A stretch of DNA of 33,805 bases from Gemmatimonadota bacterium (GTDB lineage: Bacteria; Latescibacterota; UBA2968; UBA8231): assembly GCA_028875335.1 (NCBI GenBank), contig JAPPEF010000108.1, positions 1 through 33,805 of the forward strand, in the 5' to 3' direction. Shown piece by piece: positions 1-33,805 of this stretch; positions within the stretch are counted from its first letter, which is position 1, and each line of letters opens with the position of its first letter. The notes below the pieces were generated by a model that was not told the origin of the DNA, ran no database searches, and was given only the letters and a program-made list of their open reading frames with translations. The position numbers and the translations under genes were made by a program.

Positions 1-2
1 AC

Positions 3-293
3 CGCTCGGGTGGCTTGCAGTTCGGGGCGATCCTGTCCGTCGATGGGCGCGGTACTGTAACTCAGCACCTGCCCGCGACTGGAACAGAGGCCGTGCCGCT
101 GGCAGCGCAAGATACTCTCGACGTCGCCTACGAACTGGACGATGCGCCGCGGTGGGAGCGGTTTTATCTGGTTGCGGCCGATCGCCGCTTTGAGCTAGCG
201 ACGGTCAAGACCAAGCTGGCCGCTGGTGATGTGGCGTTGGGGGATGACGTCCGCCTATTCCGATTTACCGTAAAGAAACCTAGGGAGCCCTAG
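3..293 (+). CDS. C-terminal fragment of a caspase-associated conserved protein
   Basis: The reading frame is open from the left edge (first full codon at 3) to the TAG at 291-293, so the gene begins outside the window. The visible tail carries LSVDGRGTVTQHLP followed by ELDDAPRWERFYLV. I recall this pattern from proteins encoded beside caspase-like peptidases and sigma factors in environmental bacteria, where it forms a C-terminal beta-rich domain. The caspase-like gene at 428 follows in the same direction, which supports the association. Function is unknown; a regulatory or sensor role with the protease is only inference. A TTG at 15 could be read as a start, but homology-like sequence upstream (RSGGLQFGA) argues against it. 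Confidence 0.6.
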   Translation, partial: RSGGLQFGAILSVDGRGTVTQHLPATGTEAVPLAAQDTLDVAYELDDAPRWERFYLVAADRRFELATVKTKLAAGDVALGDDVRLFRFTVKKPREP

Positions 294-302
294 CCCCGCC
301 TC

Positions 303-404
303 GGGCAACCACGAGGGTTGCCCCTACAATGGTGGTTGGCAACCAACGACGATGAGTGGGCGTCGTTGTGTTGTCGTTGTAGGGGCGATCCTTGTGGTCG
401 CCCC
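303..404. repeat. MITE/REP-like palindromic element with ~27-bp inverted termini
   Basis: The left end (303-329) contains GGGCAACC and GGTTGCCC separated by five bases, then CCTACAA. The right end (379-404) is TTGTAGGGGCGATCC followed by a GGTCGCCCC arm. The reverse complement of one end matches the other with a few substitutions, and each end also folds on itself. The interior holds another inverted repeat, AACGACG (345-351) with CGTCGTT (361-367). Short elements starting GTAGGGGCGA with this fold are abundant in some uncultured bacterial genomes (recollection, not tested here). It lies between the upstream gene and the caspase gene and could also affect RNA structure there. Confidence 0.6.
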
Positions 405-427
405 GTTGTCTCTGAGGAGTTGTGTCC

Positions 428-2482
428 ATGTCTTTGGTGCGCGCCTTGTTGGTCGTTGTCGCTGCGGCGGGTCTGGCCCAGCCGGTGGAGGCGGAAGTGC
501 GCCGATTGATACTGGCAGCAGGGGCCAACAACGGCGGGGTGGATCGCGAATTGCTGCGCTACGCAGTCTCGGACGCGGAACAATTCGTCGAGGTATTGCA
601 GGAGATGGGGGGCTTGGACCCGGCCGATGTATTGTTGCTGCGCGATCCCGATTTGGCTGCTTTTGAGCAGGGACTGGCCGATCTGGGCCGGCGAGTGCAG
701 GCTGCCAGCCGGCGGGGGGACCGATTAGAGGTGCTGCTGTACTACTCTGGCCACGCTGACGAAGAGGGCCTGCTGTTGGCCGGCGACCACCTCGGCTATC
801 AGCAGTTGCTCGACTCCTTGAAGACGGCCAACGCCGCCGTTCGCATCGCCGTCCTCGACGCCTGCAACTCCGGGAGCATAACCCGCATCAAGGGCGGCAA
901 GCCCAAGCCGCCCTTTTTGGTCGATGAGTCTTTTGACATGCGGGGTTATGCCTTTCTCACGTCGAGTTCAGCCGACGAGGCAGCGCAGGAGTCGGACCTG
1001 ATCGAGGCGTCCTTTTTTACCCACTATCTAATTTCTGGGATGCGCGGCGCAGCAGATGTTACCGGCGATGGTCGGGTGACTCTACACGAGGCGTACCAGT
1101 TCGCATTCGACGAGACGCGGGCTCGGACTCTTGGGACAGTGGGAGGCACTCAGCACCCAGCTTATGAGGGCCAGATGCGCGGCACTGGCGGCGTGGTGAT
1201 GACCGAGGTGCGCCGCAACGCTGCGGGCCTGTCGCTGGACGAGACCCTCGCCGGTCGGGTCTCTATCCGCAATGGCCAGCAGCGCTTAGTCGCCGAACTG
1301 AACAAATCCCCTGGGCGGGAGGTTGAGTTAGGATTGGTGCCGGGGGATTATACCCTGTTTTGGGAAACGTGGGACGAGGACTGGCGCTTGGCCGAATTGG
1401 TTTTGACCGAAGGGGAGTTTGCCAAGGTGAGTACCGGCGACTTTCGCGCCTTGACCCCGGAGGATACTAAGCTGCGCGGCGGCTCGGGACGGAGGATTAC
1501 CTTGGGGCGTCAGATTGAGGTGGCCACCCGCGAGGGTTATACCTTGTCGCTCGGACTATTGACCAATACGCAGGACGAGGCGTTTCGCGGCGTCCAGTTC
1601 GCTTGGCTGGTCAACCAAGCGCGCGAGCGGACCGGCAATCAGATTGGCGGGTTGGGCAACTTGGCGCTCAAAGAGGTCGATGGCTGGCAGGCATCCGTCG
1701 TAGGCGTCAACTGGGCGATGGGACCGTTGCAGGGCGGACAGGTGGGCTTGATCAATATCGCTTCGCAAGTGCGCGGTTGGCAGGTGGCGCAAACGACCAA
1801 CATCGTCGGCAAAATTCGCGGTTGGCAATTGGCTGGGGTTACCAATTTCGTCGGCGAGGTCAAGGGCGGTCAGGTCGGAGTGTTGAACGTGGCGAGCGAG
1901 GTCAAGGGGTGGCAGGTGGGAGCAATCAACCTTTCCGGCCACATCGAGGGCGGCTTGCCCATCGGGTTGATAAACTACTCGCGGAGTGGGCTTTTCAACC
2001 TCAGCACTTGGCGCGACGAAGTCGGCTTTACCATGTTCACCCTCGCCTCGGGCAGCCGCTCGTTTTACACCGCTTTTACCACGGGCTTTACCGACGAGGC
2101 TGGCCAGCCGCGCTGGGCATTGGGCGTGGGCGGTGGGGTGCAGAAGCGCTGGCGGCGATTTTTTCTCGGCCTCGATATTCACGGCTACCGGATCAGCCGC
2201 GACGTCGACGACGATTACGAAGCGCAATTTGAATTTTGGCCGCCCGCAGTGGGAATCGGCCTACGCCGCTTGGCCCAAGACAACTACCTAACGCGGATCA
2301 AACTTGAGACGGGAGTCTCGTTGCTCAGCCATCTGTCGCTGTTTGGCGGCGTCTCCCTGAACCAATTGTCGACCGATGGCCATCAGCGGCTGATTGAGTC
2401 GGGTAGCCGCTACGAGAAGGAGTGGGAGGATGGGATTTTCACGTGGCCGGGTTTTTTCTTTGGCTTGCGCTACGGACGCTAA
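428..2482 (+). CDS. secreted caspase-like (C14) peptidase with LA_2272-type surface repeats
   Basis: The start is ATG 428, eight bases after GAGGAG (414-419); a GTG at 422 is too close to that site. The N-terminus MSLVRALLVVVAAAGLAQPV is a typical signal peptide with likely cleavage after VEA. Residues ~25-270 form a caspase/metacaspase fold with YYSGHAD (His109) and LDACNSGS (Cys146) as the catalytic dyad. An EF-hand-like DVTGDGRVTLHE follows. Residues ~390-520 contain repeated units ending GxQVGxxN(I/V)A, as in LA_2272 surface-repeat proteins, and the remaining ~160 residues look like beta strands of a barrel. The protein would be exported and possibly placed in the outer membrane. The substrate is unknown. 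Confidence 0.85.
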   Translation: MSLVRALLVVVAAAGLAQPVEAEVRRLILAAGANNGGVDRELLRYAVSDAEQFVEVLQEMGGLDPADVLLLRDPDLAAFEQGLADLGRRVQAASRRGDRLEVLLYYSGHADEEGLLLAGDHLGYQQLLDSLKTANAAVRIAVLDACNSGSITRIKGGKPKPPFLVDESFDMRGYAFLTSSSADEAAQESDLIEASFFTHYLISGMRGAADVTGDGRVTLHEAYQFAFDETRARTLGTVGGTQHPAYEGQMRGTGGVVMTEVRRNAAGLSLDETLAGRVSIRNGQQRLVAELNKSPGREVELGLVPGDYTLFWETWDEDWRLAELVLTEGEFAKVSTGDFRALTPEDTKLRGGSGRRITLGRQIEVATREGYTLSLGLLTNTQDEAFRGVQFAWLVNQARERTGNQIGGLGNLALKEVDGWQASVVGVNWAMGPLQGGQVGLINIASQVRGWQVAQTTNIVGKIRGWQLAGVTNFVGEVKGGQVGVLNVASEVKGWQVGAINLSGHIEGGLPIGLINYSRSGLFNLSTWRDEVGFTMFTLASGSRSFYTAFTTGFTDEAGQPRWALGVGGGVQKRWRRFFLGLDIHGYRISRDVDDDYEAQFEFWPPAVGIGLRRLAQDNYLTRIKLETGVSLLSHLSLFGGVSLNQLSTDGHQRLIESGSRYEKEWEDGIFTWPGFFFGLRYGR

Positions 2483-2560
2483 GTGGGGACGGATCCAAGA
2501 AGAGAAGGAGGAAATGCGAATGATTGGTAGAGGGCGCGATAGGTGATTCTCGCCAGATTG

Positions 2561-2899
2561 CTAGTCTGCCAATCCCATCACGAATGCAAGAGCTCGGTTC
2601 AAACGCCTAACTTCCCGATCCTCCAACCGGCCAATGCGGCTACCAATTCGCCTGCGCCGTACAGTTACTAGCTTGTCCACCATGATCTGGGAGGGCCGGA
2701 GCAGGCCGTTGCTTTTAGAGGGTTCGATAGTAACCCGAAAATCGGGGGCATCTTCTAAGGCCGACGTTATTTGGCAGACAATAACCGACCCGTGCTCATC
2801 CGGGAACACGTCGCTTTGGACGATCACGGCTGGGCGCGGTTTCCCAAAATCGCCCGCGACTGCCACTGTTACGACGTCACCGCGTCTCACGCTCGTCAA
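2561..2899 (-). CDS. mazF: MazF/PemK-family endoribonuclease toxin
   Basis: This 112-residue protein has the MazF/PemK pattern: RRGDVVTV near the N-terminus, GKPRPAVIVQSD, a central TSALEDAPDFRV strand pair, and NGLLRPSQIMVDK followed by VRRRRIGSRIGRL. The family cleaves mRNA at short sequences and is neutralised by a small antitoxin. The start overlaps the last 23 bases of the preceding antitoxin-like gene, the usual antitoxin-first arrangement with translational coupling. Length is normal for the family and nothing looks disrupted. Cleavage specificity cannot be predicted from the sequence. Confidence 0.88.
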   Translation of the reverse strand: MTSVRRGDVVTVAVAGDFGKPRPAVIVQSDVFPDEHGSVIVCQITSALEDAPDFRVTIEPSKSNGLLRPSQIMVDKLVTVRRRRIGSRIGRLEDREVRRLNRALAFVMGLAD

Positions 2900-3068
2900 A
2901 TTCAGACACGGCCTCGACCCATTGGAGCGCGTCGGCTTCCTGAGATTGGTTTAAGTGGGCGACCGAGTTTGCTACCCGTCTTCGCACCTTTTCCGAGCGG
3001 GGATTTGGCAAGGTTATACGAACCTGACGCTTGCCGGGGATAGCTACTTTTGCTTGAGATGCTGGCAT
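2877..3068 (-). CDS. antitoxin partner of the MazF-type toxin
   Basis: The likely start is the ATG at 3068, with AGAGGA about six bases upstream, giving 63 residues. A longer frame to 3098 lacks such a site. The sequence begins MPASQAKVAIPGKRQVRITLP, resembling a ribbon-helix-helix or related beta-strand DNA-binding N-terminus. It ends in an acidic helical tail (ADALQWVEAVSEFDERE) suited to wrapping around a toxin. The assignment rests mostly on position directly upstream of, and overlapping, mazF. By analogy with other modules it probably represses the pair's promoter in the 3069-3180 gap. Confidence 0.72.
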   Translation of the reverse strand: MPASQAKVAIPGKRQVRITLPNPRSEKVRRRVANSVAHLNQSQEADALQWVEAVSEFDERETR

Positions 3069-3180
3069 GGTGATTCCTCTGCAATTGGTTGGAAGCATTC
3101 TTCGGGCAAGCTCCCAGCTTCTTTATAATACAACGGATGGGCGGAATTTTCACAAGGTATAGCGACTTCCGCTCGTGTCG

Positions 3181-4731
3181 TTAGTCCTTATAAAGGATGA
3201 CCACCTCGACATCGGTTAGTATCAAGTCGCAAGCAAGTTGGGGATGGCGTTGCAAGAGAACGACTTCTAGGCGATGGCGGCCACGGGCGGCTTGGTCGGC
3301 CGTGAGCGCGAAGCTGTGCCAAGCGGCGGCGCTGACATCGGAGATAGGTTGGGGGTCGCCGCCGTGGCAATAGCTGATGTCCGGGTCGGCCAAGACCTCG
3401 CCGTCCCAGCAGCAGCGGACCTCGTCGCCAGCGACCCAATCTTGCAGACGCAGACGCAGGATAATGGTCGCTGGTAGATCTGCGCTCAAGTCGTCGGCGA
3501 GGTCGAGGTTGAAGTGCGGGCCGGTTTCCCGCATGGTTGGGTAGAGGGGAACGGGTAGGGTGCCGCGCAGCCGGTCGTGCTGGTACGCGCCACGCCACTC
3601 CCCGGTGTATTGGCGGAAGCGGTGGGTGGCGTTGTAGAGCTTGTCTTGGCGGCGCAAGGTCTGGACTGCGCCCACTTGGGTTAGCAACTCGCGCTTTGAA
3701 TCTCGGTCGGCGTGCCAGTTGAAGGCGTATATGCCGGTCGCGCCTTGGCCGTGGTACTGCATAGCCGTGGCCTTGGTGCGCATGTTGTGGCGGGCCGCTT
3801 CGCCTTCGGGGCCGGAAGCTGGGCCGGGGACACCGCCGTCGAAACCTGGATAGAGGGCAATGTCGCTGTCGGCGCAGAGGGCGCGGAAGGCACTGACTTC
3901 AATGGCTGGATCGGTCGCGGCGGCACCGGCCGGGATCAGGATATCAACGAGGTTTTCTTTTCCCCAAGTTTCCACGTCGTAGCCAATGCGGTGACAGCCT
4001 TCGATGGAGCCGGCGACGCGGGCCGCTAAATAAAAAGGCCGACCGCGCTGTTGGGCTAGTTCGTCGGTCATCTGCCGCGCCGACCGCATGAAGTCGGTGA
4101 AAATGTAGCGCAGGCGATAGGCATAGTCGGCGGGGAAGTGGAAGGGGTGGCGTTGCCAGTCGAGTTCGACGCCGTCCCAAGGGTAATTTTGGCAGACTTC
4201 GCGCAGGTGTTGGAAGCGATTTTCGCGCACTTGGGGGATGGCCATATTCCACGACAGGGCAAACCACTCCTCGGTATCCTCGCCGAGGAGCCATTCGGGG
4301 TGGTCTTTGCGCAGTTGGGTCAGTTCGACGTGGTGCAGGGTCTGGAGGTCGCTTAGCTGAGCGCCGTTGAAGTGATTGTCGTTCATGCGCAGTGAGGCAT
4401 AGACATGGAGGTTTAACTCGTGGCCGCGGTCGATAACGGCCTGTTGGGGATCTTCGCCCCGATCCAACATGCGGCGGATGTTTTCGGTGTGCGTGTAGCT
4501 AGCGGCGCTTTCATAGCGGCGCTGGTGGAGGTCGCCAACCAGTTCAAGCGCGTCGCTTGGCCAGCGGGTGGCGTGTTCGCCCACGCACCAGAACAGGGCA
4601 CCGACTTGGGTGTCTTCGAGGGGGCCATACGTCTTGTCGAGAAAGGCGTCCATGGACTGGGGGACGGGCGAGTAGCCGTGCGGCGCGCCGTCCCAGTTGT
4701 AGATGATGCCGTAGTCAGGGGGATGGGACAT
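3181..4731 (-). CDS. TIM-barrel glycoside-hydrolase-like protein
   Basis: This is a 516-residue cytoplasmic protein without a signal peptide. AAGGAG lies eight bases before the ATG at 4731. Residues ~1-370 look like a glycosidase TIM barrel of the hypothetical glycosyl-hydrolase (GHL) type. HLREVCQNYPWDGVELDWQR ends one strand with adjacent acidic residues (VELD) where catalytic acids sit in such barrels. YASLRMNDNHF and GIYAFNWH mark other strands. The C-terminal ~140 residues resemble a beta-sandwich (ADLPATIILRLRLQDW, RHRLEVVLLQRHP). The substrate is unknown and activity is not assured. It is transcribed divergently from the lipoprotein/peptidase pair. Confidence 0.65.
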   Translation of the reverse strand: MSHPPDYGIIYNWDGAPHGYSPVPQSMDAFLDKTYGPLEDTQVGALFWCVGEHATRWPSDALELVGDLHQRRYESAASYTHTENIRRMLDRGEDPQQAVIDRGHELNLHVYASLRMNDNHFNGAQLSDLQTLHHVELTQLRKDHPEWLLGEDTEEWFALSWNMAIPQVRENRFQHLREVCQNYPWDGVELDWQRHPFHFPADYAYRLRYIFTDFMRSARQMTDELAQQRGRPFYLAARVAGSIEGCHRIGYDVETWGKENLVDILIPAGAAATDPAIEVSAFRALCADSDIALYPGFDGGVPGPASGPEGEAARHNMRTKATAMQYHGQGATGIYAFNWHADRDSKRELLTQVGAVQTLRRQDKLYNATHRFRQYTGEWRGAYQHDRLRGTLPVPLYPTMRETGPHFNLDLADDLSADLPATIILRLRLQDWVAGDEVRCCWDGEVLADPDISYCHGGDPQPISDVSAAAWHSFALTADQAARGRHRLEVVLLQRHPQLACDLILTDVEVVILYKD

Positions 4732-4798
4732 AGGTCTGCTCCTTTGCGAATTGGGGTCAAAGTACGGAGATTGTCAGAGGCGGGCAACGGAGGCCAAT

Positions 4799-5014
4799 AT
4801 GGCGAGAAAGTGGATGCTCTGCATGGCGTTGGTCGGTTGCGGGTTGAGCGATCCCCAAGGGCCGGCCGATCTGCCCAAGGATCCGTGGAAGCGAACCGAG
4901 GAGCAGCGGCTGGAAGCGCTTGAGGAAAATTGTAGTGGTCCGTCCTGGGAGCGCGGGTGGCTCTGTCCGCGTGGCACAGCCGATGTCGATACAACCAAAT
5001 CTCAAGGTGGGTAA
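4799..5014 (+). CDS. small putative lipoprotein
   Basis: I chose the ATG at 4799, with GGAG about seven bases upstream, over an upstream in-frame start at 4751. This gives 71 residues. MARKWMLCMALVGCGLSD is a short basic then hydrophobic segment ending in a lipobox-like LVGC, so the mature protein would begin at the lipidated Cys14. The rest is hydrophilic and contains two further cysteines (ENCSGPSWERGWLC). It ends 12 bases before the M20 peptidase gene, suggesting co-transcription. I do not recognise a family, and a gene this short could be spurious. Confidence 0.5.
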   Translation: MARKWMLCMALVGCGLSDPQGPADLPKDPWKRTEEQRLEALEENCSGPSWERGWLCPRGTADVDTTKSQGG

Positions 5015-5026
5015 AGGAGTACTAGG

Positions 5027-6181
5027 ATGGAAGACAACATACTACAGGCTGTCGACGAGCAGCGCCTACTTGATACGGCCAAGGCGCTGATTGCGGTGCC
5101 CAGCCCGACACTGGATGCTGGCGCGGTAGCTGATGCATTGGCGGCCATATTGGCTGAGGAGGGGTTTGCCGTGGAGCGGCCCCAAGCCGATTGGCCGCAA
5201 GCACCAGCCGTGGTCGCTCGCTTCGACAGCGGGCAGCCCGGGCGGGTGTTGCAATTTGATGGGCACTTGGACACGGTGCATCTGCCCTTTGTGCCGCCCA
5301 AGGTGGAGAATGGTCATCTCTATGGGTCGGGTTCGTCCGACATGAAGGGAGGGATCGCCGCCTTCGTCGAAGCGCTCAGGGCGTTGAGGGATGTGGGCGC
5401 ACTGACCAAGGGGGCGGTCTTGCTTACGGCCCACGACCATCACGAAGCACCTTGGGGCGACCGCCGCCAGCTTTTGGCCTTGATCCGCGAAGGTTTTGTC
5501 GGCGACGGAGTGCTGCTGCCGGAGTATCTAGGTGATGCGTTGCCGATTGCCGGTCGCGGGATGGCCGTGTTTAGCGTGGAGGTCGAGCGCGATGGCGCGC
5601 CGGTACACGAGGGGCTGAGGCCCGCCGGGCTGCCGGACGTGATCGCTGCGGGGGCCGAGGTGGTGTTGCGGCTGAACGCGCTAAACGAGCATCTGCGCGA
5701 GCGAACCGCGCCCCATGTCGGCAGCGACACACTGTTTATTGGCCGGATTGAAGGTGGCCAGATCTATAATCAGGTTCCGGTCCAGTGCCGCGTCGAAGGG
5801 ACTCGCCGCTGGGTGGCGGCCGGCTCAGGGGCGGCGGCGCGCCGCGAGATGGAGGACCTGCTCGCCGACGTAGCTGCGGCAAGCGGCACCCGCATCCGGC
5901 TCGCCGACTGGAACATGCCCGGCGATGCTTTTGCGGTAGATCAGAACAGTCCGCTAGTGGGTGCGTTCCAGTCTGCACACGAACAGGTGACCGGGGCACC
6001 ACTACCCTTGGGAGGCAAACCTTTTATCGACGACGGCAATGTCTTTATGGCTGCCGGGATTGAAGCCCTAACCCACGGTCCCTGCGCCATGGGGGCGCAC
6101 ACGACCGACGAGCAGGTGCCGGTGGCCGAGTTGGTGCGGGTGGCGAAGGTGTATGCGCTGACGGCGCAGACTTTTTGCTAA
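5027..6181 (+). CDS. M20-family metallopeptidase (ArgE/DapE/CPG2 type)
   Basis: The 384-residue protein starts at ATG 5027 behind AAGGAG (5014-5019). It has the M20 layout: FDGHLDTVH (first zinc ligand and catalytic Asp), GSGSSDMKGG (bridging Asp), TAHDHHEAPWGD in the position of the usual EE catalytic/ligand pair, and AMGAHTTDEQVPV with the C-terminal His ligand. A central insertion (~170-290) is the lid/dimerisation domain. Members hydrolyse amide bonds of acylated amino acids, succinyl-diaminopimelate or small peptides. Which substrate applies here cannot be decided. The stop overlaps the converging transporter gene by four bases. Confidence 0.85.
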   Translation: MEDNILQAVDEQRLLDTAKALIAVPSPTLDAGAVADALAAILAEEGFAVERPQADWPQAPAVVARFDSGQPGRVLQFDGHLDTVHLPFVPPKVENGHLYGSGSSDMKGGIAAFVEALRALRDVGALTKGAVLLTAHDHHEAPWGDRRQLLALIREGFVGDGVLLPEYLGDALPIAGRGMAVFSVEVERDGAPVHEGLRPAGLPDVIAAGAEVVLRLNALNEHLRERTAPHVGSDTLFIGRIEGGQIYNQVPVQCRVEGTRRWVAAGSGAAARREMEDLLADVAAASGTRIRLADWNMPGDAFAVDQNSPLVGAFQSAHEQVTGAPLPLGGKPFIDDGNVFMAAGIEALTHGPCAMGAHTTDEQVPVAELVRVAKVYALTAQTFC

Positions 6182-7458
6182 GCGGCCTCAATGGCGCGCG
6201 CTGCGGCCGTGCCTCGCTCCTCATCGACGAAGTAGAGGCAGACTCCGCCCGCGACGAAGAGGACGACGATCGACAAAATTCCCACGCGCGGGCTGCCGGT
6301 CAGTACCCCAATCCAGCCCACGAGCACTGGGCCGATGACCGCGGCGAATTTGCCCAGCATGTTGTAAAAGCCGAAAAACTCCGCTGCGCGGTCGCGGGGA
6401 ATGAGCCTTGAGTAGAGCGAGCGGCTCAGGGCTTGTACGCCGCCTTGGACTAGACCGACGGCCACGGCCAAAGCGTAGAATTCCCAGACGGCATTCAAAA
6501 AATATCCCCACACTGTCGCCGCGATATAGACGGCTAGGCCGATGAAGATCCCCTTGCGGGTGCCGATCCGCTCGCCGAGCCAGCCAAAGGCTATCGCCGC
6601 GGGGAAGCCCACGAACTGAGTAATGCCCAAGGCGATGAGTAGGTCATTGGTATCAAAGCCAAGGGACAAGCCATAGTCGATGGCCATGCGGACGATGGTA
6701 TCGACGCCGTCGATGTACAGCCAATAGCCGATGAGAAAGACAAAGGTCGTGCGTAGCTGCCGAATGTCTCGGCCAGTCTCAATGAGCTGCTGATAGCCGG
6801 CCGAGACCGCACTCCAGCCGCGATGACCGCGCACGGGCGGCGATTCCTCTACCCACAAAAAGAGCGGCAGCGAAAAGCCAGCCCACCAGATGGCGACCAG
6901 CAAAAAGCACACGCGCACGGCCTCGCTGGCATCGGCCAACCCGAAGGTCGTGGGGTGCAAGACCATCACCACATTGAGCGCAAACAGCAAGCCGCCGCCT
7001 AGATAGCCGAGGCTATATCCGAGCGCTGAGACCGAGTCGGACTTGTCGCGCCCGACCACTTCCACGATGAGCGCATCGTAAAAGGTGTTGCCACCGGAGA
7101 AGCCGATGGCGGCCAACACATAGACCACAACCGCCAGTTCCCATGCGCCTTGGGCGACCATGTAGAGGCACCCCGTGGCGAGGACGCCCAAGAAGGCGAA
7201 GGCAAACAGGAACTTGCGCCGAGTGCCGCCTTGGTCGGCAATGGCCCCCAAAAGAGGGGCTAACAATACAACGACCAGGCTGCTGAGGGAGTTGGCCAGC
7301 CCCAGTTGGAAGGTGCTCTCGGTGACGTCGCTGCCAGCGCTCCAGTAGGACTTAAAAAATACCGGGAAGAAGGCGGCGATGACCGTGGTGGCAAAGGCCG
7401 AGTTGGCCCAGTCGTACAAGGCCCAGGCGATGATCGGTTTTTTGGCGTTGGTTGGCAT
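6178..7458 (-). CDS. UMF1-family (Atg22-like) MFS transporter
   Basis: This 426-residue protein has about twelve hydrophobic segments and begins MPTNAKKPIIAWALYDWANS. The ALYDWANSAF motif at the first helix is characteristic of the UMF1/Atg22 branch of the major facilitator superfamily. LGAIADQGGTRRK is the conserved loop between helices 2 and 3. The best-known relative, yeast Atg22, exports amino acids from the vacuole; bacterial substrates are largely unknown. It is convergent with the M20 peptidase, and a link between peptide breakdown and amino-acid transport is only a guess. Confidence 0.85.
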   Translation of the reverse strand: MPTNAKKPIIAWALYDWANSAFATTVIAAFFPVFFKSYWSAGSDVTESTFQLGLANSLSSLVVVLLAPLLGAIADQGGTRRKFLFAFAFLGVLATGCLYMVAQGAWELAVVVYVLAAIGFSGGNTFYDALIVEVVGRDKSDSVSALGYSLGYLGGGLLFALNVVMVLHPTTFGLADASEAVRVCFLLVAIWWAGFSLPLFLWVEESPPVRGHRGWSAVSAGYQQLIETGRDIRQLRTTFVFLIGYWLYIDGVDTIVRMAIDYGLSLGFDTNDLLIALGITQFVGFPAAIAFGWLGERIGTRKGIFIGLAVYIAATVWGYFLNAVWEFYALAVAVGLVQGGVQALSRSLYSRLIPRDRAAEFFGFYNMLGKFAAVIGPVLVGWIGVLTGSPRVGILSIVVLFVAGGVCLYFVDEERGTAAARAIEAA

Positions 7459-7504
7459 GGCATTGGTTGACGTAAGGGAACCTTGGTTGGAGGTTGCGCA
7501 TAAC

Positions 7505-7510
7505 AGTATA
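7505..7510 (-). promoter_or_regulatory. possible -10 box for the UMF1 transporter gene
   Basis: On the minus strand GCCTTATACTG supplies a TATACT hexamer, five of six matches to TATAAT, about 47 bases upstream of the transporter start and inside the divergent gap. The matching -35 region is poor, so the call rests on the -10 and position alone. Confidence 0.28.
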
Positions 7511-7585
7511 AGGCAAAAGAGGTGTGGTTGCTGCTGGCATCCTTTATGGATAGCCTAGGGAGGTCTTACTGAAGGACGATTCCTT

Positions 7586-8632
7586 ATGGACGACAAAATG
7601 TTTCACCCACTTGATGTCGCAGAATGGCTGCGCTTTGACGCGGCTACTAATCCGTATGGGCCGTCGCCTCAGGTCCGGGAGGCCATGGCCGCCTTTGCCT
7701 GCACCGGAGATTTTAGTCGCTACGACGACGAGGAGCGCGCCGAGTCGTTGCGCGGGGATTTGGCGGCGCATTGGGGGCTTTCGCCCGATCACTTCATCGT
7801 GTACAACGGGTCTGGGGAGGCCGTGGTCTGGCTTTTTTTGGCGCGGTTGTTGCTAGAGCAGCAGCGCTTGCTCATTCCGTCTCCGTCGTACGAGCGCTTT
7901 GTAGCGTTGGGGCAGCGGTGCGCGGCTGAAGTGATTCCAGTGCCGCTGCACGAAGAGGACTTTGCGCTGGTGCCCGAGCGCTTTATCGAGGCGGGGCGGC
8001 AGTCGGGAGCGCGGGTGTTGCTGCTGAGCAGTCCCAACAATCCCACGGGTAATCTCCTATGCGGCGACACGGGGATGGCGCGGTTGCTCGACGAGTTGCC
8101 CGACTGCCTGTGCATCGTCGATGAAGCGTATGCAGACTATGCCGGCTATAGCTATGTGCCTTGGGCACAAGAGCGGGAAAACTTGGTGGTGCTGCGGACC
8201 TTTTCCAAAGCATACGGCATGGCTGGTTTGCGGATCGGCTACGCGGTTGGGCCTAAGCCCGTTATCACTGCCCTAAGCCAGATGCAGGTTCCTTGGGCGG
8301 TCAATGCGCTGTCGCTGGTGGCGGCACAGGCGGCGCTAGCTGACCAGGACTATTTGCAGGAGGTCGTCGCGCAGATCCGCAGCGATTGTCAGGCACTCTA
8401 CGAAGGGCTAAGCGAGCGGCTGTGGTTGCGGGCTTATCCGAGCGCGGCGAATTTCTTTTGGGTGCGCTGCGAGGGGATCGGCCCGGGGCGGATGCGGGCC
8501 GGTTTGGAAGAACGGCGGATCCGCGCCCGCTGGCGGCAAGATGCGCCTAATTTTGTGCGGCTGACGTCGCTGCGCCCCCAGGACAACGAGTATTTGTTGG
8601 CCGCGCTCGATGAGGTTAGGCAATCAGACTAA
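7586..8632 (+). CDS. HisC-like class I/II aminotransferase
   Basis: This 348-residue fold-type I PLP enzyme resembles histidinol-phosphate aminotransferase and threonine-phosphate decarboxylase. Visible motifs are FDAATNPYGPSP at the N-terminus, YNGSGEAV for cofactor phosphate, LLLSSPNNPTGN, VDEAYADY (Asp and Tyr contacting PLP), RTFSKAYGMAGLRIGY with the Schiff-base Lys208, and a C-terminal Arg region. No other his or cobalamin genes are nearby, so the substrate is open. An aldo/keto reductase follows ten bases after the stop in the same direction, suggesting an operon. Confidence 0.82.
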   Translation: MDDKMFHPLDVAEWLRFDAATNPYGPSPQVREAMAAFACTGDFSRYDDEERAESLRGDLAAHWGLSPDHFIVYNGSGEAVVWLFLARLLLEQQRLLIPSPSYERFVALGQRCAAEVIPVPLHEEDFALVPERFIEAGRQSGARVLLLSSPNNPTGNLLCGDTGMARLLDELPDCLCIVDEAYADYAGYSYVPWAQERENLVVLRTFSKAYGMAGLRIGYAVGPKPVITALSQMQVPWAVNALSLVAAQAALADQDYLQEVVAQIRSDCQALYEGLSERLWLRAYPSAANFFWVRCEGIGPGRMRAGLEERRIRARWRQDAPNFVRLTSLRPQDNEYLLAALDEVRQSD

Positions 8633-8647
8633 CACAAGGGGATGGCT

Positions 8648-9628
8648 ATGGAATATCGCAATTTGGGCAAGGCCGGCGTCAAGGTGTCTAAGGTGTGCTT
8701 GGGCGCGGCGTTTCGCGGCCAAGAGGACGAGGGTGCCTGCATCGAAGTGGTGCAGCGGGCCTTGGACTTGGGCTGCAATTTTATCGATACGGCGCTGTAT
8801 GGTGGAGGACGCTCCGAACAAGTGGTGGGTAAGGCCATCAAGGGACGGCGCGAGGAAGTGGTGCTGACGACTAAGATTTTTGGCACCTTGGGTAATAGCC
8901 CCAATCACGTAGGGCTGTCGCGGGTCAATCTGCTGCGGGGCATTGAGGCGTCGCTGCAACGGCTACAGACCGATTACGTCGATCTGTACTTGCTGCACTC
9001 CTTTGATCCGGTCACGCCGCTGGAGGAGACCTTGAGTGCGCTCGACGACATTGTGCGGCAGGGCAAGGCGCGCTACGTGGGGTGTTCTAACTTTCCGCCG
9101 TGGAAGATCGTCGAGGCCCTATGGATTTCACAGCGCGAGCGCTTGGCCTCTTTTGCCTGTATCCAGAATCAATACAATCTGCTCAACCGCTGGGAGATGG
9201 AGCCAGAGTTGATGCCCATCTGCCGTCAATTCGGCTTGGGCATTATGACCTACAGCCCGCTGGCCATCGGCCTGCTCTCTGGCCGATTCCGCCGTGGGCA
9301 AGCGCCGCCGCCGGGGACGCCGTGGAGTACGGACGAGCTGCGCGGCATGAGTCCGGGCAAATACAACTTTGCCGAGGCCATGACCGAGCGGGTCGATACC
9401 ATCGTCCAGACGCTGATCGATGTTGGGGCGCAGCACGGCAAGACCCCAGCGCAGGTGGCCATTGCCTGGATTTTAGATCACGACGAGATCAGCGCCCCCA
9501 TTTTGGGGGCCGACGAGCCGGCGCATGTGGATGAGATCTGCGCCGGCTTGGACTGGTCTCTGGCACCGGAAGAGCGGGCTTTGTTGGACGAGGTCTCCGA
9601 GGTGAAGATGCCGCGGAAATACGCCTGA
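8648..9628 (+). CDS. aldo/keto reductase
   Basis: The start ATG 8648 lies six bases after AAGGGG; an ATG at 8642 abuts that site and is less likely. The 326-residue protein has the AKR barrel with the Asp-Tyr-Lys-His tetrad: FIDTALYGGG (Asp, Tyr), VLTTKIFG (Lys) and YLLHSFDPV (His). VGCSNFPPWK and the late GAQHGKTPAQVAIAWIL and ILGADEPAHVDE segments form the NADP site. The form matches the YghZ/Kv-beta-like group acting on aldehydes or sugars. It follows the aminotransferase gene closely. Substrate unknown. Confidence 0.87.
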   Translation: MEYRNLGKAGVKVSKVCLGAAFRGQEDEGACIEVVQRALDLGCNFIDTALYGGGRSEQVVGKAIKGRREEVVLTTKIFGTLGNSPNHVGLSRVNLLRGIEASLQRLQTDYVDLYLLHSFDPVTPLEETLSALDDIVRQGKARYVGCSNFPPWKIVEALWISQRERLASFACIQNQYNLLNRWEMEPELMPICRQFGLGIMTYSPLAIGLLSGRFRRGQAPPPGTPWSTDELRGMSPGKYNFAEAMTERVDTIVQTLIDVGAQHGKTPAQVAIAWILDHDEISAPILGADEPAHVDEICAGLDWSLAPEERALLDEVSEVKMPRKYA

Positions 9629-9711
9629 AGGCGATTGAAAGCCTTGCGGGCGAGATATTCGACATCGCCCACTCCCACAGAGAATCAGACCTGCTCGTGG
9701 CTTTTTTATGT

Positions 9712-9761
9712 TTTTAGATTTAGATTTTGCTTGACAAATTTAGCATGCACGATATATTTAG
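9712..9761 (+). promoter_or_regulatory. promoter and candidate operator of the Argonaute operon
   Basis: A perfect -35 TTGACA (9731-9736) is followed after 16 bases by TATATT (9753-9758), five of six to the -10 consensus. ATTTAG occurs at 9718-9723, 9738-9743 and 9756-9761, that is at 20- and 18-base spacing, and a TTTTAG lies at 9712. The third copy overlaps the -10 and the second lies just after the -35. This fits binding by the XRE regulator encoded immediately downstream, but the operator role is inferred. The Shine-Dalgarno AGGAGG is at 9771-9776. Confidence 0.6.
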
Positions 9762-9784
9762 AAAACCAACAGGAGGAAGGACAA

Positions 9785-10138
9785 ATGGGAGCCGCTGAAC
9801 TAGGGCGCTATCTCAAGAATCTGAGGCAGCACCGGGAGCTGACTCTGCGAGCGGTCGAGAAGGAGACGGAAGTCTCGAACGCCTACTTGAGCCAATTGGA
9901 GGGTGGGAAAATCAGGAATCCATCTCCGACGGTGCTTCACAAGCTGAGTAAGCTTTACGGGAGTTCCTACGCGACGCTGATGAAGAGTGCCGGTTATCCT
10001 GTACCTGGCGAGGAGGAAGGGCAGGAAAAGGAGTTTGGTTTCGCAGCAAGAATCGGCCCGGTCACTTCCGAGGAAGAGGATGACCTCATCGAGTATCTGG
10101 AATTCCTCCGCTTAAGACGCAGAAGGAGTGGAAAATAA
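9785..10138 (+). CDS. XRE-family HTH transcriptional regulator, first gene of Argonaute operon
   Basis: The start ATG 9785 lies eight bases after AGGAGG. The frame can be extended upstream to 9635, but that would run through the promoter. The 117-residue protein has a Cro/C1-type helix-turn-helix at residues ~5-65: LGRYLKNLRQHRELTLRAVE, then VSNAYLSQLEGGKIRNPS as turn and recognition helix, and LHKLSKLYGSSYATLMKSAG. A short acidic linker and a basic tail (LRLRRRRSGK) follow. Its stop and the next gene's ATG share one base (TAATG), showing tight coupling. It probably represses its own operon through the repeated sites upstream. Such regulators are common in defence and prophage loci. Confidence 0.88.
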   Translation: MGAAELGRYLKNLRQHRELTLRAVEKETEVSNAYLSQLEGGKIRNPSPTVLHKLSKLYGSSYATLMKSAGYPVPGEEEGQEKEFGFAARIGPVTSEEEDDLIEYLEFLRLRRRRSGK

Positions 10139-11088
10139 TGCAGTGGTCCGTCACTGATAGCAAGATTTACCGGCGGTGTTCGAGGCAATGGTACTTCTAC
10201 AGGCTGTTCAGCAGCCACAAGGCCAAGGACCCAGCACGTAGAAAAGCATTCAGGCTGGGTAAGCTCCAGAGCATAAGCGCTTGGCGCGGCAGTGTGGTGG
10301 ACGATGTGCTGAGCGAGACGCTGATACCTGCTTTGGGAAGGAATGTAGCACCGAATTTGAGGCGACTCATAGAGAAAGCGCTTGAGAGATTCGACAAGTG
10401 CCTCGAGGTCGCCCGGCAGCATCGGGTGTTTGAAGACGGAATCAAGTTTTCAGAGGAGAAGGACTTCGCGGCTTTTCACTGTATGGAATATGGCGGCGAT
10501 ATCCCCGAGGAAGAGGTAGAGACTGCGAGGTCTGAGGTCCGGCAGGCAATCACTAATCTGTTCAGTTCCGAGATGGAGCCTCTAAGGAAGAAGCTCAAGG
10601 AAGCAGAGTACATAGCGCCCCAGAGATCGATATGGTTCCAGCACACCGATGTCTCAGCACGGGCAACGCCCGATGTGACAGCCTTCTTCTCGGACGAGCC
10701 TCCGCTCATCGTGGACTGGAAGGTACATACCTTCGGGCAGCATGAGGCATGGCTCCAGCTAGGCGTATATGCCATCGCCCTTGTGCGAGGCACCCGTCCG
10801 GTGAACTACACCGGCTACTGGCAGAACTGGAACGAGGGCGATATCCAGCTAATGGAGGCGCAGTTCCTTACCAATCGGCTGCGGGAGTACAGGCTCACAG
10901 AGGAGGCCGGCCGGCAGCTCGACCAGTACATCGCGTCGAGTATCGTCGAGATGCAGTACGCGGTTGACGGAAGAAAGCCCGAAGAGATGCAGGCAGAGGA
11001 GTTCCCCGTGACGAAATACCCTGATGAGTGCGATCGGTGTCAGTACCGGGCGCTCTGCTGGGAGGAGAATGGCAATGGCAGGACTTGA
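10138..11088 (+). CDS. Cas4/RecB-like PD-(D/E)XK nuclease with iron-sulfur-type cysteines
   Basis: This 316-residue protein begins WSVTDSKIYRRCSRQWYFYR, the usual RecB/Cas4-family opening with Cys14. The nuclease core shows ATPDV (Asp179), IVDWK (Asp193, Lys195) and WLQLGVY (Gln207, Tyr211), the family's D-DxK-QxxxY pattern. The C-terminus carries CDRCQYRALC, cysteines 298, 301 and 307. With Cys14 these form the C...CxxCx5C set that binds a 4Fe-4S cluster in Cas4, AddB and related nucleases. The early GxxxxH motif is RGSVVDD, lacking the histidine. Relatives cut or resect DNA ends. The gene overlaps the Argonaute start by 14 bases, so it likely acts with Argonaute, perhaps making or trimming guides or degrading target DNA. 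Confidence 0.85.
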   Translation: MQWSVTDSKIYRRCSRQWYFYRLFSSHKAKDPARRKAFRLGKLQSISAWRGSVVDDVLSETLIPALGRNVAPNLRRLIEKALERFDKCLEVARQHRVFEDGIKFSEEKDFAAFHCMEYGGDIPEEEVETARSEVRQAITNLFSSEMEPLRKKLKEAEYIAPQRSIWFQHTDVSARATPDVTAFFSDEPPLIVDWKVHTFGQHEAWLQLGVYAIALVRGTRPVNYTGYWQNWNEGDIQLMEAQFLTNRLREYRLTEEAGRQLDQYIASSIVEMQYAVDGRKPEEMQAEEFPVTKYPDECDRCQYRALCWEENGNGRT

Positions 11089-13459
11089 GACAAACGTATA
11101 TCCTATCCTCAACCTCAATGAGCTATCTGCGCGATACAGGCTTTACAAGATTAGGGGTCTGCGCAAAGGCGGGGAGTACTATCAGAACCGCCAAGAAATC
11201 GGGAAGAAGATGAGCATTAAGCACCAGACCCCGGCGACTGTCGTAGACATTGACGGGGTGCCGCACTTGGTGCTGAGAGACGACGTTACGGCTGTTCCTG
11301 AAAAGATGCCTCTTGTCAGAGGGACAGCCTACTTCGACCGGCTCGATAATGTGTTCCCCTTGGACTTCACTAGGAGAGATCCCGTCACCGACACGATATG
11401 CCTGAGATTTCTGAGGTTCGCTATTCAGAACGCTCTGAATGCCCGGATAGAACTGTGGCAGCCGGGGCGCGGGCGGCCCTTCTTCGAAAGGACGCCGCAG
11501 ATATCAGATGACGTGGCTATCTTCAGCGGCTTCAGCGTCCGACCGGTCATAGCACCGAATGGGAGTATCGGGCTTTGCGTCGATTGCACGTCGAAATTCG
11601 TGTCTAAGAGGCCGCTTCCCATGAAGATGACCGTGGACACCTTCCGCAGGTACAGGCAGCAGCACTTCATCTACCACTTTGGCGTAGACTGGTATGACGT
11701 CCGCCTTGATGACCTAGCGGACGTCAACGTCTCGGAAGACACGGTCTCTACTGACACAGGTCAGGTCCCTCTCATTAACTACATCATTCAACGCGTCCGG
11801 AAGCCCATCCCACCGGAGCTTGCCAGTCTTCCGCATGATGCCTCTGTGGCATACTACATGAACAACTCTGGAGAGACTAGAGCTGTGCCAACTGGTTTGT
11901 GTTACCAAGTGCTGGATACACAGCATCGGAACGTGCAGAGATACCAAAACAAGGTTACACTGTCTCCGATGGAACGACACCAGAGGATTCAGGAATACGT
12001 GGAGCAGCTTCTGATGCGCCTGCGGTTCGGTAATGACGGGACCATCATCAGGGTCTCAGAGACTTCGGTACGTATACCGCAGCGTATGTTCCAGATTCCG
12101 GACTACGAGTTCGGGAATGGCTACAAGCTCTCTGTCCGTAGCAGCCCTGATGCCGATCGGGTAAGCCTTGGGCAGATAGGGCGTAAGCGGCGCGATCTTC
12201 TCCAGGATAGGAAAGCCGGTTTCTATAGGTCAGACCCGCTTGACCAGCCCCAATACCTAGTTCTTCCTGAGAGCGTGTACGAGAGTTGGGGTAAGCAGTA
12301 CGTCGACGATCTCAGGCAAGCCGTGAGGAAACTGTTTCCACACTTGTCGGATGCGCTACTGGGGAAGCCGTACAAACCCGAGATTGTGACGTATTCTGAC
12401 TTCAAACCGCGGACATTCGTTGACCAAGGTAAGGCCATCCTAGAGGCCGTACGGGAGCGTAATCCTAGGACGGGCTGTGCGCTCGTCATGGTGCACCATG
12501 TAAAAGACAGGGAGACACGTGAGCACGACGAACTCTCGGCGATGATTGTGAATAGGTTCTTCAAGGACTTTGGAATCAGGGCGGCCGTAAACCATTCGCG
12601 GATGGGGGCTGAGTGCTATGAGTTGGTTGATGGGGACAGCAACTACCGGATACGGCAGGACAAGCGTCGGAAGCTGGTACCGTATCTTACGAACGTGGCC
12701 CTGAACAAGATACTACTTGTGAATGAAAGGTGGCCCTTTGTTCTGGGGACACCGCTTCACGCGGATATCACCGTCGGAATTGATGTCAAGGGCAACACTG
12801 CCGGATTTACGCTGATAAACCGGACAGGGAACATCATCCACCCGTACTGTAAGTCGTCTAGGCAGAAGGAGAAGCTTACCACAGAGCAGGTTTCTCATGA
12901 ATTCGCAAGGCTCGTGCGTCAGGAAGCCCAATCCATAGAGTCCCCGGCGAGGAACATCGTTGTCCATCGCGACGGAAGGAGTTACGAGTCGGAAATTGAG
13001 GGCCTCAGAAGGGCCATGGACAGTCTACGACAGGATGGGACAATCGACGCCAATGCCAAGTTGACGGTCCTTGAAGTAGCCAAAACATCCCCTGCACCAC
13101 TGCGACTCTTCGATGTCGAGCAGGACAGGCGGGACAATACAACGGTGAGCAATCCCCAAGTGGGCTGCTACTACATGCTCTCAGAAGATGAGGCGTATCT
13201 CTGCACGACAGGAAAGCCCTTCAAGCATCCCGGGACCTCTAAGCCGATCCATGTGCTCCGTGTCGAGGGAGAGATGCCTCTCGCAGAATGTCTTGAGGAT
13301 TTCTACTCACTTAGTACCCTTACATGGACCCGGCCGGAAGACTGTACGCGCACCCCGATAACCATCAAACTTACCGATAGGTACCTCGGTGAGGACGCCA
13401 GCGAATACGATGACGATGCTTTGGAGTCTGGCAGCGAAGAGGAGGATGAGGGCGAATGA
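11075..13459 (+). CDS. ago: full-length prokaryotic Argonaute (N-PAZ-MID-PIWI), slicer tetrad present
   Basis: The preferred start is ATG 11075, seven bases after GGAGGAG (11061-11067); ATG 11069 and a more distant start at 11024 are alternatives. This gives 794 residues. An N domain, a PAZ-like region (~180-290, with LPHDASVAYYMNNSG then AVPTGLCYQVL) and an L2 segment RIPQRMFQIPDYEFGNG precede MID (~460-560, VALNKILLVNERWPFVLG). The PIWI domain has GIDVKGNTAGF (Asp570), RQKEKLTTEQV (Glu599), VVHRDGR (Asp633) and ITIKLTDRYL (Asp768). These match the DEDD slicer tetrad in order and spacing. The usual MID YK...QK phosphate-pocket residues are not evident. The last ~20 residues are strongly acidic, which is unusual. 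Family members use small DNA or RNA guides to cut invading nucleic acid. Codon use differs from flanking genes. Confidence 0.92.
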   Translation: MAGLETNVYPILNLNELSARYRLYKIRGLRKGGEYYQNRQEIGKKMSIKHQTPATVVDIDGVPHLVLRDDVTAVPEKMPLVRGTAYFDRLDNVFPLDFTRRDPVTDTICLRFLRFAIQNALNARIELWQPGRGRPFFERTPQISDDVAIFSGFSVRPVIAPNGSIGLCVDCTSKFVSKRPLPMKMTVDTFRRYRQQHFIYHFGVDWYDVRLDDLADVNVSEDTVSTDTGQVPLINYIIQRVRKPIPPELASLPHDASVAYYMNNSGETRAVPTGLCYQVLDTQHRNVQRYQNKVTLSPMERHQRIQEYVEQLLMRLRFGNDGTIIRVSETSVRIPQRMFQIPDYEFGNGYKLSVRSSPDADRVSLGQIGRKRRDLLQDRKAGFYRSDPLDQPQYLVLPESVYESWGKQYVDDLRQAVRKLFPHLSDALLGKPYKPEIVTYSDFKPRTFVDQGKAILEAVRERNPRTGCALVMVHHVKDRETREHDELSAMIVNRFFKDFGIRAAVNHSRMGAECYELVDGDSNYRIRQDKRRKLVPYLTNVALNKILLVNERWPFVLGTPLHADITVGIDVKGNTAGFTLINRTGNIIHPYCKSSRQKEKLTTEQVSHEFARLVRQEAQSIESPARNIVVHRDGRSYESEIEGLRRAMDSLRQDGTIDANAKLTVLEVAKTSPAPLRLFDVEQDRRDNTTVSNPQVGCYYMLSEDEAYLCTTGKPFKHPGTSKPIHVLRVEGEMPLAECLEDFYSLSTLTWTRPEDCTRTPITIKLTDRYLGEDASEYDDDALESGSEEEDEGE

Positions 13460-13812
13460 GTGCCATAGGGTTGTATTCGGGTATCTACGTACAGCTTCGG
13501 GAATTTGGTGAACTGCTTGACGAAGTGTTGATGGAGCTCAAGGGAGGCGGTAGCCTAGGTAACCGGATCAACGTAGATGCACTTGCCTCGCGCTTTGAGG
13601 AGATTGGAGCACAGGACGCTGTTAACTTACAGACGCAGATGCTCCGTGTTGTTCTACAGAAGAGAATGGGCAAGGGTCCGGGATACTGGGTGAATCTTGG
13701 GCATCGACTCCGGAACGAAAAGGCAGACGATGAGCTAGTTGCTGCGCTGGAGAGGACGGCGACCATTCTGGAACATGAGAGGGCAGGGGCCTTCGCGGAG
13801 ATGAGGGGATAG
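13456..13812 (+). CDS. small unrecognised protein of the Argonaute operon
   Basis: This 118-residue protein starts at an ATGA that overlaps the Argonaute stop by four bases, with a GAGGAGGATGAGGG purine-rich stretch upstream. It appears almost wholly helical: QLREFGELLDEVLMELKGGG near the N-terminus, a central NLQTQMLRVVLQKRMGKGPG, and a final helix ELVAALERTATILEHERAGA. There is no signal peptide, cysteine or recognisable motif. Position between Argonaute and the metallopeptidase-like gene suggests a partner or adaptor of one of them. I do not recognise the family and assign no function. Confidence 0.8.
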   Translation: MSAIGLYSGIYVQLREFGELLDEVLMELKGGGSLGNRINVDALASRFEEIGAQDAVNLQTQMLRVVLQKRMGKGPGYWVNLGHRLRNEKADDELVAALERTATILEHERAGAFAEMRG

Positions 13813-13815
13813 AGA

Positions 13816-14955
13816 GTGATCGAGGACTACCTGCAAGGTACTCTCGACCAGTTGGCTGAGAGAGCAAAAGTTCTGAAGGGAAGGATTCCCACCAGAAGAC
13901 TCCCCGCCGTATACCGCGGACTCGACCAAAAGAGCCGGGATCTGACTGACGAAACCATTGACAAAATCAAGCGAATCCAGACAGCACCCGAGTTCCAGCT
14001 ACCGCAGAATCAACCCCAGCGATTCAGAGCATTGAGCGGGGCTGTTCAGGACATAGACTTCCTAGAGACGGTGGCAATCTCTGCTCTGGTCAGGGCTGGA
14101 GATGATGACCACAGGCTGAATTCTCTGCTCGGAAGGATCTGCGATGAGATCGAGTTCCCACTCATTCCGCCGGTTGTGACGACGCTTTCTGATTTCAGTC
14201 TTTACTACCACATCTATTGCAACCTGAATCTGATGCGTGTTCCCCTGCAAGAGAGCAGGTTCATGCTGCACCTACCGGATCTCTATCATGAATTATGCCA
14301 CCCACTTCTGCATGAAACGAATAACCCGAGCGTCGAGCCCCTCAGAGATGCGGCTGTGATGGCGCTTGGTGAGGTGTTGAACTACCTAGATCAGGAATTA
14401 CAAAAGGAGAGGCGCAGCCGGTCATCTCCTTATATGGAGTTTGTAATACAGCGGTGGCAGAACCGCTGGACGGACTGGATTCAGGAGCTGTTCTGCGATC
14501 TGTTCGCAGTCTATACACTCGGGCCGGCTATGGCGTGGTCGCATTTCCACTTAGTGGCAAAGTCCGGCAGGGATACGTTTAACTATAGTATGGAAAAGCA
14601 CCCCTCAAACTCTGCACGGATGGACGGGATGTTGTATGCCCTCAGGCTAGCTGGATTCACTGACGAGGCAACCAGAATACGGGCGCACTGGCTGGAGCTC
14701 CTAAAAACCATTGGATCAGAACCGGATGGCGTCCACGGGAGATGTTACCCACAGCACCTGCTTAATAGAATCGCGGAATGCGCGCTAAAAGGTGTACAAG
14801 GCATCAAGTGCCGGATTGCTCGAAGGGACACGACAGGCGAAGTGCATGAGCTTCTCAACGAGGCATGGGAGAGATTCTGGAGCGCCCCGTCGGACTATGT
14901 TGAGTGGGAACGCCAAGCTGTCGAGAGGCTCTTCAACGAATCAGCAGACGCGTGA
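13816..14955 (+). CDS. HExxH putative zinc metallopeptidase of the Argonaute operon
   Basis: The protein begins at GTG 13816, three bases after the preceding stop, with AGGGG upstream, and has 379 residues. LHLPDLYHELCHPLLHE contains HExxH (His158, Glu159, His162). Sixty-odd residues later WIQELFCDLFAVYTLGPAMA gives ExxxD (Glu224, Asp228), followed by KHPSNSARMDGMLYAL. In several zincin families a downstream E(x)xxD helix supplies the third ligand and a HPxxxxR segment follows, so this is probably a gluzincin-like protease. No membrane segment or signal peptide is seen. It is not an obvious ImmA (DUF955) protein, though its placement with an XRE regulator recalls ImmA-regulator pairs. Activity and substrate are unproven. 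Confidence 0.72.
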   Translation: MIEDYLQGTLDQLAERAKVLKGRIPTRRLPAVYRGLDQKSRDLTDETIDKIKRIQTAPEFQLPQNQPQRFRALSGAVQDIDFLETVAISALVRAGDDDHRLNSLLGRICDEIEFPLIPPVVTTLSDFSLYYHIYCNLNLMRVPLQESRFMLHLPDLYHELCHPLLHETNNPSVEPLRDAAVMALGEVLNYLDQELQKERRSRSSPYMEFVIQRWQNRWTDWIQELFCDLFAVYTLGPAMAWSHFHLVAKSGRDTFNYSMEKHPSNSARMDGMLYALRLAGFTDEATRIRAHWLELLKTIGSEPDGVHGRCYPQHLLNRIAECALKGVQGIKCRIARRDTTGEVHELLNEAWERFWSAPSDYVEWERQAVERLFNESADA

Positions 14956-15057
14956 ATTTCGTAAGTATCGCTTCTTCTCCTCTATATTGTTTGAATCTAT
15001 GGCCCTTTTCTAAGTGCTGAAACTACTCCCAACGCCACAGCCCTGCGAGAGCCCCCC

Positions 15058-15795
15058 ATGCGCCTCTGCGACTTTCCCATACTGACCTTCGATACCTACG
15101 GAACCCTGATCGACTGGGAGACGGGTATCTGGGATGCGCTGCAACCGCTCTGTTCGCGTCTGGACGACCCACCGACTCGCGAGACGGCCCTCACCGCCTT
15201 CGCCGAGGTGGAATCCGCCTGCCAAGTGGCCAATCCCGACTTACTCTACGCCGACCTTTTAGCAGCTACCCATCGCATGCTGACCCAGAACTGGGGTGGC
15301 GAACCCGACGATGCAGAGAGCATCCGCTTCGGTCAGTCGGTCGGGGATTGGCCGGCCTTTGTCGATGCGGTTGAATCGCTCGTCTATCTGAAGCAGCACC
15401 ACCGGCTGATCACCCTCACCAATTGCGACCGCGCCAGCTACCGGGGGAGCGCCGCCCGCCTCGGCGACCCTTGGGACGCGATTTTCACCGCTGAAGAGAT
15501 CGGCTCGTACAAACCGTCGCTGGCCAACTTTGAATTCCTGCTCGCCCGGGTAGCGGCTGACTTTGACGGCGATCCCGGAAGCATTCTGCACATCGCGCAG
15601 AGCCTCTTCCACGACCATGTGCCGTCTAAGGCAATCGGACTGGAGACGGTATGGATTGACCGGCGAGCAGGGCGCGGTGGAGGCGCGACAGCACCGCCAC
15701 AGGAGGCAGTGGAACCCAACTTTCGTTTCAAAAGCATGGCGGAACTGGTCGCCCAGCATCGCGCCGAACGGGCCGCAGCCCACGACGCCCGCTGA
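15058..15795 (+). CDS. HAD-superfamily hydrolase, haloacid-dehalogenase-like
   Basis: This 245-residue protein has the HAD motifs FDTYGTLIDWE (nucleophile Asp12), ITLTNCDR (motif II), IGSYKPSLANFEF (Lys of motif III) and HIAQSLFHDHVPSKAIGL (motif IV region, normally containing acidic residues). The arrangement matches type II L-2-haloacid dehalogenases and related phosphatases. It lies about 100 bases after the Argonaute operon, returns to the GC-rich codon use of the core genome and marks the island's right border. The substrate could be a 2-haloacid or a small phosphate ester; the sequence does not settle it. Confidence 0.85.
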   Translation: MRLCDFPILTFDTYGTLIDWETGIWDALQPLCSRLDDPPTRETALTAFAEVESACQVANPDLLYADLLAATHRMLTQNWGGEPDDAESIRFGQSVGDWPAFVDAVESLVYLKQHHRLITLTNCDRASYRGSAARLGDPWDAIFTAEEIGSYKPSLANFEFLLARVAADFDGDPGSILHIAQSLFHDHVPSKAIGLETVWIDRRAGRGGGATAPPQEAVEPNFRFKSMAELVAQHRAERAAAHDAR

Positions 15796-15820
15796 TCCAG
15801 AATCCGGTTGACTTGTGGAG

Positions 15821-15848
15821 TTGCTTGGCAATCAAAGTTGTGTATTTT
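15821..15848 (+). promoter_or_regulatory. possible promoter for the small protein/DUF2335 pair
   Basis: TTGCTT (15821-15826) and TATTTT (15843-15848) are separated by 16 bases in a locally AT-rich gap upstream of the 15887 gene. Matches to consensus are moderate, so this is tentative. Confidence 0.3.
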
Positions 15849-15886
15849 AACAATAAGCCATTAGCTTCTCACTTCGGAAAATCCCA

Positions 15887-16114
15887 ATGTCTTCCTATCT
15901 GCGCCACCTTCCTTTCTTTCGTTCTGGTCTTTCGTTTTGGTCTGGGATTGCCTCCTTGGCAGATCCTTTGGGGGAAGCGGCTCGCTCCCTCGAAGCGGAC
16001 GAGATTCTGTCTGGCCCCGAATCTGATCGTGCAGCCTTAGAGGGGGATTTCCATAGAATCGGAGGGGATTTTCGTCGGGCCATGGCGGAGATAGATGAGC
16101 AGGTCTCGAGATAA
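15887..16114 (+). CDS. small conserved-type protein upstream of DUF2335
   Basis: This 75-residue frame starts at ATG 15887 without a clear ribosome-binding site, so the exact start is uncertain. The C-terminal half, ESDRAALEGDFHRIGGDFRR, resembles a short protein I recall next to DUF2335 genes (a pattern like DxxALxxDWxxVGxDLRxA). Its end overlaps the DUF2335 start by 20 bases, which supports translation of both. No membrane segment, metal site or catalytic motif is visible. Function unknown. Confidence 0.55.
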   Translation: MSSYLRHLPFFRSGLSFWSGIASLADPLGEAARSLEADEILSGPESDRAALEGDFHRIGGDFRRAMAEIDEQVSR

Positions 16115-16580
16115 GTCCCGGAAAGGACAGTTGCCCCAAGACCAGCAGGCTCACCCTGAGCCTTCTTCTCGTATTGTCGCTCAGCAAACCACGATTGCAC
16201 ATATAGGTCCTCTACCGACCCCTGAGGATCTGGATCGATATAATCAAGTCCTGCCTGGACTCGCAGGCCGCATTGTGACCATGGCGGAAAAGGAGCAGGC
16301 TCACCGTATTGATTCGGAGCAAAAAGTGCTAAGGGCTTTGATTATCTCCCATCATCGGGGGCAACTTCTAGCTACTGTCTTAGGTTTGGCTGCTTTTACC
16401 GTGGCAGGCGCTTTCGGTTATTGGGGAGAAGCTGCTGTTGGAGCTGGACTGGCAGGAGGAGTTATTCTTTCGATTGCGGGTGTCCTTTACGTCAAACAGC
16501 GTTACTCAAAGGACCAGAACCAGAGTCAGCAAAAGCCTCCCAAAGAAGATCAGGCTGAGCAGTTGAAAATGCCCTTATAA
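16095..16580 (+). CDS. DUF2335-family predicted membrane protein
   Basis: This 161-residue protein carries the DUF2335 signature: AHIGPLPTPEDLDRYNQVLP, then RIVTMAEKEQAHRIDSEQ, HHRGQLLATVLGL, and two closely spaced hydrophobic helices (~residues 95-140). The N-terminal ~30 and C-terminal ~20 residues are polar and rich in Gln and Lys. It should be an inner-membrane hairpin with both ends in the cytoplasm. The family has no established function. A palindromic terminator overlaps the stop. The pair sits one gene from the Argonaute island and is also less GC-rich than its neighbours, but I see no direct evidence of a link. Confidence 0.8.
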   Translation: MSRSRDKSRKGQLPQDQQAHPEPSSRIVAQQTTIAHIGPLPTPEDLDRYNQVLPGLAGRIVTMAEKEQAHRIDSEQKVLRALIISHHRGQLLATVLGLAAFTVAGAFGYWGEAAVGAGLAGGVILSIAGVLYVKQRYSKDQNQSQQKPPKEDQAEQLKMPL

Positions 16581-16589
16581 GGGCATTTT
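16566..16589. terminator. palindromic intrinsic terminator after the DUF2335 gene
   Basis: A perfect 24-base palindrome, AAAATGCCC-TTATAA-GGGCATTTT, overlaps the last codons and the TAA. The A-rich and T-rich arms could terminate transcription in either direction, although the T-run is only four bases. Confidence 0.6.
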
Positions 16590-16624
16590 AGCGCTACCTT
16601 ACCTAAACCTGATCAATTGGTTCT

Positions 16625-17383
16625 ATGAGCACACCTCTCCACGGTCACATCGCCCTAGTAACCGGCGCAGCCGGCGGCATCGGCCAAGCAATATGCCGCG
16701 CCTTGACTGCCGAAGGCGCGACGGTCGTTCTGCATTACCACACGCAGGAGGACGCTGCCCACGCACTCGCCACCGAGCTGGGCGGAACTGCCTTTGCAGC
16801 CGATATAACCGAGGCGGAGGCGGCGCAGTCGCTGGTTGAACGCGTAGCAGGGGAACTGGGCGGGTTGGATATTCTGGTCAATAACGCCGGCATCACCATC
16901 GGCGGGCAGTTCGTGGCCGATATGGCGCTGGCGGATTGGCATCGGGTGCTCGATGTCAACCTCAATAGCGTCCTCTACATGTGCAAGGCCGCTCTGCCGT
17001 TGATGCGGGCGCGAGGCGGCGCGGTCGTCAACATTGCCTCGAATGTGGTCAACACGCTGCCGGGCGGCGCGGCGGCTTATGCGACCACCAAGACCGGGGT
17101 CGTGGCCTTGACGAAGGTGCTGTCGAAAGAGGAAGCCGAGCACGGCATCCGCGTCAATGTGGTGTCGCCGGGGATCATTGACGCGGGGATGGGGAGCGGG
17201 GCGCTGGCGCGGCGGGAGCCAGAGGTACGGGCGCAATTTCTCAGCAGTATTCCCATGCGCCGAGCTGGCGGCCCCGAAGAGGTGGCTGCGGCTGTGGTTT
17301 TTCTCGTGTCACCGGCGGCTAGTTACGTGACGGGGCAGCACATAAGCGTCAACGGCGGCGACCGCACCGAGTCCTACCAATAG
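16625..17383 (+). CDS. short-chain dehydrogenase/reductase, FabG-like
   Basis: This 252-residue classical SDR has TGAAGGIGQAI (cofactor-binding glycine motif), ILVNNAGIT, NIASN (Ser139) and the YATTK catalytic pair (Tyr152, Lys156). SPGIIDAGM and YVTGQHISVNGGDR complete the fold. It resembles 3-oxoacyl-ACP reductases and sugar or alcohol dehydrogenases of the cFabG type. Arg in the N-terminal loop is not prominent, so NAD(H) versus NADP(H) preference is unclear. It is a single gene between the DUF2335 terminator and the MurG fusion, and context gives no clue to its substrate. Confidence 0.87.
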   Translation: MSTPLHGHIALVTGAAGGIGQAICRALTAEGATVVLHYHTQEDAAHALATELGGTAFAADITEAEAAQSLVERVAGELGGLDILVNNAGITIGGQFVADMALADWHRVLDVNLNSVLYMCKAALPLMRARGGAVVNIASNVVNTLPGGAAAYATTKTGVVALTKVLSKEEAEHGIRVNVVSPGIIDAGMGSGALARREPEVRAQFLSSIPMRRAGGPEEVAAAVVFLVSPAASYVTGQHISVNGGDRTESYQ

Positions 17384-17486
17384 GGTTAGACACCCAGACT
17401 AACAGCTTATATATTAGAGACATAGGCCCTTCTGGAATGTCGGGATCGCTTCTACTGGTCTGAACGACCTTACTTAATAAAAATTG

Positions 17487-19499
17487 ATGAAGTACTTGCT
17501 CACCGGCGGCGGCACGGGTGGTCACGTGTACCCGGCCTTGGCCATTGCCAACGAAATTCGGCAGACGCGGACAGATGCCGAATTCCTCTATGTGGGCCAT
17601 CGAGACAAGCTGGATGCTTGGGTCGTGCCCGAGCAGGGATATTCCATCCGCTTTGTGCGCGCTCGTCCCTTCCCGCGCACGCGTTCCCTTGTGTCCTTAT
17701 TGCGATTTGCCAGTGTGCTCGCGGTCGGGGTAGTCCAAGCGGCGTTCATCCTCTTGCGTTATCGGCCCCAAATTATCATCAGCACGGGCGGTTTCGTCAG
17801 TGCGCCGATCCTCTTCGCACACGGTGCTATGGCGAAGGTCGGCCTTTCTCGCGCCCGCGTGTTTCTCTACGAGCCGAATGCCTATCCCGGGCTTTTGAAC
17901 CAAATTACCGGGCGGCTGGCGCAGCGAATCGGGGTGGCATTTGAGCAGGCGGGCCGCTGGTTCGACGCGAAGCGAGTGGCTGTGGTCGGCTATCCGGTGC
18001 GCCGCTCTTTTCTGAACCTTGATCGGCTAGCTGCGCGGGAAAAATTGGGCATTGACCAAGGCCGCAAGGTCGTGCTCGCCTTTGGCGGGTCGGGGGGGGC
18101 TAAGGCCATCAACGAGGCCGTGCTCGCAGCCTTGCCCCGCTGGCAAGCGGCTGGGCTGGAGGTCATCCACGTCACGGGCCGCTACAAGGGGCCGGATTAC
18201 GATGCTGTAGCGGATACCGAGGCCGCTTTGGCTGCAATGGGGATGGAGGGCGAATGCGACTGGTACCGACGCCTCGATTACGCGGATGAGATCGTCGATC
18301 TGATCGCGGTAGCAGATCTGGTCATTTGCCGGGCGGGCGCAGGAACCCTCACCGAGATGGCGGTTAGCGGGACACCCACGCTGATCGTACCACTGCCGAC
18401 ATCGGCTGAAGACCACCAAGCGCTGAACGCGCGGGAGATGGAGCGGATAGGGGCTGCTCAGGTGCTCTATCAGGAGGCATTTTGGGACAACGCCTCCATT
18501 TATAGTGGACTAGACGGCGAGAAGTTGGCGCAGCAGGTACTCGCGTTGTGCGCCGACGATGAGCGGTTGCAGGCCATGAGCGCGGCCGCCAAGACTATGC
18601 CCAAAGCCAACAGCCTCGAACTGATCGCGGCTGAACTGGACAATCTTACTACCGGGCAGCACCCGCCGGTGCTGCGTTTGGAGTCGTCCCCTGCCAAAAG
18701 CGGCTTGCCGGCCGCCCCCAACGTCTTGTTGCGCTGGGTGCAAGCGCGGGTCAAAGAGGTCGGGGGCGTGGAGGCAATGGAACACGGTGAACTGGCCTAT
18801 CTGCGCTATCAAGCCGACCGCCTGCTCGCGTCCGAGGGTTGGTGTGAAATCCCGCTGGGGCGGCGCAACGTGGGCATCAAGCTCGTTGCGGTCTTAAACT
18901 ACCAAGAGCGGCTGCCGTTGCTACTACACATTCTCACCGACCGCACTTTGACCGGGTGGATGCGCCGTTTTTGTGGCGGCGATTTTCGCCACGGAGGCAT
19001 TATACGCCGCAATGTCGTCGAATACGGCCTGCGTGGCTTGGGGGCGACTGACACTCAGACCCGGGCTGCGTTGCTTAACGCACTAGAGGCGGATCCGTAC
19101 TTTGAGGTGCGGGCGTGGTCGGCGCAGGCCCTCGGCGAGATGTTTACAGCCGATGACGAGATCGAAAGCGCGCTCTGCGCAGCACTCGACGAAAGTGCCC
19201 CGGAAGTAGTAGTCCAAGCCCTGAGTGCCTTGGGGAAAATAAGCCACAATCCCGACCTGCTAGCGCGATTGCGTCGCTTCTACCTACACCCGAACTGGCA
19301 GTTCCGCGAGCAGGTCGTGCTGGTGCTGATCGAGTTTTTGCAGCGCGGTGTCTTGGAACCGGCGCAATTGGAGCGCGATCCCGACCAAGTCTTGATCTCA
19401 ACGCCTTATTTTGAGCCAGAGTTCACCCTTGGTGCAAACCTGCGCGAATTAGCTGAGCGCGTGCGCGCCGGCTTGCCACTAGCGGCCTCGCAGCGATGA
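17487..19499 (+). CDS. murG: MurG-type glycosyltransferase fused to a C-terminal HEAT-repeat domain
   Basis: The start is ATG 17487 (a TTG at 17484 precedes it); no good ribosome-binding site is visible. Residues 1-~370 are MurG, the inner-membrane-associated enzyme that adds GlcNAc to lipid I: LLTGGGTGGHVYPAL, ISTGGFVSAPI, YEPNAYPGLLN, LAFGGSGGAKAINEA and CRAGAGTLTEMAVSGTPTLI. The remaining ~300 residues are extra. They hold helical repeats such as LLNALEADPYFEVRAWSAQA and ALDESAPEVVVQALSALGKI, typical of HEAT/PBS repeats used for protein binding. Usual MurG is about 360 residues. The gene overlaps the MraY-type gene by four bases, so the two lipid-linked steps are coupled here, outside a visible dcw cluster. 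Confidence 0.88.
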   Translation: MKYLLTGGGTGGHVYPALAIANEIRQTRTDAEFLYVGHRDKLDAWVVPEQGYSIRFVRARPFPRTRSLVSLLRFASVLAVGVVQAAFILLRYRPQIIISTGGFVSAPILFAHGAMAKVGLSRARVFLYEPNAYPGLLNQITGRLAQRIGVAFEQAGRWFDAKRVAVVGYPVRRSFLNLDRLAAREKLGIDQGRKVVLAFGGSGGAKAINEAVLAALPRWQAAGLEVIHVTGRYKGPDYDAVADTEAALAAMGMEGECDWYRRLDYADEIVDLIAVADLVICRAGAGTLTEMAVSGTPTLIVPLPTSAEDHQALNAREMERIGAAQVLYQEAFWDNASIYSGLDGEKLAQQVLALCADDERLQAMSAAAKTMPKANSLELIAAELDNLTTGQHPPVLRLESSPAKSGLPAAPNVLLRWVQARVKEVGGVEAMEHGELAYLRYQADRLLASEGWCEIPLGRRNVGIKLVAVLNYQERLPLLLHILTDRTLTGWMRRFCGGDFRHGGIIRRNVVEYGLRGLGATDTQTRAALLNALEADPYFEVRAWSAQALGEMFTADDEIESALCAALDESAPEVVVQALSALGKISHNPDLLARLRRFYLHPNWQFREQVVLVLIEFLQRGVLEPAQLERDPDQVLISTPYFEPEFTLGANLRELAERVRAGLPLAASQR

Positions 19500-20602
19500 T
19501 CTACTATCTCGGGATCTACCTTCAAGATGCTGTTGAGGCCCTGTCGTTTTTGCGCTTGGTCGATTCGATCAGCTTTCGCGTCATCTGCGGCGCGATCACT
19601 TCGTTGATCCTTACCATCCTCTTTGGCGGGCGGGTCATTCTCTACTTCTACAGCCGGGGGCACCGCGACATGCCCCGCGACTACTTCAACTCTGAGGCCG
19701 TCAGCAATCAAGCCAAAACCTACGGCGGTGGCTTAATCGTCGCCGCGGTCTTGATCAGCGTCGGCCTGTGGTGCAAGCTGCACAGCCTCTTCGTCCTGTT
19801 CTGCGTGGGAGCGATTGTCTGGTTTGCCGCGCTCGGCTGGATCGACGACTTCCTCAAGGTGCGCCATCGCTCTAGTGATCGCGGGCTGTCGGAGAAGGCC
19901 AAGTTGGTGCTGCAAGTAGCTTTTGGGCTAGCGTTTGGCGCTGCGTACATCACCCAGGCCCTTCCAGCGGAGTCGGCCGGTTTGGCGACTCAGCTCTATT
20001 TGCCCTTTTTCAAAAATCCGGTCCTCGATCTTTCTTGGGGCTATGTGCCTTTTATCGCCTTCACGGTGACTGCCATCTCCAACTCGGTCAATCTCGCCGA
20101 CGGTATCGACGGCTTGGCCGTTGTGCCGACTTCTTTTGTCGTGCTCGTCTTTGGGGTGTTTGCCTATGTGTCGAGCCACGCCGAGATCTCGGCGTTCCTC
20201 ATCTTTCCCTTTATGCCGGGCGTGGGGGAAGTCGCCGTGATTTGTTCTATTGTCTTTGGAGCCTGCCTCGGCTTTTTGTGGTTCAATTCCTATCCGGCCA
20301 ATGTCATTATGGGCGATACCGGGTCCATGGCGCTGGGCGGCTTGTTGGGCACGGTCGCCGTTTTGGTCAAACAGGAGTTCCTCTTCCTAATCGTCGGGGG
20401 GATTTTCGTCGGTGAGACCTTGTCGGTGGTAATCCAGGAAAAAATCGGCATTCGGTGGCTGGGACGGCGCTTTTTTACTCGCTCGCCGATTCACCACCAC
20501 TATCAGCAGCGCGGCTTGGCCGACACCAAGATCGTCATTCGCTTCTGGATCGTGGCTGGCATCTTGGCACTGTGCGGCTTGGCGACGCTCAAGATCCGCT
20601 AA
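19496..20602 (+). CDS. mraY: MraY-type phospho-MurNAc-pentapeptide transferase
   Basis: This 368-residue membrane protein with about ten hydrophobic helices belongs to the MraY/WecA superfamily. Visible motifs are LGWIDDFLKVRH (DDxxK), NSVNLADGIDGL, FNSYPANVIMGDTGSMALGG and SPIHHHYQQRG, the last being the MraY-type HHH loop. The usual N-terminal PTMGG motif is changed to AKTYGGGLIV. The enzyme would transfer phospho-MurNAc-pentapeptide to undecaprenyl phosphate, producing lipid I, the substrate of MurG. The ATGA overlap with the MurG-HEAT gene argues they act in sequence. Whether these are the only copies in the genome cannot be known from this window. Confidence 0.85.
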   Translation: MIYYLGIYLQDAVEALSFLRLVDSISFRVICGAITSLILTILFGGRVILYFYSRGHRDMPRDYFNSEAVSNQAKTYGGGLIVAAVLISVGLWCKLHSLFVLFCVGAIVWFAALGWIDDFLKVRHRSSDRGLSEKAKLVLQVAFGLAFGAAYITQALPAESAGLATQLYLPFFKNPVLDLSWGYVPFIAFTVTAISNSVNLADGIDGLAVVPTSFVVLVFGVFAYVSSHAEISAFLIFPFMPGVGEVAVICSIVFGACLGFLWFNSYPANVIMGDTGSMALGGLLGTVAVLVKQEFLFLIVGGIFVGETLSVVIQEKIGIRWLGRRFFTRSPIHHHYQQRGLADTKIVIRFWIVAGILALCGLATLKIR

Positions 20603-20604
20603 CT

Positions 20605-21075
20605 CTATAGATAGAGGCCATAGACGCAGAGGAGGACGATGGCCGCGCCTAGCAGGAGGGCCGCGGATTTGGGGAGCGACGCGGGCGGGTGGTTGACTTC
20701 GCGCTGATAGTGCCTGTACTCCGCCGCCAAGATGCTGTAGCTGGAAACGAGGGCGGCAATGAGGCCCGCGATGAAGCAGGTGAGGACCACAGCGTCGGTC
20801 GAGAATGCGCGAGCGATGCTGGCGACATACGCGCCGATATTGATCAGCAGGCTATACCGATTCGTCATCAGGCCGTAGAGTACGAGCCCCACGCAAAGCG
20901 AGCCGACGGCCAACGCCGCGAAGATCGACAGCCAGTCGCGCGCATTAGACAGTGCTAAGAAGCCCGTGCCAATGAGCAGGTGGAGCCACATCCCAACATA
21001 GGCGTAGAAGAAAGGCGCGCGTTTAAACGGCGCGTGTCCCATTAGATAGTGAGCGAAAGCAGTGGACTTGGGCAT
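20605..21075 (-). CDS. small multi-pass membrane protein
   Basis: This 156-residue protein has about five hydrophobic segments (FYAYVGMWLHLLIGTGFLAL, LSIFAALAVGSLCVGLVLYG, LLINIGAYVASIA, VVLTCFIAGLIAALVSSYSI and a C-terminal LLLGAAIVLLCVYGLYL). A polar loop YRHYQREVNHPPASLPKS precedes the last one. No catalytic or binding motif is visible and I do not recognise the family. It converges on the mraY-type gene and is divergent from recG. Confidence 0.65.
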   Translation of the reverse strand: MPKSTAFAHYLMGHAPFKRAPFFYAYVGMWLHLLIGTGFLALSNARDWLSIFAALAVGSLCVGLVLYGLMTNRYSLLINIGAYVASIARAFSTDAVVLTCFIAGLIAALVSSYSILAAEYRHYQREVNHPPASLPKSAALLLGAAIVLLCVYGLYL

Positions 21076-21131
21076 GGCAATATGTGGCCAAAGATAGGCT
21101 GCAGCCCAAGTGAGTCAACGCATGGCCAACC

Positions 21132-23135
21132 ATGGAAATCCTGTCCATTCCCATTGAAAAAGTCAAAGGTGTAGGGGCCAAACGCGCGTCTGCGCTCAAG
21201 GATGTAGAGATCCTGACGCTAGGCGATTTGTTGTACTACCTGCCGCGCCGCTACCTCGATCGCACGCAGATTTTGCCCATGGCCCGGGTGCCAATCGGCC
21301 AAGAGGTGACCCTCATCGGCGAAGTGCGTCAGACGCGCTTCATCCCCGGGTCGCGGCCTCGCTTCGTGATGGTGGTCGCCGACGAGACCGACGATATCAC
21401 CTGTACCTTTTTTCAGGGGGGGCGCTACTTGCAGCGCAACTTTGCCGTTGGCGACGAGTTAGCCATAAGCGGCAAGGTTGATCTCTTCCAAGGGCGGCGA
21501 CAGATAGTCCATCCCGAGTACGAATTCATACGCGGGGAGGAGCGACTCCACACAGGCGTCGTCGTCCCGCTCTATACGACCAGTGCCGATATGAAGGAAC
21601 GCGGCCTGCGCAGCCGGGGCTTCCGCCGTTTGATAAGCGAGGCGTTGGATACCTTTGCCGAGCGAATCGAAGACGATCTGCCCGCGGCCTTGCGGCAGCG
21701 CTTGGGCCTTGCAGAGCTAGGCGCTAGTCTGCGTCAAGTACATTTTCCCGCCAGCCTTGCCGAAGCGGAGCGCGCGCGGCAGCGCTTGGCCTTTGGCGAG
21801 CTTTTTGCCTTCCAATTGCGCTTGGCGCGGCGGCGCAAGAAAAACCACGAGCAGGCCGACGGTATCGCCTTCGCGCCCAGCGCAAAACTGGTGCCGGCCC
21901 TGTGGGATTCCCTGCCGTTTGCCCCCACGCGCGCCCAACTCCGGGTCGTTGCCGAGGTCGCCGCGCAGATGCAGCGTCCCCAAGTTATGAATCGCCTCGT
22001 CCAAGGCGACGTTGGCTCGGGCAAGACCTTGGTTGGCCTGTGCGCAATGCTGACGGCTGTGGAGAACGGCTATCAAGCGGCGATGATGGCCCCGACCGAG
22101 ATCCTCGCCGAGCAGCACTTTTTCAACATCCAGACACTTGTCGAGCCCCTCGGCCTGACGGTGGTATTCCTCAAGGGTGCCCAGCGCAAGGCTCTTCGGC
22201 AGGAGTTGTTGACGGCCATTGAAAGCGGCGCGGCTCATATTGCGGTGGGCACTCACGCGCTGATTCAGGAGCAGGTGCAATTTGCCCGTTTGGGGCTGGC
22301 GGTCATCGACGAGCAGCACCGCTTTGGGGTCGTGCAGCGCGGCGCGCTCTACAAGAAGGGCGCAAAGCCCGATTTGCTGGTGATGACGGCCACGCCCATC
22401 CCGCGCACCTTGGCTCTGACTCTGTACGGCGAGTTGGACGTGTCGGTTATCGACGAGTTGCCCCCTGGGCGCAAGCCGATCCGCACGGCCCTGCGCGGCA
22501 ACGACCGGCGCGAGGCGATTTTTGAGTTTGCCGGCGATCAGGTGCGCCAAGGGCGGCAAGTGTACGTGGTTTATCCGCTGATCGAAGAGTCGGAAAAGGC
22601 GGATTACAAATCCGCGGTTGAAGCTTATGAAGAGCTGCGCCACGGACCGTTGGCCGAGTTTACCGTGGCCCTGCTGCACGGGCGCATGGCGGCCGAAGAA
22701 AAGGCCGCGGTCATGGAGGATTTTAAGCAAAATCGGGTCCAAGTCTTGGTCTGCACGACGGTCGTCGAGGTCGGCGTGGATGTGCCCAATGCCACGGTGA
22801 TGATCATCGAACACGCCGAGCGCTTTGGCTTGGCGCAATTGCACCAGTTGCGCGGTCGCGTGGGGCGCGGCGGCGAGCAGTCGTTTTGCATCCTCATCAG
22901 CTATGCCCACGCCGGGGCCGAGTTGGCGGATTCGCGCGAGCGGCTCCAGACCATGGAGCGCACCCAAGATGGCTTTGAGATTGCGGAAAAGGATTTGCAA
23001 TTGCGCGGCCCCGGCGAGTTCTTCGGCGTGCGCCAAGCCGGGATGCCCACATTTAAGGCGGCGGATTTGGTCGCCGACGGGGACTTGCTGCAAAGCGCGC
23101 GCGAAGAAGCCATGCGGATTGTAGATAGCGAATAG
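21132..23135 (+). CDS. recG: ATP-dependent DNA helicase RecG
   Basis: The 667-residue protein matches RecG in full. An N-terminal wedge/OB region (VKGVGAKRASALKDVEILTL, LYYLPRRYLDR) reads branched DNA. Helicase motifs follow: QGDVGSGKT (Walker A, near residue 292), MAPTEILAEQH, VIDEQHRFGV (DEQH at 393-396), VMTATPIPRTLAL, VCTTVVEVGVDVPNA and QLRGRVGRG. The terminal RGPGEFFGVRQAGMP is the RecG-specific TRG/wedge-coupling region. It regresses stalled replication forks and processes Holliday junctions. Length is slightly short of E. coli RecG (693). An IS200/IS605-type element lies directly after the stop. Confidence 0.95.
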   Translation: MEILSIPIEKVKGVGAKRASALKDVEILTLGDLLYYLPRRYLDRTQILPMARVPIGQEVTLIGEVRQTRFIPGSRPRFVMVVADETDDITCTFFQGGRYLQRNFAVGDELAISGKVDLFQGRRQIVHPEYEFIRGEERLHTGVVVPLYTTSADMKERGLRSRGFRRLISEALDTFAERIEDDLPAALRQRLGLAELGASLRQVHFPASLAEAERARQRLAFGELFAFQLRLARRRKKNHEQADGIAFAPSAKLVPALWDSLPFAPTRAQLRVVAEVAAQMQRPQVMNRLVQGDVGSGKTLVGLCAMLTAVENGYQAAMMAPTEILAEQHFFNIQTLVEPLGLTVVFLKGAQRKALRQELLTAIESGAAHIAVGTHALIQEQVQFARLGLAVIDEQHRFGVVQRGALYKKGAKPDLLVMTATPIPRTLALTLYGELDVSVIDELPPGRKPIRTALRGNDRREAIFEFAGDQVRQGRQVYVVYPLIEESEKADYKSAVEAYEELRHGPLAEFTVALLHGRMAAEEKAAVMEDFKQNRVQVLVCTTVVEVGVDVPNATVMIIEHAERFGLAQLHQLRGRVGRGGEQSFCILISYAHAGAELADSRERLQTMERTQDGFEIAEKDLQLRGPGEFFGVRQAGMPTFKAADLVADGDLLQSAREEAMRIVDSE

Positions 23136-23151
23136 GATATACCGTCAGCCA

Positions 23152-23171
23152 CCGTCGCCTAAAGACGACGG
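23152..23171 (-). ncRNA. right-end stem-loop, likely part of the tnpB omega RNA
   Basis: CCGTCG and CGACGG pair around a short CTAAAG-containing loop, 13 bases beyond the tnpB stop. TnpB guides overlap the gene's 3' end and the transposon right end, so this hairpin should be near the 3' scaffold end. The guide itself would be read from sequence just beyond the element, i.e. the recG 3' end. The precise boundary is not determinable by eye. Confidence 0.45.
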
Positions 23172-23183
23172 CTTGTCCCTGGC

Positions 23184-24299
23184 TCACTCTGCTGCAGCGG
23201 AGCAGGCCGAAACTATAGGCTCGCTGACGAGAGCCTTTGCCCGGATGTTCCGGGCAGCATTGACATCGGCGTGGGCAGTGTGCTCACATCGACGGCAAAG
23301 AAACTCGGATTGAGAGGAGCGATTAGCTCGCTCGACATGTTCGCATTGAGAACACATCTGGCTTGTATGCTTGGGATTGACGATCTGAACCAGCACTGCG
23401 GCAGCTTGCGCTTTGTAGGCGATAAACTGCTGCAGTTGGTCAAAGGCCCATCCCGTCATACGGGATCGTTGAGGCTTGTGAAACCGAATCCGTGCGCGGA
23501 TGCCTCTGAGATCTTCAAGAGCAATGCCGCGCATGGTGCCTTTAGCCTTCTCAACGATTCGCTTGGAGAGGACGTGATTGGTGTTTCTTCGAAAGTTAGA
23601 TTCTTTGAGTGCTCGTCGGTGCAGCTTTTTGCGAAGGCGCTTGCGAGCGCGGTGGTTTTTGGCTTTGTCGGCTGCCGACTGAAGCTGTTGCTTAAGCGTC
23701 TGGCACTTAAGGCGGACTCGCTCTATTGCGTTGCCCGAATGCTGTTCACCGTCCGAGTCGGTGGCCAAGTTCTCCACGCCGAGGTCAACGCCTAGGAAGT
23801 CGTCCGGCTCACACGGCAGGATGTCGTCGAACTCAACGATAGCCATTAAGAACCATTTGCCGTCTCTACGACGCGTCAACTCGGCATAGAGCTTGACGTT
23901 ACCGAACTGCTCGGCTTGGTAGTCGCCCATAACCATCGAAACGACGATGCGACCGTTAAGCGTAGTCAGAGACACGCTATCAAGCCCTCTGTAATGCAGC
24001 AGTCGAGCGTCGTATGGTATCGAGGCCAGCGGGCGAAACGACACCTTCTTACGTTTGTCGCGCTTGTATGCAGCGGCAACTTGGGCAAAGGTCAGACAGG
24101 CCATTTGCGCGGGTAGGTCAAACTGCTCGCGGACTTTGTAGTAATACAGCTTGTGCAAGGCATAGCGGTTGGCTAGCTTGCGCTCAAACGCACGTTTGGC
24201 AACCCAATTACACGCCTCATTGAAGCGGCATATCGTCGCTTCTAAAGACGCCTTTTGCTCTGGCGTAGGCAGGAGTTGGATTTGAATTATCCGCTTCAT
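23184..24299 (-). CDS. tnpB: TnpB (OrfB) RNA-guided endonuclease of IS200/IS605 family
   Basis: I chose the ATG at 24299 (MKRIIQIQLLPTPEQKASLE), which matches the usual TnpB start, giving 371 residues. The RuvC-like catalytic residues appear intact: FLGVDLGVENLATDSDG (Asp172), IALEDLRGIR (Glu262) and AHADVNAARNI (Asp345). The zinc finger is MCSQCEH...FLCRRCEHT (Cys316, 319, 335, 338). TnpB cuts DNA guided by RNA from the transposon end and promotes element retention. No frameshift is seen, and length is in the usual 350-410 range. A tnpA partner is absent, so movement would need one elsewhere in the genome. Confidence 0.92.
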   Translation of the reverse strand: MKRIIQIQLLPTPEQKASLEATICRFNEACNWVAKRAFERKLANRYALHKLYYYKVREQFDLPAQMACLTFAQVAAAYKRDKRKKVSFRPLASIPYDARLLHYRGLDSVSLTTLNGRIVVSMVMGDYQAEQFGNVKLYAELTRRRDGKWFLMAIVEFDDILPCEPDDFLGVDLGVENLATDSDGEQHSGNAIERVRLKCQTLKQQLQSAADKAKNHRARKRLRKKLHRRALKESNFRRNTNHVLSKRIVEKAKGTMRGIALEDLRGIRARIRFHKPQRSRMTGWAFDQLQQFIAYKAQAAAVLVQIVNPKHTSQMCSQCEHVERANRSSQSEFLCRRCEHTAHADVNAARNIRAKALVSEPIVSACSAAAE

Positions 24300-24439
24300 A
24301 AAATAAATATAATCATTGCATTGCACGGTGATAAATCAAACAATGTCGGTCTTCGCTCAGGCCACTCCCTTCGGCTGATCTTAGATCGAAGCCTTTTCTT
24401 TTGTTGCCTAAAGATGGCACTTTCCAAGGGAAGTTTTCT

Positions 24440-25570
24440 ATGAAAAGCGAAAGCCTCATTCCGCCCGCGGATTTCGTCGGGCTCGACGCAGTGACCCATC
24501 TCTGCACAGGGGGAGAAGCTCCTTGGTTAAAAGGGCAGAGTGAGGTGTACGCGGAATTTGCCCAGTACAAAAGCGGCGGCGATCGCGGTCGTCGTGCCAT
24601 CTACGCCCGCGGCGATCGCTGCCGCCAGCGCATGGGGCAGTTGTGGGATGTTCCAGCCGAGCGGATCGCCTTCACGCCTTCGGCGGCTGAGGGCATGGCT
24701 TGGTTGGCGCGAGGCTTGGACTGGCGGCCGGGCGACAACGTGGTCACCACCAACTTGGAATTTCCCTCGGTGGCGTACAATTGGCGCAACGTGCGCGAGC
24801 AAGGGGTCGAGTTGCGGCTGGTGCCGCATTGCGATTGGCTGGTGCGGGAGGAAGATCTGTTGGCCGCGGTCGATGAGCGCACTCGGGTCTTGGCTGTGAG
24901 TCAAGTCAGCTTTTACACGGGGCAAAACCTCGATATCGAGCAGCTTGCGGATGGGCTTGCTGGGCGCGACGTGCTTTTGGCGGTCGATGCAACGCACGCT
25001 GCGGGCGCGGTCGCCGTACCGGCGGCGTGTACTGACTTGTGCGTCAGTTCGTGCTACAAGTGGCTGTTGGCGACGCACGGGGTTGCGCCGTGTTATCTGA
25101 GCCAGCGGGCCGAGGCGCAAGTGCGCTCCACGGCTTTTGGCTGGCGCAACTTGGCGGTGTGGCCGGCGCAAGGGGCTGTGCGCGCACCGGACGCCGACGA
25201 AAAGCCAATGCCCGACAAAATGGAACCCGGCAATCCGGCCATGGTAGTGGTGCTCTACCTCGACTACGCTTTGGGGCGGCTATTGGACGTGGGGATTGAG
25301 CGGATAGCGGAGCACAACCGCGACTTGTCCGAACAAATCAGCGCCGGGCTGGAGCGTCTCGGGCGGCAGGTCATTTCGCCGAGTGTGCGGCCGCAGCGTT
25401 CGGGCAATACCTGTTTTGCGGACGACGACGCGCACGGGCTGTGCGAGGCTCTCGCCGACCGAGGGGTGTTGGTGTGGGGAGAATACGGGCGGGTGCGGGT
25501 TTCGGGGCATTTGTATAATAACGGTGACGATGTGGAGCGGTTTTTAGGGGTTTTGGGCGAGTTGGTGTAG
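24440..25570 (+). CDS. class-V aminotransferase
   Basis: The start ATG 24440 follows AAGGGAAG at a suitable distance; a frame extending to 24401 is less likely. The 376-residue protein is a class-V (cysteine desulfurase/isopenicillin-epimerase type) PLP enzyme. Visible are FTPSAAEGMAWLARGL, VDATHAAGAVAV (Asp and His stacking PLP), SSCYKWLLATHGVAPCYL (Schiff-base Lys207) and MEPGNPAMVVV. The conserved active-site Cys loop of NifS/SufS desulfurases is not obvious, so an aminotransferase or lyase activity is more likely. It lies between two IS605-type elements and has no functional neighbours. Confidence 0.82.
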   Translation: MKSESLIPPADFVGLDAVTHLCTGGEAPWLKGQSEVYAEFAQYKSGGDRGRRAIYARGDRCRQRMGQLWDVPAERIAFTPSAAEGMAWLARGLDWRPGDNVVTTNLEFPSVAYNWRNVREQGVELRLVPHCDWLVREEDLLAAVDERTRVLAVSQVSFYTGQNLDIEQLADGLAGRDVLLAVDATHAAGAVAVPAACTDLCVSSCYKWLLATHGVAPCYLSQRAEAQVRSTAFGWRNLAVWPAQGAVRAPDADEKPMPDKMEPGNPAMVVVLYLDYALGRLLDVGIERIAEHNRDLSEQISAGLERLGRQVISPSVRPQRSGNTCFADDDAHGLCEALADRGVLVWGEYGRVRVSGHLYNNGDDVERFLGVLGELV

Positions 25571-25595
25571 GGAGGCTGAGACATAGAATGTGAAC

Positions 25596-26045
25596 TACCG
25601 TCAGCTAAAGCAGACAGCTTCGCGGGGCACGCATGAGTTGACTACCTCTGCGTTACGCCCCGCAGGCCCGCACCGGGCCGGATGCTCAACCGGAGTTGAG
25701 ACTTTAGTAGGACAACCCACCGCCAGCGTTTGCCGCTTTGCGGTTTCGCGGCCGGCACTTTCAGCCTTGCCGAACGCTCCTGTAAGGTTGACCACGCAAC
25801 AGGTTTTACCCAGCACGCGGTTCGGTGCTGGAACCTCCTACCTATTCTCTTGTCAAAGAGCGCATCCTACAAGAGAAAAACTCTCGATTATGCCAAACCG
25901 CGTAAAATCAATCTTTCGTATGAGTCCGAGTCGATTCATAGGAACAATCTATCGTAGATTGGCTCAAGCTCAGGGACGCTACGCGCCCATCGCTCAAGCC
26001 GGTCTCCATTCCCCCGTCGCCTAAAGGCGACAGTCCCCTGGAGAC
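25596..26045 (-). mobile_element. tnpB-less IS605-type relic or miniature element
   Basis: This stretch of over 450 bases has no convincing gene. Its left end, TACCGTCAGCTAAAG followed by CAGACAGCTT, matches the right end of the tnpB element at 23140-23175: both have TACCGTCAGC and ACCGTC..CTAAAG..GAC.GCTT. The right end has a nested hairpin, outer GTCTCC/GGAGAC (26002-26007, 26040-26045) and inner GTCGCC-TAAA-GGCGAC (26016-26031). Another hairpin CAATCTA-TCG-TAGATTG is at 25945-25961. A minus-strand frame (25601-25816) could be a decayed TnpB tail. It begins 25 bases after the aminotransferase stop, mirroring the recG insertion. Confidence 0.5.
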
Positions 26046-26080
26046 TTTCTTATGGAGACAACGAAACAGGAACCCTAAAA

Positions 26081-26407
26081 ATGAATATAGCAGCGTCGGA
26101 AATGTTCATATCGACTATGGTGGACCGCATCGTGGGAGCCTTTCAGCCTGCACAAATCGTCCTTTTCGGGTCCCATGCACAGGGTACGGCAACTGAACGG
26201 AGTGACGTGGATTTGCTCGTAATTCTACCCAATGTGTCCGATAAGCGGCACACAGCTATCGAGATCCGCCGGGTCTTGGGCGATCTACCTGTTTGCAAGG
26301 ACATAGTGGTAGCGACTCCCGAAGAAGTCGCTCGTCGCGGGCACCTTGTGGGAACCGTATTGCGCTCAGCTCTCCGCGAGGGGAAGGTTATTTATGAGCG
26401 ACTCTGA
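26081..26407 (+). CDS. mntA: MNT-type nucleotidyltransferase (HEPN/MNT antitoxin)
   Basis: This 108-residue protein has the minimal nucleotidyltransferase signature GSX10DXD in IVLFGSHAQGTATERSDVDL, with a later VCKDIVVATPEEV strand. MNT proteins pair with HEPN RNases and inactivate them by transferring AMP onto a Tyr of the HEPN protein. The next reading frame starts 14 bases before this stop, as in intact pairs, but ends after 14 codons, so the toxin partner is broken. MntA itself looks complete with intact catalytic residues. AGGA lies upstream of the ATG. Confidence 0.85.
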   Translation: MNIAASEMFISTMVDRIVGAFQPAQIVLFGSHAQGTATERSDVDLLVILPNVSDKRHTAIEIRRVLGDLPVCKDIVVATPEEVARRGHLVGTVLRSALREGKVIYERL

Positions 26408-26438
26408 ACTCGTTGATGAAGCTCGCCGCTCCAATTAA
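26394..26438 (+). pseudogene. truncated HEPN toxin remnant
   Basis: The frame from ATG 26394 reads MSDSELVDEARRSN and then TAA. HEPN partners of MNT proteins commonly begin with a similar MSxxELVxEARR helix and continue for about 120-140 residues. Here the gene stops at once and runs into the 3' end of the aspartokinase gene, so all catalytic RxxxxH sequence is missing. The loss seems to be a deletion up to the convergent gene rather than a point stop, because no HEPN-like sequence follows. Confidence 0.6.
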
Positions 26439-27787
26439 CCGCTAAAAAACTCTCCGTAGAGCGAGCGCACGGCCGCGGGAATGTCCGCAGCCGTGATCCC
26501 AAACATCATGCTGACCTCGCTCGACCCCTGATTGATCATTTCTATGTTGACGCTGGCGCGGGAAAAGGCGCGGCAGGCACGAGCCGCCAAGCCAATGGTG
26601 TGGTGCATGCCCTCGCCGACGACCATCACCAAGGCAAGGCCGCGGGCGACCGACAACTCATCTACTTCCAACTCGGTGCGAATCCGGCGCAGGACCCGCT
26701 CTTCGGCCGAGTGGTTGAAATACGACTCGCGCACGATCACCGACATGTTGTCAATGCCCGACGGCGTGTGCTCAAAGGAGATCCCCTCGTCCTCAAAAAT
26801 GGCCAGCAAGCGGCGGCCAAAGCCCACTTCGCGGTTCATCAGGTACTTGCTGATGTACACGCTGCAAAACCCGTCGGTGGCGGCGATGCCGACGACCGGG
26901 TGGTCGCCGATCGCGCGTTGGGGGACGATGCGGGTGCCGGGTGCCTGGGGGTTGTTGGTGTTTTTGACGACGACCGGGATGCCAGCGTGGAACACGGGTT
27001 CGAGGGCCTCGTCGTGAAACACGGAAAATCCCGCGTAGGACAACTCGCGCATTTCGCGGTAGGTGATTTCAGTGACGGCGACGGGGTCTTCCACGAGCGC
27101 GGGATTGGCCACAAAGACCGAATCGACGTCCGTGAAATTTTCGTACACGGTCGCATCGACGGCCGCGGCGAGGATCGCGCCGGTTATGTCCGAGCCGCCG
27201 CGCGAGAAGGTGACGACGCGGCCGGTGGGCGAATAGCCAAAGAAACCGGGGAAAATGGTGATGCCCGGACGGTCCTTGAGCTGGCGCAGCTTGCCGTAGG
27301 ACGCCTGCAACACGCGGGCGTTGCCCGGTTCTTCCGAGAGAATTAAGCCGCCCTCGCCTGGGTCGAGATAGTGGGCTTCGGCTCCGCTGTGGCGCAGGTA
27401 CTCGGCGACTAGGCGGGCGCAGTTGTCCTCGCCGCCGGCCTTCATGGCGTCTGCGTAGAGCGCTTCGTCGCTCGTGCTCATGGCCAGCCGCCGCTCAAAG
27501 TCGGCGACAATGGGCGCGAGTGACGTGTCCGGCAAGCCGAGATCGCCGATGATGGCGGCGTAGCGGTCGATGACGCGCGCCAGCGCGGTGTGCCCGTCTT
27601 GGTTGGTCAGATGGGCGCGGACCACCTCGATGAGGAGGTCGGTGACCTTGGTGTCCTCTCGGTCGCGCTTGCCTGGGGCCGAGACTACGACGAGCCGGCG
27701 CTCTGGATCAGCGGTGACTATGGTGCAGATTTTCTCTATTTGCTCGGCTGACGCGAGGGACGTGCCGCCGAATTTAGCTACTTTCAT
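26435..27787 (-). CDS. lysC: aspartate kinase
   Basis: The start is ATG 27787, with AAGGA six bases upstream; frames extending to 27985 cover a structured non-coding region. The 450-residue enzyme has MKVAKFGGTSLASAEQ, VVVSAPGKRDRE, FPGFFGYSPTGRVVTFSRGG, SDITGAILAAAVDAT and ENFTDVDSVFVANP for ATP and aspartate binding. Two ACT-type regulatory segments follow (VGIAATDGFCSVYISKYLMN; LVMVVGEGMHHTIGL; FGITAADIPAAVRSLY). It phosphorylates aspartate, the first step to Lys, Thr, Met and diaminopimelate, and should be feedback-controlled by Lys and/or Thr. No bifunctional homoserine dehydrogenase domain is present. Confidence 0.93.
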   Translation of the reverse strand: MKVAKFGGTSLASAEQIEKICTIVTADPERRLVVVSAPGKRDREDTKVTDLLIEVVRAHLTNQDGHTALARVIDRYAAIIGDLGLPDTSLAPIVADFERRLAMSTSDEALYADAMKAGGEDNCARLVAEYLRHSGAEAHYLDPGEGGLILSEEPGNARVLQASYGKLRQLKDRPGITIFPGFFGYSPTGRVVTFSRGGSDITGAILAAAVDATVYENFTDVDSVFVANPALVEDPVAVTEITYREMRELSYAGFSVFHDEALEPVFHAGIPVVVKNTNNPQAPGTRIVPQRAIGDHPVVGIAATDGFCSVYISKYLMNREVGFGRRLLAIFEDEGISFEHTPSGIDNMSVIVRESYFNHSAEERVLRRIRTELEVDELSVARGLALVMVVGEGMHHTIGLAARACRAFSRASVNIEMINQGSSEVSMMFGITAADIPAAVRSLYGEFFSG

Positions 27788-27862
27788 GGCGTTCCTTTGC
27801 GAATTAGGTAAAAAATATAAAACAATGCACAGATAGCTTTTTAAACAACGGGCTACTGCCAG

Positions 27863-27905
27863 CCTGTCCTTTGGGACAGGTCGCATCCCGGTCCAATTGC
27901 GGACC
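27863..27905. promoter_or_regulatory. two hairpins in the divergent lysC/SDR gap
   Basis: CCTGTCC (27863-27869) pairs with GGACAGG (27874-27880), and GGTCC (27890-27894) pairs with GGACC (27901-27905). They stand immediately before a rho-independent terminator on the + strand. On the - strand they lie in the untranslated leader of the aspartokinase gene. I could not match them to the lysine riboswitch or a T-box. Confidence 0.45.
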
Positions 27906-27913
27906 TCTATACT

Positions 27914-27945
27914 GGCCCTCCGAGCGATTCGGCGGGCCTTTTTTT
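27914..27945 (+). terminator. rho-independent terminator in a gap with no upstream + strand gene
   Basis: GGCCCTCCG (27914-27922) and CGGCGGGCC (27930-27938) form a nine-base stem with one mismatch and a seven-base loop, followed by seven Ts. No coding gene ends here on the + strand, so it terminates either a short RNA or a leader transcript of the SDR gene at 27997. Confidence 0.75.
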
Positions 27946-27996
27946 GTGCGAAATTGAGTAGCGAGCAGGACAAACTCATTTGCAAGGAGGCATAGC

Positions 27997-28698
27997 ATGA
28001 ACGAGCAGACCAGACAGACCGCTCTCATAACCGGCGCTTCGCAGGGCCTAGGACGGGCCTTGGCGCACGCCTTGGCGGATGCGGGTTGGAATCTAATCCT
28101 CGACGCGCGCGGTGCCCAAGCACTAGAGGGCGTCAAGGACGAATTGGCGGCCCGCACCCGGGTCGCGGCCATTGTCGGCGATGTAACCGATCCAGCGCAT
28201 TGCCACACCCTAGCTCAAGCTGCAGCGGAATGCGGCGGAGTGGATGCGCTGATCAACAACGCCGGGGCCTTGGGGCCTAGTCCTCAGCCGCGGCTCCTCG
28301 ACTATCCGCTCGACGTCTTGGAGCAAGTATATCGGACGAATGCGTTCGCACCTCTGAGGCTTATTCAGGCGTTGCGCCATCAACTAGGCCGGGGAGCGCG
28401 GATAATCAATATCACCAGCGATGCGGCCGTGCAGGGCTACGAGGGATGGGGCGGCTACGGGTCGAGCAAGGCGGCCTTGGAGCAACTTTCCCACGTCTTG
28501 GCCGCCGAGCACCCCGAATGGAAGGTTTATTGGGTTGACCCGGGGGATATGCGGACCGCGATGCACCAAGCGGCTTTTCCGGGCGAGGATATCAGTGATC
28601 GCCCGCTGCCCCAAGAAAGCGTCCCCGGTCTAATCGCCCTGCTAAAGGGCAAGTTGCCCAGCGGCCGTTACCAAGCACGCGAATTGCCAAGCTCGTAA
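27997..28698 (+). CDS. short-chain dehydrogenase/reductase
   Basis: The start ATG 27997 follows AAGGAGG. The 233-residue SDR has ITGASQGLGRALAHALADAG, DALINNAGALG, IINITSDAAVQGYEGWGGYG and the YGSSK catalytic Tyr/Lys, ending without the usual long substrate loop. It is followed 13 bases later by a QueA-like gene. An SDR beside a QueA-family gene is an arrangement I recall from actinobacteria and some others. Cofactor and substrate are unknown; a role with the neighbour in nucleoside or base chemistry is conjecture. Confidence 0.85.
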   Translation: MNEQTRQTALITGASQGLGRALAHALADAGWNLILDARGAQALEGVKDELAARTRVAAIVGDVTDPAHCHTLAQAAAECGGVDALINNAGALGPSPQPRLLDYPLDVLEQVYRTNAFAPLRLIQALRHQLGRGARIINITSDAAVQGYEGWGGYGSSKAALEQLSHVLAAEHPEWKVYWVDPGDMRTAMHQAAFPGEDISDRPLPQESVPGLIALLKGKLPSGRYQARELPSS

Positions 28699-28711
28699 AG
28701 GAGGTGTAGCG

Positions 28712-29821
28712 ATGACGCCCCTACTAAATACCGCAGCAGAAAACCGCGTCGATCTAGAATTTGCGCTCGGGAGCAGTGATTTTGTGCTGCCCGCAGAGTT
28801 GGAGGCGAGCGAACCGCCCGAAGCCCGCGGACTGGCCAGAGACCAAGTGCGTCTGCTGGTCACAGCGGGTGCGGAAAAAGCCGAGCACGCAGTTTTCCGC
28901 CAGTTGCCCGATTTCTTGCAGGCAGGCGACCTGCTGGTGATCAACACCAGCGCGACCTTGCCGGCCGCGCTCACCGGCCAGCGGGAGGACGGCAGCGCAG
29001 TGGAGGTCCATCTTTCGACTCGGCTGCCGGCCGGGATGTGGAGTGCGGAATTGCGCCAGCCAGCAGTTAGGGCCAGCCGGGCTTTCTACGGCGGCCGCGC
29101 CGGCGAGGTGATCGGGCTGCCGGGCGGCGGGCAGCTCAAACTCTACGCGCCCTATAGCGAAGATCGGCGCGTTCCCAAGGGGGATCGGGTGCGGCTCTGG
29201 GTGGCGCGCTTGGCCGCGCCGCTGCCGTGGGCAGACTATCTGCACGCCCACGGCTTTCCCATCCGCTATGAGTACATGGAGCAGAGCTGGCCTCTGGCCT
29301 ACTATCAGACCGCTTTCGCCGTCGAACCCGGTAGCGCCGAGATGCCTTCAGCCGGTCGGCCCTTTACCCCAGAGTTGATAACCCGGCTAGTGGCCAACGG
29401 CGTGCAGATCGCACCCTTGGTGCTGCACACCGGAGTAGCGAGCTTGGAGGAGGGTGAGCCACCCTACGCCGAGTACTACCGGGTGCCCGAGCCAACCGCG
29501 CAGCAGATCAACCACGTTCGCGCCACAGGAGGGCGGGTGGTGGCGGTCGGCACGACAGTAGTCCGGGCCGTAGAAAGCGTTGTCGATGATCGAGGAAGAA
29601 TCCGTGGAGGTGAGGGGTGGACGCGGCTAGTAATAGGCGAGGGGCATCGGCCGCGAGCCATAGATGGCCTGCTGACAGGCTTTCACGAGCCGCGAGCCTC
29701 GCATCTGCAGATGCTGCAGGCGCTGGCCGGAAACGAACACCTAGGGCGGGCGTATGAGGAGGCGTTGGCGGCGGGATATCTCTGGCACGAATTCGGCGAC
29801 ATACACTTAATTCTGCCGTGA
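28712..29821 (+). CDS. queA: QueA-family S-adenosylmethionine:tRNA ribosyltransferase-isomerase-like protein
   Basis: This 369-residue protein follows AAGGAGG and belongs to the QueA family: DFVLPAELEASEPP at the start, GDLLVINTSATLPA, VEVHLSTRLP, SAEMPSAGRPFTPELI, LHTGVASL, GTTVVRAVES and LTGFHEPRASHLQMLQALAG. In canonical QueA the enzyme transfers ribose from SAM to pre-queuosine in tRNA. Here the AQxP/R element is altered to ASEPPEARGLARDQ and the sequence is more divergent than typical QueA. The SDR-linked paralogue may therefore have another role. No other queuosine gene is in the window. Confidence 0.82.
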   Translation: MTPLLNTAAENRVDLEFALGSSDFVLPAELEASEPPEARGLARDQVRLLVTAGAEKAEHAVFRQLPDFLQAGDLLVINTSATLPAALTGQREDGSAVEVHLSTRLPAGMWSAELRQPAVRASRAFYGGRAGEVIGLPGGGQLKLYAPYSEDRRVPKGDRVRLWVARLAAPLPWADYLHAHGFPIRYEYMEQSWPLAYYQTAFAVEPGSAEMPSAGRPFTPELITRLVANGVQIAPLVLHTGVASLEEGEPPYAEYYRVPEPTAQQINHVRATGGRVVAVGTTVVRAVESVVDDRGRIRGGEGWTRLVIGEGHRPRAIDGLLTGFHEPRASHLQMLQALAGNEHLGRAYEEALAAGYLWHEFGDIHLILP

Positions 29822-29886
29822 GCAGATCCGGTTTTTCGCTGCAAGCCGCCGTGGAGGTAGTGGGTCACTTTGCCATTTTTGCAAAT

Positions 29887-29915
29887 TTGTCTTACAGGGG
29901 CTTTATGATTATCTT
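29887..29915 (+). promoter_or_regulatory. possible promoter for the quinone oxidoreductase gene
   Basis: TTGTCT (29887-29892) and TATCTT (29910-29915) are spaced by 17 bases in an AT-rich gap about 80 bases before the gene. Each hexamer matches consensus in four positions, so the call is weak. Confidence 0.3.
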
Positions 29916-29991
29916 AGTAGGCTTATCACTTATCACCAAACGATAATATTCTGCCGAGCCAGCAGCCCCTATCCCACACAAAGGTCCATTG

Positions 29992-30963
29992 ATGAAAGCA
30001 GTGCGTTTCCACCAGTGCGGAGGCCCTGAAGTCCTCACCTATGAAGACGTGCCCGAGCCCACACCCAGGCCGGGCGAGGCCGTAGTCGAAATCAAAGCCA
30101 TAGGCTTGAATTATATCGACACCTATCACCGCGGCGGGCTGTACCCAGTCGAGCTGCCCTGCATCCCTGGCATGGAAGCCGCTGGGGTCGTCGCGCGCGT
30201 TGGCGAGGGGGTAGAGGGCGTGCAAGTGGGCGACCGCGTGGCCTATGCCGGGGTGATGGGGTCGTACGCCGCAGAAGCGGTCGTGTCCGCTGACCGGTTG
30301 GTTCCTCTGCCTGACTCAGCGTCCTATCAGGTGGGGGCCGCCGCTTTGCTACAAGGCATGACGGCGCACTACCTAGCGCATGGATCCTATCGGCTGGGCC
30401 GCGAAGACACGGCTTTGATTCACGCTGGGGCCGGCGGCGTGGGCTTGCTCCTGATTCAGATGGCTAAGCGGTGTGGAGCGCGGGTGTTTTGCACGGTCTC
30501 AACCGGGGAAAAGGAGCAGTTGGCTCGGGGTGCCGGGGCTGACGAAGTCATCCGCTATACTGAGAGAGACTTTGAACAGGACGTCATGGCACTCACCGAT
30601 GGGCGCGGGGTCGATGTGGTGTACGATTCCGTAGGCCAGGCGACCTTTGACAAGAGCTTGAACGTGCTCAGGCCCTTGGGTTACTTGGTGTTGTTCGGTC
30701 AGTCGAGTGGCCCGGTCCCGCCCTTTGATCCCGGCATCCTCAGCACTAAGGGATCGCTCTTTTTGACTCGGCCGACCATGCTGCACTACATCCAGACCCG
30801 CGAGGAGCTATTGGAACGCGCTGGCGCGGTGTTGGAAGGGATTGGTAGCGGCGAGTTGGCGCTGCGTATTAGCGAGCAGTTCGCCTTGTCGGACGCGGCT
30901 GAAGCCCACCGCGCCCTGCAGGGGCGCAAGACGACCGGCAAGGTTGTCCTCATACCCGATTGA
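29992..30963 (+). CDS. zinc-free quinone oxidoreductase (MDR family)
   Basis: The start is ATG 29992 with AAGG seven bases upstream, giving 323 residues. MKAVRFHQCGGPEVLTYEDV and GLNYIDTYHRGGLYP are typical of QOR-type medium-chain reductases. The NADPH-binding fold contains HAGAGGVGLLLIQMAKRCGA. VVYDSVGQATFDKSLNVL and GRKTTGKVVLIPD complete it. Zinc-binding cysteines of alcohol dehydrogenases are absent. Members reduce quinones or alpha,beta-unsaturated carbonyls. It precedes the S1-domain gene by 20 bases. Confidence 0.9.
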   Translation: MKAVRFHQCGGPEVLTYEDVPEPTPRPGEAVVEIKAIGLNYIDTYHRGGLYPVELPCIPGMEAAGVVARVGEGVEGVQVGDRVAYAGVMGSYAAEAVVSADRLVPLPDSASYQVGAAALLQGMTAHYLAHGSYRLGREDTALIHAGAGGVGLLLIQMAKRCGARVFCTVSTGEKEQLARGAGADEVIRYTERDFEQDVMALTDGRGVDVVYDSVGQATFDKSLNVLRPLGYLVLFGQSSGPVPPFDPGILSTKGSLFLTRPTMLHYIQTREELLERAGAVLEGIGSGELALRISEQFALSDAAEAHRALQGRKTTGKVVLIPD

Positions 30964-30983
30964 AGTACCCAAGGAGTTAGGCG

Positions 30984-32228
30984 ATGACAGAGGCAGATTC
31001 CAAGGACGAACTAACCCCGGCTGCAGACCGCGCTGAACAGGGCGCGGACTTTGCCCAGATGCTCGACGCTGAAGGGGCACCACCGGCCCCGTCCACCAAT
31101 GAGGTCGCAATTGGCGACGAGGTCAGCGGCGTGATCGTCAAGATCGAGGACGAAAACAGCTTTGTCGAGTACGGCAGTCGGGACGAGGCCATAATCCGCA
31201 CTAGCGAGCTCAAAGACCCGGATGGGGAAATGCGCTACAAGGTTGGCGACCCGATCGCGGCATTTGTTGTGGCCGTTGGGGACGAGGTCCAACTCAGCCG
31301 CGGGTTGAGTCGCCAGGACGCCCAGGCCGACTTGCTCTACCAAGCGTTCAAGGCCGGGCTGCCCGTCGAAGGCCGGGTTGATGCGGTCAACAAGGGGGGG
31401 TTGGGCGTGAACATCGAAGGCGATGTGCGCGGTTTTTGCCCGATTTCGCACGTCGATACTCAGTACGTGGAAAACGCCGAAGAGTACCGCGGCCAGACCT
31501 TGACCTTTAAAATTATCGAGTTCCGCCATCAGGGCCGCGTTATCGTCCTGTCGCGCCGGGTTTTGCTCGAAGCTGAGCAGGACAAAGCCGCCGGCGCGGT
31601 GCGCAGCCAGCTAAAGAAAGGCGCGCAACTGGAGGGCAAGGTGACGCGGCTGGAGTCTTTTGGGGCGTTTGTCGAGTTGGGTTCCGGGGTAGAGGGCTTG
31701 GTGCACGTCTCGGAGATCAGCCATAAGCGCGTCGGCCATCCCCAAGAAGTCCTCGAGGTAGGGCAGCAGGTTCAAGTTGCGGTCTTGCGCACCAAAGACT
31801 TGGGACAGCGGCGCAAGGAGCGGATCTCGCTGTCGATCAAGGCGCTGGAAAAGGACCCTTGGCAAGAGATAAAAGACCAGTTCGCAGTCGGCACGGTCGC
31901 CACGGGCAAGGTCGATGGGCTGGAAGATTTTGGCGCGTTCGTCGAGCTGGCCGCAGGCGTACGCGGGCTGGTGCATGTCTCGGAGATCGCCGACCGCCGC
32001 ATCGGCCACCCGCGCGAGGTAATCTCGCTCGGAGACGAGGTCAAAGTGGTGGTGCTCGAAGTGGATGTCCGCCGCCAGCGCTTGCGCCTGTCGATCAGCC
32101 AAGTCGATGCCCTCGAATCCGAGGCCCATCTCGCCGAGTTCCGCCAGCGGCAGCAGCAGGAGCAGGAAGCAGAGCAAGGCAGCAGCGCCATGCTCGAAGC
32201 GCTCAGGCGCGCCAATCTAACCGATTGA
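30984..32228 (+). CDS. protein with four S1 RNA-binding domains (RpsA-like)
   Basis: This 414-residue protein has an acidic N-terminal ~35 residues and four S1/OB repeats. They begin near IGDEVSGVIVKIEDENSFVE, LPVEGRVDAVNKGGLGVNIE, AQLEGKVTRLESFGAFVELG and VATGKVDGLEDFGAFVELAA. The last two carry the classic GLVHVSEIS/A pattern. A Gln/Glu-rich tail follows. It is shorter than the six-domain E. coli ribosomal protein S1 and may be an alternative S1 or a translation/RNA-decay factor. Its stop is one base from the trpB start, so their translation should be coupled. Confidence 0.88.
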   Translation: MTEADSKDELTPAADRAEQGADFAQMLDAEGAPPAPSTNEVAIGDEVSGVIVKIEDENSFVEYGSRDEAIIRTSELKDPDGEMRYKVGDPIAAFVVAVGDEVQLSRGLSRQDAQADLLYQAFKAGLPVEGRVDAVNKGGLGVNIEGDVRGFCPISHVDTQYVENAEEYRGQTLTFKIIEFRHQGRVIVLSRRVLLEAEQDKAAGAVRSQLKKGAQLEGKVTRLESFGAFVELGSGVEGLVHVSEISHKRVGHPQEVLEVGQQVQVAVLRTKDLGQRRKERISLSIKALEKDPWQEIKDQFAVGTVATGKVDGLEDFGAFVELAAGVRGLVHVSEIADRRIGHPREVISLGDEVKVVVLEVDVRRQRLRLSISQVDALESEAHLAEFRQRQQQEQEAEQGSSAMLEALRRANLTD

Positions 32229-32229
32229 G

Positions 32230-33480
32230 ATGGGGCTAACAGACGCCATTTTTAACCACCCGCGCTCTGGGTACTACGGCGAGTACGGTGGGGCTTTTAT
32301 CCCCGAAATTCTGCGCACGACTCTCGACGAATTGACCCAAGTTTTTGAGGACGCGCGCCGCGACCCCTCCTTCTGGGCGGAGTTCGAGCAGGTAATGCGG
32401 ACGTATTCCTGCCGGCCGACCCCAATTACCTTGCTCGAAAACCTCTCTCGCGAGGTCGGCGGGGCGCGGATCTTTCTCAAGCGCGAGGACCTCAATCACA
32501 CGGGTGCCCACAAGGTCAACAACGTCATGGGCCAGGGCTTGTTGGTGCGCCGCATGGGCAAAAGCCGGGTCATTGCCGAGACGGGTGCTGGCCAGCACGG
32601 CGTGGCCACAGCGACGATGGCCGCTCGCTTAGGGCTGGAATGCACCATCTACATGGGGGCCGTCGATGTGGAGCGTCAGCGGCCCAATGTGTTCTGGATG
32701 GAGCAACTCGGTGCCGAGGTGGTGCCCGTGACCGATGGCTCGGCCACGCTCAAGGACGCCATCAACGAGAGCCTCCGCGATTGGGCCTATTCCATGGCCG
32801 ACACGCACTACGTGCTCGGCACGGCTTGCGGCCCGCATCCCTTCCCGCAAATCGTCGCCTATTTCCAGCGGATCATCGGCGAGGAGAGCCGCCAGCAGTT
32901 GCTGGACTCAGTAGGGGGCCTGCCCGATAGGGTGTACGCCTGCGTCGGCGGCGGGTCCAATGCCACGGGCCTATTCTTGGGTTTCCTCGACGACGAGACC
33001 GTCGAATTGGTCGGGGTCGAGGCCGGGGGCCGGGGGTTGGAGACGGGTGAACATGCCTCTCGCTTGGCCGGCCTCGTCGGCACGCCCGGGGTCGCCCAAG
33101 GCTACAAGACCTTTTTCTTCCAAGATGCCGAAGGCCAAATGCGACACACGCACTCGGTGGCGGCGGGGCTGGACTACATCGGCGTCAGTCCGATTCTAGC
33201 CCACTTGGCCGAGGTGGGCCGGGTGCGCATTGAGGCCGCGACCGACCAAGAGGTGATCGAAGCCCTCAAGCAGATGATGCGCAGCGAGGGGATCATCGGC
33301 GCGCTCGAAAGTACCCACGCTTTGGCCGGTGCCCTGCGCGAAGTGGGCGCGATGAGGGCCGACCAAGTGGTGCTGATTGGCCTGTCGGGCCGCGGCGATA
33401 AGGACATTTTCACCATCGCCGACGCGCTCGAGGATGAAAACTGGCAGCGTTTCCTCGCCGACAAGGCCTCCCGGTCGTGA
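32230..33480 (+). CDS. trpB: tryptophan synthase beta chain
   Basis: The 416-residue protein starts ATG 32230. It shows GYYGEYGGAFIPEIL, LKREDLNHTGAHKVNN with the PLP Lys95, AETGAGQHGVATATMAA, CVGGGSNATGLF for the cofactor phosphate, and a C-terminal LSGRGDKDIF. TrpB joins indole, channelled from TrpA, with serine to give tryptophan. This is the standard TrpB1 form rather than TrpB2. The stop overlaps the trpA GTG by four bases, which is typical and favours equimolar subunits. Confidence 0.96.
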   Translation: MGLTDAIFNHPRSGYYGEYGGAFIPEILRTTLDELTQVFEDARRDPSFWAEFEQVMRTYSCRPTPITLLENLSREVGGARIFLKREDLNHTGAHKVNNVMGQGLLVRRMGKSRVIAETGAGQHGVATATMAARLGLECTIYMGAVDVERQRPNVFWMEQLGAEVVPVTDGSATLKDAINESLRDWAYSMADTHYVLGTACGPHPFPQIVAYFQRIIGEESRQQLLDSVGGLPDRVYACVGGGSNATGLFLGFLDDETVELVGVEAGGRGLETGEHASRLAGLVGTPGVAQGYKTFFFQDAEGQMRHTHSVAAGLDYIGVSPILAHLAEVGRVRIEAATDQEVIEALKQMMRSEGIIGALESTHALAGALREVGAMRADQVVLIGLSGRGDKDIFTIADALEDENWQRFLADKASRS

Positions 33481-33805
33481 ATCTGCAAGCCCATATCGAA
33501 GAGCGGCTCACCGAGCGCAAAGTTTTGCTGATGACGCATCTGATCGCCGGTTTTCCCTCGCTGGAGGCCAACTGGCGGATGCTGGAGATCATGGCCGAGG
33601 CCGAGGTCGATTTGGTCGAATTGCAGATGCCTTTTAGCGAGCCCATCGCCGACGGGCCGACCTTTGCGCGAGCCAACCAACAGGCTATAGAAAGCGGCCT
33701 TACCCTCGACCAGTACTTCGACCTTATGCAGCGCGCGACCGCGGCTTTTGCCTTTCCGCATTTGATGATGGGCTACTACAACACGGCGTTCCGCTTGGGG
33801 CACGG
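33477..33805 (+). CDS. trpA: tryptophan synthase alpha chain, N-terminal part
   Basis: The GTG at 33477 shares GTGA with the trpB stop, and the gene runs off the right edge after about 109 codons. LLMTHLIAGFPSLEANW and VDLVELQMPFSEPIADGPTF match TrpA, with Glu48 and Asp59 at the positions of the catalytic Glu49/Asp60 of the Salmonella enzyme. FSEP replaces the more common FSDP, a variant I recall from some other bacteria. It cleaves indole-3-glycerol phosphate to indole for TrpB. Confidence 0.93.
   Translation, partial: MNLQAHIEERLTERKVLLMTHLIAGFPSLEANWRMLEIMAEAEVDLVELQMPFSEPIADGPTFARANQQAIESGLTLDQYFDLMQRATAAFAFPHLMMGYYNTAFRLGH

Follow-up and report, generated by a model that had tools for sequence, protein, structure and literature searches.

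The 33,805-nucleotide stretch of DNA analyzed here (the window) carries what, judged from gene content and order, is a single, complete copy of a five-component Argonaute system that is widespread. New here are a predicted palindromic operator in front of the regulator gene, two downstream genes, SML and HEX, as apparent partners of an already published three-gene operon type, and the retention of regulator, SML and HEX in loci that lack Argonaute.

Composition of the operon

Five open reading frames lie on the forward strand, and adjacent genes overlap or are separated by a few bases. They encode an XRE-family regulator of 117 aa (TR, positions 9785-10138; Pfam HTH_31, E 1e-12), a Cas4-like PD-(D/E)XK nuclease of 316 aa (NUC, 10138-11088; PDDEXK_1, E 3e-12), a full-length PliAgo-group Argonaute (AGO, 11075-13459, with a second in-frame ATG at 11069; PADLOC pAgo_II, E 6e-284), a small protein of 118 aa (SML, 13456-13812) and a gluzincin-like HExxH protein of 379 aa (HEX, 13816-14955; assigned from conserved residues). 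The reading frames and the Pfam and PADLOC matches confirmed the same-strand Argonaute operon proposed in the initial annotation. The codon bias described there is also real: AGA and AGG account for 48% of arginine codons in the operon vs 1% in six flanking genes, and ATA for 25% of isoleucine codons vs 7%. The G+C content of the operon bins is 0.52-0.56, and that of the flanking 1-kb bins is mostly 0.57-0.65, with one bin at 0.557. Overall, the earlier reading of a horizontally transferred Argonaute operon with two unrecognized partners is supported.

NUC matches the PADLOC model Aga_Cas4-like_Nuc (E 1e-105) and carries D179, D193xK195 and Q207. Its Fe-S-type cysteines, pointed out earlier, hold up on alignment: of 62 rows, 60-61 have Cys 14, 298, 301 and 307, and the remaining rows are incomplete. 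A CRISPR Cas4 identity was considered and rejected, since NUC scored 20.9 bits against TIGR00372 (equivalog cut-off, 65) and the window contains no repeat array. A search for direct repeats of at least 20 nt and at most 120 apart found no CRISPR-like array in the window, as originally stated, and returned three two-copy pairs, all inside genes.

AGO is, on its sequence, a PliAgo-group pAgo. Residues 5-785 align to PliAgo (PDB 7r8k; E 2e-141), and the pAgo_II model matched (PDLC02382) is also the best model for RslAgo; the Pfam Piwi match (E 3e-6) falls slightly under the family cut-off. The DEDD tetrad corresponds to D570/E599/D633/D768 and is present in 64 of 64 alignment rows covering all four positions. 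In the MID pocket, Ser, Val and Val stand where PliAgo has A479, C483 and G542, with no charged residues of the (Y/H/R)KQK type. The group-specific lysine (PliAgo Lys 565) is found two residues past D570, and the PD-(D/E)XK nuclease and HTH regulator upstream match the genomic context of the group. According to the text of PMC9360449, the PliAgo/RslAgo group consists of DNA-guided, RNA-targeting pAgos in an operon of regulator, Cas4-like nuclease and pAgo; by group membership, the AGO of the window would likewise use a DNA guide and an RNA target. The initial annotation was unaware that its first three genes correspond to this published operon type.

SML and HEX

HEX carries the motif H158-E159-x-x-H162, followed by E224-x-x-C227-D228, H262-P263 and R268. 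In gluzincins (clan MA), HExxH is followed by a second helix that supplies a Glu ligand (ExxxD), and HEX has this arrangement by sequence. Its predicted structure is helical (pLDDT 94.5), and no membrane-like stretch was found in its sequence. Both HExxH and ExxxD are retained in 75 of 78 alignment rows, the three exceptions being two incomplete rows and one wrongly picked ORF, and the catalytic Glu and ExxxD are also retained in divergent HEX groups. HEX is probably a gluzincin-type zinc protease. That it instead serves AGO as a chaperone or structural subunit with a leftover zinc site, and is not a protease in vivo, would agree with its co-variation with AGO (see below) and with the lack of a significant match to solved protease folds, but the catalytic Glu and ExxxD kept in nearly all relatives are residues for which a pure scaffold would have no need, and we consider this very unlikely.

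No Pfam family matched HEX at E <= 1, M78 (ImmA/IrrE) included; no NCBIfam model matched, and no PADLOC model did so at E <= 1. For 49 relatives, M78 was absent among the matches listed (25 of 27 Pfam families). Pfam has no model for the HEX family. SML, predicted to form a five-helix bundle (pLDDT 87), gave nothing above the Pfam cut-off and, at E <= 1, no match to any PADLOC or NCBIfam model.

Conservation of the cassette

Co-occurrence and order in distant hosts, the check suggested in the initial annotation, were examined in 70 HEX-ascertained genome loci, which collapse into 65 clusters when HEX is grouped at 95% identity. The full set of five, correctly ordered and on one strand, was found in 48 of these loci, including L029 with its interrupted Argonaute, and AGO was found in 58, with partial genes and the one interrupted gene counted; the loci counted were also the source of the profiles used to detect the five genes. 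L060, on the same plasmid as L001, was kept among the 70 loci and omitted from the operator, tree and correlation analyses. In pAgo-ascertained loci, the small gene and HEX follow AGO in all 11 distinct full-length cases. The same genes in the same arrangement are found again in many phyla, which is not due to chance; the AGO-SML-HEX order with overlapping starts is conserved, and the cassette was found on five plasmid records. No regulator was found in L003, and L020 has AGO and HEX with NUC missing. Two findings had been named as telling against SML and HEX as system members, namely Argonaute homologues regularly lacking the last two genes and a five-gene set confined to one strain. No full-length relative without the two genes was found, and the set is not restricted to one strain. 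SML and HEX are almost certainly core members of the Argonaute system.

Regulator, operator and promoter

The C-terminal segment of TR, EExxLxxYLxFxRxR, is conserved: of 60 alignment rows, 54-60 agree at any one of its positions. Upstream of the gene lies the putative palindromic operator TGCTTGACAAATTTAGCA (9728-9745, unstranded), which matches TGCTWR-N6-YWAGCA exactly and is the sole match in the window. Of 56 loci, 55 have this operator ahead of the regulator (51 in exact form), vs at most 5 of 56 for permuted half-sites, and its density is 90 sites per 12,320 upstream bases vs 23 per 880,056 elsewhere in the loci; the consensus was derived from the same loci as counted, the rest of the loci and the permuted half-sites serving as controls. 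In Bacteroidota operons the sites come in pairs 32 bp apart. The initial annotation did not spot the operator. A predicted sigma-70-type promoter, TTGACA-16-TATATT (9731-9758, forward strand), agrees with the consensus at 11 of 12 positions, and its -35 box sits within the operator. Four matches occur in this region, no more than in shuffled sequence (mean 3.3), and this one scores highest; the promoter is thus a prediction from consensus match only.

Loci without Argonaute and gene co-variation

Five loci keep TR-SML-HEX without AGO, representing four changes on the HEX tree (constructed without L062, L066, L031, L069, L071, L074 and L075), and all five carry the operator. NUC was undetected in three of them and is a 109-aa stub in the other two. 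This persistence suggests that cells benefit from HEX, or at least tolerate it, where AGO is missing. Some AGO-less loci may be MAG assembly errors. The L067 locus is truncated by the end of its contig, L035 is nearly the same as L053, and the L009 genome has a remote pAgo operon elsewhere.

Autoregulated XRE genes with an operator are typical of toxin-antitoxin modules. An addiction module of this kind, in which a toxic protease HEX would be held by SML and TR so that the cassette or plasmid is retained, and which may kill upon cassette loss or shut-off, would account for TR-SML-HEX being the part that is retained where NUC and AGO are missing. The XRE gene with its operator and the plasmid records fit as well, and an XRE/zinc-metalloproteinase TA pair is reported (PMC10538038). 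However, the near-constant company of this Argonaute clade and the AGO-HEX co-variation are left unexplained, which makes such a module decidedly unlikely.

Partial distance correlations, with the other genes corrected for, showed the strongest co-variation of HEX with AGO (0.56; 0.63 and 0.56 in two sub-sets). The values for SML-HEX and TR-SML were 0.38 and 0.36, respectively. The TR-HEX value was just 0.12 (sub-sets -0.22 and -0.01), so that no direct TR-HEX co-variation is visible, and that of NUC-HEX was 0.03 (range -0.09 to 0.16). Near-duplicates L029, L035, L053 and L038 were omitted from these correlations, and a second run also left out near-duplicates L065, L064, L037 and L054.

The NUC-HEX value bears on whether HEX cuts NUC into an active DNase, like the trypsin-like protease of the nuclease-protease pairs described, as recurrent in immunity, in the text of PMC12799240. 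NUC and HEX do share an operon, but their correlation, the AGO-less loci with no detected or only stub NUC, and the presence of AGO and HEX without NUC in L020 make this highly improbable. The AGO-HEX value, along with the conserved AGO-SML-HEX order and overlapping starts, would also suit an effector protease, the chief rival to the mechanism preferred below. Here AGO on invader RNA would activate HEX, essential host or phage proteins would be cut and infection stopped, as with Craspase, an RNA-triggered protease (PMC9729208); SML would be an inhibitor or adaptor and TR would merely set the expression level. Such a role appears rather unlikely, given that TR-SML-HEX and the operator survive without AGO and that AGO, by its DEDD tetrad, is predicted to be catalytically complete, unlike effector-reliant pAgos.

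Proposed mechanism

Our preferred reading, which is plausible but tentative, is that HEX works as a protease coupled to the Argonaute and, together with SML, would relieve the autorepressor TR, by analogy with IrrE acting on DdrO. We hold with similar reserve that the main output of HEX is TR-controlled expression. In this repressor model, NUC would help to make or trim DNA guides, and AGO carrying invader-derived DNA guides would bind and cut invader RNA. TR dimers on the palindrome over the -35 box would keep the whole operon low. HEX would be coupled to AGO and restrained by SML until AGO meets its targets. Once active, it would cleave or displace TR, with SML serving as an adaptor or release factor. 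Since TR would be released upon attack, strong operon expression would be confined to the attacked cell. The frequency of AGO and of the operator amongst the loci (58/70 and 55/56), the catalytic residues kept in HEX, the retention of TR-SML-HEX without AGO, the AGO-HEX, SML-HEX and TR-SML correlations and the IrrE-DdrO precedent point to this model; the TR-HEX partial correlation of 0.12 and the missing M78 match of HEX stand against it. In PnyAgo-type operons (sigma-70), VbAgo-type operons (genes of no clear family) and L003, where no regulator was found, the HEX substrate would have to differ, which also counts against the model.

A broader reading, possible but somewhat doubtful, is that RNA-targeting pAgos form one five-component superfamily, in which a DNA-guided Argonaute recognizing invader RNA would activate a new zinc protease family. 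The protease would cut its own repressor, as feedback, or cell proteins, and this Argonaute-controlled proteolytic immunity is perhaps conceivable to the same degree. RNA-targeting pAgos have mostly been studied as lone enzymes. If the protease-like HEX and SML are constant members, Argonaute-only tests used an incomplete system. There is a hint that the defence system may signal or act via protein cutting, and these observations bear on why bacteria keep a DNA-guided RNA cutter. The operator offers a ready reporter for the inducing signal, and the RslAgo operon a ready test object.

Comparison with known systems

RslAgo (WP_013921749.1), on plasmid pRUNSL03, has in its own operon the same five genes as the window. 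PliAgo and RslAgo resemble AGO in their full-length match, DEDD tetrad, neutral MID-pocket residues, and upstream HTH regulator and Cas4-like nuclease. The text of PMC9360449 names the regulator, nuclease and pAgo only; the present analysis adds the operator, SML and HEX. No description of SML or HEX was found in the open-licence PMC literature, and the figures or supplements of PMC9360449 and PMC6299218 may show the genes. The PADLOC class II Argonaute models pAgo_II and Aga_Cas4-like_Nuc match AGO and NUC strongly, and no model of that set matches SML or HEX at E <= 1.

The PnyAgo/HpeAgo group shares the Cas4-like nuclease upstream, the small gene and HEX downstream, and the DEDD tetrad, but TR is replaced by a sigma-70 gene and another gene. 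Sigma70_r4_2 was found in 6/6 PnyAgo-type loci tested, with a TGTAACC element upstream of the sigma gene in all six; the TGCTWR operator is absent from these operons, and the XRE-likeness of the partner gene is weak (hhalign probability 9.7%). A close, though not identical, relative of VbAgo (PDB 9v65) is encoded in L068 and matches it over all 782 residues. This Argonaute, with DEDD kept, is flanked by a Cas4-like nuclease on one side and by a 137-aa gene and HEX on the other. The VbAgo type differs in two upstream genes with no Pfam family above cut-off and in having Tyr at HEX position H262. VbAgo favours DNA-guided RNA cleavage, according to the text of PMC13097340.

The metalloprotease IrrE cleaves the XRE repressor DdrO, and XRE/COG2856 pairs occur in many bacteria (text of PMC7907104). 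The IrrE-DdrO and ImmA-ImmR systems share with the window an XRE regulator that has a palindromic operator and is encoded together with a soluble HExxH protein in one operon; they differ in that HEX has no M78 match and that the window adds an Argonaute, a nuclease and SML. Membership of HEX in ImmA/IrrE (M78, COG2856) was rejected because the M78 profile is unmatched, even though HEX does share an operon with an XRE gene. Craspase (type III-E CRISPR gRAMP with TPR-CHAT) likewise ties a guided RNA-targeting nuclease to a predicted protease, but that protease is caspase-like rather than a zinc protease and the guides are RNA. We know of no reason to expect homology between Craspase and the window system. 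Finally, Long-B pAgo systems with toxic effectors also combine a pAgo with a co-inherited downstream partner, but Long-B pAgos are catalytically inactive according to the text of PMC10620215, whereas the AGO of the window has the full tetrad.

The operon and its two downstream proteins

Five genes lie on one strand at positions 9785-14955 of the window, overlapping or almost touching their neighbours. As the initial annotation had proposed, they encode an XRE regulator (TR), a Cas4-like PD-(D/E)XK nuclease (NUC), a full-length Argonaute (AGO), a 118-residue small protein (SML) and a 379-residue HExxH protein (HEX). The difference in codon use from the flanks that it described is strong and, together with the lower G+C content of the operon, is consistent with transfer. 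TR, NUC and AGO were identified by family searches (Pfam, PADLOC, NCBIfam), in which nothing rose above cut-off for SML or HEX. For this class, PADLOC has models of both AGO and NUC, whereas SML and HEX are matched by none of its models.

Among the best 120 of 684 HEX relatives, the window protein included, H158, E159, H162, E224, C227 and D228 are invariant, and HExxH and ExxxD are kept in 75 of the 78 rows of the HEX locus alignment. The confident structural model (pLDDT 94.5, pTM 0.93) predicts three short strands followed by the HExxH helix, with ExxCD on a long helix, a predicted layout that is the plan of gluzincin metallopeptidases. We take HExxH and ExxCD to have the metal-ligand roles that they have in those enzymes. 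Comparison with solved folds gave no reliable match, and a search of HEX for a membrane-like segment found none. A non-proteolytic role of HEX is judged improbable. SML is predicted to form five helices (pLDDT 87), and one of the best 120 HEX relatives (P0044) is a natural SML-HEX fusion. On a 3.2-kb contig, HEX lies within a single 781-residue ORF (L031:419-2764); a second region of this ORF contains another HExxH-like motif (HEFLH) as well as a DYDADAFA stretch.

Distribution of the cassette

A scan of GTDB genomes for HEX yielded 70 loci (65 clusters at 95% identity; L060 is plasmid locus L001 again), in Planctomycetota, Chloroflexota, Acidobacteriota, Bacteroidota, Pseudomonadota, Cyanobacteriota and others. 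The proposed check of co-occurrence and gene order in distant hosts was borne out across many phyla, with all five genes present in order on one strand at 48 of these loci, counting L029 with its interrupted AGO. AGO, whole or partial, occurs at 58/70. The ten loci with AGO and without the full set comprise four cut at contig ends (L023, L038, L059, L063), one missing NUC and retaining SML and HEX (L020), one in which TR was undetected (L021) and four of the VbAgo type (L068, L070, L072, L073). AGO is absent from the other 12, of which three are cut at contig ends (L031, L062, L066), five are TR-SML-HEX loci (L009, L035, L053, L058, L067) and four are remote or doubtful cases (L069, L071, L074, L075).

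Other defence-like genes adjoin the plasmid cassettes L001, L002 and L004, including a CBASS-type phospholipase in Rhizobium and multiubiquitin/ThiF/DUF6527 sets in Runella and Spirosoma. A remote HEX relative in Solimonas (L074:6777-9304) has a 175-residue ORF on one side and, on the other, a gene resembling dCTP deaminase (Pfam DCD, E 4e-32); a search of that genome found no Argonaute, and the locus is possibly another defence setting of the HEX family. Remote relatives in a Methanosarcinales MAG (L075:7443-8516) and a Chloroflexi MAG (L071:7458-8732) have no Argonaute nearby.

Searches starting from AGO addressed whether its homologues occur without the last two genes. In the plasmid collection, the five records with a full-length AGO match are exactly the five with HEX, which was undetected in six records with partial, remote pAgo matches. 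In all, 1,943 genomes were searched: 14 chosen ones, 395 and 385 from the classes of a Pedobacter and Enhydrobacter, and 390, 382 and 377 from the phyla of a Chloroflexi MAG, a Schlesneria MAG and a Calothrix, respectively. AGO matches occurred in nine of the 14 chosen genomes, eight of these matches being full-length and in genomes picked for HEX; the genomes of L058, L067 and L035 have no AGO match elsewhere. The remaining genomes gave seven full-length matches (E <= 1e-30), one being plasmid record L003 again and one the contig of L022. In each of the seven, NUC lies upstream of AGO and a small gene plus HEX downstream, with SML matched weakly at some loci (E as high as 1e-3, small database). 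Altogether, 5 + 6 = 11 distinct loci were ascertained through full-length pAgos, and no homologue lacked the pair, with the small gene and HEX behind AGO in 11/11. The annotation of L005 has a small gene at this position, yet one unmatched by the SML profile.

Two remote pAgos with a PIWI match only, L084/L093 (genome of L009) and L089/L094, also lie in TR-NUC-AGO-small-HEX operons. The same five-gene order with a DEDD (catalytic tetrad) Argonaute is seen at L093:1323-6641 and L094:4805-10000, and the L094 HEX has weak M48 similarity.

A conserved operator before the regulator gene

The palindrome TGCTWR-N6-YWAGCA was seen in the DNA upstream of TR in a set of 56 TR-bearing loci. Allowing at most one mismatch, it is present in 55/56, with 90 sites in 12,320 upstream bases vs 23 in 880,056 bases elsewhere, where about 24 are expected by chance (arithmetic with equal base frequencies). 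Exact matches occur in 51/56 loci, and half-sites with permuted letters in at most 5/56. Paired sites are spaced by 32 bp (26 cases), 19 bp (7) or 18 bp (2). The window has one exact copy (9728-9745). Inside it falls the -35 hexamer of the promoter candidate that matched best in a scan whose matches were overall no more numerous than in shuffles. Ahead of the upstream genes in the scanned PnyAgo-type, VbAgo-type and remote loci, no copy of the palindrome was found. From this pattern we infer that TR is an autorepressor with a very stable predicted binding site.

Argonaute absence and gene co-variation

In a tree of HEX built from 68 rows by a quick method, AGO absence needs four changes, which we read as AGO losses with TR, SML, HEX and the operator retained; all five AGO-less TR-SML-HEX loci keep the operator. 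In two Gemmatimonadota MAGs (L035:7310-9170 and L053) a 109-residue NUC stub abuts SML-HEX and Argonaute is missing, which looks like an internal deletion. In an Entotheonella assembly, an IS-like insertion with a transposase-like ORF lies within AGO (L029:5556-6487), the other four genes being intact. The retained trio might also be given a toxin-antitoxin-like role, a reading that we consider rather improbable.

For 45 loci, distance correlations between gene pairs were calculated with correction for the remaining genes. They were highest for AGO-HEX (0.56), NUC-AGO (0.46), SML-HEX (0.38) and TR-SML (0.36), followed by AGO-SML (0.21), NUC-SML (0.19), TR-HEX (0.12), NUC-HEX (0.03), TR-AGO (-0.06) and TR-NUC (-0.10). 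Across two taxonomic sub-sets, AGO-HEX (0.63, 0.56), SML-HEX (0.55, 0.49) and TR-SML (0.25, 0.27) held, TR-NUC became positive (0.33, 0.21), TR-HEX fell to -0.22 and -0.01, and NUC-AGO (0.55, 0.14), NUC-SML (0.08, 0.38) and AGO-SML (-0.01, 0.20) were unstable. The simplest reading is a chain AGO-HEX-SML-TR, in which HEX links Argonaute to SML and SML links to TR, these values being hints rather than contacts. Activation of NUC by HEX, the pair with a correlation of 0.03, is the least probable of the alternatives.

The main rival, built on the same AGO-HEX pair, is that HEX is an effector protease triggered by AGO, which we hold to be unlikely. Derepression of TR is favoured because the operon combines a soluble gluzincin-like protein with an XRE gene whose own promoter is overlain by a conserved palindrome, and because TR, SML and HEX are retained where AGO is missing. 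HEX may thus, tentatively, be an AGO-coupled protease that would relieve repression by TR, with SML in between.

Comparison with known Argonaute systems

The window AGO can be aligned with PliAgo over its whole length (PDB 7r8k, E 2e-141) and keeps the DEDD tetrad. With positions taken from PMC9360449, this alignment places Ser, Val and Val at the neutral MID-pocket residues A479, C483 and G542 of PliAgo and shows, close to the first catalytic Asp, the Lys that is specific to the group. That paper defines this pAgo group as DNA-guided RNA nucleases and gives their operon as HTH regulator, PD-(D/E)XK nuclease and pAgo; the TR-NUC-AGO portion of the window is therefore an already known operon type.

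The downstream pair accompanies other named Argonautes. Plasmid pRUNSL03 of R. slithyformis annotates SML and HEX immediately behind RslAgo (WP_013921749.1). The L068 Argonaute, followed by a 137-residue gene and HEX, is closely related along all 782 residues to VbAgo (PDB 9v65), from which it differs at places throughout. For VbAgo itself, a preference for DNA-guided RNA cleavage is reported (PMC13097340). PDB 8xih/9wmd are close to one PnyAgo-type locus. These groups have DEDD in AGO and HExxH plus ExxCD (one ExxAD) in HEX, whose HP..R is also kept, the VbAgo type having YP..R instead. Profile comparison relates SML to the small gene of PnyAgo-type and similar loci (97%, E 3e-11), and the small gene of the remote group is related weakly to the latter gene (60%). 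The NUC-AGO-small-HEX unit thus spans the PliAgo, PnyAgo and VbAgo types and one further remote group.

The genes ahead of NUC differ by group, being TR, sigma-70 plus a gene of ~180-200 residues, or two genes of no clear family; no regulator was found at L003. In the six PnyAgo-type loci (L095-L098, L004, L005), a TGTAACC element precedes sigma in 6/6, and the ~180-200-residue gene between sigma-70 and nuclease shows XRE-like helices, though faint ones, and at most of these loci its C-terminus resembles EExxxxYLxRL.

The initial annotation knew of no described system that also includes SML and HEX, and searches of open-access papers (figures, supplements and closed journals outside their scope) turned up no description of a protease-like pAgo partner or of SML. 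The window carries a pAgo operon of a known type, in which the conserved operator and the two genes that constantly follow AGO have apparently gone unremarked so far.
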